Source: Nitrospirota bacterium (GTDB taxonomy: Bacteria > Nitrospirota > Thermodesulfovibrionia > Thermodesulfovibrionales > SM23-35). Taken from it: 45,102 nucleotides of DNA. Where the stretch lies: assembly GCA_013388435.1 (NCBI GenBank), contig JACAFE010000048.1:1-45102 (forward strand), read 5' to 3'. The stretch's first letter is position 1, and every line of letters starts with the position of its first letter. The notes beneath the pieces are model-generated. The model saw only the letters and a program-made list of their open reading frames with translations. It made no database searches and was not told where the DNA came from. Positions 1 to 45,102 of the stretch are shown piece by piece. A program made the position numbers and the translations under genes.

Positions 1-1
1 A

Positions 2-1681
2 TTGACTCAAGAAGAACTCAAAAGATTACTGGATGAATTGAGATCATTGCCCGATGAAACCGAGTGGGTTGAGTTTAAAGAGGCAAGGAATAACTTTGAC
101 TTTAATAAACTCGGTCAATATTTTTCTGCTTTGAGCAATGAGGCGAATCTAAAAGGGAAAGATTATGGCTGGTTAGTCTTTGGGATAAATAATAGCAGGA
201 AGATTGTAAATACGCGGTTTCGTTCAATGAAGTCCAATCTAGACAGCTTGAAATTAGAGATTGCTAATAAGACCACAAATCGGATTACCTTTGTTGAAAT
301 TTATGAGCTTCATATGCCAGAAGGTCGTGTGATTATGTTTCAAATACCTGCGGCACCTAAAGGTATCCCAGTAGCTTGGGAAGGTCATTATTATGGCAGA
401 GACGGCGAGTCTCTTGTAGCATTAAATCTTCAAGAAATTGAGCAGATACGAAATCAAATGAAACAATATGATTGGTCAGCACAAATCTGCGAAGGTTCTA
501 CAATAGAGGACCTTGACCCGACAGCCATAATGAAGGCCCGACAGAATTATAAAGAGAAATTCCCAGATAACGCTCGCGATGTTGACAACTGGGATGACCT
601 CACTTTTTTAAATAAAGCGAAAATTACCATACAGGGCAAAATTACCAGAACTGCAATTATATTATTAGGCAAAGAAGAATCAGAACATTTTATCAGTCCG
701 TCTGTTGCGAAAATCACATGGGTGTTAAAAGATGAAAATAATATTGAAAAAGACTATGAACATTTTGGCCCCCCTTTTATTCTGAATGTCGAGGCTGTTT
801 ATGCAAAGATTAGAAATCTTAAATACCGATACCTTTTGAATACTTCACTTTTCCCTACTGAAATTACAAAATATGAACCTTGGGTTATTAGAGAGGCATT
901 GAATAACTGTATTGCCCATCAAGACTATGAATTGAGAGGGAGAATAACTGTTGTGGAAAATCCAGATGATTTGATTTTTACTAATGTGGGGAGTTTTTTG
1001 CCTGAATCGGTTGAAAAAGTAATTGAATTAGACTCGCCGCCTGAGCAATATCGTAATTTCTTTCTCGCAAATGCAATGCTCAATCTAAACATGATTGATA
1101 CTCAGGGTGGCGGTATTAAAAAGATGTTCCTCTTGCAAAAGAAAAGGTGTTTCCCTATGCCCGAGTATGATTTAAGTAAGCCTGACAGGGTAAAGGTTAA
1201 AATTATCGGAAAGGTGATTAACGAAGAATATACAAAACTTCTTATCAATAAAACAGATTTAAGCTTACAAACAGTAATCTGTCTTGATAAGGTCCAAAAA
1301 AAGATAAAACTGTCACGAGATGAATATAAATTGCTGAAGTCGGAGGGGCTTGTAGAGGGGAGATATCCAAATCTTTTTGTTACAGCTCGAATTGCAAATG
1401 TTGTTGACGATAGGTCAACTTACATAAAGCACCGTGCTTTTGACAAGAAATATTATAAGAAATTGATAATAGAATTTATAGAAAAATTCGAGTCAGCATC
1501 TCGTCAGGATATTAACAGATTGCTTATAGATAAGCTACCAGATATTTTAGATGCACGGCAGAAAATAAATAAAATTAATAATCTGCTTTATGAGATGTCC
1601 AAGAAAGACAATACCATTAAAAACATCGGTTCAGACAAGAAACCATGTTGGATTTTAAGTAGTAAAATTAGTAGTAATTAG
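2..1681 (+). CDS. Schlafen/AlbA_2-type ATP-binding protein
   Basis: The product is about 559 residues. The N-terminus (residues 1-150) has the charged WVEFKEA motif and a YGWLVFGI segment typical of the AlbA_2 (Schlafen-like, putative nucleic-acid-binding) domain. Residues 295-400 resemble the GHKL-like ATP-binding region of these proteins: REALNNCIAHQDYELRG, then FTNVGSF and the glycine-rich TQGGGIKK. The C-terminal 150 residues look like winged-helix material. Such proteins are usually annotated as ATP-binding or RNA-binding transcriptional regulators, and some lie in defence or mobile regions; their biochemistry is mostly unknown. The start is a TTG at base 2, and the sequence MTQEELKRLLDEL fits a natural N-terminus, but the upstream signal is outside the window, so the gene could be slightly truncated. 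The stop codon lies inside a short tandem repeat. Confidence 0.75.
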   Translation: MTQEELKRLLDELRSLPDETEWVEFKEARNNFDFNKLGQYFSALSNEANLKGKDYGWLVFGINNSRKIVNTRFRSMKSNLDSLKLEIANKTTNRITFVEIYELHMPEGRVIMFQIPAAPKGIPVAWEGHYYGRDGESLVALNLQEIEQIRNQMKQYDWSAQICEGSTIEDLDPTAIMKARQNYKEKFPDNARDVDNWDDLTFLNKAKITIQGKITRTAIILLGKEESEHFISPSVAKITWVLKDENNIEKDYEHFGPPFILNVEAVYAKIRNLKYRYLLNTSLFPTEITKYEPWVIREALNNCIAHQDYELRGRITVVENPDDLIFTNVGSFLPESVEKVIELDSPPEQYRNFFLANAMLNLNMIDTQGGGIKKMFLLQKKRCFPMPEYDLSKPDRVKVKIIGKVINEEYTKLLINKTDLSLQTVICLDKVQKKIKLSRDEYKLLKSEGLVEGRYPNLFVTARIANVVDDRSTYIKHRAFDKKYYKKLIIEFIEKFESASRQDINRLLIDKLPDILDARQKINKINNLLYEMSKKDNTIKNIGSDKKPCWILSSKISSN

Positions 1682-1701
1682 TAGTAAAATTAGTAGTAAG
1701 T
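1658..1701. repeat. 22-bp tandem duplication over a stop codon
   Basis: Two near-identical 22-base units (AGTAGTAAAATTAGTAGTAA plus two bases) lie head to tail, themselves made of AGTAGTAA half-units. They encode the serine-rich last residues (SSKISSN) of the AlbA_2 protein and run through its TAG stop codon. This looks like local slippage rather than an attachment site. Confidence 0.6.
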
Positions 1702-1800
1702 TAAGGAAAGTTTTAATTGTTACTATTGATAAATAAGGATTTTTGGATAAGAAGTAAAGGATGATAAAATTCTGCCAATATCAGCAATTTTAGATATTAA

Positions 1801-2307
1801 ATGCAAGACAGATTAATGACCAAAACCCAAATTTTGGAATCAGGCATTATCAAAGACTACATTGGCAATATTGATATGCTCGATCTCCACAAAACAGCCT
1901 TTTTATGTAGCAGAAAAATTCCAGGTGATGTAATTCTTAAATGCCATGACTGGGCAGTTAGAATGCGTGACGAGGGAAGATGTGTTATTTCAGGATTTCA
2001 TAGTGCGATAGAAAGGGATGTCCTTCAATATCTCTTAAGAGGAAAACAACCTTTGATCATTGTACTTGCAAGAGGCTTGAAACAAAAGATAGAGGCAGAG
2101 TTGAAAACACATCTTAATAATGGAAGATTACTCATTATCTCGCCGTTTAATAAAGATATCAAAAGAATTACCGCACAAACAGCCATTGAAAGAAACAGGC
2201 TTATGATTGAAATCGCAGACTCTATTGTTGTAGGATTTTGCAAACCTGATGGGAGTATCTCAAAATTGCTTCAAGAGGTAAGCAAGGATGTTATATTTCT
2301 CAGGTAA
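1801..2307 (+). CDS. Small DprA/SLOG-like nucleotide-binding protein
   Basis: This 168-residue protein resembles the Rossmann-like core of DprA/Smf (SLOG superfamily). FLCSRKIPG stands at the first strand; ISGFHSAIERDVLQYLLRG corresponds to the GxHxxxE-type helix of the DprA family; then come PLIIVLARG and a late IADSIVVGFCKPDG strand. It is much shorter than full DprA (about 360 residues) and lacks the SAM-like N-terminal and winged-helix C-terminal regions. Stand-alone proteins of this size are often called DNA-processing or Rossmann-fold proteins and their role is not established. It lies 119 bp after the AlbA_2 gene on the same strand, so the two may act together; that is inference. No clear Shine-Dalgarno precedes ATG 1801; the ATG at 1816 is an alternative start. 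Confidence 0.6.
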   Translation: MQDRLMTKTQILESGIIKDYIGNIDMLDLHKTAFLCSRKIPGDVILKCHDWAVRMRDEGRCVISGFHSAIERDVLQYLLRGKQPLIIVLARGLKQKIEAELKTHLNNGRLLIISPFNKDIKRITAQTAIERNRLMIEIADSIVVGFCKPDGSISKLLQEVSKDVIFLR

Positions 2308-2740
2308 GATAGTAGCGTATTGTATTGTATCACTACATATTGCACACCTCTTTATAACACATAAGGTATCTCTTAGTTCTGTAATATCCTGAGACTTCAC
2401 GGGAGTTATCTCTTACATTAAACTGAACAAAAAACTCAAATTAAATTGACCAATATAAAATAAAGAAAAGGCAAGGAGGAAGGGGCTATTAGTGTACTGA
2501 TTTTTACTTTTTGTATATGAGAAATTAAAACATGTTTTAGGTATTTTTATTTGAAAAATAACACTATGAAGAATCTAAAGTGTAAAGTATACCAGGATAA
2601 GATAATTGTTCAGGAACTAATGAGGCAACAAAAAGAGATTGTCGTAAAACTAAATATCATAGTGCCTAAAAAGGCTGGAATTTAGGAGTTTGGGCTTTTC
2701 CTTAAGAATAAAAGAGTTGGGTTGAAGTTCTATCTTTAGT
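2308..2740. other. Gene-poor gap beside the fabD 3' end
   Basis: This stretch of 433 bases has no convincing gene. A GGAGG-like run near 2476 is followed by a GTG codon that meets a stop after two codons. One short open frame (2566-2685, 39 codons) is listed separately. I found no strong terminator for fabD on the minus strand. The gap separates the accessory-looking genes on the left from housekeeping genes, so it may be the scar of an old insertion. Confidence 0.4.
2566..2685 (+). other. Possible 39-residue ORF or gene remnant
   Basis: An ATG-initiated frame reads MKNLKCKVYQDKIIVQELMR and continues for 19 more residues to a TAG stop. No good ribosome-binding site is visible and I recognise no family. 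It could be chance, or a decayed piece of a gene from the accessory region. Confidence 0.15.
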
Positions 2741-3673
2741 TTACGTTGTAACTGAAAATGAAAATGCAATTTCCAATGTTTTTTTATCTTCTACATTAAG
2801 AATTTTTGATTCTGGAGATATACGCTTTATCAAACCTGACAACACTTTTCCCGGTCCTATTTCAATAAAGGTATTTATTCCATGATTGGTTATAGTTTTT
2901 ATTGAATCTTCCCATAAAAGTGGACTGTTAAGTTGTCGTATCAAAGAAGGTTTAATTTCATCTGACTGATAAAGGAATTTTGCTTCTGCATTATTTACAA
3001 TTGGGATAGAAGGGTTTTTTAATTCTATTGCATCAATTAATTCACCAAGTTTTTTTGAAGCCTGCTCCATTAATTTACAATGTGAAGGAGCGCTTACAGA
3101 AAGCGCAACAGCACGCTTTGCTCCTGCTTTCTTACACAATTCAATAGCCTCTTCAACAGCAGGCTTTTCACCTGCTATAACTATTTGGCCTGGACAATTA
3201 TAGTTTGCAGGCGCTACATATCCGCTGCTAACTGAATTGCATATGCTGTCAACTTTTTCTCTATCCAATCCTAATATTGCAGCCATTAATCCTTTTCCTT
3301 CTGGCACTGCTTCCTGCATTAAGTGACCTCTTTTTTCAGTCAGTCTGACAGCATCATCAAATGAAATAGCTTTAGCAGCAACTAAAGCAGAATATTCGCC
3401 AAGACTATGACCGGCAACAACAGATGGTTTTATCCCCTTTTCTTCAATTACCCTTAAAATGGCTATACTTGTTGTAAGTATGCAAGGTTGGGTTTTAAAA
3501 GTTTTATTAAGTTCTTCTGCTGGTCCGTTGAAACATAAATCTGCAATATCATATCCAAGTATATCTGATGCCTGAATAAATGTTTCTCTAACAACTGGGT
3601 ATTCTTCAAAAATTTCTTTACCCATACCAACATACTGTGACCCCTGTCCCGGAAAAACAAAAGCAATTTTCAT
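2741..3673 (-). CDS. fabD: Malonyl-CoA:ACP transacylase
   Basis: FabD moves malonyl groups from CoA to acyl carrier protein, supplying extender units for type II fatty-acid synthesis in the cytoplasm. The 310-residue length is normal. The N-terminal FPGQGSQYVGMG motif, the nucleophile elbow GHSLGEYSAL (active serine near residue 92), the Q-x-V-I-A-G segment (GQIVIAGEK) and the catalytic histidine in SAPSHCKLM are all present. It is the last gene of the etfB-etfA-fabD run, 13 bp after etfA, so co-transcription is likely although EtfAB has no direct role in malonyl transfer. The start ATG is preceded by an AAAG-rich weak ribosome-binding site. Confidence 0.95.
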   Translation of the reverse strand: MKIAFVFPGQGSQYVGMGKEIFEEYPVVRETFIQASDILGYDIADLCFNGPAEELNKTFKTQPCILTTSIAILRVIEEKGIKPSVVAGHSLGEYSALVAAKAISFDDAVRLTEKRGHLMQEAVPEGKGLMAAILGLDREKVDSICNSVSSGYVAPANYNCPGQIVIAGEKPAVEEAIELCKKAGAKRAVALSVSAPSHCKLMEQASKKLGELIDAIELKNPSIPIVNNAEAKFLYQSDEIKPSLIRQLNSPLLWEDSIKTITNHGINTFIEIGPGKVLSGLIKRISPESKILNVEDKKTLEIAFSFSVTT

Positions 3674-3686
3674 TTTAACTTTCTTT

Positions 3687-4880
3687 CTATATTCCTTTTT
3701 CCTCTTTTATCTTTTTAATGAGTAAAGGTAATATTTCATATAAATCGCCAACAATACCATATGATGCAACATTAAAAATCGGTGCATCTGGATTTTTATT
3801 AATGGCAATAATTATATCCGATGACTGCATTCCTACAAGATGCTGAACAGCGCCTGAAATTCCACATGCTATATAGATTTTTGGGCAGACTGTTTTTCCT
3901 GTTTGTCCAACTTGATGTCTGTAAGGTATCCAGCCTTCATCAACTGCAGCCCTTGATGAGCCAACAGCTCCACCAAGAAGTTCAGCTAATTCCTGTATTA
4001 ATTTAAATCCCTTTGGATCTCCAAGCCCTCTTCCTCCTGAAACAATAATATCAGCTTCTTGAAGATTTACAAAACATCCTGAGCTTTCTTTCACTGTTTC
4101 AATTACTTTTGTGCGAGAAGATAAATTATCACAGGGCACATTAATAATTTCTCCTTTTCGGTTAGAATCATAATTTCCGGGTTTCATAACTCTTGGTCTG
4201 ACAGTAGCCATTTGAGGCCTCTTATCAGGACAGATAATAGTAGCCATTATATTTCCACCAAAAGCCGGCCTGATTTGCAATAAATTCCCGGTTTCTTTAT
4301 CTATTTTTAAAGAAGTGCAGTCTGCGGTTAATCCTGTTTTGATTCGGGCTGCTACACGCGGAATAAATGAACGACCTATAGGCGTTGCCCCTGAAAGAAA
4401 AATTTCTGGTTTATGCATTAATATTAGCCTTATAAGAATCTTTGAATAAGGCTCATCATTAAAAGTATTAAAAATATCACTTTTCACATGGTATATCTTA
4501 TCAGCGCCCCATTTTATTAATTCCTGAGCCTCATTTTCTGAAGCACCTAAAAGTACAGCAGAAAGTTCAGTATTCAAGTCATTTGCAAGTGTTCTTCCAA
4601 TTCCAAGCAATTCATAAGCAACCTGAGCTACTTTACCATCTCTCTGTTCAGCGAATATCCATACGCCTTTATATTCTGAGGTTTGCTGATTTTTAGTCTG
4701 TTTTCCTTCTGTTTCTTCATATATGGCTCCTTCAGGACAAACGCTTAAACACGTCATGCACATTTGACAATATTCATTTATAAAAGCTTTACCTTCTTTG
4801 AGTTCAATAGCATCAAAAGGGCATGACTTAATGCATTCTTCGCAACCATTGCATTTTTCAATATTAACTTTTACAGACAT
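3687..4880 (-). CDS. etfA: Ferredoxin-fused EtfA (alpha subunit)
   Basis: This is the alpha subunit of electron-transfer flavoprotein. Residues 1-60 form a two-[4Fe-4S] ferredoxin domain (CNGCEECIKSCPFDAI and CQMCMTCLSVCPEGAI). Residues 68-390 are a standard EtfA, with the FAD-binding C-terminal half marked by SGGRGLGDPKG, SSRAAVDEGW, GQTGKTV and IACGISGAVQH. At 397 residues it is longer than plain EtfA (about 315) because of the ferredoxin module. Such fusions occur in anaerobes, for example CarE of the caffeyl-CoA reductase complex, where Etf takes part in electron bifurcation. The start overlaps the etfB stop by 10 bp, implying translational coupling. The acyl-CoA dehydrogenase at 13.4-14.5 kb is a plausible partner, though not adjacent. 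Confidence 0.94.
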   Translation of the reverse strand: MSVKVNIEKCNGCEECIKSCPFDAIELKEGKAFINEYCQMCMTCLSVCPEGAIYEETEGKQTKNQQTSEYKGVWIFAEQRDGKVAQVAYELLGIGRTLANDLNTELSAVLLGASENEAQELIKWGADKIYHVKSDIFNTFNDEPYSKILIRLILMHKPEIFLSGATPIGRSFIPRVAARIKTGLTADCTSLKIDKETGNLLQIRPAFGGNIMATIICPDKRPQMATVRPRVMKPGNYDSNRKGEIINVPCDNLSSRTKVIETVKESSGCFVNLQEADIIVSGGRGLGDPKGFKLIQELAELLGGAVGSSRAAVDEGWIPYRHQVGQTGKTVCPKIYIACGISGAVQHLVGMQSSDIIIAINKNPDAPIFNVASYGIVGDLYEILPLLIKKIKEEKGI

Positions 4881-5653
4881 TTCAACCCCCTGAGTTCCTG
4901 AATTAAAGCCTCAACCTGCTGTTCAGGCGTACCTTCAAGCATTTTTCTATCTGTACGTGCTTGAGGAGTAAAAACATTTTTTACGCGAGTGGGAGAACCC
5001 TTAATTCCTATATTATCCTCAGATGCTCCAATATCTGCGGCATTCCATTTTTGAATTACAGCCTTTTTAGCCGCCATCTTGCCTTTTAAAGACGGTAGTC
5101 TCGGCTCATTTAATTCTTTTATTACAGTAAAAAGCACCGGGAAAGGAGATTCAATAACATCGTAACCTTCATCCATAAGTCTTTGAACTCTTATTGTATC
5201 TTTATCAATATGCTCGATTTTTCTTACATAAGAAATGTGGGGTATATTTAAAAACTCTGCGGTTTCTGGTCCAACTTGAGCTGTATCTCCATCTATTGCT
5301 TGTTTGCCGCAGATTATAATATCAGCGCCAATTTTTTTAATTGCCATGGATAGAGCATATGCAGTAGCCCATGTGTCTGAACCTGCAAAAGCCTTATCAG
5401 AAATAAGAACAGCTTCATCAGCTCCCATTGCTATAGCATCTCTTAATGCTGATTCTGCCTGCGGAGGTCCCATAGAAATAACAGTTACTTTTCCGCCTGT
5501 TTTTTCCTTGATATACAACCCTGCTTCAATAGCGTGCAGATCCAATGGGTTAATAATTCCAGGCACTCCTTCTCTTATTAATGTGCCTGTCTCCGGATTT
5601 ATCCTAACTTCAGCAGTATCCGGAACCTGCTTAATGCAGACAATTATTCTCAT
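4871..5653 (-). CDS. etfB: EtfB (beta subunit)
   Basis: This 260-residue protein is the beta subunit of electron-transfer flavoprotein, which pairs with EtfA and carries electrons between acyl-CoA dehydrogenases or similar flavoenzymes and other acceptors. Evidence is the typical opening (IVCIKQVPDTAEVRINPETG), the NPLDLHAIEAGL helix, VISMGPPQA, AIAMGADEAVLISD and the nucleotide-binding DGDTAQVGPETAEFLNIPH stretch. It is the first gene of the minus-strand etfBA-fabD run. The next gene upstream (gspB) is on the same strand 155 bp away, and that gap holds a plausible sigma-70 promoter at 5731-5759. Confidence 0.95.
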   Translation of the reverse strand: MRIIVCIKQVPDTAEVRINPETGTLIREGVPGIINPLDLHAIEAGLYIKEKTGGKVTVISMGPPQAESALRDAIAMGADEAVLISDKAFAGSDTWATAYALSMAIKKIGADIIICGKQAIDGDTAQVGPETAEFLNIPHISYVRKIEHIDKDTIRVQRLMDEGYDVIESPFPVLFTVIKELNEPRLPSLKGKMAAKKAVIQKWNAADIGASEDNIGIKGSPTRVKNVFTPQARTDRKMLEGTPEQQVEALIQELRGLKCL

Positions 5654-5730
5654 AATAAATTTTCCCTCTTCTTAATTTTATTAGATAAATTTAGATTAAA
5701 CAGAATACCAAATCAGTACATTGAAGTGAT

Positions 5731-5759
5731 ATTATACGATTATAATTTTACATAAGTAA
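5731..5759 (-). promoter_or_regulatory. Candidate sigma-70 promoter of etfBA-fabD
   Basis: On the minus strand a perfect -10 box TATAAT (plus-strand ATTATA, 5731-5736) lies 17 bp from a TTACTT -35-like box (plus-strand AAGTAA, 5754-5759). It is about 80 bp upstream of the etfB start. The surrounding DNA is AT-rich, so a chance match is possible. Confidence 0.4.
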
Positions 5760-5808
5760 AGACACATAATTATAAGCAGAAAGGTATAGTTTGGAAAAAA
5801 AATAAATT

Positions 5809-6591
5809 TCATTGTTTTTGACCTATATGCATTTTGTAATTTTTATAACTGATAATAATCCCGTCTGCTCTTATTTCTTCAAGTTTTACATCCTCTGAGA
5901 TATTTTGCCCTTCTCTTAAAGTCTGCCCGTTTATTCTCACCATTCTTGAAGCAGGGTCGTCTGAGTACATAAAAATTGTCATGTTAATTGGTGGTAGTGA
6001 CTCTTTTAAAGGTGAAGGTAGCTCATTTATAGAATATAATTTATTTGTATCCATGATAGGTTCTTTGTTTACCGGCAAAGAATGACGAACAATAGATTTT
6101 TCATGATTTGATAAATTTTCCTTATCAGGAATCTTTTGTGTTTCTTTCTTTTCATTTTTTATGGATTGAATTCTGGTATTTTCCAGTTTATGTTTTGATT
6201 CATTACTTTGCGTCGTTATACTTTTATCGATAATATTCGATTTTTTGTTTGAAATCGAAAATGACAGATTATCAGGGGCAATTTGTTTAGTTGTGTCAGC
6301 TTTATTATTATTACTCGCGGAAGGTGGTTCAACCTTTTGACTGTAAATATTATTTGTTTTAGTGTTATCCAAATAATTTTTTCTCAAAGGAATTCCATTG
6401 TATCCCGAATAAAACAACCAGTATCCGAAAATAAATATATTTGCGAAAAGAGCAACAATTATCAAATATCTCCAGATATTGTTTTTCTTCTTTTCATGCA
6501 GTATTGTTTCCTGAACACTTAAAATATCAGGAGCACTTTTACGCATTCTCTCTTTTTCGGATTTTTTCAGGGCATCAAGTATATATGACAT
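5809..6591 (-). CDS. gspB: GspB/ExeB-like general secretion protein B
   Basis: The first residues, MSYILDALKKSEKER, are the signature opening of GspB/ExeB. A short cytoplasmic tail is followed by one membrane segment (about residues 38-62), a low-complexity Asn/Lys/Ser linker (65-190), and a C-terminal beta domain (about 200-260) ending in VRINGQTLREGQ and a short repeat-like strand pair. GspA and GspB form an inner-membrane/periplasm complex that helps place the type II secretin through the peptidoglycan. The gene follows gspA with a 14-bp gap. No other type II secretion gene is in this window, so the pair may serve a pilus or secretion system encoded elsewhere. Confidence 0.85.
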   Translation of the reverse strand: MSYILDALKKSEKERMRKSAPDILSVQETILHEKKKNNIWRYLIIVALFANIFIFGYWLFYSGYNGIPLRKNYLDNTKTNNIYSQKVEPPSASNNNKADTTKQIAPDNLSFSISNKKSNIIDKSITTQSNESKHKLENTRIQSIKNEKKETQKIPDKENLSNHEKSIVRHSLPVNKEPIMDTNKLYSINELPSPLKESLPPINMTIFMYSDDPASRMVRINGQTLREGQNISEDVKLEEIRADGIIISYKNYKMHIGQKQ

Positions 6592-6605
6592 TATTAAATT
6601 CCTTT

Positions 6606-8207
6606 TTATTTTATGATTTTTGGTTCATTGCTATTTGTCTCATTATTTATCTGGATTATAGTTCTGGGACCAATAATACCAACAGCAGGAATACCTCTTG
6701 AACTCTGGAATCTTTTCACTTCCTCAACAAGCTTACCATCATATATCTCATCCTTTTTATTCAATGGATTTCTTTTATTTATTATAGCTAATTTTGAATC
6801 AACCCAGTGAATAACAGGTGTTTTAACATTAGGATAAATAATATCTCTGTACTCAGGAGGCATTCGCCAAAAAACTGTATATTCACCGCTGAATCGCCTG
6901 GTTAGTTCTTTTATTTCAATCCGTTTCAATTCATCTCCAATTGTTACCAAAGCAGTGTTATCCTGAACTGATTTAAGAAATAAATAATATGTTTTGCCAT
7001 TTTCAAGATACATTTTTAATACAGCAGGTTTATTGAGTTTTAATAATTTTTTCAAATTGCCAGAACCATTAAGACATCCAATTCCTGATTTGTATATATA
7101 ATCACAAACATTACTGTAATAATTTGAATTTACTGGAATGCTCCATTCTCTTAACATTGCATTAAAAGCTTTTTCTTTTGATTTTTCAAGCAAACTCTCG
7201 GGAATTACACCGATTGTTTCAATTTTTTCAGGCTCTTGAGATTGATTCTTCAAAGGAGCTGTAGCTGTAATTTTTTTCGAGTTATTTTTCATTTTATAGT
7301 CATTATAAAAATATGCGATTGCTGATACAGTAAAAATCATCACCAAAAAAATACCTGCAAAAACCCATGGCATTTTTACTTTGGAACTATTTTGATTACT
7401 ACATCCAGTTATTTCACGGGCTGCTTTCATTAATATTTTTCTGTCAACTACTTTTTTACCTTCTGTATATGCTCCGAGCATTGCTCTATCACAGATAAGA
7501 TTAATTAATCTGGGGATTCCTTTACTGAGTTTATATATTTGTTTAATAAGATTATCAGGGAAGATAATTGATTTTGCTCCTGCAGATTCGAGACGATAAG
7601 CAATATAATGACCCACATCCTTTTCTGATAGAGCATCTAAATGATAACGGGCTGTTATTCTCTGGGATAGCTGACGAAGTTCTGGTTTTGAAAGCATATC
7701 TTTAAGTTCAGGCTGTCCTATCATAATAATCTGAAGAAGTTTCTGGCGATTTGTCTCAAGATTAGTAAGCAGTCTTATTTCTTCGAGTACATCTGGACTG
7801 AGATTTTGTGCTTCCTCAAGGATTATAACAGTCTTTCTGCCCTTTGCAAAATTATCAAGCAAATAAGCATTTATACAATCAATAAAAACTTTTATACTTT
7901 TGTTACCAACAGGATATTTAATGCCTAATTCATCACAGATTGATGCAAGCAGTTCATCAACAGTAAGCTTTGGATTATAAATAAAAGCAATATTCGTATT
8001 TTCAGGAAGCTGTTCGAGCAGACATCTGCATACTGTTGTTTTACCTGTTCCAACCTCACCTGTAAGTAATACAAAACCACCTTCACTATTAATTCCATAA
8101 TGCAAATGAGCAAGTGCTTCTCTATGATTTTCGCTGAGATAAAGAAAGCGCGGGTCAGGAGCAATTGAAAAAGGCATTTCTTTTAATTCAAAAAAATCTT
8201 TATACAT
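6606..8207 (-). CDS. gspA: GspA/ExeA-like AAA ATPase with peptidoglycan-binding domain
   Basis: This 533-residue ExeA-family protein begins with the family motif MYKDFFELKEMPFSIAPDPR. The AAA core has Walker A GEVGTGKTT (about residues 50-58), Walker B VIILEEAQ (about 126-133) and a sensor-like LLQIIMIGQPEL. Sequence PRLINLICDRA marks the lid region. A single membrane helix (about 281-300) leads to a periplasmic part with a C39-like segment and a peptidoglycan-binding domain near the C-terminus (LVEEVKRFQSSRGIPAVGII). The family couples ATP hydrolysis to wall remodelling for secretin assembly. It is the first gene of a two-gene minus-strand unit with gspB. Confidence 0.9.
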   Translation of the reverse strand: MYKDFFELKEMPFSIAPDPRFLYLSENHREALAHLHYGINSEGGFVLLTGEVGTGKTTVCRCLLEQLPENTNIAFIYNPKLTVDELLASICDELGIKYPVGNKSIKVFIDCINAYLLDNFAKGRKTVIILEEAQNLSPDVLEEIRLLTNLETNRQKLLQIIMIGQPELKDMLSKPELRQLSQRITARYHLDALSEKDVGHYIAYRLESAGAKSIIFPDNLIKQIYKLSKGIPRLINLICDRAMLGAYTEGKKVVDRKILMKAAREITGCSNQNSSKVKMPWVFAGIFLVMIFTVSAIAYFYNDYKMKNNSKKITATAPLKNQSQEPEKIETIGVIPESLLEKSKEKAFNAMLREWSIPVNSNYYSNVCDYIYKSGIGCLNGSGNLKKLLKLNKPAVLKMYLENGKTYYLFLKSVQDNTALVTIGDELKRIEIKELTRRFSGEYTVFWRMPPEYRDIIYPNVKTPVIHWVDSKLAIINKRNPLNKKDEIYDGKLVEEVKRFQSSRGIPAVGIIGPRTIIQINNETNSNEPKIIK

Positions 8208-8541
8208 GACTAAATATCCTGGATGAGAGTTATTTTAATATCCATATCTGCTTCAGAAATTTCCCTGTAAAATTCATCCATTATATTGTTTAATATATTT
8301 TAATGTCTGGCTTTATAAAATGTTTTTGCTCTGTTTCTAAATTTTCCAATTAATAGTCGTATAATTCTAAAAGACTGATAGTAATCAGAAATTATTAAGT
8401 GTATTATCTATATAATATCATAATTAAATTTTCCATGATTTCTTATTGGTAATGTCAAAGGTTTCATGAAAAAAGAGGAAAGAATATTATTGGCTATGAG
8501 CCATTAGCTATGTCTGCATTATTTATTTAAGGAGAAATTTA
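8208..8541. other. Divergent intergenic region, no gene seen
   Basis: This is 334 bases of AT-rich DNA between the divergent gspA and the 80-residue orphan gene. It presumably holds both promoters. Near the right side (about 8491-8513) a short palindromic patch, TGGCTATGAGCCA followed by TTAGCTATG, resembles a degenerate dispersed repeat. The GGAG before ATG 8542 is the ribosome-binding site of the next gene. No RNA gene or riboswitch was recognised. Confidence 0.4.
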
Positions 8542-8784
8542 ATGAATATACGTAATGAAGATATGGACAAATTAATAGTAGAAATACCTGAAGGTCACAT
8601 GCATTTAAGAACAACTTTTATTCTTAAAGATGGGACTGAAATTACCTTTCAGGAGGCAACAATAGCAAATCTTGTTAGGGCATTTATTACAGTGAAAACC
8701 CACCCTAACTTAACACGGGTTAAACTGGAAAATAAACAACTTCAAAATAGAAAAAAAGGCTTTGATGAATGGCAGCTAATTTAG
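8542..8784 (+). CDS. Uncharacterised 80-residue protein
   Basis: I do not recognise this small protein. It is supported by a good ribosome-binding site (AAGGAG, 7 bases before ATG) and by isolation from other genes. The sequence alternates hydrophobic and charged residues (KLIVEIPEG, then RTTFILKDGTEITFQEATI), suggesting a small mixed alpha/beta or beta-hairpin fold, ending in a basic tail. There is no signal peptide, membrane segment or cysteine. It is transcribed towards rpsU, with an inverted repeat between the two genes. Confidence 0.65.
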   Translation: MNIRNEDMDKLIVEIPEGHMHLRTTFILKDGTEITFQEATIANLVRAFITVKTHPNLTRVKLENKQLQNRKKGFDEWQLI

Positions 8785-8821
8785 TTCAATAGAACACTAT
8801 ACTTTACACTGTATATTGAAC
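8784..8821. terminator. Inverted repeat between converging genes
   Basis: An 8-bp stem, GTTCAATA (8784-8791) and TATTGAAC (8814-8821), encloses a 22-base loop between the stop codons of the orphan gene and rpsU. It is followed by an AT-rich run. It could terminate either gene, but the long loop and AT-rich stem make it weak. Confidence 0.3.
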
Positions 8822-8839
8822 AAATTATATTTAAAAAAT

Positions 8840-9031
8840 TTAAGCCTGCCTTTGATTATAATTTTTTGACCTTTTTTTCCTTGCTTCTCTTTGTTTCCTT
8901 TTTTCCTTTATTGAAGGTTTCTCAAAATAACTTCTCTGTTTTATTTCTTTGAAAAGTCCTTCCTTTTGAAGTTTGTTTTTCAGTAATTTAAGGGCTTTCT
9001 CAAGATCATTTCCGTGTACCTTTATCTCCAA
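8840..9031 (-). CDS. rpsU: Small ribosomal subunit protein bS21
   Basis: This 63-residue basic protein matches bS21 of the 30S subunit: MEIKVHGNDLEKALKLLKNK at the N-terminus, a central KQRSYFEKPS motif and a lysine/arginine-rich tail. bS21 sits near the anti-Shine-Dalgarno end of 16S rRNA and influences initiation. It lies 6 bp downstream of an RRM RNA-binding protein gene on the same strand, so the two are almost certainly co-transcribed. The same rbp-rpsU order is known from cyanobacteria, where it belongs to cold-regulated loci. Confidence 0.93.
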   Translation of the reverse strand: MEIKVHGNDLEKALKLLKNKLQKEGLFKEIKQRSYFEKPSIKEKRKQREARKKRSKNYNQRQA

Positions 9032-9037
9032 AATATA

Positions 9038-9379
9038 TTATCTCCAGCTTTTACCTGTATCTTTTTTTCTGCCAAACCCACCCCCGCGTCTATTGCCTCC
9101 TCCACCTGTAGCACTACGTTTTTCTCTCGGAGGTCTTGGTTTGGCTTCATTTACGGTTAGTTTTCTATCCATAAACATAGAACCATTAAGTGCCTGAATT
9201 GCTTTCTGGGCATCTTCTTTTGTGGCCATTTCTACAAAACCGAATCCTCGCGGGGCACCTGTGTTGATATCTGTAATGATTTTTACAGATTCAACTTCAC
9301 CGCTTTTTGAAAATAGTTCCCGGATGTCCTCTTCTTTTGCCTGAAACGGCAAATTTCCTACATAAATTTTTTTCTCCAT
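9038..9379 (-). CDS. Single-RRM RNA-binding protein
   Basis: One RNA-recognition motif fills residues 1-80. RNP2 is KIYVGNL and RNP1 is RGFGFVEM, followed by a short Gly/Arg/Lys-rich tail (GGGGNRRGGGFGRKK). It matches the small bacterial Rbp proteins that bind single-stranded RNA and often act as cold-shock chaperones. I place the start at ATG 9379 (MEKKIYVGN), because AGAGG stands eight bases upstream and the residues in front of it in the longer frame (open back to 9448) fall within a leader hairpin. The length is then 113 residues. It is the first gene of a two-gene unit with rpsU. Confidence 0.9.
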   Translation of the reverse strand: MEKKIYVGNLPFQAKEEDIRELFSKSGEVESVKIITDINTGAPRGFGFVEMATKEDAQKAIQALNGSMFMDRKLTVNEAKPRPPREKRSATGGGGNRRGGGFGRKKDTGKSWR

Positions 9380-9413
9380 GTTTGCCTCTTCTGTCCTTTC
9401 ATTAATAATAAAA

Positions 9414-9441
9414 CCCCATGAGACTTTTAAAGACTCCGGGG
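9414..9441 (-). promoter_or_regulatory. Leader hairpin upstream of the RRM-rpsU unit
   Basis: On the minus strand this 28-base segment folds as CCCC, G bulge, GAG, CTTT arm, small loop, AAAG, CTC, AT bulge, GGGG: about eleven base pairs. It is followed by TTTTATTATT, then by the ribosome-binding site 35-40 bases before the start. The G/C closing pairs with a following T-run make it look like an attenuator or a temperature- or protein-sensitive leader. In this AT-rich genome such a G/C clamp stands out. Function is inference. Confidence 0.45.
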
Positions 9442-9555
9442 AAGCCACAACTTCAAAGATTAAACATCATTATAAAAGAAATATACTTATTTGTAAATCA
9501 ATATTTCACTGTATCAATAAAATTATAACTAAAAATCCATGAATAAAATAATAAA

Positions 9556-11436
9556 ATGTTTTATCATAATAAATTAAATATGAATAATCATAAATTTTTA
9601 GAAAAACTTGCCAGACTTATCCGTTATTACATAATTACATCCACCATTGAAGCTGGTTCGGGTCATCCAACTTCCTCACTTTCTGCAACCGATTTAATGA
9701 CAGGATTATTGTTCGGAGGGATTTTTAAATTTGATCCTGAAAATCCTGACAACCCAAACAATGACAGGTTAATTTTTTCAAAGGGGCATGCTTCACCTTT
9801 ACTCTATTCTCTATGGGCTGCTGCTGGAAAAGTGACTGAAGAGGAATTAATGACCCTAAGGAAATTTGGAAGTCCGCTCGAAGGTCATCCCACAATGTCT
9901 TTTAAATATACCGAGGCAGCGACAGGTTCGCTCGGGCAGGGACTCTCGATAGGTCTTGGCATGGCTTTAAATGCTAAATACATTGACAAACTCCCTTACA
10001 GAACTTATGTTTTGCTCGGAGACAGCGAGATGTCCGAGGGCTCTCAATGGGAAGCAATTCAGATTGCTGCTTATTATAAATTAAATAATTTAATTGGTAT
10101 TATTGATGTTAATCGTCTTGGACAACGCGGAGAGACAATGTACGGGCATAACCTTCAAGCATATAAGAAGAGAATTTCTTCTTTTGGATGGGAAACAATT
10201 CTAATTGATGGACATAATTTCATTGACATTTTGCGTGCATATAAAAAAGCTCTTAAATCTACTGAAAAACCTGTTATGATAATCGCCCGTACAATAAAAG
10301 GAAAAGGAATCTCAATGCTCGAGGATAAAAATGGCTGGCACGGTAAACCACCAGGCAAACATGAACTTCAAAATATTTTATCCCAGCTTGGAGATGTTGA
10401 TAAAAATATAAAAGGCAAAATTTCCATGCCTGAAAATCTAAGTCCTTCCCCATATAATTTTAATTCAATAAAAGAAAACTCCTTTAATATTTCTGACAAG
10501 CCTGTTGCAACCAGAAAAGCATACGGTTTTGCTCTTGTAGATATATTTAAAGATTATCCTGACATGGTTGTACTTGATGCTGAAGTAAGCAATTCTACAT
10601 TCTCCGATATTTTCAAGGAAAAATATCCTGACCGTTTTTTTGAAATGTTTATTACAGAGCAAAACATGGCTGGCGTTGCCATTGGTCTCAGCAGACGCGG
10701 TAAAATACCTTTTGTCTCAACTTTCGCAGCCTTTTTAACACGGGCTTTTGACCAGATAAGAATGAGCCGTCATTCTGACGCTAACATTAAATTCTGTGGT
10801 TCTCATGCTGGTGTTTCAATTGGCGAGGACGGTTCTTCACAAATGGGACTTGAAGATATTTCTATGTTTAGAACTATCCCGGATAGTGTAGTATATTATC
10901 CATCTGATGCCATTTCAACCATGAAAATTGTGAGAGAAGCTGCCTCTCATAAAGGTATTGTTTACATTAGAACAACAAGAAATGAAACTCCAATTATTTA
11001 CAATAATGATGAATCATTTCCTGCTGGTTCTTGTAAAATACTTCGGAAAAACGAAAATGATTTTATCTCAGTTATTGGTGCTGGAATCACTGTTCATGAA
11101 GCTTTAAAAGCATATGACAACCTGATTTCAAAAGGAATTTCAATAAGGGTTATAGACCTTTATTGTATAAAACCAATTGAAAAGAAAGCACTCCTTGAAG
11201 CTGTAAAAGGGACAAAAGCAGTTATAACTGTCGAGGACCATTATCCGGAAGGTGGAATTGGTGAAACAGTTTGTTGTATGTTAAGCGATATGAATATGCC
11301 TGTTCATATTCTCGCTGTAAGAAAATTACCAAAAAGCGGAAAATCCCGGGAATTACTCGATTACGAGGAAATATCTTATAATGCCATTATAAACAGAGTC
11401 TTAAACATTTACAATTCATCACAAACCAGCATTTAA
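9556..11436 (+). CDS. tkt: Transketolase
   Basis: This 626-residue transketolase carries two-carbon units between sugar phosphates in the pentose-phosphate pathway, using thiamine diphosphate. Residues 1-280 form the ThDP pyrophosphate domain: AGSGHPTSSLSATDL, SKGHASP, GSLGQGLSIGLG and the GDSEMSEGSQWEA metal/ThDP motif with INVNR-like IIDVNR. Residues 320-490 are the pyrimidine domain with the conserved glutamate in FITEQNMAGVAIGL and the FAAFLTRAFDQIR motif. The last 120 residues are the C-terminal transketolase domain. Both halves are fused, unlike the split enzymes of many archaea and anaerobes. The start may be ATG 9556 or ATG 9580; no strong ribosome-binding site decides it. The stop overlaps the converging gene's stop. 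Confidence 0.95.
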   Translation: MFYHNKLNMNNHKFLEKLARLIRYYIITSTIEAGSGHPTSSLSATDLMTGLLFGGIFKFDPENPDNPNNDRLIFSKGHASPLLYSLWAAAGKVTEEELMTLRKFGSPLEGHPTMSFKYTEAATGSLGQGLSIGLGMALNAKYIDKLPYRTYVLLGDSEMSEGSQWEAIQIAAYYKLNNLIGIIDVNRLGQRGETMYGHNLQAYKKRISSFGWETILIDGHNFIDILRAYKKALKSTEKPVMIIARTIKGKGISMLEDKNGWHGKPPGKHELQNILSQLGDVDKNIKGKISMPENLSPSPYNFNSIKENSFNISDKPVATRKAYGFALVDIFKDYPDMVVLDAEVSNSTFSDIFKEKYPDRFFEMFITEQNMAGVAIGLSRRGKIPFVSTFAAFLTRAFDQIRMSRHSDANIKFCGSHAGVSIGEDGSSQMGLEDISMFRTIPDSVVYYPSDAISTMKIVREAASHKGIVYIRTTRNETPIIYNNDESFPAGSCKILRKNENDFISVIGAGITVHEALKAYDNLISKGISIRVIDLYCIKPIEKKALLEAVKGTKAVITVEDHYPEGGIGETVCCMLSDMNMPVHILAVRKLPKSGKSRELLDYEEISYNAIINRVLNIYNSSQTSI

Positions 11437-11801
11437 ACTTTATTTATTTTTATTTTATATGTGCCTTTTAAAGTTTTTAAGACCCTTGCATCATCCAGAA
11501 TCTTTCCAACCATATTCACATCACTTGCAGGCACCGGGTCTTCTCCACTGCTAATGGGTGTTGGACCAAAAAATATCGCTAAAGCATTCCCTGGAGGCCA
11601 GTATCCAATATCTCCAGCCTTTACTTTTGTTGTGGCTGTTTCATCCAGAGGCATCTCAATAGGTATCTCAAAATAAAACTCATCTCCCCATTTTTCGGGT
11701 ATTGCTTCTATAGGTAATGAATTATAAATTGCCTTTGCAGTTTTTGTATTATTTAAAACTGCTCTTAGACTTATGTCTTTTATTGTAATTTTGATATTCA
11801 T
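11433..11801 (-). CDS. Cyclophilin-like fold protein
   Basis: This 122-residue protein matches the cyclophilin-like family typified by Thermotoga TM1367. Evidence is the NTKTAKAIYNSLP opening helix, the WGDEFYFEIP strand, GDIGYWPPGNALAIFFGPTPIS and a final strand. The family has the cyclophilin beta-barrel but is not known to be a functional peptidyl-prolyl isomerase; its substrate is unknown. It is co-directional with the SRPBCC gene, whose stop codon shares one base with this start (11801). Its stop overlaps the transketolase stop in a TTTAA sequence. Confidence 0.85.
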   Translation of the reverse strand: MNIKITIKDISLRAVLNNTKTAKAIYNSLPIEAIPEKWGDEFYFEIPIEMPLDETATTKVKAGDIGYWPPGNALAIFFGPTPISSGEDPVPASDVNMVGKILDDARVLKTLKGTYKIKINKV

Positions 11802-12235
11802 TATTTTAATCCTCCTTCCACAGCTTCCTTAAGGTCATTTAAAAATTTTCTTGTCAATTCCTTCATTTTTCTTACGGGAAGAAATAACCCTGAGCCAGCA
11901 GAAAGAACTCCTGAAAATTCTTCCCTGCTAATAACTTTTACCCCACCATCATTTTTTGTAAATAAGAATTCATGGTAAGCCTTCAGACCTTTCTTATTAG
12001 CAGTCCACACAATTTTTTCTTTCTCTTTAACTTCATTTATAAAAATATTAACATTAATAGGAAAGTAAAAAGGACGGAAAGTACACCTCATATTTCGACC
12101 GTTAATCATACATTTTTCATTGCATTTTACATTATTAATAACAGAATTCCACCTATCCCAGCAGGCAATGTCTATAAAGGTATTCCATACCTTTTCAATG
12201 CTTGCTTTTATGATTATAGATTCTTCGATAATCAT
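11801..12235 (-). CDS. SRPBCC (START-like) domain protein
   Basis: This 144-residue protein has the helix-grip pattern of the SRPBCC/polyketide-cyclase superfamily: EESIIIKASIEKVWNTFIDI at the start, then DRWNSVI, beta strands with IVWTANKKG and FLFTKNDGG, and a long C-terminal helix with LNDLKEAVEGG. Such proteins bind hydrophobic ligands; no catalytic residues or ligand can be named. A GGAG ribosome-binding site precedes the ATG. It is upstream of and coupled to the cyclophilin-fold gene. Confidence 0.85.
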   Translation of the reverse strand: MIIEESIIIKASIEKVWNTFIDIACWDRWNSVINNVKCNEKCMINGRNMRCTFRPFYFPINVNIFINEVKEKEKIVWTANKKGLKAYHEFLFTKNDGGVKVISREEFSGVLSAGSGLFLPVRKMKELTRKFLNDLKEAVEGGLK

Positions 12236-12406
12236 GTTTGTAACTCCTATAAAATGAGTTTAGCATATTTTGAATCGATTAACCCCAAAAAACATTTAGA
12301 CATTATATTAAAAGTTAGTATGACAATATTTTTTTCGCAACATCTGCATTATTTCATTTGCATTTTTTCAGGTACAAATAATATTTATTTTTGATAAGAT
12401 AACAAT

Positions 12407-13354
12407 ATGGAAAAAATTAAAATAGGCGTAAGTTCATGTCTTCTCGGTGAGAAAGTACGATATGATGGTGGTCATAAACATGACCGATATATTACAGATA
12501 CGCTCGGGAATTTTTTTGAATATATTCCCGTATGTCCTGAAGTTGAATGCGGACTACCAGTGCCAAGAGAAGCAATGCATTTAGTTGGCGATCATAAATC
12601 TCCACGTCTCATAACAATCAGAACAGGGATTGACCATACAGAAAAAATGCTCAAATGGATAGAAAAAAAATTAATACGGCTCGGGGAAGAAAACCTATGT
12701 GGTTTTATATTCAAAAGCAGATCTCCGAGTTCTGGAATTAAAGATGTCAAAATTTACAGTTCATCTGGTATGCCTTCAGGAAAAGGCGCGGGTTTGTTTG
12801 GAGGCGCATTTATTAGAACTTTTCCAAATATACCTGTTATTGATGAGGGAAGGCTACATGATCCTGTTTTAAGAGAAAATTTCATAGAAAGAGTATTTAT
12901 TTTTTATAAATGGCAAAAACTATTAGAAGATTCTTATAACTTGAAAGGTTTGATAAATTTCCATACAAAGCACAAACTGATAATTATGTCCCACAGTCAA
13001 AAACATTTAAGTTTGCTTGGCAAACTTGTTGCTGATGCAAAAACAAAAAGCAAAGACAATCTATTTTCAGAGTATATAAATTTACTGACAGAAGCCATGA
13101 AACTTATTGCAACAGTAAAGAAAAATACAAATGTTTTACAACATATTGCAGGCTATTTTAAGAATAATCTCTCGCATGATGATAAACAAGAGTTGTCAGA
13201 AATTATAAATAATTACCACAAAGGTTTTATACCATTGATTGTTCCTGTAACACTCTTGAATCATTATACAAGAAAGTTCAATATTTCTTATCTTAAAGAC
13301 CAGGCTTATCTTAATCCGCACCCGCTGGAATTGATGTTAAGAAATCATGTTTAA
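12407..13354 (+). CDS. DUF523-DUF1722 protein (YbgA-type fusion)
   Basis: Residues 1-150 are DUF523: IGVSSCLLGEKVRYDGGHK, PVCPEVECGLPVPREAM, and GFIFKSRSPSSG with KGAGLFGGAF. Residues 180-310 are DUF1722: FHTKHKLIIMSHSQKHLSLLG and a C-terminal HPLELMLRNHV. The two-domain arrangement is that of YbgA-like proteins, often near photolyase or MerR genes in other genomes. DUF523 has conserved cysteines and DUF1722 conserved His and Lys, but the reaction is not established. The gene is divergent from SRPBCC and converges on the acyl-CoA dehydrogenase, with 23 bp between stops. Confidence 0.9.
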   Translation: MEKIKIGVSSCLLGEKVRYDGGHKHDRYITDTLGNFFEYIPVCPEVECGLPVPREAMHLVGDHKSPRLITIRTGIDHTEKMLKWIEKKLIRLGEENLCGFIFKSRSPSSGIKDVKIYSSSGMPSGKGAGLFGGAFIRTFPNIPVIDEGRLHDPVLRENFIERVFIFYKWQKLLEDSYNLKGLINFHTKHKLIIMSHSQKHLSLLGKLVADAKTKSKDNLFSEYINLLTEAMKLIATVKKNTNVLQHIAGYFKNNLSHDDKQELSEIINNYHKGFIPLIVPVTLLNHYTRKFNISYLKDQAYLNPHPLELMLRNHV

Positions 13355-13377
13355 TTCTGAAAATTTATTATAGCTTT

Positions 13378-14538
13378 TTACATTTTATTCTTTGCAGCTT
13401 CTTTTATCAATTCCTGCCCTATAACATTCCTTTGTATCTGATTTGTACCTTCATAAATCTGCAATATTTTTGCATCTCTCATCATTTTCTCAACCGGATA
13501 TTCCCTCATATAACCTGACCCGCCCATCACCTGAACCGCATTCGTAGTCACTCTCATAGCAAGGTCTGTAGCAAATACCTTTGAAATAGCAGATTCCTTT
13601 GTAAAATCCTTAGCACCGCTGTCAACATAACGGGCAACAGCATATACCAGAGCTCTTGCTGCTTCAATCTCAATAGCCATATCAGCAAGCATATGTTGAA
13701 CAGCCTGGAAACTTATTATTGGATGTCCGAACTGAACTCTCTGCCTTGCAAATTTAAGTGCTTCCTCAAAAGCACCCTGAGCAAGTCCTACACCCTGCGC
13801 ACCAACACCAGCCCTTGCGTTATCAAGAGTTTTCATTGCAATAATAAACCCGAGACCTTCTCTTCCTATCAAATTCTCACGTGGAATTCTGCAATTATCA
13901 AAAATAAGCTCTCTTGTTGAAGATGCTCTTATCCCCATCTTCTTTTCTTTCTTGCCAAAAGAAAATCCCGGAGTCCCCTTTTCTACAACGAAAGCTGAAG
14001 CACCTCTTGCTCCTTTTGAACGGTCTGTTAAAGCAATAATAGTATATATTTCTGCTTCTCCTCCATTGGTAATCCATTGTTTTGTACCATTTAAAATATA
14101 TTCATTTCCATCAAGCTTTGCTGTAGTCTGAATTCCAGCAGCATCACTACCTGCATTGGCTTCAGTAAGCCCAAATGCAACAAGTCTTTTCCCTGCTGCT
14201 ATATCTGGAAGATATTTCTTTTTCTGCTCTTCAGAACCATATAGCAACAATGGATAAGTCCCAAGCGCATTAGCAGCATAGCTTGTAGCAACAGCAAGAC
14301 AAGCTCTTGAAAGTTCTTCTACCGCCAGACACAGTTCTAAACAACCCTTTCCAAGTCCCCCATATTCTTCGGGTATAAACAACCCAAAAAGATCTGATTG
14401 TGCCAGAACATTCATAATTTCCCATGGAAATTCTTCTTTTTCGTCGAGTTCTGCCCTAACAGGTACCACCTTTTCTTCAGCAATCTGCCTCGCAAGATCT
14501 CTAATCATAATCTGTTCTTCATTCAGAAAATAATCCAT
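13378..14538 (-). CDS. Acyl-CoA dehydrogenase
   Basis: This is an FAD-dependent short-chain-type acyl-CoA dehydrogenase of about 386 residues. Landmarks are the N-terminal helical domain (FLNEEQIMIRDLARQ), AFGLTEANAGSDAAG and WITNGGEAEIY of the flavin domain, the second signature QVMGGSGYMREYPVEKMMRD, and the catalytic glutamate in QIYEGTNQIQRNVIG. It oxidises acyl-CoA to 2-enoyl-CoA and passes electrons to EtfAB; substrate chain length cannot be read from sequence. I choose ATG 14538 (MDYFLNEEQ) because GGAGG stands five bases upstream; the frame extends four codons further, but with no better signal. Confidence 0.94.
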   Translation of the reverse strand: MDYFLNEEQIMIRDLARQIAEEKVVPVRAELDEKEEFPWEIMNVLAQSDLFGLFIPEEYGGLGKGCLELCLAVEELSRACLAVATSYAANALGTYPLLLYGSEEQKKKYLPDIAAGKRLVAFGLTEANAGSDAAGIQTTAKLDGNEYILNGTKQWITNGGEAEIYTIIALTDRSKGARGASAFVVEKGTPGFSFGKKEKKMGIRASSTRELIFDNCRIPRENLIGREGLGFIIAMKTLDNARAGVGAQGVGLAQGAFEEALKFARQRVQFGHPIISFQAVQHMLADMAIEIEAARALVYAVARYVDSGAKDFTKESAISKVFATDLAMRVTTNAVQVMGGSGYMREYPVEKMMRDAKILQIYEGTNQIQRNVIGQELIKEAAKNKM

Positions 14539-14636
14539 TGCTTCCTCCATTTTATTAGATTCAATATAAAAGCGATGATTTTTTAAAGGGTATCTAAAAT
14601 TTTAGCAGAAAACAGTCTTAATTGGAAATGATGAAA

Positions 14637-15029
14637 TTAAGTTGTTTGATTCTGTGCTTTAAAATCATAATTTAAAATTTTAAGTCCAGTTAATGCAAAA
14701 TCATCTTTACGCATTACCCACATAATTCGTGCCCTCAAATCGTCATTCCCATATTTTACTTCAACAATATCTCCAATCGGAAGTATATCAGATTGATTTA
14801 TTTTGATAGTAAATCCACTTTTTGATATATTCAAAGTTTTTGCATCAAGGTTTTTACCTTTATATAAAAAGAAAACATCGTCCTCTTTTTCTATGCGTTT
14901 TTCTTTACGTCTGTCGGTTCCGAATTTGCCGCTGAACACAATGCCGCAATAAGGACATGGCTTGAATGCCTCTACTGATGAGCTAAAGGAGTCTTTATTA
15001 CACTCGGGGCACGTTAGTCTTAGAATCAT
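14637..15029 (-). CDS. Zinc-ribbon PilZ protein
   Basis: This 130-residue protein starts with a probable zinc ribbon (CPEC at about 8-11, CPYC at about 28-31). A PilZ domain follows, with the c-di-GMP-binding elements RRKEKR (40-45) and LNISKSGF (about 71-78) in place of the classic RxxxR and (D/N)xSxxG. PilZ proteins act as c-di-GMP receptors; the target is unknown. The gene stands alone on the minus strand, about 200 bp downstream of the LuxR-type regulator. Confidence 0.85.
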   Translation of the reverse strand: MILRLTCPECNKDSFSSSVEAFKPCPYCGIVFSGKFGTDRRKEKRIEKEDDVFFLYKGKNLDAKTLNISKSGFTIKINQSDILPIGDIVEVKYGNDDLRARIMWVMRKDDFALTGLKILNYDFKAQNQTT

Positions 15030-15226
15030 CCATCCTTCCTTTTAGAGATCGGCAGGCTGACAGTTTATAATTTAATACGTCACAAATTATTCGAACAAAT
15101 ATGTCCATTATTCTTTTTAAACATATAAATACTAAAATATAAATAGTTTTTCAATTAATCTAAAGATTGAAAACCAAAAATAATGGTTTTAATAAAAATT
15201 AATACCTTAGTTTTAATATCGGCTGG

Positions 15227-15841
15227 TTAATATTGATCTGACCAGATGCGGTGAGTATATAATGCAAGCTGAAGCCTGTCAGTTACTCCCATTTTCTTAT
15301 AAATACGGTTACAATGAGATTTCACAGTTTGTTCTGAAATATCGAGTTTCTGCGCAATTTCTTTATTCCTGTAACCATGACATATCAGGTTAACAATTTC
15401 TTTTTCTTTCTTTGTAAGAATAACCCGATTCTCAATTCTTGAGATACTGGTAATTATATTTTTCACAACATTTCTATCAAGCCAGAGTTCACCAGAATGT
15501 ACAATTCTCATTGCTTCAATAAGCATTTGTGAATTTGAATCGGGTGCAAGTAATCCATAAACACCCTTTAAGACAAGTTCGGGTATTTTTCTATCAGATT
15601 CGGGGGTCCATGAACTATCGCATATAAGAAGAAACCTGGTTCTGTTATTCAATACAGATTCAGGAAGCGTACGGAATATTTTGTTGTCAACAAGAATTAA
15701 ATCAGGTTGAAGTTTTAGAATTTCTTCAATATCAGAGCCTTCATCAAAAATACCTATTATCTCAAAATCATCTTCTTTCTTAAGAAGATTTTTTATGCCT
15801 TCGCTTAAAAGATAACTATGACAGCCGATGACTATTTTCAT
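15227..15841 (-). CDS. LuxR-type regulator with degenerate receiver
   Basis: This 204-residue NarL/FixJ-type regulator has a receiver-like domain (1-120) and a LuxR helix-turn-helix (about 135-195: LTKKEKEIVNLICHGYRNKE, then SEQTVKSHCNRIYKKMG). The receiver keeps an aspartate at the phosphorylation position (LILVDN). It lacks the acidic pair after strand 1 (IGCHSY replaces the usual IDDHP) and the switch lysine (LLAPDS in place of LLKD). It is therefore probably not controlled by normal phosphorylation. It is the last gene of the minus-strand run, 2 bp after queD, with no adjacent kinase. Confidence 0.88.
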   Translation of the reverse strand: MKIVIGCHSYLLSEGIKNLLKKEDDFEIIGIFDEGSDIEEILKLQPDLILVDNKIFRTLPESVLNNRTRFLLICDSSWTPESDRKIPELVLKGVYGLLAPDSNSQMLIEAMRIVHSGELWLDRNVVKNIITSISRIENRVILTKKEKEIVNLICHGYRNKEIAQKLDISEQTVKSHCNRIYKKMGVTDRLQLALYTHRIWSDQY

Positions 15842-15843
15842 AA

Positions 15844-16215
15844 CTATTCTTCAAAATAAGTTGCTGACGCTGTTTCTGATTCCCAGACTGTTACACCAGT
15901 CAAGGTTACGTTTTCATTGTTAATCTTTTTCTTTAACGAATCATAAATCCATTTTGCTATATTTTCAGAAGAAGGATTTTTTTCTGTAAAAGGGAAAATA
16001 TCATTTAAATATGCATGATCAAGAGATGATACAACTTCATTAGTCATTCTTTTAAGTTCCCTGAAATCAATTGCAATATCAATATCATTAAGACGCTCGG
16101 CTAAGACATAAACCTGCACTTTCCAATTATGTCCGTGCAAATTTTCGCATTCACCTTTATATCCCCTCAATTGATGGGCTGAAGAAAAATGAGTTTCTAT
16201 CATTAATTCAAACAT
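15844..16215 (-). CDS. queD: 6-carboxytetrahydropterin synthase-like (QueD/PTPS)
   Basis: This 123-residue T-fold enzyme has the zinc histidines in FSSAHQL and HGHNW, the catalytic cysteine in GECENLHGH, the LDHAYLN aspartate-histidine motif and the terminal ligand-binding glutamate (WESETASA). QueD converts dihydroneopterin triphosphate to 6-carboxytetrahydropterin on the way to queuosine. The PTPS-III and PTPS-I subfamilies look alike, and the rest of the queuosine pathway is not in the window, so the symbol is probable rather than certain. It lies between hpt and the LuxR-type gene. Confidence 0.88.
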   Translation of the reverse strand: MFELMIETHFSSAHQLRGYKGECENLHGHNWKVQVYVLAERLNDIDIAIDFRELKRMTNEVVSSLDHAYLNDIFPFTEKNPSSENIAKWIYDSLKKKINNENVTLTGVTVWESETASATYFEE

Positions 16216-16315
16216 ATGTTTTTTTAGCCAGTTTTCATTATTTTAAGATTTTTCTATTTTAAGAGTATTTTAAAAAAATTTTAGATAATTGCTTTTTAAG
16301 TATAAAATTTATTTT

Positions 16316-16837
16316 TTATGTTTTTTTCTTAAAAATGGAAATGTATGGTAAATTTCTATATTTATTATCATAATCAAGTCCATAGCCAACAACAAACTCA
16401 TTTGGTATAGTATAACCTACATAATCAAGGGGAATATCCACAATTCTTCTTTCCTTTTTATCAAGAAAAGCGCATATTCTAAGACTTTTCGGGTTCTTTG
16501 TAAGAACCCTTTCTCTTACATAATTCAGGGTAATTCCTGTGTCCACTATATCTTCTATCAAAATTATATGTTTATCCGATACATCACCCCTTATATCATA
16601 AAAAACCTTAACTTCTCCTGTTGTACTGGTTTTTACATAACTTGATGCAATAATAAAATCAATAGTTAATGGAATTTCTATCTGTCTTACGATATCCGAA
16701 AAAAACATAAACGCGCCCTTAAGAATACCCACAGCCAATAAATCTTTCCCCTTATAATAATCAGAAATATCTTTTGCAAGTTCTTTAACCCTCTGCTGTA
16801 TCTGTTCTGCTGTAAATAAAGGTTTCCCTGTAATCAT
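16316..16837 (-). CDS. hpt: Hypoxanthine phosphoribosyltransferase
   Basis: This 173-residue purine-salvage enzyme joins hypoxanthine or guanine to PRPP. Evidence is the PRPP-binding loop IILIEDIVDTGITL (about residues 91-104), the flexible-loop motif SSYVKTSTTGEVK, the KGAFMF substrate segment and the C-terminal VVGYGLDYDNKYRNLPYI base-binding region. It follows hemB by 10 bp in the same minus-strand run. Confidence 0.95.
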   Translation of the reverse strand: MITGKPLFTAEQIQQRVKELAKDISDYYKGKDLLAVGILKGAFMFFSDIVRQIEIPLTIDFIIASSYVKTSTTGEVKVFYDIRGDVSDKHIILIEDIVDTGITLNYVRERVLTKNPKSLRICAFLDKKERRIVDIPLDYVGYTIPNEFVVGYGLDYDNKYRNLPYISIFKKKT

Positions 16838-16847
16838 TCAATCACCA

Positions 16848-17819
16848 TTAATCATTTAGTATTTTTGCAGCGTCTTTTGCAAAATATGTGAGTATAATAT
16901 CAGCTCCTGCGCGTTTAATTGAAGTTAATACCTCCATCATCATTCGCTTTTCATCAATCCATCCAAGTTTCGCTGCTGCTTTTATAATTGAATATTCTCC
17001 GCTAACATTATAAGCAGCTACCGGCAGATTAAAAGTCTGCTTAACATCAGAGATTACGTCAAGATATGAAAGAGCGGGTTTAACCATTATTATATCAGCT
17101 CCTTCTTCAATATCCAGTTCTACTTCTCTTAGAGCTTCAATTCTATTAGCCGGGTCCATCTGGTATGAACGTCTATCACCAAATTGAGGAGTAGATTCAG
17201 CAGCTTCTCTGAAAGGACCATAAAAAGAAGAAGCATATTTTGCTGAATACGCCATTATTGGAATAGCCCCGAATCCTTCACTATCAAGCAAACTTCTTAT
17301 AGCCTTTACCCTTCCATCCATCATATCAGATGGCGCTACCATGTCAGCTCCTGCATTTACATGGGATAAGGCTTCTTTTGCAAGAATTTCGAGAGTTAAA
17401 TCATTATCCACATCTCCGTTTTTAATAATACCGCAATGTCCGTGACTGGTATATTCGCACATGCAAACATCTGTAATTACATAAAGTTCAGGTACTGCGT
17501 TCTTAATCGCTTTTATTGCTTTCTGCACAACACCATGTTCATCATATGCGCTCGAACCTTTTTCATCTTTATGCTCGGGAATTCCAAAAAGAATAACTGA
17601 CGGGATTCCAAGACTATATATTTCTTTTGAATGTTTTACTATTTTATCAACCGACTCCTGATAACAACCCGGCATGGAAGGTATTTCTTTCCTTATACCT
17701 TTACCATATGTAACAAAAAGTGGATAGATAAAGTTATCAGGAGAAAGCCGGGTTTCCCTTACCATTCTCCTGATTGTCTCATTCTTACGAAGTCTTCTAA
17801 GCCTTTTTAAAGGGAACAT
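16848..17819 (-). CDS. hemB: Porphobilinogen synthase (ALA dehydratase)
   Basis: HemB condenses two 5-aminolevulinate molecules to porphobilinogen in tetrapyrrole synthesis. The 323-residue length is typical. The cysteine-rich metal site [15 protein letters not shown] marks the zinc-dependent form. The Schiff-base lysines are in [19 protein letters not shown] and [14 protein letters not shown]. The start [14 protein letters not shown] fits the family's basic N-terminal arm. It is 17 bp downstream of the HesB/IscA-like gene and 10 bp upstream of hpt. Confidence 0.96.
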
Positions 17820-17836
17820 TTTTAATTAGTGGTATA

Positions 17837-18178
17837 TTAACTACCGCATCCGGCACCGCAGCCATCTGATGAACCACATGAACCGCTTGCACATGAAGAG
17901 ACTCCGCCTGTAAAAAGAAATCCTTCTCCCTCTTCACCAACATAATAATCAAGTTCACGGTCTGCAAGGGACAACATGGTCTCTTTATCCATAAAAACCT
18001 TGAACCCGTTTTTTTCTACAACTTCGTCATCAGGCATTTGTGTTTCCTGTAGATTCATCCCGTAGGAAGGTCCACAACAACTTTGTCCTGCTATGAAAAC
18101 TCTGATACCCCATGTTTCTTTGCCTTCATTGGCAAGAATAGCTTTTGCCATTTCAGCGGCTCTGTCCGAGATTGTCAT
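17837..18178 (-). CDS. HesB/IscA-like protein with Cys-rich tail
   Basis: This 113-residue protein belongs to the HesB/YadR/IscA family of iron-sulphur carriers. The N-terminal half gives the fold (ISDRAAEMAKAILANEG, GIRVFIAGQSCCGPSYGM) and LDYYVGEEGEGFLFTGG matches the second half. The usual C-terminal CGCGxSF is replaced by an extended Cys/Gly/Ser tail with five cysteines, ending GCGAGCGS. The CC pair at about residues 34-35 supplies the first metal ligand. It probably delivers Fe-S clusters or binds metal; the tail could add capacity or make it a metal sensor, which is inference. A GGAGGT-like ribosome-binding site precedes the ATG. Confidence 0.85.
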   Translation of the reverse strand: MTISDRAAEMAKAILANEGKETWGIRVFIAGQSCCGPSYGMNLQETQMPDDEVVEKNGFKVFMDKETMLSLADRELDYYVGEEGEGFLFTGGVSSCASGSCGSSDGCGAGCGS

Positions 18179-18247
18179 TCTTTATTACCTCCAAATGTTT
18201 AATACCTTAGAATAAAAAATAAATAAATAAAAAATCAAATATGTATT

Positions 18248-19237
18248 TTAATAAAGGTCTTTAAAACTTACCAGTTCTGAAAAGGGGTACAGAGTTGACA
18301 TTGCCTTGGAAACCGCCTGAATACCTGCTTCTTCAAGGGCTGCGATAGGGTTTAATCCTCCAACTATCACCATTCCAGCCTTATCAATACCAACTGGCAT
18401 CTCGAGCAAAGGTTGGTTCGGATTTCCAACCAAAAGAATTCCACCGATGCCTTTACTTTTAAGATTCTCCTTTAATTGTAAAGTCTTCTCCAGTGTAACA
18501 ACCGGAATTTCCCTGAAACTTGCAAGTATTTTTCCGTAGTCAGTCGAGACCGCACTTCTTATATCAGTCATCCTGCTCTTTATGAATATTTCCAGCGGAT
18601 CAAGAGATGAGCCCTCATAACTGATAAGCGCTGTAAAACGTATTGGTTCAGAGTTTATCTGTAATACTCCGCCAAACCTTGAAGTTACCGGAATACCTGC
18701 TTTAAGGAAAATCCCGTTAATTGTCACGCTACATACAGTGCCCAATCCAACCATATTCTTTGGTACAGGAAAATCACCTATTTTTTCGCCGCTTTTTTTC
18801 AGAACAACTTTATCAGACATTATATATGGTGAGGAAAACACAGGTTTCATAATTCTCAATGCTTCACTCAACTTTTTCTCCGGAAAACATGATATATTCA
18901 ATATAACATTGCCCTGTCCTGATTCAAGGTTAAGGTCTGTAAGATAAGAAAGGGTTTCTATTTTACTTATTATGAATCCTACTTTTTCAGAGACACGTGC
19001 ATTTATCAGTTCTTCTCTGCCTTTAGGTGTAATCATTCTGCCCTCTTTTCCGAATACTTTTGTCAAGCCACGCTCATCAAGAATTCTCAGATGATACCGA
19101 ACAGTTCTTTCAGATATATTAACCCCGTGCATTTTTAATTGCCTTGACAGCTCCCTTGAACCAATAACTATATCATGCTGTTTATCAAGAATCTTAAGTA
19201 TTGAAAGCATTGTTTTATCAGAATCCACCTGTTTCAT
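18248..19237 (-). CDS. NrpR-like transcriptional regulator (wHTH plus NRD domain)
   Basis: This 329-residue protein has an N-terminal winged helix (residues 8-75: ISERTVRYHLRILDERGLTK, TPKGREEL) of the type seen in archaeal NrpR. One copy of the NRD/DUF128 regulatory domain follows (about 85-325), with GLGTVCSVTINGIFLKAGIP, TSRFGGVLQI and MVIVGGLNPIAALEEAGI. NrpR in methanogens represses nitrogen-assimilation genes and is released by 2-oxoglutarate. A single-NRD bacterial version beside a glutamate-synthase gene fits a nitrogen-control role, but no effector can be read from sequence. It lies 116 bp downstream of that gene, separated by two hairpins. Confidence 0.85.
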   Translation of the reverse strand: MKQVDSDKTMLSILKILDKQHDIVIGSRELSRQLKMHGVNISERTVRYHLRILDERGLTKVFGKEGRMITPKGREELINARVSEKVGFIISKIETLSYLTDLNLESGQGNVILNISCFPEKKLSEALRIMKPVFSSPYIMSDKVVLKKSGEKIGDFPVPKNMVGLGTVCSVTINGIFLKAGIPVTSRFGGVLQINSEPIRFTALISYEGSSLDPLEIFIKSRMTDIRSAVSTDYGKILASFREIPVVTLEKTLQLKENLKSKGIGGILLVGNPNQPLLEMPVGIDKAGMVIVGGLNPIAALEEAGIQAVSKAMSTLYPFSELVSFKDLY

Positions 19238-19279
19238 CCTCCCTGTTAATAATTACTTTAATGCCTGTTTTTTAAATTC

Positions 19280-19299
19280 TTCAAAATGTAAATTTTGAA
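19280..19299. promoter_or_regulatory. Perfect palindrome upstream of the NrpR-like gene
   Basis: TTCAAAAT, GTAA, ATTTTGAA is a perfect 8+8 palindrome with a 4-base spacer, 43 bp upstream of the NrpR-like start and immediately beside a terminator hairpin. Its symmetry suits a dimeric repressor operator, for instance for autoregulation. It could instead be part of the terminator structure, and its AT-richness weakens the case. Confidence 0.35.
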
Positions 19300-19326
19300 A
19301 CAGGGATGTATTTCTACATCCCTGTT
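19299..19326 (-). terminator. Rho-independent terminator of the glutamate synthase gene
   Basis: A perfect 12-bp stem, AACAGGGATGTA (19299-19310) and TACATCCCTGTT (19315-19326), has a 4-base loop. In the minus-strand direction it starts 28 bases after the gene's stop codon and runs into a TTTCAAAATTTT stretch. It should separate this gene from the NrpR-like gene. Confidence 0.8.
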
Positions 19327-19353
19327 CACATTCTAATTTTACCTTAATAAATG

Positions 19354-20928
19354 TTATTCAGAAAGAATTCTTTCTGCTTCTTGCATATCTGATTCCATGA
19401 CATAAGGAATTCCTGTTACTTCAGAAGCTTCCTTTGTTAATGACACAAGATCAGACCTGTCAAGATAATTGATTGCGAATTTTCTTGCTCCAGCCATAAG
19501 CTGCTGAAGACCTAACTGAATTCTATCACAGAATGTGTACATTGCAATAGCTCCAAGCGGGAGTTTTTTGAAATCTTTGCCATATTTTGCTTTCAATGTT
19601 TCTGCTGATACAAATATGGTCTCGGGTGAATCTCCATATTTTTTGATTTCAGGTGGAAGTTTTTCGTCATCAAGCCATCTCTTTATATTCTTACCAACCA
19701 TTGCCGGAATCATTGTAGCCCTACCCATACATACTGCCTTCACAAATGGAGCGCCAAGCGCAATCGCCTTAAATACATGGTCTTCAAGTGAAAAACCACC
19801 AGCCATTGCTATATCAGGTACGTATTTGCCTTTTGCTTTTAATTCATTGGCGAATTTATACGCGAGGGACTCAAGATAAATTGTAGGAATACCCCATTCG
19901 TTCATCATTCTCCATGGGCTCATTCCTGTTCCACCGCCTGCTCCATCTATTGTCAATAAATCAATTTGAGCATCAGATGCGAATCTGATTGCCCTTGCAA
20001 GGTCCGCGATTCTATAAGCGCCTGTTTTCAAAGATACAAACTTTGCTCCAATTTTGCGAAGATATTCAACGCTTTTCATAAAGCCCTCATACTCTACCAT
20101 CCCAAGCCTTGAATGTCTCTCAAACTCTTTAAAAGCACCTTCTTTAAATGCTTTCTGTATTACTTTGTCTTCAGGGTCAGGAAGAACAACATAGCCTCTT
20201 CTTTTTAATTCAAGCGCTCTTTCAAGAGTATTTAATTTTACTTCACCACCTATGTTTTTTGCTCCCTGTCCCCATTTAAGTTCAAGGCATTCCACACCGA
20301 GTTTTTCAACAGCGTATTCAGGTGAGCCAAGTCTTGCATCTTCAACGTTTTGTTGGAGAATAATCGCGCCATGAGATTCTTTCCAGTCATTAAAAGTTTT
20401 CACCCTGCGGGCAAGTTCAGGAGAATTCACAACTTTTCCATTTTTTATTTCAGCCTTAGGATCCATCCCAACAACGTTTTCACCTATTACAACCATAATT
20501 CCTGAAATAGCAGCGCCGATAGCGAGTCCTTCCCAGTTATCACGGGCAATATTTGTTGAACCGAGAGCGCCTGTAAAAATAGGAACTTTAAGACTCACTT
20601 TGTGTTTATTTCCCAGTGATGTCTCTGTTGATACATTGGTAAAAAGAGCTTTGTCAGAATCAGCATCAGTACCAACCGCACCAACACATGTTCCCATAAT
20701 ATTAAGGTGTGAATAATCAACAGGATATTCTTTTGTTGCACCTGCTGTTACTTTACCAAAGGGCTGAGGATATAATACTTCTCTACCTCTATAAGATGAT
20801 TTACCTATTTCACAAATTCCGGGGCACCCATCGAGGCAAACCGAGCATATTCCTGAATATACTGCCGGGTCCTGAACTCTGTTTTTTGTTCCAGTTGCTG
20901 CACTTGCATTTGGTCTTCCATAATTCAT
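19354..20928 (-). CDS. FMN-binding glutamate synthase-family protein
   Basis: This 524-residue protein contains the FMN/3Fe-4S alpha-synthase domain of glutamate synthase (about residues 90-450): GTGMSPWRMMNEWGIPTIYL, LLTIDGAGGG, DIAMAGGFSLEDHVFKAIALG and VCMGRATMIPA. The N-terminus has a short cysteine cluster (YSGICSVCLDGCPGICEIG) that could bind an Fe-S cluster. It lacks the class II amidotransferase domain and the GXGXG domain, so it resembles the stand-alone archaeal-type GltB core or related FMN oxidoreductases. The substrate is inferred, not proven. An AGGAGG ribosome-binding site precedes the ATG. The NrpR-like gene downstream suggests a link to nitrogen. Confidence 0.88.
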   Translation of the reverse strand: MNYGRPNASAATGTKNRVQDPAVYSGICSVCLDGCPGICEIGKSSYRGREVLYPQPFGKVTAGATKEYPVDYSHLNIMGTCVGAVGTDADSDKALFTNVSTETSLGNKHKVSLKVPIFTGALGSTNIARDNWEGLAIGAAISGIMVVIGENVVGMDPKAEIKNGKVVNSPELARRVKTFNDWKESHGAIILQQNVEDARLGSPEYAVEKLGVECLELKWGQGAKNIGGEVKLNTLERALELKRRGYVVLPDPEDKVIQKAFKEGAFKEFERHSRLGMVEYEGFMKSVEYLRKIGAKFVSLKTGAYRIADLARAIRFASDAQIDLLTIDGAGGGTGMSPWRMMNEWGIPTIYLESLAYKFANELKAKGKYVPDIAMAGGFSLEDHVFKAIALGAPFVKAVCMGRATMIPAMVGKNIKRWLDDEKLPPEIKKYGDSPETIFVSAETLKAKYGKDFKKLPLGAIAMYTFCDRIQLGLQQLMAGARKFAINYLDRSDLVSLTKEASEVTGIPYVMESDMQEAERILSE

Positions 20929-21039
20929 GATATTTCCTCCTGTTAATTAGTATTAATTAATTTTAAATGCTTTAATTAAGTATTTTTAAATTATCCGGGC
21001 AAAAAAAATCCTTTTAAGATTTTAACAAAAAAAATGACT

Positions 21040-21063
21040 GTTCATAAGACTTTTCTTATGAAC
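21040..21063 (-). terminator. Terminator hairpin at the end of the RecA-like/Xre/cupin gene
   Basis: A perfect 9-bp stem, GTTCATAAG (21040-21048) and CTTATGAAC (21055-21063), with a 6-base loop overlaps the stop codon of the minus-strand gene. In transcription order it is followed within four bases by TTTTTTTT. It should stop transcripts before the glutamate synthase-family gene. Confidence 0.75.
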
Positions 21064-22321
21064 ATATTAAAAGCAATTCTGTAGTATCACCTCCTTCGTT
21101 TTTCCATAAAGATGAGTCCTCATCTTTAAGGCAGAGTATATCACCCTTTTTTAATTTTTCATGCCTGCCGTTCAGTAAAACTGTACAATTCCCCTGAATA
21201 ACATAAAACAATCTCTTCCCCCTTTCCTGTTTGATTTTCTTTTCAAGTTTCATAAAGGGTTCAATAACAACAAAATAAGCGTTTATATCAGCATTATTTA
21301 TGATTGAAAATATTTTGAGACCTTCGTCTTCAAAAACAGGGAAAGAAAAAATACGTTCCCTTGTTATTAACCACTCTGATTTTTCGTTCTTGTCACCTAA
21401 AACTGTCGCAGGATTAACACCGAGTGCCTCGCATATTTGCATAAATGAATTAAGTGAAGGACTTATCTGGTTATTTTCAAGCTGTGAAATAAAACTCGGC
21501 GTAAGATCAACTTTTTCAGCAAGTTCTTTCTGGTTAATTCCCATTTTTGTGCGAATATCCCTTATTCTTGCACCTATATCTACAAAAAATTCCCGCTTTG
21601 CAGAATAAAGATAAACTCTTTTCTGGCTGTCAATTTCATACTGATGTGGTTTAAAAGCTTCTCTACCCGAGCGCCCTTCAAGCTTATGAGCTTTTATAAA
21701 AAGTTTATCTTTCCTTCTGTATAAATCAAGAACAACCTGTGTAACATGCCTGAGGTTTGCTTTGAAAGCCTGACTATGAGCTTCTTTCTCAAGAACCCAA
21801 TATGCTACAGTTCCAAGGTCATAAAGTAATGGGCATAAATAGGTAAAAAATTTATAAGTCGAATTTTCTTCTCCCCATAGGTCCTGCATTCCTGTAAGAC
21901 TATCAAAAATATAACGTGTGCCGGGTGGAAGATTATCTTCCATATTATTAAGAATTGTTGTAAATTTATTTATATCACGTGGATTCTCAACTCTTATGAC
22001 ATTGATTTCCGAAGGATTTTCATAAAATTTGATAAATGCTTTATCGTTTTTTCCCTTACCCGAAGTAAAACAGTCTATCAAAGTAAAATTCTCTTTTGTA
22101 ATAATTCCATTAAGCTGCTGTAGAATTGAGTGTGGGGATTTGTTGAAACTTATATAGATAACATTTTGTTTTTCTTCGGTTGATTGCCTTATAAAATGAT
22201 ACTTGAAAATATCAAATACTGTACCTGATTCTATCTCCCAGACAACATTGTCTCCCACATATAGTGAGTCTATGAGCCTGTCAAGATCATTTATCCCCGA
22301 AGATATTTTACCCGTATTCAT
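21056..22321 (-). CDS. Degenerate RecA/KaiC-like domain fused to Xre HTH and cupin
   Basis: This is a three-part regulator of about 421 residues. Residues 1-230 resemble a RecA/RAD55/KaiC-like domain: ISSGINDLDRLI, NVIYISFNKSPHSILQQLN, RYIFDSLTGMQDLWG and LRHVTQVVLDLYRRKD. The P-loop is absent, with WEIESGTVFD where GxPGTGKT should be. Residues 248-310 are an Xre-type helix-turn-helix (RIRDIRTKMGINQKELAEKV, SFISQLENNQISPSL). Residues 345-420 are a cupin (LFYVIQGNCTVLLNGR, LKKGDILCLKDE). Xre-cupin regulators normally sense small ligands. ATG 22321 is preferred; a TTG two codons earlier is possible. The gene is divergent from pgeF. Confidence 0.82.
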   Translation of the reverse strand: MNTGKISSGINDLDRLIDSLYVGDNVVWEIESGTVFDIFKYHFIRQSTEEKQNVIYISFNKSPHSILQQLNGIITKENFTLIDCFTSGKGKNDKAFIKFYENPSEINVIRVENPRDINKFTTILNNMEDNLPPGTRYIFDSLTGMQDLWGEENSTYKFFTYLCPLLYDLGTVAYWVLEKEAHSQAFKANLRHVTQVVLDLYRRKDKLFIKAHKLEGRSGREAFKPHQYEIDSQKRVYLYSAKREFFVDIGARIRDIRTKMGINQKELAEKVDLTPSFISQLENNQISPSLNSFMQICEALGVNPATVLGDKNEKSEWLITRERIFSFPVFEDEGLKIFSIINNADINAYFVVIEPFMKLEKKIKQERGKRLFYVIQGNCTVLLNGRHEKLKKGDILCLKDEDSSLWKNEGGDTTELLLICS

Positions 22322-22481
22322 TGGCAATCGGTTACCTAATAGTTTTTTAATTTAAATGATAGATAGAATAATTGTCAACCGCAAAAAATGGACATTCATG
22401 TAAAAGATGTTTATATTTAAGAATTGCTTCTACATTATTTCGACTGCATTTTTTATTTTAATATGTTAAATTTTTATTGTT

Positions 22482-23162
22482 ATGAAAACATATATTGAGC
22501 CTCCAAATTTCAAAAATACAAACTTCAAAGCATTTTTTACCACAAAGACAACATCTGACATAAGAGATTTCTTGAAATATTCTGGATTCAACGAAGAAGA
22601 CATATATCTACCTGTTCAAAAACATACGGATAATATAATTGTTCTCAAAAATAACAGAGAACCTGAAGTTGCAGATGCAGTATTAACCTCTCAAAAAGGT
22701 CTATTAATTGGTGTTCAAACAGCTGACTGTATCCCGGTTATTCTGGCTGACCTAAATAAAATAGTTGCAGGTGCTGTGCATGCCGGCTGGAGGGGAACAG
22801 CTTCAAAAATTATAATTAAAACAATTAAAATTATGATAAGTGAATTCAATTCCAGAGTCGAAGATATTATAATAGCGATGGGACCGAGTATAAAAGGATG
22901 CTGTTATCAGGTAGATATTGATGTTGAAAGAGCTATTTACAATGCAACAGGCGATGGTAGATATTTAAGCAGAAAAAATGGAAAATATTATATTGATCTT
23001 TCTGAAGCTAATAAAATACAAATACTATCAACAGGTGTTCCAGAGAAAAATATCTGGGTTTCAAATGAATGCACATTCTGTAATCATGACAGATACCACT
23101 CTTTCAGGTTTCACGGTAATTACGCAGGAAGACAGGGCGGGTTTATTGGTATTTTTAAATGA
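22482..23162 (+). CDS. pgeF: Peptidoglycan editing factor (laccase-domain, YfiH family)
   Basis: This 226-residue multicopper-oxidase-like (DUF152) protein has the metal-binding motifs QTADCIPV, AVHAGWRGTASKI and CCYQV plus the end motif DRYHSFRFHG. In Escherichia coli PgeF edits peptidoglycan precursors by removing wrongly placed L-serine; other members act on purine nucleosides, so the exact role here is open. It opens a tight plus-strand run and overlaps tsaE by 4 bp (ATGA). No strong Shine-Dalgarno is visible before the ATG. Confidence 0.92.
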   Translation: MKTYIEPPNFKNTNFKAFFTTKTTSDIRDFLKYSGFNEEDIYLPVQKHTDNIIVLKNNREPEVADAVLTSQKGLLIGVQTADCIPVILADLNKIVAGAVHAGWRGTASKIIIKTIKIMISEFNSRVEDIIIAMGPSIKGCCYQVDIDVERAIYNATGDGRYLSRKNGKYYIDLSEANKIQILSTGVPEKNIWVSNECTFCNHDRYHSFRFHGNYAGRQGGFIGIFK

Positions 23163-23608
23163 ATCAGTTTAAAATCATATCAAAAAGTCCTGCTGAAACA
23201 AAACAAATAGGCACAAAACTTGGCAGAATTCTGAAACCCGGTGATGTTGTTGGATTAATCGGGAATCTGGGAGCCGGCAAAACAGTAATGGCAAAAGGTA
23301 TAGCAGAAGCTTTTGGTATAAACGAAAAAAATATAATCAGCCCGAGCTTTACAATTATTGCAGAATATGATACCAACCCTCCGTTAATACATATTGACCT
23401 TTATAGAATAGAAAGGGAGGACGAGTTTTATGACCTGGGCATAGAAAGTTTCATAGGAAATGATAACATTACTGTTATAGAATGGGCTGAAAAGGCAAAA
23501 GCATATCTTCCTGATGATATAATAAAAATATATATTCATTATCTCGATGAAAATAATCGTGAAATAATTCTGGAAGGAATAAATGAAAAAGATTGGGATA
23601 ATAGGTAA
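23159..23608 (+). CDS. tsaE: tRNA t6A-synthesis ATPase TsaE
   Basis: This 149-residue P-loop protein of the t6A tRNA-modification complex (with TsaB, TsaC and TsaD) has Walker A GNLGAGKTVMAKGIAEAFG (about residues 36-54), the SPSFTIIAEYD switch, the HIDLYRIE motif and a TVIEWAEKA strand. The length is normal. It overlaps pgeF by 4 bp and nadK by 26 bp, so translation is coupled. Confidence 0.95.
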   Translation: MNQFKIISKSPAETKQIGTKLGRILKPGDVVGLIGNLGAGKTVMAKGIAEAFGINEKNIISPSFTIIAEYDTNPPLIHIDLYRIEREDEFYDLGIESFIGNDNITVIEWAEKAKAYLPDDIIKIYIHYLDENNREIILEGINEKDWDNR

Positions 23609-24434
23609 AGCTGGCAAGCAGGAGCCTCTTGATATAATCAGGGAGCTTGTTCCATGGCTGAAAGCAAAAGGGCATGAAGCACTGGTTGATGCAGAGAATG
23701 CCTCGCAATTAAATATGCAGGGCACTCCGAGAGCGCAAATGCCTTCACTCGTGGATTTAATAGTAGTTCTCGGAGGTGATGGAACGATGATTAGTGTTGC
23801 AAGACTTGTGGCTGATAAAGGCATACCGATTCTTGGTGTAAATATAGGAGGACTGGGGTTTCTAACAGCGGTTCAAAAAGATGAGATATATGATGTAATG
23901 GAAAAAGTCCTGAAAGACGAATGCTCTATCGAAGAACGAATTATGTTAAACAGTTGTGTATTGAGACATAGCGAATGTATTACCGAGTATATCGCTGTAA
24001 ATGATGTTGTTGTAAACAAAGGTGCTCTTGCACGTATAATCGATCTTGAAATTTATGTCAATGGTATTTATTTGTCAACATTCAAGGCAGATGGTCTCAT
24101 TATTTCAACCCCCACAGGCTCAACAGCATATGCACTTTCAGCAGGAGGTCCGATACTCTATCCGACTTTAAATTCAATTATAATTGCTCCAATCTGCCCG
24201 CACACTCTCACAAATCGTCCCATTGTTCTTCCTGACGATATGCAGGTTGAAATATATTTAAAGTCAGGGAAAGAGGATGTTTATCTTACAATTGATGGAC
24301 AGGTCGGATTTTCACTAAGACAGAATGATGTTGTGGTCGTAAAAAAATCTGGACATAAAGCAAGAATTTTCGTGCCATGTGAAAGAGATTATTTTCAGAT
24401 TATAAGAACAAAATTAAAATGGGGTGAAAGATAA
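23583..24434 (+). CDS. nadK: NAD kinase
   Basis: This 283-residue NAD kinase phosphorylates NAD to NADP. It has the GGDGTMISVARL motif (about residues 60-71), GVNIGGLGFLTAV, the AVNDVVVNKG segment (ND in place of the more common NE), ADGLIISTPTGSTAYALSAG and a C-terminal beta-sandwich with LTIDGQVGF. The start ATG lies inside the tsaE end (26-bp overlap). MKKIGIIGKAGK is a typical first strand, supporting this start. Confidence 0.95.
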   Translation: MKKIGIIGKAGKQEPLDIIRELVPWLKAKGHEALVDAENASQLNMQGTPRAQMPSLVDLIVVLGGDGTMISVARLVADKGIPILGVNIGGLGFLTAVQKDEIYDVMEKVLKDECSIEERIMLNSCVLRHSECITEYIAVNDVVVNKGALARIIDLEIYVNGIYLSTFKADGLIISTPTGSTAYALSAGGPILYPTLNSIIIAPICPHTLTNRPIVLPDDMQVEIYLKSGKEDVYLTIDGQVGFSLRQNDVVVVKKSGHKARIFVPCERDYFQIIRTKLKWGER

Positions 24435-24443
24435 TCAGGATAA

Positions 24444-25163
24444 ATGAAAGAACTTGCTGACATAAAAGATGTGCTGGAATTCTACCAAATGCTCGGATTT
24501 GAAAAGCTACCTATTGAGCTAAAGGATTTTAGAAAAACAGACAAAATCAATATTAAGACAGTATTGACTTCAAATGAAAATACGCCCATTAAGAATTATC
24601 ATTTGAAAGAAGAAGCATTAATTGAACTTCGCAAAGAAATAGGCGATTGTAAAAGATGTAAGCTATCGAAAAAGAGACTGAATATTGTTTTTGGCGAAGG
24701 CAATCCTGAAGCAAAACTTATGTTTATTGGCGAAGCTCCGGGAAGAGAAGAGGACGAACAGGGAAGACCTTTTGTTGGCGAAGCAGGAATGGTTCTGACA
24801 AGATTAATTGAAAAAATGGGCTTTAAACGAACCGATGTATATATAGCAAACATCGTAAAATGCAGACCTCCTATGAACAGAGATCCCGAACCTGATGAAA
24901 TTGAAGCATGCAAAGTTTTTGTCGAAAAGCAGATTGAAATAATAAATCCAAGGGTAATAATGTCGCTTGGCAGAATATCTACGATGACACTTTCAGGCAT
25001 TAATAAGTTAAAAATAACAGCGATCAGGGGTAAATTTTTTTACTTTAAAGATATACCTGTGATGCCAACATTTCATCCCGCATATCTTATGAGAAATCCA
25101 AAAGATAAATGGCTGACATGGAATGACGCGCAGAAGGTTCTTAATAAACTGGCTGAGAAATGA
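24444..25163 (+). CDS. udg: Family-4-type uracil-DNA glycosylase
   Basis: This 239-residue enzyme removes uracil from DNA. It carries the four-cysteine pattern of family 4, the [4Fe-4S] type: CKRCKL near residue 70, a cysteine after NIVK, and one in EIEACKVF. Motif A is FIGEAPGREEDEQGRPFVG and motif B is TFHPAYLMRNP. The N-terminal 60 residues form a variable extension. It follows nadK by 9 bp and overlaps the next gene by 4 bp. Confidence 0.93.
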   Translation: MKELADIKDVLEFYQMLGFEKLPIELKDFRKTDKINIKTVLTSNENTPIKNYHLKEEALIELRKEIGDCKRCKLSKKRLNIVFGEGNPEAKLMFIGEAPGREEDEQGRPFVGEAGMVLTRLIEKMGFKRTDVYIANIVKCRPPMNRDPEPDEIEACKVFVEKQIEIINPRVIMSLGRISTMTLSGINKLKITAIRGKFFYFKDIPVMPTFHPAYLMRNPKDKWLTWNDAQKVLNKLAEK

Positions 25164-26110
25164 TCAGGTTTTTTTTGCTTTCTTTATCCATTTTTTTCTT
25201 AATTGACTGTACTTCTTCTGTCAGTCAATCTTTTGCCGATACAATTAATAGAGTGCTTGCAAGTATTGACAATAATCTGATTACATATTCAGATTACCTC
25301 AAATTTACTGGAGAAACTCAGGATAAAAATTCAGAGATGAAAATAGATGAAAAAATATTGAAAAACCTTATTGAAGAAAAGATAATGCTCGAAGAAGCCG
25401 AAAAATCTATGATAGAAGTTAATGAAAAAGAAATAGAAGAAGCTGTTCAGGACTTTATGATTCAGCATAAACTCTCACCTGATACTTTAAAGCTGCAAAT
25501 AAAACAGGAAGGACTCGATAACATAGGTTTTTTGAAAATAATGAAAGAAAAGATAATGGTGTCGAAATTAATTAATATGCAGATTGATTCAAAAATATTT
25601 ATTACCGAAGATGAAAAAATCAGCTATTATAATAAAAACAGAAACAATTATATTTATATTCCTGAAAAGGTTGAAGCAAAAGCAGTTTTTCTTAAACTTA
25701 AAGAAAGCTCTACCCTTACCGAATTAACTGATTTAAAAAGAAAAGCTCTTAAAGTAACGAAACTTCTGAGAGACGGAGAGCCATTTGAAGTAGTTCTCGA
25801 AAAATATTCTGATGAACCTCTAAAAAGTCAGAATGGTTTTCTTGGCGTTTTTGAAAAAGGTAAAATGATTCCACAACTTGATGCTGTAGCTTTTTCTATG
25901 AAAAAAGGAGAGGTAAGCGATCCGATATGGGTACAGGATGGTGCATATATATTGTATATAGTCTCAAAATCAAGGGAAGTTTATAAACCATATGAATGGG
26001 TAAAGGACGATATCAATAATCTAATTTATGCCGAAAAGAAAGATAAATTATATAATGAATGGATAAAGAAATTATGGGAAAAACACGCTGTGAAAATAAA
26101 CTTAAACTGA
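25160..26110 (+). CDS. SurA/PpiC-like periplasmic peptidyl-prolyl isomerase
   Basis: A hydrophobic signal sequence (residues 1-26, ending near SFADTINR) leads to a SurA N-terminal-type helical domain (ASIDNNLITYSDYLKF, KNLIEEKIMLEEAEKS). A parvulin domain follows (about 165-275: EKVEAKAVFLKL, EPFEVVLEKYSDEP, GFLGVFEKGKMIPQLDAVAF, PIWVQDGAYILYIVSK). Such proteins chaperone outer-membrane proteins in the periplasm. The VFLIDCTSS region contains a cysteine, but its aspartate at -1 makes a lipoprotein signal unlikely. The gene is embedded in the pgeF run and overlaps the next gene by 52 bp. Confidence 0.88.
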   Translation: MIRFFLLSLSIFFLIDCTSSVSQSFADTINRVLASIDNNLITYSDYLKFTGETQDKNSEMKIDEKILKNLIEEKIMLEEAEKSMIEVNEKEIEEAVQDFMIQHKLSPDTLKLQIKQEGLDNIGFLKIMKEKIMVSKLINMQIDSKIFITEDEKISYYNKNRNNYIYIPEKVEAKAVFLKLKESSTLTELTDLKRKALKVTKLLRDGEPFEVVLEKYSDEPLKSQNGFLGVFEKGKMIPQLDAVAFSMKKGEVSDPIWVQDGAYILYIVSKSREVYKPYEWVKDDINNLIYAEKKDKLYNEWIKKLWEKHAVKINLN

Positions 26111-28491
26111 TTCTGTTTGTTTTACTAATTCTTTGCTTTTCAACTCCTATAAAAATACTATCAGAAACAAAGGATCTCGAACTTTTCGACAGAGGCTACA
26201 ATTATTATCTTTCTTATCAGCCTGAAAAAGCCGCAGAAGACTTTAAAACATTTCTTAATAAATTTCCGGAGAATTCAACAAATGATGCTGTCATGTTCTG
26301 GCTCGGGAAATCTTTAATTCAGTTAAAACAATATAAGGAAGCTGAAAATGTTTTTAATGATATTATTAAAAAATATCCTCATAGCCCGTTTACTTATTAT
26401 GCAAAGCAGGAAATAAAAGAAATTGCCGGAATAAAAAAACAAATCCCTATACAGTTAGAAAAAAACCAGCAGGATTCTATTCAGGTTAAAGTTTTAGAAG
26501 ACAAAAAAACAGAAATTCTGGAGAAGGAAAAGAAAAAGTTATCCGATTTAAAGGAAAAATTAAGTCAACTTGAAGCAGAAAGAAATATTTATAAAAATCT
26601 GCCTGATAAACAAAAAGAGCTTGAGCAGACAGTAAAACTATCTAATGAACTCCAGGAAAAAATCAGGAAACTTGAGGAAGAAAAAAGGCTTTATTCTGAA
26701 ACCCAGAAGAAATTAAATGAATTAGAACTTGAGAAGAAAAAAGCAGAAGAAATGAAGGAAAAAGCAAAAATTCTTGAGGATGAAATAAAGAATGCGGAGA
26801 AACTAAAAGAGAAAATAAAGGAATTAGAAAAATACAAAGCACAGTCCGAAGAATTGCAAATTAGGGTAAAAATTCTTCAGGAGGAAAAAAAGAAAGCTGA
26901 TGAACTTCAATTAAAATTGAAGGAAATGGAATATTTAAAAGATAAAATTGAGAAACTCCGCGAGAAAATTAAGAATCTTGATGCAGAAAAGAAAAATGCT
27001 GAAAAACTTAATTCAAAAATAAAAGAGATGGAGGATCTAAAAATACAGGCCGAAGAATTGCAGAAAAAATCCGCTGAACTTGAGAATGAAAGGAAAAAGG
27101 CCGAAGAACTTCAATCTAAGATAAAAGAAATGGAGAAAATCAAAGAAAAAACAAAAGATTTAAAATCTTATATAAAAGAACTCGAAGCTGAAAAAGAAAA
27201 AGCCGAAAAATTACAGAAAAAAGTAAATGAACTTGAAGAATTAAGAAAAAAAGCTGCTGAGCTTCAGGAGAAAATCAAGAATCTCGAAGAAGAAAAAAAG
27301 AAATCCGTTGATTTAAATAAACGTTTAAAAGAGCTTGAGGCTGATAAAGAAAAAATTGAAGAACTACAGGAAAAAATTCGGGAACTCGAATCCGAGAAGA
27401 AAAAAGCCGATAAACTTATGGAAAAAATAAAAGAACTCGAAGACATAAAAAAGAAATCAGAAGAGATAAATTTAAAACTTAAAGAACTTGAAGAAACAAA
27501 GAAAAAGTCTATGCTGCTTCAGGCTAAAATAGAAGAACTCGAAAAAGCAAGAGTAAAAACAGAAGAATTGCAAAAAAGAATCGCGCATCTTGAAGAAGAA
27601 AAAAAGAAAGCTGATGAACTTGAAATCAAATTAAAGAAACTACAACAAGAGGAACAAAAATTAAAAGAACTTGAAGCAAAGGCAAAAGAACTCGAAAATG
27701 AAAAAAACAGGGTTGCCGAACTTTCCACGAATATAAAAAAACTTGAAGATGAAAAGAAAAAATCAGAGGAATATTATCTTAAACTCAAGGAACTTGAGGA
27801 TGAAAGAAAAAAATCTCAAATTCTATCCGAAAAATTAAAGGAAATACAGGAAAGAGAAAATTATGTAACCGATTCTTTACATGTATTGAATAAAATCGGT
27901 ATAAAAAATGTTCCATGGAGAAGCGGCAATATAAAACAAGATATATATGTAGAAAAGGTCTTATTTAACGAAGCCGAAAAACAAAAATTAAAACCCGATA
28001 TGAATGAATACACAAAGTCAATAGAAAAATATAAATTCAATAAACAACAGGCGGATTACCTTTATAAATATATGACTATTTTTGAGTTATTTAAATCGAA
28101 AATTACTGATACACCTTACGAAAACATTATCGAACAGCTTATTGTCAGATATGATGAAGAAAATAAATATACAAAAATAGTGCTTGCTTCAGAATTGCAA
28201 ACGCTGGCAAAAGGCAATATGTTATTCGAAGAGATAAGGAATCTTTATCCCGATATGATTGAATATGAAACAACAAATTATGATACGCTTCCAGAAAATA
28301 TCAGAGAAAAAGTCAGTCTTGTACCTGTGGGTGGAATAGGTGTAATCTGGCTTAATGATGGGTACAGGATCATAAAACATTCCAGGAAAAAAATAGACAT
28401 AACACCTTTTCAGGAACTCCCATATGATGCAAAAGAAAAGATAAAGGAATATGTATTACAAATTATTAAGGATACAAAGAATGAACAATAA
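26059..28491 (+). CDS. Envelope protein: TPR, 17-residue coiled-coil repeats, parvulin-like end
   Basis: This 810-residue protein has four parts. A signal or anchor segment lies at residues 15-35. A TPR/YbgF-like region (40-120) includes LFDRGYNYYLSYQPEKAAED and YKEAENVFNDIIKKYPHSPF. A charged coiled coil (166-590) consists of 25 consecutive 17-residue units with consensus xKIKELEEEKKKAEELQ. The C-terminal part (600-810) looks like a divergent SurA/parvulin module: KYTKIVLASELQTLAKGNML then VGGIGVIWLNDGYRIIKHSR, without the usual catalytic histidines. I know no named family. It overlaps the SurA-like gene by 52 bp, so the two are probably made together. ATG 26074 is an alternative start. It converges on purN with 5 bp between stops. 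Confidence 0.75.
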   Translation: MDKEIMGKTRCENKLKLILFVLLILCFSTPIKILSETKDLELFDRGYNYYLSYQPEKAAEDFKTFLNKFPENSTNDAVMFWLGKSLIQLKQYKEAENVFNDIIKKYPHSPFTYYAKQEIKEIAGIKKQIPIQLEKNQQDSIQVKVLEDKKTEILEKEKKKLSDLKEKLSQLEAERNIYKNLPDKQKELEQTVKLSNELQEKIRKLEEEKRLYSETQKKLNELELEKKKAEEMKEKAKILEDEIKNAEKLKEKIKELEKYKAQSEELQIRVKILQEEKKKADELQLKLKEMEYLKDKIEKLREKIKNLDAEKKNAEKLNSKIKEMEDLKIQAEELQKKSAELENERKKAEELQSKIKEMEKIKEKTKDLKSYIKELEAEKEKAEKLQKKVNELEELRKKAAELQEKIKNLEEEKKKSVDLNKRLKELEADKEKIEELQEKIRELESEKKKADKLMEKIKELEDIKKKSEEINLKLKELEETKKKSMLLQAKIEELEKARVKTEELQKRIAHLEEEKKKADELEIKLKKLQQEEQKLKELEAKAKELENEKNRVAELSTNIKKLEDEKKKSEEYYLKLKELEDERKKSQILSEKLKEIQERENYVTDSLHVLNKIGIKNVPWRSGNIKQDIYVEKVLFNEAEKQKLKPDMNEYTKSIEKYKFNKQQADYLYKYMTIFELFKSKITDTPYENIIEQLIVRYDEENKYTKIVLASELQTLAKGNMLFEEIRNLYPDMIEYETTNYDTLPENIREKVSLVPVGGIGVIWLNDGYRIIKHSRKKIDITPFQELPYDAKEKIKEYVLQIIKDTKNEQ
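26554..27828 (+). repeat. 25 units of a 51-bp coding repeat
   Basis: The DNA encodes twenty-five successive 17-residue units with no insertion or deletion between them (protein residues 166-590). Codons vary from unit to unit, so the repeat is visible mainly at protein level. It seems maintained by selection rather than by recent duplication. Confidence 0.85.
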
Positions 28492-28496
28492 AGAAG

Positions 28497-29114
28497 TTAC
28501 TTTATGTTAACAATTCTTCCTTTTACTTCGAGTCTCCCTTCCGAGTATAATCTTATAGCTTCAGGATAGATTTTGTGTTCTTGTTCCAATATTCTTTGGG
28601 ATAAAGTCTCCTCAGTATCATCATGATAAACTGGCACAGCCGCCTGAATTATTATTGGCCCTGTATCCATACCTTCATCAACAAAATGAACAGTGCAGCC
28701 TGATATTTTTACTCCGTAATTCACAGCCTGTTTCTGAGCATGAAGACCGGGGAATGCCGGAAGAAGCGCAGGGTGTATATTCATAATTCTGAACGGGAAA
28801 GCATCAATTAATGGTTTCCCGACAATTCTCATAAAACCAGCGAGAATAACAAGTTCAACTTCTCTAATTTTGAGTTCGTCCGCAATTTTTTTATAGTATT
28901 CATCTTTTGACTGAAAATTATTCGGTCTAAGAATAAGGAATTCTATGTTATTCTTTTTTGCTCTTTCGATAGCATATGCATCCGGATTATCAGTTATAAG
29001 AATTCTCACAGATGCCGAAAGATTTCCTTTCTGTATTTCATCCAGAATTGACTGAAAATTGCTTCCCCTGCCTGATGCTAAAACACCTAACCTGAGTTGT
29101 CTTATACATTTCAT
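28497..29114 (-). CDS. purN: Phosphoribosylglycinamide formyltransferase
   Basis: PurN uses 10-formyl-THF to formylate GAR in purine synthesis. The 205-residue protein has LGVLASGRGSNFQSILDEI, the catalytic NIHPALLPAFPGLHAQKQAV (Asn and His) and the aspartate in HFVDEGMDTGPII. The ATG used is the one at 29114 (MKCIRQLRLGVL); the gene lies 1 bp after a SurA-like gene on the same strand. Its cofactor ties in with the formate-THF ligase at 35.9 kb. Confidence 0.95.
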   Translation of the reverse strand: MKCIRQLRLGVLASGRGSNFQSILDEIQKGNLSASVRILITDNPDAYAIERAKKNNIEFLILRPNNFQSKDEYYKKIADELKIREVELVILAGFMRIVGKPLIDAFPFRIMNIHPALLPAFPGLHAQKQAVNYGVKISGCTVHFVDEGMDTGPIIIQAAVPVYHDDTEETLSQRILEQEHKIYPEAIRLYSEGRLEVKGRIVNIK

Positions 29115-29115
29115 A

Positions 29116-30075
29116 TTACAATCTTACTTCTATGCGGGCTTTTTCTCGCAAATCTTTGATAAGACTTCTGTATTTTTCAAGAAATTTCTGTTCATTAAGT
29201 TGTTTGCTTACGAGTTCTTTCATTTCATCGGGATTAGCTGGCGATAATTTGGCATCAAGTTTTATAATATGGAGTCCTTTTTCTGTCCAGAAAGGCTTGG
29301 TTATTTCACCTATTTTTATTTTTGAAATTGCATCAATAAATTCTTTTGCAAGAATATCTTTATTTACTACACCAAGCTCACCGCCCTGTTGACCTGAAGC
29401 ATCTTCTGAATATTCTTTTGCAAGCTTACTAAAATCCTCACCATTCTTGATGCGTTCTATAATTTGCATAGCTTTCTCTTCAATAGTTTTACGTTCAGAA
29501 TCATCGGCAGGTTTTTTAAAAAATATTTGTTTTATTTTGTAAGTTTCGTTTTGGGTTAATGTTTCTTTGTTTTCATCAATATATTTTTTAATCTCTTCAT
29601 CCGTCACAACTATTTTACTCCTTATTTTTCTGTTTAAAAACTGATTTACGAGTATTTGTTCGGAAAGAATTTTTTTATACTCATCCATCGAAATTCCCTC
29701 TTTTTTAAGATTTTCCTCGAGCATCTTATCTGTCATAGAATATTTTGATTTTATATTTTCAATAGCTTCCTTTAATTCTTCCCGAGAAACACTCATGCCG
29801 ATTCTTTTGGCTTCCTGTAATTGTAATCTGAAATCAATGAGTTTTTCGAGAAAAACAGGTTCATTTGACCTGAATATTTTCAAACGATCTTCTTCAGACA
29901 TTGACTTAAGTTGCTCTGAAGCTTCATTTTCCATCATTTTATATAATTCACTCCATGTTATAACATCATCGTTAACCACTGCAATTACTCTATCAAGCAT
30001 CACCGCCGGGCAAGCATAAAATGGATAAGTCAAAATCAAGAAAAAAAATATTAAACAGATCATGTATCTCTTCAT
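29116..30075 (-). CDS. SurA-like periplasmic chaperone/PPIase
   Basis: A signal peptide (residues 1-24, MKRYMICLIFFFLILTYPFY then ACPA) precedes VMLDRVIAVVNDDVITWSEL, the classic SurA N-terminal strand-helix. A helical chaperone domain runs to about 170. One parvulin domain (about 175-285) has YKIKQIFFKK, GEDFSKLAKEYSEDASGQQG, GELGVVNKDILAKEFIDAI and PFWTEKGLHIIKLD. Length 319 residues, so one parvulin domain rather than SurA's two. It is divergent from the formate operon and next to purN. It is a paralogue of the gene at 25160-26110. Confidence 0.9.
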   Translation of the reverse strand: MKRYMICLIFFFLILTYPFYACPAVMLDRVIAVVNDDVITWSELYKMMENEASEQLKSMSEEDRLKIFRSNEPVFLEKLIDFRLQLQEAKRIGMSVSREELKEAIENIKSKYSMTDKMLEENLKKEGISMDEYKKILSEQILVNQFLNRKIRSKIVVTDEEIKKYIDENKETLTQNETYKIKQIFFKKPADDSERKTIEEKAMQIIERIKNGEDFSKLAKEYSEDASGQQGGELGVVNKDILAKEFIDAISKIKIGEITKPFWTEKGLHIIKLDAKLSPANPDEMKELVSKQLNEQKFLEKYRSLIKDLREKARIEVRL

Positions 30076-30189
30076 AATTTATTCCTTTAATTTTTAAATA
30101 ATTTGTTCAACGATTATTTAACCACATAAAGTAAAATAAACTCAAGAATACTATAAAAAATAATTATTTAGCTCATGCTTATAATTAAT

Positions 30190-30218
30190 TTGAAACTATT
30201 TTTTTATTATGTTAATAT
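30190..30218 (+). promoter_or_regulatory. Candidate promoter of the formate dehydrogenase operon
   Basis: TTGAAA (30190-30195) and TAATAT (30213-30218) are separated by 17 bp, about 80 bp before the NuoE-like start. The -35 box matches five of six consensus bases and the -10 box four. AT-rich DNA raises the chance of a false match. The remainder of the 224-bp divergent gap (30076-30299) holds no gene. Confidence 0.4.
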
Positions 30219-30299
30219 AGCTGTCACCCTTTGAGAACAGATTAACTTATCAAAAGACCTTTAAAAGCACTATAAGTGCATATATAAGAACAGGGCGAT

Positions 30300-30758
30300 A
30301 TGGAAGAAACCCTTAAGAAGATCTTAAAAACCTATCATGAAAATAGTGGCAATATTATAACTATCCTTCAGGATATTGAAAAAAACTTCGGCCACATTCC
30401 AGAAGAAGCTGTAAACTGGTTCGCAAAAAAACTTGATATTCCCGCAAGTCGTTTTTATGGTGTCGCGACTTTCTATTCCCAATTCCATCTTAAGCCAAGA
30501 GGTAAAAACATCATTACTGTATGCAGAGGAACCGCATGTCATGTAAAAGGCTCGGAAAGATTAATAAACAGATTATGTCTTGAACTTGATATTCCTGAAG
30601 GCGAAGAAACTACATCCGATCTTAAGTTCACTGTTGAGAAAGTTAATTGTATTGGCGCTTGCGGTATTGCGCCTGTTACTCTTATAAACAACACAGTTCA
30701 TGGCAGAATGACTATTGACAAGCTAATTAAAGAAATAAAAAAAATAAAATCTGAATAA
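30300..30758 (+). CDS. NuoE-like [2Fe-2S] subunit of formate dehydrogenase
   Basis: This 152-residue thioredoxin-fold subunit binds one [2Fe-2S] cluster through TVCRGTACHVKG and VNCIGACGIAPV. The helical N-terminus (LQDIEKNFGHIPEEAVNWFA) is typical of NuoE/HydC/HndA subunits of NAD-linked hydrogenases and formate dehydrogenases. It passes electrons between the NuoF-like flavoprotein and the rest of the complex. It is the first gene of the operon; the next ATG follows its stop codon directly. Confidence 0.93.
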   Translation: MEETLKKILKTYHENSGNIITILQDIEKNFGHIPEEAVNWFAKKLDIPASRFYGVATFYSQFHLKPRGKNIITVCRGTACHVKGSERLINRLCLELDIPEGEETTSDLKFTVEKVNCIGACGIAPVTLINNTVHGRMTIDKLIKEIKKIKSE

Positions 30759-32537
30759 ATGGAAAAGAATATCATCATAAAAGTATGTATGGGAACAGGT
30801 GGAGTTGCTTCAGGAGGAGAAGAAGTTCTCGCAAAATTTAGAGAAATGATTACCGAATCAAATTTAAACGCAAAAATATCCTCAAATTGTCATGCTCAGA
30901 AAGTCGGCTGCAGGGGATTTTGTTCAAAAGACGTACTGGTTGACGTGATTGTTGATGATGTTAAGACAACTTATAAACACATTAAACCCGATATGGTTGA
31001 AAGAATATTCAACGAACATGTTATTAACGGAGTCCCTGTAAATGAATGGCTTGCAGGTCCTGAATATAATAATTTTCATGATAAACAAACAAAAGTAGTT
31101 TTATCCCATTGCGGAGATATAGACCCTGAAGATATTGATTCTTATATAGCTGTTGGTGGATACAATGCTGCTAAAAAAGCTGTTCTTGAAATGGCTCCTG
31201 AAGAAATAGTTAATATTATTAAAAATTCTAATTTACGCGGACGCGGAGGAGCAGGTTTTCCAACAGGATTAAAATGGGAACTCGGGTTAAGAATAAAATC
31301 AGATGTTAAATACGTAATATGTAATGGTGATGAAGGGGATCCTGGCGCATTTATGGACAGATCTGTGATGGAAGGAGACCCTCATTCTGTAATTGAAGGA
31401 ATGATTATATGTGCAAAAGCAACTCAATCAAACTCTGGTTATATTTATGTGCGTGCAGAGTATCCTTTGGCTGTAAAACGCTTACAGATGGCAATTGAGC
31501 AATGCCTTATGAAAAACTTTCTCGGTAACAATATATTTGGTTCTGATTTCTCTTTTGATCTTAAAATTTTTCAGGGAGCAGGAGCTTTTGTCTGCGGAGA
31601 AGCAACTGCCCTGATGCGCTCAATAGAAGGAAAACGCGGAATGCCGAGTCCAAAACTCTGGCGTTCTGCCGAAAGAGGATTATGGGATAAACCTACAGTG
31701 TTGAACAATGTAGAAACTTTTGCTAATGTGCCAAAAATTATTCTTAATGGTGCGAATTGGTATAGAAAACTCGGAACTGAAAGAAGCGGCGGAACAAAGG
31801 TTTTTTCATTGTCAGGCAAAGTCAGAAATACCGGACTTGTAGAAGTGCCACTCGGAATATCTCTAAGAGAAATAATCTATGATATTGGAGGCGGGATCGA
31901 AGGCGGTAAAAATTTTAAAGCTGTTCAGACCGGAGGACCTTCAGGCGGTTGTATTCCCGCAGAACTTCTTGATACAGAAGTAGATTATGAATCACTTGCA
32001 CGCGCAGGCTCAATAATGGGTTCAGGCGGTATGGTAGTTCTTGATGAAAATACCTGCATGGTTAATACGGCAAAATTTTTCCTTGAATTTACTCAAGCGG
32101 AATCATGCGGCAAATGTACTCCGTGCAGAATAGGAACAAAAAGAATGCTTGAAATTCTCGAAAGAATAACCTCCGGGAAAGGCAAAGACGGAGACATCGA
32201 ACTCCTTGAAGAATTGGGGAATCATATCCGAGCAACTTCTTTATGCGGGTTGGGAATGACAGCAGCAAATCCTGTTTTAAGCACATTAAAATATTTCAGA
32301 GATGAATATATCGCTCATATAAAGGAAAAAAGATGTCCTGCTGCAGTATGCAGGGATTTGATTACTTTTACGATAATTGAAGAGCTTTGCAAAGGCTGTG
32401 GTTCATGTAAAAGAGTTTGTCCTGCTGACGCAATAAGAGGCACAAGAAAATCGCCTCATAGAATAGATAAAGAATTATGCATAAAATGCGGAAGCTGTTT
32501 TGATGCCTGTAAGTTCAAAGCAATTCTGAAGGTTTAA
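30759..32537 (+). CDS. NuoF-like NAD(P)/FMN flavoprotein subunit
   Basis: This 592-residue subunit has an N-terminal thioredoxin-like [2Fe-2S] domain (1-95; cysteines in VCMGTGG and KVGCRGFCSKD). The NuoF core (about 115-500) has the FMN/NADH motif RGRGGAGFPTGLKWE, CNGDEGDPGAFMDR and the [4Fe-4S] site ESCGKCTPCRIG. A C-terminal two-[4Fe-4S] ferredoxin domain follows (about 535-590: CKGCGSCKRVCPADAI, CIKCGSCFDACKFKAI). This layout is that of HydB/HndC-type subunits, including electron-bifurcating enzymes. The first cysteine motif has one cysteine where many relatives have two. It is 4 bp upstream of fdhA. Confidence 0.93.
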   Translation: MEKNIIIKVCMGTGGVASGGEEVLAKFREMITESNLNAKISSNCHAQKVGCRGFCSKDVLVDVIVDDVKTTYKHIKPDMVERIFNEHVINGVPVNEWLAGPEYNNFHDKQTKVVLSHCGDIDPEDIDSYIAVGGYNAAKKAVLEMAPEEIVNIIKNSNLRGRGGAGFPTGLKWELGLRIKSDVKYVICNGDEGDPGAFMDRSVMEGDPHSVIEGMIICAKATQSNSGYIYVRAEYPLAVKRLQMAIEQCLMKNFLGNNIFGSDFSFDLKIFQGAGAFVCGEATALMRSIEGKRGMPSPKLWRSAERGLWDKPTVLNNVETFANVPKIILNGANWYRKLGTERSGGTKVFSLSGKVRNTGLVEVPLGISLREIIYDIGGGIEGGKNFKAVQTGGPSGGCIPAELLDTEVDYESLARAGSIMGSGGMVVLDENTCMVNTAKFFLEFTQAESCGKCTPCRIGTKRMLEILERITSGKGKDGDIELLEELGNHIRATSLCGLGMTAANPVLSTLKYFRDEYIAHIKEKRCPAAVCRDLITFTIIEELCKGCGSCKRVCPADAIRGTRKSPHRIDKELCIKCGSCFDACKFKAILKV

Positions 32538-32541
32538 TATT

Positions 32542-35268
32542 ATGGTTACTCTTAAAATAGACGGAAAGAAAGTGACAGTCAGAAAACTCTCAACAATTCT
32601 CGATGCTGCTCGTAAACTCGATATTCCTATACCAACTTTGTGTCATCATCCTGAGCTTTCACCATATGGCGGATGCAGACTTTGCCTCGTGGAAATCAAA
32701 GGTTCTCCCAAACCGGTCGCCTCATGTACAACTTTTGCAAAAGATGGCATGGAAGTTATAACAACAAGTCCGCATCTTGAAAAATTAAGGAGAACAACTC
32801 TTGAACTATTGCTTTCAGATCATCCGAACGATTGCATGGTTTGCGAACGGGCTGGAGATTGTAAATTGCAGGAACTTGCATATTTTTATGGCATAAGAGA
32901 AAACAGATTTGCGGGAGAAAAAAGGTCTTATAAAAAAATAGATAATAATCCATTTATTAATAGAGACATGGAAAAATGCATTCTCTGCGGTCAATGCGTT
33001 CGGGTGTGCGAAGAGATTCAAGGAGTTGGTGCAATAGATTTTGCATATAGAGGGCTCAAGACTCTTGTAAGTCCTCCATTTGAAAAAGATCTTAATTGTG
33101 AATTTTGCGGTCAATGCGTGGCAGTATGTCCCACAGGCGCTTTAACCGGTAAGATGTGGGCTAATAAAGGAAGACAAAAATTCAAAGAAGTCGAAACAAT
33201 ATGCCCGTATTGCGGGTGTGGTTGTAATATTATTTTACATATAAGACGAAACAAAGTCGTTAGAGTTTCTTCCAGAGAAGATTCTATAAATAGTGGATGG
33301 TTATGCGCAAAAGGAAGATTTGGCTTTAGTTTTATTGACCATCCTGACAGATTGAAAAAACCTTTAATAAGAACTGCTTCTAAAGATAATGATACAGAAG
33401 ATTCTAACGATTCAAAATTACAAAAACAGGCTTACCTGAAAAAATTCAAAGAAGTAGAATGGGATGAAGCTCTGGATTATATTGCGGCAAAGCTTAAAGA
33501 AATTAAAGAAAAATACGGAGCTGACTCTATCGGAGGTCTTTCATCAGCAAGATGTACGAATGAAGAGAATTATCTTTTTCAGAAATTTATAAGAGCAGTG
33601 ATTGGCACTAATAATATTGATCACTGCGCAAGATATTGACACAGCGCATCAGTAGCCGGTCTGGCTAAAGTATTCGGTTCGGGCGCTATGACAAATTCCC
33701 TGCAGGAGATAGAAAATCATGACCTTATTTTTGTAATAGGTTCAAATACAACAGAGTCTCATCCAATAATCGGGCTCAAGATGAAGAAAGCTGTAAGAAA
33801 AGGCGCTGAACTTATTGTTGCTGACCCGAGAAAAATTGATCTTGTAAGATTTTCGAGCATATGGTTACAACACAAACCAGGAACAGATGTGGCGCTCTTA
33901 AATTCGATTATGCACGTAATTATCAAAGAAGGTTTAATAGATCAGAAATTTATAAATGAACGCACCGAAGGTTTTGAGTTATTCAAAGATTCCTTAAAAG
34001 AATTTACTCCTGAGAAAGGTGAAAAAATAACAGGTGTTCCAGAGGAAAAAATTATAAAAGCAGCTCAAATGTATGGTAATGCAGTTCGTCCAGGGATATA
34101 CTTTACCATGGGAATTACCCAGCATTCACATGGAACAGACAATGTGCTTTCTATTGCAAATCTTGCCTTAATGACAGGAAATCTTGGCAGAGAATGCACA
34201 GGTGTAAATCCGTTAAGAGGCCAGAATAATGTTCAAGGCGCTACAGATATGGGCTGCATACCTAACTTTTTAACCGGCTATCAAAATGTTGAAATATCAG
34301 GTATAAGAAAAAAATTTGAAAAAATATGGGGCACAAAACTCCCCGAGAAAAAAGGATTGACAGCAACTGAAATGATACAGGCAGCATTTGAAGGAAATCT
34401 CAAGGCGCTGTATATAATGGGCGAGAATCCGGTTATGAGCGACCCTGATATGCGTCACACCATTGCTGCTTTAAAAAATCTTGAATTTTTGGTTGTACAG
34501 GATATATTTTTTACTGACACAGCAGAACTTGCTGATGTTATTTTACCTGCTGCATGTTTTGCTGAAAAAGATGGGACATTTACAAACACTGCAAGAATGG
34601 TTCAACGCATAAGAAAAGCTGTCGAACCTCCTGAAGGAGCAAGAGAAGACTCTTCAATTATAATAGGGTTATCTGAGAAAATGGGATATAAAATGCAATA
34701 TAATCTAATTGAAGAAATATTTTATGAAGCAGGAAAACTCTGGCCTGCTCTGGCAGGCATTACATATAAAAGAATAGCTAAGAAGGGGTTGCAGTGGCCA
34801 TGTCCAACCATTGATCATCCGGGGACGCAATATCTATTCAAAGGTGGGTTCCCGCGCGGAAAAGCTACTTTTACTGTAGTAAATTATAGAGAATCAAGCG
34901 AAACACCTGATGATGAATTTCCATTTATTCTAACAACAGGTAGACAGCTTTTTCAGTATCATACAGGGACAATGACTCGTAGAGTAAAAGCTATAGATAA
35001 TATTTCTCCAAAAGCATTTGCAGAAATAAATCCTGAAGATGCTAAAATGCTCGGTATCAGAGATAATGAGTTAATAACAGTTATATCAAGAAGAGGAGCA
35101 ATTGATATTAATGTAAAAATTTCCGAGAGACCTTTGCAGGGTGTTGTTTTTATACCATTTCATTTTAGTGAGGCTGCTGCAAATGTATTAACAAATAGTG
35201 CTCTTGACCCCATTGCAAAGATTCCGGAATATAAAATTTGTGCTGTAAAAATCCAAAAAAAGTTATAA
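32542..35268 (+). CDS. fdhA: Selenocysteine formate dehydrogenase catalytic subunit
   Basis: Read through an in-frame TGA at 33637-33639, this is one 908-residue protein with Sec at position 366. N-terminal [2Fe-2S] ligands are C34, C45, C48 and C62. The His-Cys cluster uses H94, C98, C101 and C107. Two ferredoxin clusters are C146-C156 and C186-C196. The molybdopterin domain starts with CPYCGCGC (221-228) and C255. The Sec context DHCARY-U-HSASVAGL matches formate dehydrogenase active sites. The rest has GMGITQHSHGTDN-like ligand regions (residues 511-524), PLRGQNNVQGATDMG and a C-terminal MopB domain with TTGRQLFQYHTGTMTRR. It oxidises formate or reduces CO2 with Mo or W; the metal cannot be told. 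The genome must carry selA, selB, selC and selD elsewhere. Confidence 0.96.
33637..33667 (+). promoter_or_regulatory. Selenocysteine UGA codon and bacterial SECIS hairpin
   Basis: The UGA (33637-33639) is followed 13 bases later by a perfect 5-bp stem, TAGCC (33653-33657) and GGCTA (33663-33667), closing a GGTCT loop. The GGUCU apical loop at this distance is the SelB-binding feature of fdhF-type SECIS elements in Escherichia coli. The outer AGCGC near 33643 can pair with GCGCT near 33682. Confidence 0.92.
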
Positions 35269-35287
35269 AGAAAGGGTGGAGTTATAT

Positions 35288-35326
35288 ATGAAATATCAAA
35301 GTTTAAAAAGGAGGGGATGGTTATGA
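35288..35326 (+). CDS. Possible 12-residue leader peptide
   Basis: GGTGGAG stands six bases before an ATG that encodes MKYQSLKRRGWL and stops at a TGA overlapping the ATG of the next gene (ATGA at 35323-35326). The arrangement suggests translational coupling to the cyclic-nucleotide-domain gene, whose own ribosome-binding site AAGGAGG lies inside this frame. It might be only a chance frame. Confidence 0.35.
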   Translation: MKYQSLKRRGWL

Positions 35327-35778
35327 TTAAACCAGAAGATTTAAAACAACAGGTGCTTTTGAAGGAAATTAATGATGCCGGGCTTAAGAAAATTGCAGCA
35401 ATAGCAAAACAGGTTTCAATTAAAAAAGGAGAGCCTCTTTTTAAAGAAAAAGAAGATACTAAAGGATTGTGGCTCATTCATTCAGGGAAAATTGAAATTT
35501 CCCGTGTTACGGCAGATGGCTGGAGACAGACACTTGTAGTTTTGCCTGCAGGACATTTTTTTGGAGAACTTTCAATTCTCGAAAACAGAAAACATGTTGC
35601 TTCTGCAGTAGCTCTTGAAGATACTGAATTATTTCTTATACCAAAAGAAGATTTTGAAAAGCTGATTAGCGAAGACTGCGGTCTTGCTCTGAATATTATC
35701 AAACAGATGGCAATAGTTATGAGCAAGAATCTCAGAAGAATGAATGATAAATTCCTTAGTGCATTAATAAGCTATTAG
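35323..35778 (+). CDS. Stand-alone cyclic nucleotide-binding domain protein
   Basis: About 151 residues form one CRP/FNR-type cyclic nucleotide-binding beta-roll: KKGEPLFKEKEDTKGLWLIH, IEISRVTADGWRQTLVVL and the phosphate-binding cassette GHFFGELSILENRKHVASAVA. A helix (LNIIKQMAIVMSKNLRRMN) follows. There is no DNA-binding helix-turn-helix, so it is not a classical transcription factor. The cassette keeps GEL and an arginine, so nucleotide binding is possible. I choose ATG 35323 (MIKPEDL), because AAGGAGG is eight bases upstream; the ATG two codons earlier is too close. Its place between fdhA and fhs suggests a regulatory role in formate metabolism, which is inference. Confidence 0.85.
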   Translation: MIKPEDLKQQVLLKEINDAGLKKIAAIAKQVSIKKGEPLFKEKEDTKGLWLIHSGKIEISRVTADGWRQTLVVLPAGHFFGELSILENRKHVASAVALEDTELFLIPKEDFEKLISEDCGLALNIIKQMAIVMSKNLRRMNDKFLSALISY

Positions 35779-35783
35779 ATTCT

Positions 35784-35847
35784 GTTATCTGTTATTCATT
35801 TTATTAAGTGCATCTGTTTTATTTGAATAACTGATAGCGGATAATTT
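35784..35847. repeat. Imperfect long-armed inverted repeat before fhs
   Basis: GTTATCTGTTATTCA near 35784-35798 pairs, with two mismatched positions, with TGAATAACTGATAGC near 35822-35840, around a loop of about 25 bases. It lies between the cyclic-nucleotide-domain gene and the fhs ribosome-binding site. It may be a weak terminator, a leader structure, or a dispersed repeat remnant; positions are approximate. Confidence 0.3.
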
Positions 35848-35869
35848 TATACAACAGGAGGGAACAAAA

Positions 35870-37633
35870 ATGCCTTTGGATCCAACAAAACATGCAGATT
35901 GGGAAATTGCTGAAGCTGCAGAAGCAAATATGAAAACAGTCTATCAGTTAGCAGATGAACTTGGACTTGAAAAGAAAGAACTACTTCCGCACGGACATTA
36001 TGTGGCAAAACTTGATTTCAAAAATATTCTGAACCGCATGAAAAACAGGCCTGACGCTAAATACATTGATGTAACAGCAATAACGCCCACGCCTTTAGGA
36101 GAAGGAAAATCAACAACAACTATGGGACTGACACAGGGACTTGGTAAAAGAGGGAAAAAAGTCATAGCAGCAATACGTCAGCCGTCAGGCGGTCCAACCA
36201 TGAACATTAAAGGTTCAGCAGCAGGTGGAGGACTTTCACAGTGTATTCCGCTTACCCCTTTTTCTCTCGGACTTACGGGTGATATTAATGCAATTATGAA
36301 CGCACACAATCTTGCAATGGTTGCGCTTACTTCACGAATGCAGCATGAATTCAATTATTCTGACGAACAACTTTCAAAACGTAAACTCAGAAGATTGAGC
36401 ATTGATCCACGCAATGTGGAAATGAAATGGATAATGGATTTTTGCGCACAGGCACTAAGGGAGATAATAATCGGTATTGGCACTAAAAACGATGGATTCA
36501 TGATGAAATCAGGATTTGCAATTGCTGTATCTTCAGAAATTATGGCAATACTTGCAGTTTCAAAAGATCTTAAAGATATGCGTGAAAGAATGGGAAGAAT
36601 AGTTGTTGCATACGATAGAACAGGAAATCCTATTACAACTGAAGACCTTGAAGTCGCAGGAGCAATGACTGCATGGATGGTAGAAGCAATAAATCCAAAT
36701 CTTATGCAGACAATAGAAGGTCAACCAGTTCTTGTTCATGCAGGACCATTTGCGAATATTGCAATCGGACAATCCTCAATTATCGCAGATAGAGTCGGGC
36801 TTAAACTTTCTGAATACCATATAACTGAATCAGGCTTTGGAGCTGACATAGGTTTTGAAAAATTCTGGAATCTTAAATGCAGATTTTCTGGATTAAAGCC
36901 TAATGCCGCTGTTATAGTTGCAACTATTAGAGCATTAAAATGTCATGGCGGAGGACCTATTCCGATTCCAGGAAGACCCATGCCTGAAGAATATAAACAT
37001 GAAAATGTTGAATGGGTTGAAAAAGGCTGTGCAAATCTTGTCCATCATATCAATACAATTAAAAAAGCAGGAATAAATCCAGTTGTTTGTATAAATGCTT
37101 TTCATACCGATACAGAGAATGAAATAAAAACAGTTAGAAAGATTGCAGAATCTGCAGGAGCAAGGGTTGCTCTTTCAAAGCACTGGCAGTATGGAGGTGA
37201 AGGTGCTCTGGAACTTGCTGATGCAGTTATTGATGCATGTAATGAACCAAATGATTTTAAATATTTATATGAGCTTTCCACACCTTTAAAAGAACGTATA
37301 GAAAAAATAGCAAAAGAAGTCTATGGAGCTGATGGAGTTGAATATTCTCCCGAGGCACTTGTAAAAATGCAGAAATTAGAAGAAGACCCTGAAATGTCTA
37401 AACTTGGGACATGCATGGTTAAAACACATCTAAGTCTTTCTGATAACCCAAATATAAAAGGCGTTCCTAAAAACTGGAAACTTTTTATCAGAGATATACT
37501 TATTTATAAAGGTGCAGGTTTTGTAGTTCCTGTTGCAGGCGCTATTAAACTTATGCCCGGAACAGCTTCAGACCCGGCATTCAGGAGAATCGATGTAGAT
37601 GTGGAAACAGGAAAGGTAAAAGGACTTTTTTAG
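35870..37633 (+). CDS. fhs: Formate-tetrahydrofolate ligase
   Basis: This 587-residue enzyme joins formate to THF with ATP, giving 10-formyl-THF. It has [20 protein letters not shown] (P-loop), [36 protein letters not shown] and [16 protein letters not shown]. The C-terminal half has [29 protein letters not shown] and [18 protein letters not shown]. An AGGAGG ribosome-binding site sits nine bases upstream. Following formate dehydrogenase, it completes the first two steps of the methyl branch of the Wood-Ljungdahl pathway, or formate assimilation in general. A long inverted repeat follows the stop. Confidence 0.97.
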
Positions 37634-37645
37634 TTTTATCAAATT

Positions 37646-37717
37646 AAAACGCCTGTCTTACTATTTTAAATATAGCTATGCTATATTTATTACATTAATA
37701 TTAAAGACAGGCGTTTT
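37646..37717 (+). terminator. Long-range inverted repeat after fhs
   Basis: The 14-base arms AAAACGCCTGTCTT (37646-37659) and AAGACAGGCGTTTT (37704-37717) are perfectly complementary. They enclose a second perfect hairpin, AAATATAGC (37668-37676) and GCTATATTT (37680-37688). The outer arm ends in TTTTATATTT. It probably terminates fhs transcripts as a branched structure, only 12 bases before the next gene's start. Confidence 0.65.
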
Positions 37718-37729
37718 ATATTTAAGCCA

Positions 37730-38662
37730 ATGAAAAAAGTTGGATTCATATATGATGATATTTTTTTAAAGCATGAAATGCCTTCAGGACATCCTGAATC
37801 ATCAAAGAGACTTGTCCGGATTGTTGAAACTCTCAGGAATTCTGATATATGGGAAAAGCTTATTCATATGAAACCAGAAAAAGCAACCGAAGAAGACATT
37901 CTTGCAGTACATACAAAATCTTATTACGATACATTGAAAAATTTTAGAGGATACTTTGATTCTGATACTTACATATCAGAAAATTCTTTCGAGGTAGCCC
38001 ATTATGCCGCGGGCGCAGTTATTAAAGCAATTAATTTATGTAAAAAAGGCGAACTGAACAATGCTTTTTGTGCAGTCAGACCACCCGGACATCACGCTGA
38101 AGCAAACAAAGCAATGGGTTTCTGCATTTTTAATAACGTTGCAATTGGAGCCCGCTACGCACAAAAAATTGGATACCAAAAGGTATTCATTATAGATTTT
38201 GATGTACATCATGGTAACGGTACCCAACATATTTTTGAAGAAGATGAAACTGTTTTTTATTTCAGCACACATCAATATCCTCATTATCCTGGAACTGGAA
38301 GAGATATAGAAAGAGGCAAAGGAAAAGGCGAAGGAACAACATACAATGTTGCAATGCATGCAGGTTCGGGTGACAAAGATTATTATTATGTATATCGCGA
38401 CATTTTACCAGGACTTGTGAAAAAATTTAGACCTGATATAATACTTGTATCAGCAGGCTATGATATAAATGCATCTGATCCTTTATCTAATATTTATATA
38501 ACCGGTGAAGGCATGAGAAATATAATACGTGGAATACTTTTACGTTCCACAACAACATATCTGCCTTCAATGCCTTATGTTTTTGTACTTGAAGGCGGAT
38601 ATGACCTTGACTCACTCAGCAAGTCAGTTTATATAACAATAAAGGAACTTTTAGAAGATTAG
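37730..38662 (+). CDS. Histone deacetylase-family (AcuC-type) amidohydrolase
   Basis: This 310-residue zinc hydrolase has PESSKRLVRIVETL, the HH dyad in RPPGHHAEANKAMGFC, the metal-binding DFDVHHGNGTQHIF (Asp and His), the second aspartate in SAGYDINASDPL and the tyrosine-bearing EGGYDLDSLS. Bacterial members deacetylate lysine residues, polyamines or acetoin-pathway proteins; the substrate is unknown here. No clear ribosome-binding site precedes ATG 37730. The upstream gene fhs is separated by a terminator, so the gene probably has its own weak promoter. Confidence 0.92.
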   Translation: MKKVGFIYDDIFLKHEMPSGHPESSKRLVRIVETLRNSDIWEKLIHMKPEKATEEDILAVHTKSYYDTLKNFRGYFDSDTYISENSFEVAHYAAGAVIKAINLCKKGELNNAFCAVRPPGHHAEANKAMGFCIFNNVAIGARYAQKIGYQKVFIIDFDVHHGNGTQHIFEEDETVFYFSTHQYPHYPGTGRDIERGKGKGEGTTYNVAMHAGSGDKDYYYVYRDILPGLVKKFRPDIILVSAGYDINASDPLSNIYITGEGMRNIIRGILLRSTTTYLPSMPYVFVLEGGYDLDSLSKSVYITIKELLED

Positions 38663-38736
38663 CAAATAATTTTTATCTTTAATATCCGTTGCAATAATTT
38701 TTAATCACCACTATAATTTGAAATAAAAGAAAAATC

Positions 38737-40056
38737 ATGAATAACAAAAACAGATATAGTTTTATATTAATTATTTTATTACTGATGTTCTGTATTTTTT
38801 CTTTCCAGAATATTTTAGTGGCAGAAACATCCAATGAAAATAGACAAATTATGGTTATTACAATCAATAGTGTAATCAATCCTATATCAGCTGAGTTTAT
38901 ACAAAAAAGCATTGCAAGGGCAAATGACAAAAATTTTGAAGCTCTTGTAATCGAACTTGACACACCTGGTGGACTTGATGCAAGTATGAGAACAATTGTG
39001 AAGGAGATAATTAATAGCAGAGTTCCCGTGATTGTTTATGTTTCACCAAGTGGAAGCAGAGCTGCTTCTGCAGGGGTTTTTATAACTCTTGCTGCTCATA
39101 TAGCTGCAATGTCTCCTGGAACGAATATAGGTGCTGCGCATCCAGTAGGCATTGGTGATAAAATGGATAAAACAATGGCTGAAAAAGCAACTAATGATGC
39201 AGTTGCATATATTAAATCTATTGCTGAACAAAGAGGCAGGAATGCAAAATGGGCAGAGGCCGCTGTAAGAAAAAGCATCTCTTCAACAGAAATAGAAGCT
39301 CTTAATCAAAATGTAATAGATATTATTTCAAAAGATTTAAATACACTTTTAAATGATATTAATGGTAAAAAAGTCAAAACAATTTCCGGGGAAAAAATTC
39401 TTCGCACAAAAGATGGCGTTATTTTTAGACAGGAAGCTGGTTTACGGCATAAGATTTTAAATTTAATATCTGATCCGAATGTGGCTTATATTTTAATGTT
39501 GCTTGGGTTTTACGGTCTGTTTTTTGAACTCACTAATCCCGGGGCAATTTTCCCGGGGGTTTTAGGCGGAATATGTCTGATTCTTGCTTTTTATTCTTTT
39601 CAAACTTTACCTGTGAATTATGCAGGTCTTTTGTTAATTGTACTTGCGATTATTTTTTTCTTGCTTGAAATAAAAATAGTATCACATGGCGTATTGACTA
39701 TTGGTGGTATAATTTCCATGCTTATTGGTTCAATAATGCTGTTTGAATCTCCAGCGCCATTTATGAAGCTATCCTTAGCAATTATTCTACCTTCAGTCAT
39801 TGTTACTACAATTTTTTTTACAGTTATTGTAGGATTATCATATAAAGCTCAAAAACGAAAACCGGTTACTGGAGCAGAAGGACTTAAGGGTTCCGTTGGT
39901 ATAGCAGAAACTGATATTACGAAAAATAGCGGAATGGTGTTGGTTCATGGAGAAATATGGTCAGCATATTCAGATGAACCAATAGCTAAAGGTGAACGGG
40001 TTATAGTAGAATTTGTCTCGGGACTGAAATTAAAAGTCCGCAAACAAGGAGGCTGA
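38737..40056 (+). CDS. NfeD-family membrane serine protease
   Basis: This 439-residue protein has a signal anchor (residues 8-28) and a ClpP/Clp-like protease domain (35-215) with [11 protein letters not shown], the serine motif [14 protein letters not shown] and [12 protein letters not shown] with a lysine downstream. Several membrane helices follow (about 240-375), then an NfeD OB-fold domain (about 380-439: [35 protein letters not shown]). Such proteases (STOPP) cleave partner membrane proteins and are nearly always linked to a slipin gene, as here. The slipin start is 1 bp beyond this stop. Confidence 0.93.
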
Positions 40057-40057
40057 G

Positions 40058-40828
40058 ATGTCAATATTTGCACCATCTTTTATGGGTTTTATTTTTATTA
40101 TTTTCCTGATTGTCTATTTCCTTTCAAGCGCAATAAGAATATTAAGGGAATATGAAAGAGGAGTTGTTTTCAGGCTCGGAAGAATCATACCTGTCAAAGG
40201 TCCGGGTCTTGTGATAATTCTTCCTGTTGTTGATAAATTGGTAAAAGTCAGCCTTCGAACTGTAACTATGGATGTGCCGGCTCAAGATATTATTACAAAG
40301 GACAATATTTCGGTTAAAGTCAATGCTGTTGTATATTTCAGAGTTATGGACCCAATAAAAGCAATAACCGAGGTTGAAGATTATTACTTTGCAACTTCTC
40401 AGATTGCTCAAACAACACTCAGAAGCATTCTTGGACAGAGCCAGCTTGATGATTTACTTGCAAAAAGGGAAGAAATTAATGCAGAACTTCAGAAGGTAAT
40501 TGATTTTCAGACTGAGCCGTGGGGAGTAAAAGTTACAGCAGTTGAAATTAAAAATGTTGATTTGCCAGCTGAGATGTTAAGAGCAATAGCAAAACAAGCA
40601 GAAGCAGAGCGTGAAAGAAGAGCTAAAATCATTCATGCAGAAGGTGAATTTCAGGCAGCGCAAAAACTTACAGAAGCTGCTAATATTATTGCTACCGCGC
40701 CTTCAGCTCTGCAATTAAGATTTTTGCAGACATTGACAGAAATAGCAACCGAGAAAAATTCAACCATAATTTTCCCTGTCCCGATTGATCTGATAAAACC
40801 CTTCATGGAAATGGGGAAAAAAGACTAA
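40058..40828 (+). CDS. Slipin (stomatin/prohibitin-family, SPFH)
   Basis: This 256-residue protein has one N-terminal membrane segment (about 8-25) and an SPFH domain (30-210): [34 protein letters not shown]-like [36 protein letters not shown] and [18 protein letters not shown] charged helix then ends in the conserved [20 protein letters not shown]. Slipins form membrane rings or scaffolds and partner with NfeD proteases. An AAGGAGG ribosome-binding site overlaps the end of the NfeD gene. Confidence 0.94.
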
Positions 40829-40851
40829 AATCTGGAGGTGTGCAAAAATAA

Positions 40852-41529
40852 TTGAAAAACAGGATATGGCTTAAATTAGTTATCCTGATTACAATTATAG
40901 CAGGTTCATCTCTTGTTTTATATCAGACAGGTTTAATTTCATTTTTCCTGAGCAGGGATAAAATTAAACTATTTCTTGAATCATTAGGACCGCTGTCATC
41001 TATTGGTTTTGTACTTCTTCAAGCCTCTCAAGTAATAATTTCACCAATACCCGGGGAAGTCACAGGTTTTATGGGCGGGTTTTTTTTCGGCACAACACCT
41101 GGAATAATTCTCTCTACAATAGGGCTTACTATTGGTTCTTGGATAGCTTTTACACTTTCAAGATATTTAGGAAGACCTTTTGTTGAGAGGTTTGTAAAAA
41201 AAGAAACACTTGATCGTTATGATTATCTTTTACATCATAAAGGAGCTTTTCTTGTTTTCCTGCTTTTTTTAATTCCCGGGTTTCCGAAAGATTATCTTTG
41301 CTATATTCTGGGGCTTGGTCATCTAAGCACCAGAGAATTTCTTATTATAAGTACTGTTGGAAGATTTCTGGGAACTGTTCTCCTTACATTAGGGGGCGAT
41401 TATATACGTCATCATCAGTATTATCGATTTTCAATATTGCTTGGTATCGCTATTATTTTTATTCTTTTTTCGTTAGCATATAAAGACAAAATAGAAAAAT
41501 TATTCAAAAAATATTCTATACATAAATAA
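40852..41529 (+). CDS. VTT-domain (DedA/TVP38-like) membrane protein
   Basis: This 225-residue integral membrane protein has about five to six hydrophobic segments. The VTT core includes SPIPGEVTGFMGGFFFG, GSWIAFTLSRYLGRPFVERF, FLLFLIPGFPKDYLCYILGL and STVGRFLGTVLLTLGGDYI. DedA/VTT proteins help move or flip lipids and support membrane energetics; the substrate is unknown. The start codon is TTG 40852, with GGAGGTG upstream; no ATG fits. It follows the slipin gene by 23 bp and probably belongs to the same transcript. Confidence 0.88.
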   Translation: MKNRIWLKLVILITIIAGSSLVLYQTGLISFFLSRDKIKLFLESLGPLSSIGFVLLQASQVIISPIPGEVTGFMGGFFFGTTPGIILSTIGLTIGSWIAFTLSRYLGRPFVERFVKKETLDRYDYLLHHKGAFLVFLLFLIPGFPKDYLCYILGLGHLSTREFLIISTVGRFLGTVLLTLGGDYIRHHQYYRFSILLGIAIIFILFSLAYKDKIEKLFKKYSIHK

Positions 41530-41572
41530 AAAATAATATCACTAAACTAAAATAAAAATAGGGCACCTAACA

Positions 41573-41629
41573 ATGACTAAATTTATGAAAAAAATAAACT
41601 ATTGGAGGCTGAAGTATAAAAAACAATAA
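41573..41629 (+). CDS. Possible 18-residue leader peptide
   Basis: The frame encodes MTKFMKKINYWRLKYKKQ, rich in lysine and aromatic residues. A GGAGG inside it could serve a downstream start. It has no obvious ribosome-binding site of its own and no family that I know. It may be a leader peptide or coincidence. Confidence 0.2.
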   Translation: MTKFMKKINYWRLKYKKQ

Positions 41630-41862
41630 ACAATTACGGTTATGATGCCCGTTTCGGTTAGCAGCTAAGTCGTTCGTCTATATCATATTACCGCTTGGCG
41701 TTACCGATATGGGATTCATTACAGTTTGACGCTTTTTGTTTAACAAAATTTCCTTTATTAAAGTGAGAGCAAGGGATTGTTATATACGTATTTCAGATAA
41801 GGGAAAGGAGGTGAAACTGCAGTTTTGTATTTTGGTTATAACGTAATAACTACTAAATAAAA

Positions 41863-41880
41863 TTCCTGAATTATCAGGAA
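41863..41880 (+). promoter_or_regulatory. Hairpin just upstream of a ribosome-binding site
   Basis: TTCCTGA (41863-41869), ATTA loop, TCAGGAA (41874-41880) is a perfect 7-bp stem, 9 bases before AGAAGGGGG and 24 bases before the ATG at 41905. There is no T-run, so it is not a terminator. It may shape translation initiation or protect the mRNA 5' region. Confidence 0.4.
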
Positions 41881-41904
41881 CTATTCCAGAAGGGGGTAGA
41901 GAGA

Positions 41905-43185
41905 ATGCAGAACGCAAAAACAATGCAATATGAAAGAACAAGAAGATTTGAAAGAAAACCTTATTCAGAAGTTATAGCTTATTCATTAGGCGTAAAAGAG
42001 GACAAAAAACGTAAGTGGATTGATTTAACTGGCAGGGCAATTAACATCAGCGAAGCAGGCATATGTATTGAAACAGAGTATCCACTAACACCTGGACATA
42101 TGCTGTGGTTTAACAATGGCCTTGACAATAAAGCAGGATTTGTAAGATGGTCAGCTCGATATGATGACAAATTCAGAGCAGGCATCGAACTTGATGGCAA
42201 TAATATAAAGCAACTTGATGAAGCTACAGAGATATTTATAAAAAGACTTGAAGAAATTGAAAAACGCTGTGATAATTCTGACGAAAAACCAGAAGCTATA
42301 ATGTCATCTATTAAAAATGCATTTGATGACATGCTTAATTCCTGCAGATTGTTTGAAATAGCAGTTAATGATGAAGAAATAATCAAAGATGCAAGAATAA
42401 GATTTCGTCAGAAGACTAACAAAATATTTTCAAAAAGCTATTGCATTAATCGTGCAAGAACATGGCCGCAGGGTTATCAGGGAGATTACAAAACTCTTGA
42501 AAGCATATACCGTAATACACCTTTATCCAGTGGGTTTGGATATTACCTTGACTTATATTGTCTTGGCTGGCCATTAGGAAGAGGAGTAAGGAATAGATTG
42601 CAAAAACTTAAGGATATTTTAAAAGAAGAAATATCATACAGACAGAACCCAAAAATTTTAAACATAGCCTGCGGATCATGTCGTGAAGTTTTTGAGCTTG
42701 CAGGTGTTATTGAAAAATCAGGCGCAAAAATAACTTGTATAGATCTTGATGATGATGCTCTTGCATTTGCTGCAAACAGATTATCATTTACAAATATTAG
42801 TCCTGCAATTTCAAATCAAGTAGTTCTGAGAAAATATAATGCCTTAAGAATGTTCGACGATGAGTTAAATATGACAGAGTTCGGGAAACAGGATATAATT
42901 TATAGCATCGGGTTATTTGATTATCTGGATACAGAATTTTTGATAAAATTATTTAGAGCTCTTTATGAATTGCTGAATCAAGGAGGCGTATTAATAATTT
43001 CTTTTAAAGATGCCATGCGTTATCGCTCACAGGAATATCACTGGATTGTTGATTGGGACGGATTTCTTCAGAGGACAGAAGAAGATTTTATGGATATTTT
43101 TTCAAAAGCAAATATTCCAATGCATTATATTTCTGAACAGCGTGAAGAAACTGGCGTTATAGTTTTCTATACGGTAAGAAAATAA
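41905..43185 (+). CDS. PilZ domain fused to SAM methyltransferase-like domain
   Basis: Residues 10-115 form a PilZ domain with the c-di-GMP motif RRFERKPYSE and INISEAGICIE. A helical linker (about 115-235) follows. Residues 245-426 form a class I methyltransferase-like Rossmann domain: ILNIACGSCREVFEL (motif I), ITCIDLDDDALAFA (motif II), DIIYSIGLFDYLD and LLNQGGVLIISF. The start has a good AGAAGGGGG ribosome-binding site. Both halves look intact, so c-di-GMP may control methyl transfer; the acceptor is unknown. The ketosynthase gene begins 1 bp after the stop, so this protein is probably part of that lipid or polyketide locus. Confidence 0.85.
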   Translation: MQNAKTMQYERTRRFERKPYSEVIAYSLGVKEDKKRKWIDLTGRAINISEAGICIETEYPLTPGHMLWFNNGLDNKAGFVRWSARYDDKFRAGIELDGNNIKQLDEATEIFIKRLEEIEKRCDNSDEKPEAIMSSIKNAFDDMLNSCRLFEIAVNDEEIIKDARIRFRQKTNKIFSKSYCINRARTWPQGYQGDYKTLESIYRNTPLSSGFGYYLDLYCLGWPLGRGVRNRLQKLKDILKEEISYRQNPKILNIACGSCREVFELAGVIEKSGAKITCIDLDDDALAFAANRLSFTNISPAISNQVVLRKYNALRMFDDELNMTEFGKQDIIYSIGLFDYLDTEFLIKLFRALYELLNQGGVLIISFKDAMRYRSQEYHWIVDWDGFLQRTEEDFMDIFSKANIPMHYISEQREETGVIVFYTVRK

Positions 43186-43186
43186 T

Positions 43187-44419
43187 ATGAAGAAAAAAGT
43201 GGTAATTACAGGAGTTGGAATACTATCGTCTATTGGCATTGGGAGACAGGCTTTTCGTGAAGCCCTGTTTCAAGGCAGAATTGGTTTTAAGCCAATAACA
43301 CTTTTTGATACTTCAAAATATTCTGTAAAAACAGGAGGTGAGATAACTGATTTTGATCCTTTAGCTTTCTTAGAAAAAAAGGGATTGAGGGAATTAGACA
43401 GAAGCACGCGGTTAGTTTGCTCTGCTGCAAAACTCGCTATTGATGACAGTAAAATAATTATAACTGAATCAAATACCCATTCTATCGGCGTTTCAATTGG
43501 TACAACATTTGGCAGTCTAAAAAGCATTGCGGAATTTGACAGGACAAGTCTTATCGAAGGACCGAGATATGTAAACCCTTCCTTTTTCCCGAACACTGTA
43601 ATAAACTCTCCTGCCAGCAGGATTTCAATAAGATTTAAAATAAAAGGGTTCAACACAACCATATCAACTGGTTGTTGTGCAGGAATAGACGCTATTTCAT
43701 ATGCTTCAGATTTTATAAGCATGGCGAGAGCTGATATTGTTTTTGCAGGAGCAGTTGAAGAGCTTTGCGAGGATACCTTTTTTATATTGCAAACTATGGG
43801 ATGTGTTTCAGGAACAAATGGAGGCAAAGCTCAATGCTGTCCTTTTGATGCCCGGAGGAATGGTATAATTTTTTCAGAAGGTTCAGCAGTGCTTACCCTT
43901 GAAGAAGAAAATCATGCGATACAAAGGAATGCAAATATACTTGGTTATATTTCAGGATATGCTAATGCCTTTGACTATACATCTGATGGTTATTTTAAAT
44001 GCAGTGGCAAAGGGCTCGAAAATGCAATAAGACTTGCATTGAAGGATGCAAAATTAACTACTGAAGATATAGATTGTATTTTTTCTTCAGCAAATTCAAC
44101 AAAAGAACTGGATGTACTTGAGACAGGAGTAATAAAAAACGTTTTTGGTAAAAAGGCGTATGACATTCCTATTACTGCGGTAAAATCAATGCTTGGCGAA
44201 ACATATTCTGCCGGCGGAGCGCTTGCGTGTGCTTCTGCTGTGGAAGCTTTAATTCATAAGACAATTCCACAGACTGTTAATTTTGAGGAAAAAGACCCTG
44301 AATGTGATCTTGATTATGTTACAGAAGGCGTAAGAAAAAAAGACCTTACAAATATTTTGATACTATCAACAGACTTCTATGGCAACAATTCAGTATTAAT
44401 AATAAGCAGGTATGGTTAA
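43187..44419 (+). CDS. Atypical beta-ketoacyl-ACP synthase (His to Asn/Glu)
   Basis: This 410-residue FabF-family protein (TGVGILSSIGIG at the start) retains the nucleophile Cys163 in TISTGCCAGIDAIS and the conserved lysine in AVKSMLGETYSAGG. Both catalytic histidines are replaced: the first, in the usual AHGT motif, by Asn303 (SANSTKELD), the second, usually in KSMTGH, by Glu338. Normal decarboxylative condensation needs these histidines, so it may be a partner subunit (as in KS-alpha/KS-beta pairs), a different acyltransferase, or use altered chemistry. A second ketosynthase begins at 44908, consistent with a pair. Confidence 0.87.
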   Translation: MKKKVVITGVGILSSIGIGRQAFREALFQGRIGFKPITLFDTSKYSVKTGGEITDFDPLAFLEKKGLRELDRSTRLVCSAAKLAIDDSKIIITESNTHSIGVSIGTTFGSLKSIAEFDRTSLIEGPRYVNPSFFPNTVINSPASRISIRFKIKGFNTTISTGCCAGIDAISYASDFISMARADIVFAGAVEELCEDTFFILQTMGCVSGTNGGKAQCCPFDARRNGIIFSEGSAVLTLEEENHAIQRNANILGYISGYANAFDYTSDGYFKCSGKGLENAIRLALKDAKLTTEDIDCIFSSANSTKELDVLETGVIKNVFGKKAYDIPITAVKSMLGETYSAGGALACASAVEALIHKTIPQTVNFEEKDPECDLDYVTEGVRKKDLTNILILSTDFYGNNSVLIISRYG

Positions 44420-44477
44420 CGCATGTATTAAAGTAAAAGGTCTTTTGCTTTTATTAAATAAAAATTGGAGATACTTT

Positions 44478-44915
44478 ATGAAACTGAGTTTTGAAGATAT
44501 TAAAAAGATTATACCCCAGCGTTTTCCATTCATCATGATTGATAAAATTATTGATATTGAACCAGGCAAATCTGCAACAGCAATAAAAAATATTTCAGGA
44601 AATGATATCTTTTTTTTGGGTCATTTCCCTGATAAAGCAGTTATGCCCGGGGCTGCAATTATTGAAGCAATGGCACAGGCATCTATAGTGCTTTTTGCAA
44701 CAGCAAAAGGTGATGGAAACGGTAAACCTCAAATATATCTCTTTGGTTCGGTAAAAGCCCGTTTTCACCATCCTGTTTTTCCCGGTGATCAACTTATAAT
44801 TAAAGTTGAGAACGTAAAGTCCCTCCCAAATGGAGCATATGTTTCAGGAGAAGCTTTTGTAGATGAAAAAAAAGTATCGGAGGCTGAATTAGTATTCAGT
44901 GTGCAAAATGAATAA
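44478..44915 (+). CDS. 3-hydroxyacyl-ACP dehydratase (FabZ-type)
   Basis: This 145-residue hot-dog-fold dehydratase has IPQRFPFIMIDKI, the catalytic histidine in GHFPDKAVMPG and the glutamate in AAIIEAMAQAS, then VKARFHHPVFPGDQL. It would remove water from 3-hydroxyacyl-ACP made in the same locus. I choose ATG 44478 because TTGGAG lies nine bases upstream and the family motif follows soon; the open frame extends back to 44412 over a non-conserved stretch that overlaps the previous gene. It overlaps the next gene by 8 bp. Confidence 0.92.
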   Translation: MKLSFEDIKKIIPQRFPFIMIDKIIDIEPGKSATAIKNISGNDIFFLGHFPDKAVMPGAAIIEAMAQASIVLFATAKGDGNGKPQIYLFGSVKARFHHPVFPGDQLIIKVENVKSLPNGAYVSGEAFVDEKKVSEAELVFSVQNE

Positions 44916-45102
44916 AACAAGAGTTGTAATAACAGGGCTGGGAGTTGTTTCATCAATTGGAATCGGATGGCAGGAATTCTGGAGAAATCTTCTTTCTGGA
45001 AAATCTGGAATAAGTCCTGTAACTGCCTTTGACACATCAAAGCACTTTACACATAATGGAGGGCAGATAAAGGATTTTATTTTTGAAAAATATTTTCCAG
45101 AA
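44908..45102 (+). CDS. Second beta-ketoacyl-ACP synthase, cut by window end
   Basis: The first 65 codons (RVVITGLGVVSSIGIGWQEF, then FDTSKHFTHNGGQIKDF) match the N-terminus of FabF-family ketosynthases and resemble the gene at 43187. The start ATG overlaps the fabZ-like stop (ATGAATAA), so translation is coupled. The active-site region lies beyond the window, so it is unknown whether this copy has a complete Cys-His-His triad. Confidence 0.85.
   Translation, partial: MNKTRVVITGLGVVSSIGIGWQEFWRNLLSGKSGISPVTAFDTSKHFTHNGGQIKDFIFEKYFPE

Follow-up and report, generated by a model that had tools for sequence, protein, structure and literature searches.

The window analysed here is a stretch of 45,102 nucleotides from a Nitrospirota bacterium (SM23-35, Thermodesulfovibrionales; assembly GCA_013388435.1, contig JACAFE010000048.1). 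It hosts an open reading frame of 810 amino acids on the forward strand (26059-28491), encoding a protein with a TPR region, a long array of 17-residue units and a SurA-like C-terminal module (see Table 1). The true start of this coil protein is likely to be residue 6, because Met-Gly-Lys/Glu/Gln/Arg is found near the N-terminus of 16 of the 29 family proteins. The start of the gene overlaps the 3′ end of an upstream isomerase gene, and the isomerase gene neighbours a homologue of the coil protein in 19 of 28 loci. Apart from the signal peptide, no membrane anchor is evident by eye in the protein, which is probably secreted and presumably periplasmic.

Table 1. Features of the coil gene and the neighbouring isomerase genes, in positions of the window.
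Feature	Position	Strand	Remarks
TPR/17-residue coil/SurA-like gene	26074..28491	+	probable ATG at 26074; first ATG of the reading frame at 26059
Signal peptide of the coil protein, residues ~6-36	26074..26166	+	by eye from the translation
TPR region, residues 44-116	26188..26406	+	Pfam TPR_6 and TPR_2; YbgF profile below its cut-off
25 gapless 17-residue units, residues 166-590	26554..27828	+	17/5 hydrophobic seam
SurA/PpiD/PrsA-like C-terminal module, residues 600-810	27856..28488	+	parvulin fold without the motif histidine
SurA/PrsA-like isomerase gene, conserved neighbour	25160..26110	+	Rotamase E 1.1e-14; SurA_N E 2.4e-8
Second SurA-like isomerase gene, adjoins purN	29116..30075	-	Rotamase_3 E 1.8e-25

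The initial annotation of this DNA proposed a TPR-like N-terminus and a parvulin-like C-terminus, and both are borne out. Two Pfam profiles score above their cut-offs in the N-terminal region, TPR_6 at residues 78-109 (E 2.5e-10, 40.8 bits, cut-off 26.3) and TPR_2 (E 2.6e-7, 30.7 bits, cut-off 27). The CpoB/YbgF profile (NCBIfam TIGR02795) reaches just 38.5 bits at residues 44-110 against a cut-off of 90.1, so the protein does not qualify as a member of that family.

The C-terminal assignment is carried mainly by structure, through matches to SurA, PpiD and PrsA. An AF2 model of the module (pLDDT 88.5, pTM 0.61) has the order of a SurA/PrsA-type module, with N-terminal helices, a parvulin domain and a C-terminal helix, although whole-module alignments have a high rmsd. 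The best Foldseek match is SurA in the BAM complex (E 1.7e-5, probability 1.00; TM 0.32, rmsd 20 over 258 columns). VIA-align places three structures level at the top: a PpiD-YfgM entry, through its chain A (Z 10.4, rmsd 14.8 over 179 aligned residues), a parvulin domain, 3gpk (Z 10.2, rmsd 4.1 over 99), and SurA (Z 9.8, rmsd 18.7 over 180). Support from sequence is weaker. There is no parvulin match in Pfam for the C-terminus of this protein alone, and Rotamase_3 matches 3 of 10 family members. With hhalign the module resembles the second isomerase (E 1.6e-5, probability 79%) and matches the upstream isomerase poorly (probability 4.3%).

Active parvulins carry the motif G-[YW]-H-I-I, histidine included. 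The coil-protein family lacks this histidine: R, M, V, L or I takes its place in all 24 motif-bearing proteins among the 29 examined, and isomerase activity of the module is therefore unlikely. The proposal of a terminal folding domain thus stands for the parvulin-like fold and is doubtful for catalysis.

Between these two ends lies the array, which divides exactly into 25 units of 17 residues, as was first proposed. Counts over the units also agree with the suggested pattern of hydrophobic residues at positions 3, 6, 13 and 16 and a basic residue at position 10. Position 6 is L or M in every unit, position 16 is L, I, M or Y in 24, position 3 is a large hydrophobic residue in 21 and position 10 is K or R in 22. 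Position 13 is A or S in 17 of the units and a large hydrophobic residue in 6. Units 1 and 2 are the weakest of the array, and unit 1 ends in proline.

The proposed 17/5 periodicity (3.4 residues per turn) is clearly present. The Fourier spectrum of L, I, V, M, F, Y and W peaks at 3.40, with a power of 50.5 vs 1.3 at 3.5. Chance can be discarded as the source of this period, since the maximum in 2000 shuffles was 13.5. The phase of the seam stays within 148-187 degrees across twelve 34-residue blocks on a 17/5 clock, and turns steadily across the blocks on a 7/2 clock; a seam tighter than 3.5 residues per turn is hence held over a long stretch, at 3.40 over 425 residues. When a core path of steps of three and four residues is fitted, 27 stammers vs 2 stutters are found in the 494 residues of this protein's coil. 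Each unit of the array reads as one heptad plus one decad, i.e. one stammer per 17 residues.

This is not an ordinary trait of any coil. The median period of 20 SMC proteins is 3.505 (667 windows) and that of 18 RmuC proteins, 13 of which have a coil segment, is 3.51 (92 windows). The same core-path fit gives 97 stammers vs 103 stutters in 10,848 coil residues of the SMC controls. That said, some short RmuC coils fit a mean step down to 3.444 (L100 and L112), which weakens the contrast. A profile of the 17-mer, built from 16 of 22 four-unit windows, matches 10 of 177,635 PDB sequences at E <=0.1. The top match, 5apw (E 3.9e-4), is a construct with GCN4 and seems to be one of the insert constructs of Hartmann et al.; the five alignments inspected of the 10 matches contain no natural 17/5 coil. 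At E 0.5 the profile has weak matches in 108 of 295 genomes, among them those of the two congeners. Such a profile reaches similar sequences only, therefore 17/5 coils of other composition could escape it. The suggestion that so long a run at 17 is rare is upheld within the sequences and papers searched.

The array is old. All 25 units recur, again gapless, in the sole congener found (dN 0.104 and dS 1.05 between the two), and 24 of the 25 units best match the same-numbered unit of the congener, unit 2 being the exception. Units within the protein are on average 41% identical (56% at the DNA level), vs 83% for same-numbered units of the two species. This also rejects recent tandem duplication as the source of the perfect spacing. 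At the DNA level the array is invisible to Tandem Repeats Finder, with the exception of one two-copy stretch (27429-27470). The period of the array is under selection.

Beyond the genus the picture changes. A profile of the array matches 2 of 176 genomes of the order, namely the source and its congener, and other homologues differ in unit length and register, so the 17-mer is not a trait of the whole family. The expectation that homologues keep the unit thus holds for number and register in the one congener found and fails outside the genus. There the coils vary in both length and period, some leaning towards overwinding and others being plain heptad coils. Members L019, L048, L049 and L052 have median periods of 3.485-3.505 in 100-residue windows. 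Of 27 proteins from outside the genus, 3 lack a coil segment under the filter used here. Homologues 407 and 445 residues long retain both the TPR and the C-terminal module but have hardly any coil or none, and homologous frames reach 1301 residues. The TPR is not universal, as none was seen by eye in a 415-residue homologue (L016).

For the other family members, the evidence of a tendency towards overwinding is mixed. Their median period is 3.47 in 200-residue windows (n=327), and stammers outnumber stutters by 145 to 88 (by subtraction). The lags of 7n+10 (17, 24, 31 and 38) are based on modest autocorrelation peaks. In 100-residue windows the medians are 3.475 for the other 27 members and 3.50 for SMC. 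Windows with a period below 3.45 make up a share of 0.153 in the family (255 windows) vs 0.110 in SMC (670 windows). Below 3.42, however, the family share is the lower one (0.047 vs 0.099), therefore either short windows are too noisy or the family trend is weak.

Our preferred reading, which we hold tentatively, is a secreted, self-associating rod with an overwound 17/5 coil, whose ends form a chaperone scaffold beside a SurA-like isomerase. The array would form an unbroken left-handed coiled coil of alpha-helices, overwound so that 17 residues span five turns. Its seam would consist of L16, L6, A/S13 and I/L3, flanked by E9 and K10, and the small A/S13 at the 3-3 step may allow the helices to approach closely at the point of strongest twist. 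Crick geometry gives a length of about 57-61 nm for a continuous coil of 425 residues, and a pitch of about 75-88 A for a 17/5 dimer vs 144-188 A for a heptad coil. Self-association, probably of two strands, would give a rod of some 60 nm. The periplasm is usually 20-25 nm wide. A rod over twice this width cannot stand across it, contrary to the proposal that the protein reaches across the periplasm, and we suggest that it would lie along the envelope. A possible refinement, put forward with slightly more reserve, is that the coil is evenly overwound over all 425 residues, the natural extreme of a class of rods in bacteria whose units measure 7n+10 residues (17, 24, 31, 38) and in which the spacing of stammers sets the pitch of the supercoil. 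Hartmann et al. 2016 (PMC4786415) assume 10/3, or 3.33 residues per turn, as the lower limit and place the great majority of known non-heptad structures above 3.5.

Three alternatives concern the structure of the array and a fourth its function; readings are compatible across that divide. The strain could be localised, each unit being a heptad plus a decad with a short 3-10 turn near position 13, which makes 25 regular local defects. The small residue found there in 17 of 25 units does mark one point per unit, and the sequence pattern is the same as for even overwinding. Nevertheless, we consider this somewhat doubtful, as even spacing at 17 residues would probably let the strain spread, unlike in isolated stammers. 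It is rather improbable that the long helix is instead broken into mutually packed helices, giving a shorter, thicker bundle that fits the periplasm. The full-length AF2 monomer does have helix breaks, of the kind expected in such a bundle, at 178-181, 360-367, 413-419 and 547-548, but the model is too poor to rely on (pLDDT 61.3, from 3 sequences), the last three breaks fall in units without glycine or proline, and the seam phase holds its range through these three. The break at 178-181 adjoins a proline. A score of the flanking charges gives an orientation that shifts with the distance cut-off: the best antiparallel score exceeds the parallel one at one of three cut-offs and is close or below at the others. 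Highly doubtful, finally, is a charged monomeric spacer, i.e. a single alpha-helix held by salt bridges. The array is indeed rich in K, E, D and R (235 of 425 residues), and opposite charges lead like charges by 123 to 22 at i+3. However, single helices usually pair charges at i+4, where the lead is only 88 to 40, and a hydrophobic seam under purifying selection, with L or M at position 6 in 25 of 25 units, would be unexpected.

Turning to function, the combination of a TPR, a rod that varies in length and a probably inactive SurA-like module beside an isomerase gene suggests a periplasmic chaperone scaffold. By analogy with the YfgM TPR, which docks PpiD, the N-terminal TPR may dock an isomerase of the SurA/PpiD type; the likeliest candidate is the one encoded by the overlapping gene upstream. 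The SurA-like end, presumably dead as an enzyme, could hold client segments. The protein might instead be a filament that shapes the cell or spaces the envelope, its SurA-like end serving for binding only. A length of about 60 nm, homologous frames of up to 1301 residues and the missing parvulin histidine would all fit, yet we regard this as unlikely given the overlap and synteny with the isomerase gene and the homologues that retain both ends with next to no coil. Both observations point to the ends as the parts that count most.

Few protein folds are as well understood as coiled coils, and most known departures from the heptad lie above 3.5, at least in the portion of the literature drawn on here (PMC4786415). 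An array of 25 units at 3.40 that is maintained by selection is therefore a natural sample for distinguishing even, long-range overwinding from one local defect per unit. It also offers a clean repeat from which rods of a chosen pitch could be designed.

Among the open-licence papers searched for 17-residue or overwound coils, LSA-1 of malaria was the only case of 17-residue helical tandem repeats to emerge. Like the coil protein, it has a long tandem array of helical units rich in E, K and Q. It differs in coming from another domain of life and in having copies that are identical or minor variants, and we know of no flanking domains common to the two. LSA-1 has 86 repeats, and circular dichroism cited in the sections used here of PMC3037345, which describe a helix with cross-linking rather than an overwound coiled coil, suggests an uninterrupted helix of 220 nm. 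One printed form of its unit, turned cyclically, peaks at 3.40 (60.1), and the other is weak (9.4). Helical arrays of 17-residue units therefore have a precedent in LSA-1. Decads have also been solved, e.g. in the prenyl synthase 3aqb (PMC9369452). Each unit of our array is likewise a heptad plus a decad, but the solved stammers and decads are single insertions or short stretches, and here one occurs every 17 residues for 425 residues. In the model, the helices, parvulin domain and C-terminal helix of the C-terminal module follow one another as they do in SurA and PrsA; unlike theirs, the module lacks the motif histidine and is placed at one end of a long coil. CpoB/YbgF shares a coiled coil and the same type of TPR. 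In CpoB, however, the coil precedes the TPR, the reverse of the order seen here, and the profile score is 38.5 bits against a cut-off of 90.1. In the YfgM-PpiD pair the TPR of YfgM contacts the NC domain of PpiD (PMC9643414). Here too a TPR module is combined with a SurA-like module with a parvulin domain, and an isomerase gene adjoins the coil gene; in our case a single chain carries both the TPR and the SurA-like part, with a rod between them, and the partner is a putative one, suggested by gene adjacency.

The initial annotation credited the coil protein with 25 units of 17 residues at a 17/5 periodicity, and our analyses confirm this. The hydrophobic period of the array is 3.40, with a power of 50.5 against 1.3 at 3.5; 2000 shuffled arrays gave at most 13.5 between 3.2 and 3.9. 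On a 17/5 clock, the phase of all twelve 34-residue blocks falls between 148 and 187 degrees. On the 17/5 wheel the seam runs through L16, L6, A/S13 and I/L3, flanked by E9 and K10. With the basic position 10 counted as a layer, each unit steps 3-4-3-3-4, a heptad plus a decad, and therefore carries one stammer (a departure toward overwinding). A path fit to the coil (494 residues) finds 27 stammers against 2 stutters.

Two kinds of coiled-coil protein served as controls. The 20 SMC proteins, taken from related genomes, have a median period of 3.505 (5-95%: 3.485-3.54) across 667 windows (200 residues each, power greater than 8), and their 10,848 coil residues hold 97 stammers and 103 stutters. 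RmuC proteins give 3.51 (92 windows, 18 proteins), and certain short RmuC coils have fitted steps down to 3.444.

The number and register of the units are both kept in a congener, G001, whose coil protein has 813 amino acids. All 25 units are present and the 425 residues align without a gap, with 83% identity, a dN of 0.104 and a dS of 1.05. The linker immediately ahead of the array is 38% identical. Units inside the window's array share a mean identity of 41%, and for 24 of the 25 congener units the best match is the same-numbered window unit. Gapless alignment, low dN relative to dS and same-number matching indicate, as judged from the two sequences, that the array is older than the split of these species and is maintained by selection.

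Further afield, searching 176 genomes of the order with the C-terminal part of the protein gave matches in 27, and its profile matched 23 of 395 genomes sampled across the phylum, all 23 within the order. A 17-mer profile found nothing beyond the two congeners, either in the 176 genomes (E 1e-8) or in the 395 (E 1e-6). After dropping the window and three fragmentary rows and merging same-frame pieces, 39 match rows became 28 homologue loci, with frames from 272 (a piece of a split gene) up to 1301 amino acids. In L021, L042 and L051 the homologue is split, with the TPR side on an overlapping ORF in a different frame; this is either an assembly error or a genuine frameshift. L016 (415 amino acids, close to a contig end) has coil and C-terminal module, with no TPR seen by eye.

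Conservation of the 17-residue unit does not extend to homologues outside the genus. A coil segment is found in 24 of these 27 proteins, with a median period of 3.47 in 200-residue windows (n=327) and, over 6,936 coil residues, 145 stammers and 88 stutters (obtained by subtraction). Windows near 3.40-3.42 occur in eight genomes (G009, G018, G031, G162, G163, G164, G165 and G170). Yet the periods of L019, L048, L049 and L052 are close to that of a heptad coil, and with 100-residue windows the family is not distinguishable from SMC (0.047 of its windows fall below 3.42, compared with 0.099 in SMC). An overwinding tendency in part of the family is therefore likely, though not firmly shown. Strict 17/5 along the whole coil is confined to one genus among the genomes searched.

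Features of the coil gene and its neighbours
Feature	Position	Evidence or size
SurA/PrsA-like isomerase gene, upstream	25160-26110	Rotamase E 1.1e-14
Coil gene	26059-28491 (+)	810 residues
Signal-peptide-like start of coil protein		judged by eye
TPR region of coil protein		TPR_6 E 2.5e-10
25 x 17-residue units	residues 166-590	
C-terminal module of coil protein		~210 residues
SurA-like isomerase gene, downstream	29116-30075	

The coil gene overlaps the 3' end of the upstream isomerase gene. Translation probably starts at residue 6 (ATG 26074), since 16 of 29 family proteins have Met-Gly-Lys/Glu/Gln/Arg near the N-terminus. An isomerase gene lies immediately upstream at 19 of the 28 loci; a uracil-DNA glycosylase gene accompanies it at 17 of them, as in the window's gene order. 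The other nine comprise two at a contig end and seven from one genus; in L017 and L043-L047 (one genus) the homologue is away from the isomerase gene. Two genomes of this genus, G031 and G170, have a second, longer copy (L019 and L052) that does adjoin the isomerase gene, a duplication. In the window a second SurA-like gene flanks the coil gene downstream; by eye, its product has the parvulin-motif histidine, and the upstream isomerase has tyrosine instead.

The TPR-like N-terminus suggested initially is supported by its Pfam match, and the parvulin-like C-terminus by structure matches. A model of the C-terminal module, from an alignment of 10 of 29 C-termini, has pLDDT 88.5 and pTM 0.61. Its best Foldseek match is SurA in a BAM complex (E 1.7e-5, probability 1.00, TM 0.32, rmsd 20), where domain movement may account for the large rmsd. 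The top of the VIA-align list is shared, as a tie, by a PpiD-YfgM entry (chain A; Z 10.4 over 179 aligned residues, rmsd 14.8), a parvulin domain (3gpk; Z 10.2 over 99 residues, rmsd 4.1) and SurA (Z 9.8 over 180 residues, rmsd 18.7). Pin1 entries come next, with Z up to 8.8 (88 aligned, rmsd 2.9). Support from sequence is modest: three of the ten members match Rotamase_3, a Pfam search with the window's own C-terminus gave no Rotamase_3 match, and the PDB match is PrsA (E 0.031). The downstream SurA-like protein matches with E 1.6e-5 and probability 79%, the upstream isomerase with a probability of just 4.3%. The parvulin-motif histidine is replaced in all 24 proteins where the motif was located (29 examined).

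The rod, as first proposed, might span the periplasm. Crick's equations do not bear this out: 425 residues would extend ~59-61 nm in a dimer and slightly less, 57-58 nm, in a wider bundle, and the periplasm is usually 20-25 nm wide. The rod must therefore lie along the envelope or be folded back. A folded-back bundle is a less likely alternative to the extended rod; the whole-chain model, which is poor (pLDDT 61.3), is compatible with it. The pitch of an overwound 17/5 dimer would be ~75-88 A, and its helices would cross at 36-45 degrees; for a heptad coil the corresponding values are 144-188 A and 17-24 degrees. This overwinding may be even, or taken up as one local defect per unit; the sequence fits both equally.

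Alongside the observed period, selection, domain ends and gene order, we propose that copies of the coil associate, either parallel or antiparallel, to form an overwound rod, that the TPR docks a SurA/PpiD-type isomerase, and that the SurA-like end, predicted to be catalytically dead, holds clients. The docking would resemble the contact of YfgM's TPR with PpiD, as described in PMC9643414.

In the open-licence literature we found no account of a coiled coil that sustains a 17/5 periodicity. Hartmann et al. 2016 (PMC4786415) work with assumed limits near 3.33 and 3.9, place the vast majority of known departures above 3.5, and have 3-10 segments absorbing stammers. Our own comparisons turned up six proteins, each from a separate genome within a single further Nitrospirota family (L128, L132, L137, L138, L139 and L149), with similar N-terminal starts (a Pfam receiver domain, PF00072, shown in L132 only) and then a long coil. 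A 31-residue repeat is the top lag in five and second in L138, and the seam lies at 3.445-3.46, near 31/9; these read as further overwound coils of the 7n+10 type. L136, a 394-aa ORF with a proline-containing 30-residue repeat and seam power at 3.345, is perhaps helical hairpins, not a coil. The nearest precedent is LSA-1 of P. falciparum, with 86 repeats of 17 residues and, in PMC3037345, an uninterrupted 220 nm helix suggested by circular dichroism as cited there. In the two printed forms of its unit, the 3.40 peak is strong in one (60.1) and weak in the other (9.4). A helical 17-residue array is therefore not unprecedented.

Follow-up and report, generated by a model that had tools for sequence, protein, structure and literature searches.

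A PilZ-methyltransferase fusion and its membrane sensor partner in Nitrospirota: a candidate lipid-signal module with c-di-GMP input

In the genome of a Nitrospirota bacterium (GCA_013388435.1, contig JACAFE010000048.1) a gene encoding a PilZ-methyltransferase fusion heads an operon that continues with the ketosynthase KS1, FabZ, the second ketosynthase KS2, an ACP, a CrtI-like FAD oxidase and a hybrid sensor kinase. The window, which is the whole stretch of DNA that was analysed (45,102 nucleotides), is the entire contig C58 and ends within KS2; the C-terminal KS2 codons lie at the end of another contig of this genome, C24, which carries the remainder of the operon (Table 1). In related genomes the conserved pair consists of the methyltransferase and the sensor domain. 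With about even confidence, we read the whole as a Phc-like synthase/receptor module for an acyl methyl-ester signal, which would have c-di-GMP as a direct input and an acyl-chain cassette of its own.

Table 1. Features of the fusion gene and of the operon that follows it (positions in the window unless a contig is named; residues are those of the encoded protein)
Feature	Position	Strand	Details
PilZ-methyltransferase fusion gene	41905..43185	+	ATG start, 426 aa, single intact ORF
PilZ domain	41941..42195	+	residues 13-97; six-stranded barrel 18-96 in the AlphaFold model, directly behind RxxxR
c-di-GMP motif RxxxR (RRFER)	41941..41955	+	residues 13-17; in all canonical PilZ fusions examined
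c-di-GMP motif [DN]xSxxG (NISEAG)	42043..42060	+	residues 47-52; in all canonical PilZ fusions examined
Helical domain, candidate acyl-binding region	42196..42570	+	residues 98-222 (model helices 98-244); family motif RTWPxGYQGD
Class I SAM methyltransferase domain	42571..43182	+	residues 223-426; motif I NIACGSCRE 253-261, ribose-binding D280
KS1, FabF-like ketosynthase	43187..44419	+	Cys163 kept, both catalytic His lost (now Ser, Glu); putative KS/CLF-type partner
FabZ-type 3-hydroxyacyl-ACP dehydratase	44412..44915	+	NF000582 143 bits, cutoff 113
KS2, first 65 aa, broken off by the contig end	44908..45102	+	C-terminal piece on contig C24
KS2 C-terminus, ACP, FAD oxidase, hybrid sensor kinase	contig C24, L165 3448-7439	-	same genome

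The fusion ORF is preceded by the sequence GGGGG about 12 bases upstream of its start. Its product is 84% identical to the orthologue of a sister genome and 55-64% identical to those in the family. When compared to the sister gene, dN was 0.087 and dS 1.19 overall, and dN/dS was about 0.07 in the PilZ part and the methyltransferase part alike, indicating that both parts are under purifying selection. With a ratio this low and conservation across families, we rejected a chance ORF, a decaying gene and a pseudogene. The AlphaFold model (38 homologues) had a mean pLDDT of 89.7 and a pTM of 0.81, and places the barrel, the helices and the Rossmann domain in that order. A c-di-GMP riboswitch was also sought upstream of the fusion, and Rfam gave no match in 41400-42000 or anywhere in the window. 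Genes for NfeD, slipin and a VTT-domain protein (window 38737-41529) lie directly upstream of the fusion, as they do in several genera, and the same set is found in this position in genomes that only have the methyltransferase-kinase pair (L120, L123).

The canonical c-di-GMP motifs of PilZ domains are RxxxR and [DN]xSxxG, and both are found in the fusion. The second motif follows 34 residues after the first in nearly all canonical PilZ fusions, the spacing being 35 in L095. The Pfam PilZ profile PF07238 scored the window protein at 18.4-21.1 bits, just under the curated cutoff of 22.5, which is exceeded by orthologues of identical layout (L087, 23.6 bits; L049, 27.2 bits; L050, 28.3 bits). 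Moreover, the genome encodes 13 PilZ matches (12 over the cutoff), 14 GGDEF domains and one EAL domain, which shows that c-di-GMP signalling exists there. From the motifs and the model, the PilZ domain of the fusion quite probably binds c-di-GMP.

Several class I families of Pfam (Methyltransf_12, 25 and 11) matched the window protein over their cutoffs, and with the model this identifies a class I SAM methyltransferase with a Rossmann fold. Motif I, the acidic D280, the motif IYSxG(L/F)FDY and the C-terminal W380, W384 and R390 are invariant or nearly so in 38 homologues; in the helical domain P188, G190, G193 and D194 are invariant in the same set. An earlier note on this DNA had described a PilZ domain with both c-di-GMP motifs joined to an apparently intact SAM-dependent methyltransferase. 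This description is borne out by the single ORF, by RRFER and NISEAG, by the Pfam matches and by the model, and the alignment of the SAM site agrees with it, as the residues of the site are conserved, with C256, G257, R260, E261 and D280 invariant or nearly so in the homologues.

By both fold and profile the best PDB match was 3OCJ (fold E 3e-11, TM 0.67 of target; profile E 6.5e-11), with an identity to the methyltransferase of only 16% and a profile match confined to the Rossmann part. 3OCJ is the orthologue of Bordetella pertussis FmtB (BP2936), and its crystal contains a ligand, most likely palmitate (PMC5426589). Overproduction of FmtB in vivo raises fatty-acid methyl esters, depending on the SAM-binding Asp-Tyr pair, and its authors did not achieve an in vitro reproduction of the activity (PMC5426589). 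In searches of BFVD with the fusion model, the top viral fold match was an Orpheovirus SAM methyltransferase (A0A2I2L486, TM 0.76 of target), which exceeds every PDB match. Relatives of the methyltransferase also form the C-terminal end of polyketide synthases on an Enterobacter ludwigii plasmid (L167 3649-6786) and in the Nitrospirota genome G110 (L178 1010-8557), a position at which release of the chain as a methyl ester would fit.

KS1 starts one base past the stop codon of the methyltransferase and is followed by FabZ and KS2, so that the statement of the earlier note that the fusion starts a locus of acyl-chain enzymes was confirmed, with the ACP and the FAD oxidase found on C24. In the sister genome a single contig carries, in this order, NfeD, slipin, VTT, PilZ-methyltransferase, KS1, FabZ, KS2, ACP, FAD oxidase and kinase. 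The kinase on C24 is composed of the sensor, PAS, HisKA, HATPase and receiver domains and shares 77% identity with its counterpart in the sister operon. The sister genome (L086) is recorded as Nitrospira japonica Tomsk_35_41, and as its close relatives are Thermodesulfovibrionales MAGs this label is probably wrong. KS2 of the sister genome has the full Cys-His-His set (Cys165, His296 and His333; L042); the equivalent residues of the window genome fall in the gap between C58 and C24. The active-site Cys of KS1 (163/164) is conserved in 28 orthologues. The two ketosynthases are a KS/CLF-like pair with an unusual partner: as in type II KS/CLF pairs, two FabF-like proteins are adjacent, KS2 with Cys-His-His and KS1 without both His, but KS1 retains the Cys that classical chain-length factors do not have. 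In several other families of the order a FabG-type ketoreductase is added to the operon. The earlier note had proposed to see whether ketosynthase genes follow the fusion in other genomes, and they do follow it in 16 of the 19 PilZ-motif loci with usable downstream sequence.

In many genomes, however, the methyltransferase is directly followed by the same kind of sensor kinase and ketosynthases are absent. A sensor profile made of the first 214 residues of the operon kinase matched 54 of 149 genomes, and the methyltransferase was present over most of its length in 44 of the 149 relatives examined. The sensor kinase was found in 40 of the 44 methyltransferase genomes versus 14 of 106 others (Fisher 6e-20, genomes being counted regardless of phylogeny); these 14 carry the sensor type without the methyltransferase. 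When both were on one contig, the sensor was located downstream, on the same strand and within 10 kb in all 27 cases, with or without ketosynthases. Likewise, the sensor kinase closes all 14 ketosynthase loci that have at least 7 kb of downstream sequence. Matches of the operon kinase to further kinases of the window genome lie almost entirely outside the sensor region. In Desulfobacula (L155 1915-5179) a methyltransferase with a cNMP-binding domain is followed by the same membrane sensor domain joined to PAS and an HD-GYP-type domain, with no kinase, so that it is the sensor and not the kinase that tracks the methyltransferase. In some relatives (Planctomycetota, Bacteroidota) no sensor lies nearby. 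Fold searches with the sensor domain gave only weak matches, both of them to membrane domains, namely those of ImcA (8WCN, E 0.025) and of adenylyl cyclase 5. On a Pseudanabaena plasmid (L168 4899-7518) a related methyltransferase adjoins an opposite-strand kinase and a response regulator, and this kinase weakly matches the sensor profile (E 0.003).

The ketosynthase cassette accounts for one change on a tree of 78 methyltransferases, a quick search with a single gene, in which its clade has a support of 100. This indicates that the cassette is a single later gain between methyltransferase and sensor. The pairs without ketosynthases together with this single gain led us to reject the ketosynthases as the defining ancestral partner of the methyltransferase.

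Within Nitrospirota the PilZ-methyltransferase fusion is conserved. Scanning the GTDB species genomes yielded 79 distinct loci, mostly from Nitrospirota MAGs (Thermodesulfovibrionales and relatives), then from Desulfobacterota, and further from Planctomycetota, Omnitrophota, Elusimicrobia and others; 48 of the 246 genomes in a phylum sample reached 1e-40 or better against the 420-position profile. Omnitrophota and Elusimicrobia likewise have PilZ fusions (L152, L157). The methyltransferase can carry at its N-terminus a canonical PilZ domain, a degenerate PilZ domain that retains RxxxR and has an NLGLNG-like second motif, a cNMP-binding domain, or none of these, and the presence of PilZ changes 12 times on the tree of 78 methyltransferases. 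On Rhizobium and Roseateles plasmids a related methyltransferase gene adjoins genes for c-di-GMP proteins of the GGDEF/EAL or EAL type (L169 2414-5714; L171 2523-6934; L173 1673-4885).

A plasmid of Paraburkholderia graminis harbours a cluster encoding a methyltransferase (468 aa), a kinase (445 aa), a receiver and a response regulator, which is the order of phcBSRQ. With the Nitrospirota methyltransferase profile the Paraburkholderia methyltransferase scored 91 bits (E 2.8e-24), and the kinase of the cluster scored 76.6 bits (E 1e-19) with the sensor profile, indicating that both are homologous to the methyltransferase-kinase pair of this phc-like cluster. The phospho-His of the Paraburkholderia kinase is at position 233, close to His230 of Ralstonia PhcS (PMC12993560). 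A degenerate PilZ domain in the Paraburkholderia methyltransferase was apparent by eye, and a profile comparison gave no significant match for it. Taken together, the match to the phc-like cluster, the similarity to 3OCJ/FmtB and the relatives at the C-termini of polyketide synthases favour an acyl carboxyl as the substrate, and by this analogy we consider it likely that the methyltransferase methylates such a group.

For c-di-GMP binding, the substrate and the product, the direction of control and the recognition of the product by the sensor, we infer the following scheme. Binding of c-di-GMP to the PilZ barrel would shift the barrel and the helical domain over the methyltransferase and thereby open or close it. 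The enzyme, acting as an acyl carboxyl-O-methyltransferase, would methylate the carboxyl end of a fatty-acid-like chain, which in the clade of the window is probably built by the cassette of KS2/KS1, FabZ, ACP and FAD oxidase, optionally joined by a ketoreductase. In turn, the downstream histidine kinase would sense the methyl ester through its membrane sensor domain, as in the case of PhcB and PhcS in Ralstonia. If the methyl ester is sensed by the cell that makes it, it may be a lipid cue internal to that cell and not a cell-to-cell signal.

The main rival to the signal-module reading is that the methyltransferase tailors a structural product of the ketosynthase cassette, such as a membrane lipid, polyene or pigment, that c-di-GMP tunes this product for surface life, and that the role of the sensor kinase is limited to monitoring the membrane or to regulating the operon. 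In the clade of the window the methyltransferase is indeed coupled to KS1, FabZ, KS2, ACP and a CrtI-like oxidase, and an FAD oxidase together with a KS/CLF-like pair would suit a polyene-type product. However, pairs of methyltransferase and sensor without ketosynthase genes are widespread and look ancestral, and the homologous Paraburkholderia cluster has no such genes either, so that we regard tailoring as rather unlikely. The suggestion of the earlier note that the methyl transfer belongs to lipid or polyketide synthesis can therefore be kept only in part: ketosynthase genes do co-occur with the fusion, but the main tie is to the membrane sensor (27 of 27), the cassette is one later insertion, and the Phc and FmtB relatives point to an acyl methyl-ester signal rather than only to a membrane lipid or polyketide.

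The PilZ domain could also be a structural or protein-docking platform that does not bind c-di-GMP, leaving the methyltransferase unregulated. The score of the window domain under the Pfam cutoff would be in line with this, as would the frequent loss, degeneration (NLGLNG type) or replacement of the N-terminal domain by a cNMP-binding domain, with the 12 changes in PilZ presence. Yet every canonical PilZ fusion keeps both motifs, with their spacing nearly constant, and dN/dS of the PilZ part is as low as in the enzyme. Moreover, the swaps go to another nucleotide-binding domain, suggesting that a ligand serves as input, and a platform without c-di-GMP binding appears improbable to us. Highly unlikely is a further alternative, in which a protein methyltransferase of the CheR type achieves adaptation by modifying the sensor kinase and c-di-GMP sets the gain, as in a fused analogue of MapZ-CheR1. 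There is a weak CheR match of Pfam to the window protein (27.6 bits, cutoff 27), the methyltransferase usually adjoins a sensor protein, and MapZ-CheR1 provides a precedent (PMC7288161), but small-molecule methyltransferases match better, the nearest structural match belongs to a fatty-acid methyltransferase whose pocket holds what is most likely palmitate, relatives are fused to polyketide synthases, and the operon has no chemoreceptor.

Going further, and only tentatively, we propose that the signal module represents a widespread family, in which an autoinducer synthase is gated by a second messenger (PilZ and c-di-GMP, or a cNMP-binding domain in relatives) and paired with a matched membrane sensor that has a kinase or HD-GYP-type output. 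Cell-to-cell signalling and c-di-GMP would be wired at the protein level in such a family, and one Nitrospirota clade would have acquired a custom acyl pathway of the KS/CLF type. The parts are of known kinds; what would be new is the joining of a Phc-like synthase/sensor module to a second-messenger input and to an acyl pathway of its own. Usually, c-di-GMP and quorum sensing are connected via transcription. If the synthase indeed contains a c-di-GMP receptor, the two would be linked directly, and a chemical signal would be predicted in deep-branching Nitrospirota. The two-gene signature of a GYxGDY-type methyltransferase followed by a LDYFVTPENF...GGHxSxYYAG sensor is searchable and could serve to look for acyl methyl-ester signalling beyond Betaproteobacteria.

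Our literature search found no description of a fusion of PilZ with an acyl methyltransferase, subscription literature being mostly outside the search, and no report of Phc-type quorum sensing for Nitrospirota. In tblastn searches of plasmids, neither Ralstonia nor Cupriavidus was among the matches listed. The product of PhcB in Ralstonia is methyl 3-hydroxymyristate or 3-hydroxypalmitate, which is sensed by PhcS (PMC10653808, PMC12993560). The Nitrospirota module resembles this system in having a methyltransferase gene followed by a sensor kinase, the link being made via the Paraburkholderia cluster, which is called phc-like by gene order and family. It differs in the N-terminal PilZ domain with intact c-di-GMP motifs, in the cassette of KS, FabZ, ACP and FAD oxidase between methyltransferase and kinase, in its phylum, and in the hybrid kinase that carries its own receiver, whereas Phc has separate PhcR and PhcQ. 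As the operon has no separate response-regulator gene of the PhcR/PhcQ type, the receiver being fused to the kinase, and the comparison to PhcB runs only via the Paraburkholderia cluster, we did not class the module as a Phc system.

FmtB/3OCJ and the window protein share a helical substrate domain ahead of the Rossmann methyltransferase and the acidic residue that ends strand 2 (D147 in FmtB, D280 in the window protein). FmtB, however, has no PilZ domain and no described pairing with a sensor kinase, and the identity is low as given above. MapZ acts as an inhibitor on the protein methyltransferase CheR1 (PMC7288161) and is a protein of its own, whereas the PilZ domain is fused here. In the cellulose synthase BcsA, c-di-GMP acts through a PilZ domain on the enzyme, as it would in the fusion, but BcsA is a glycosyltransferase.
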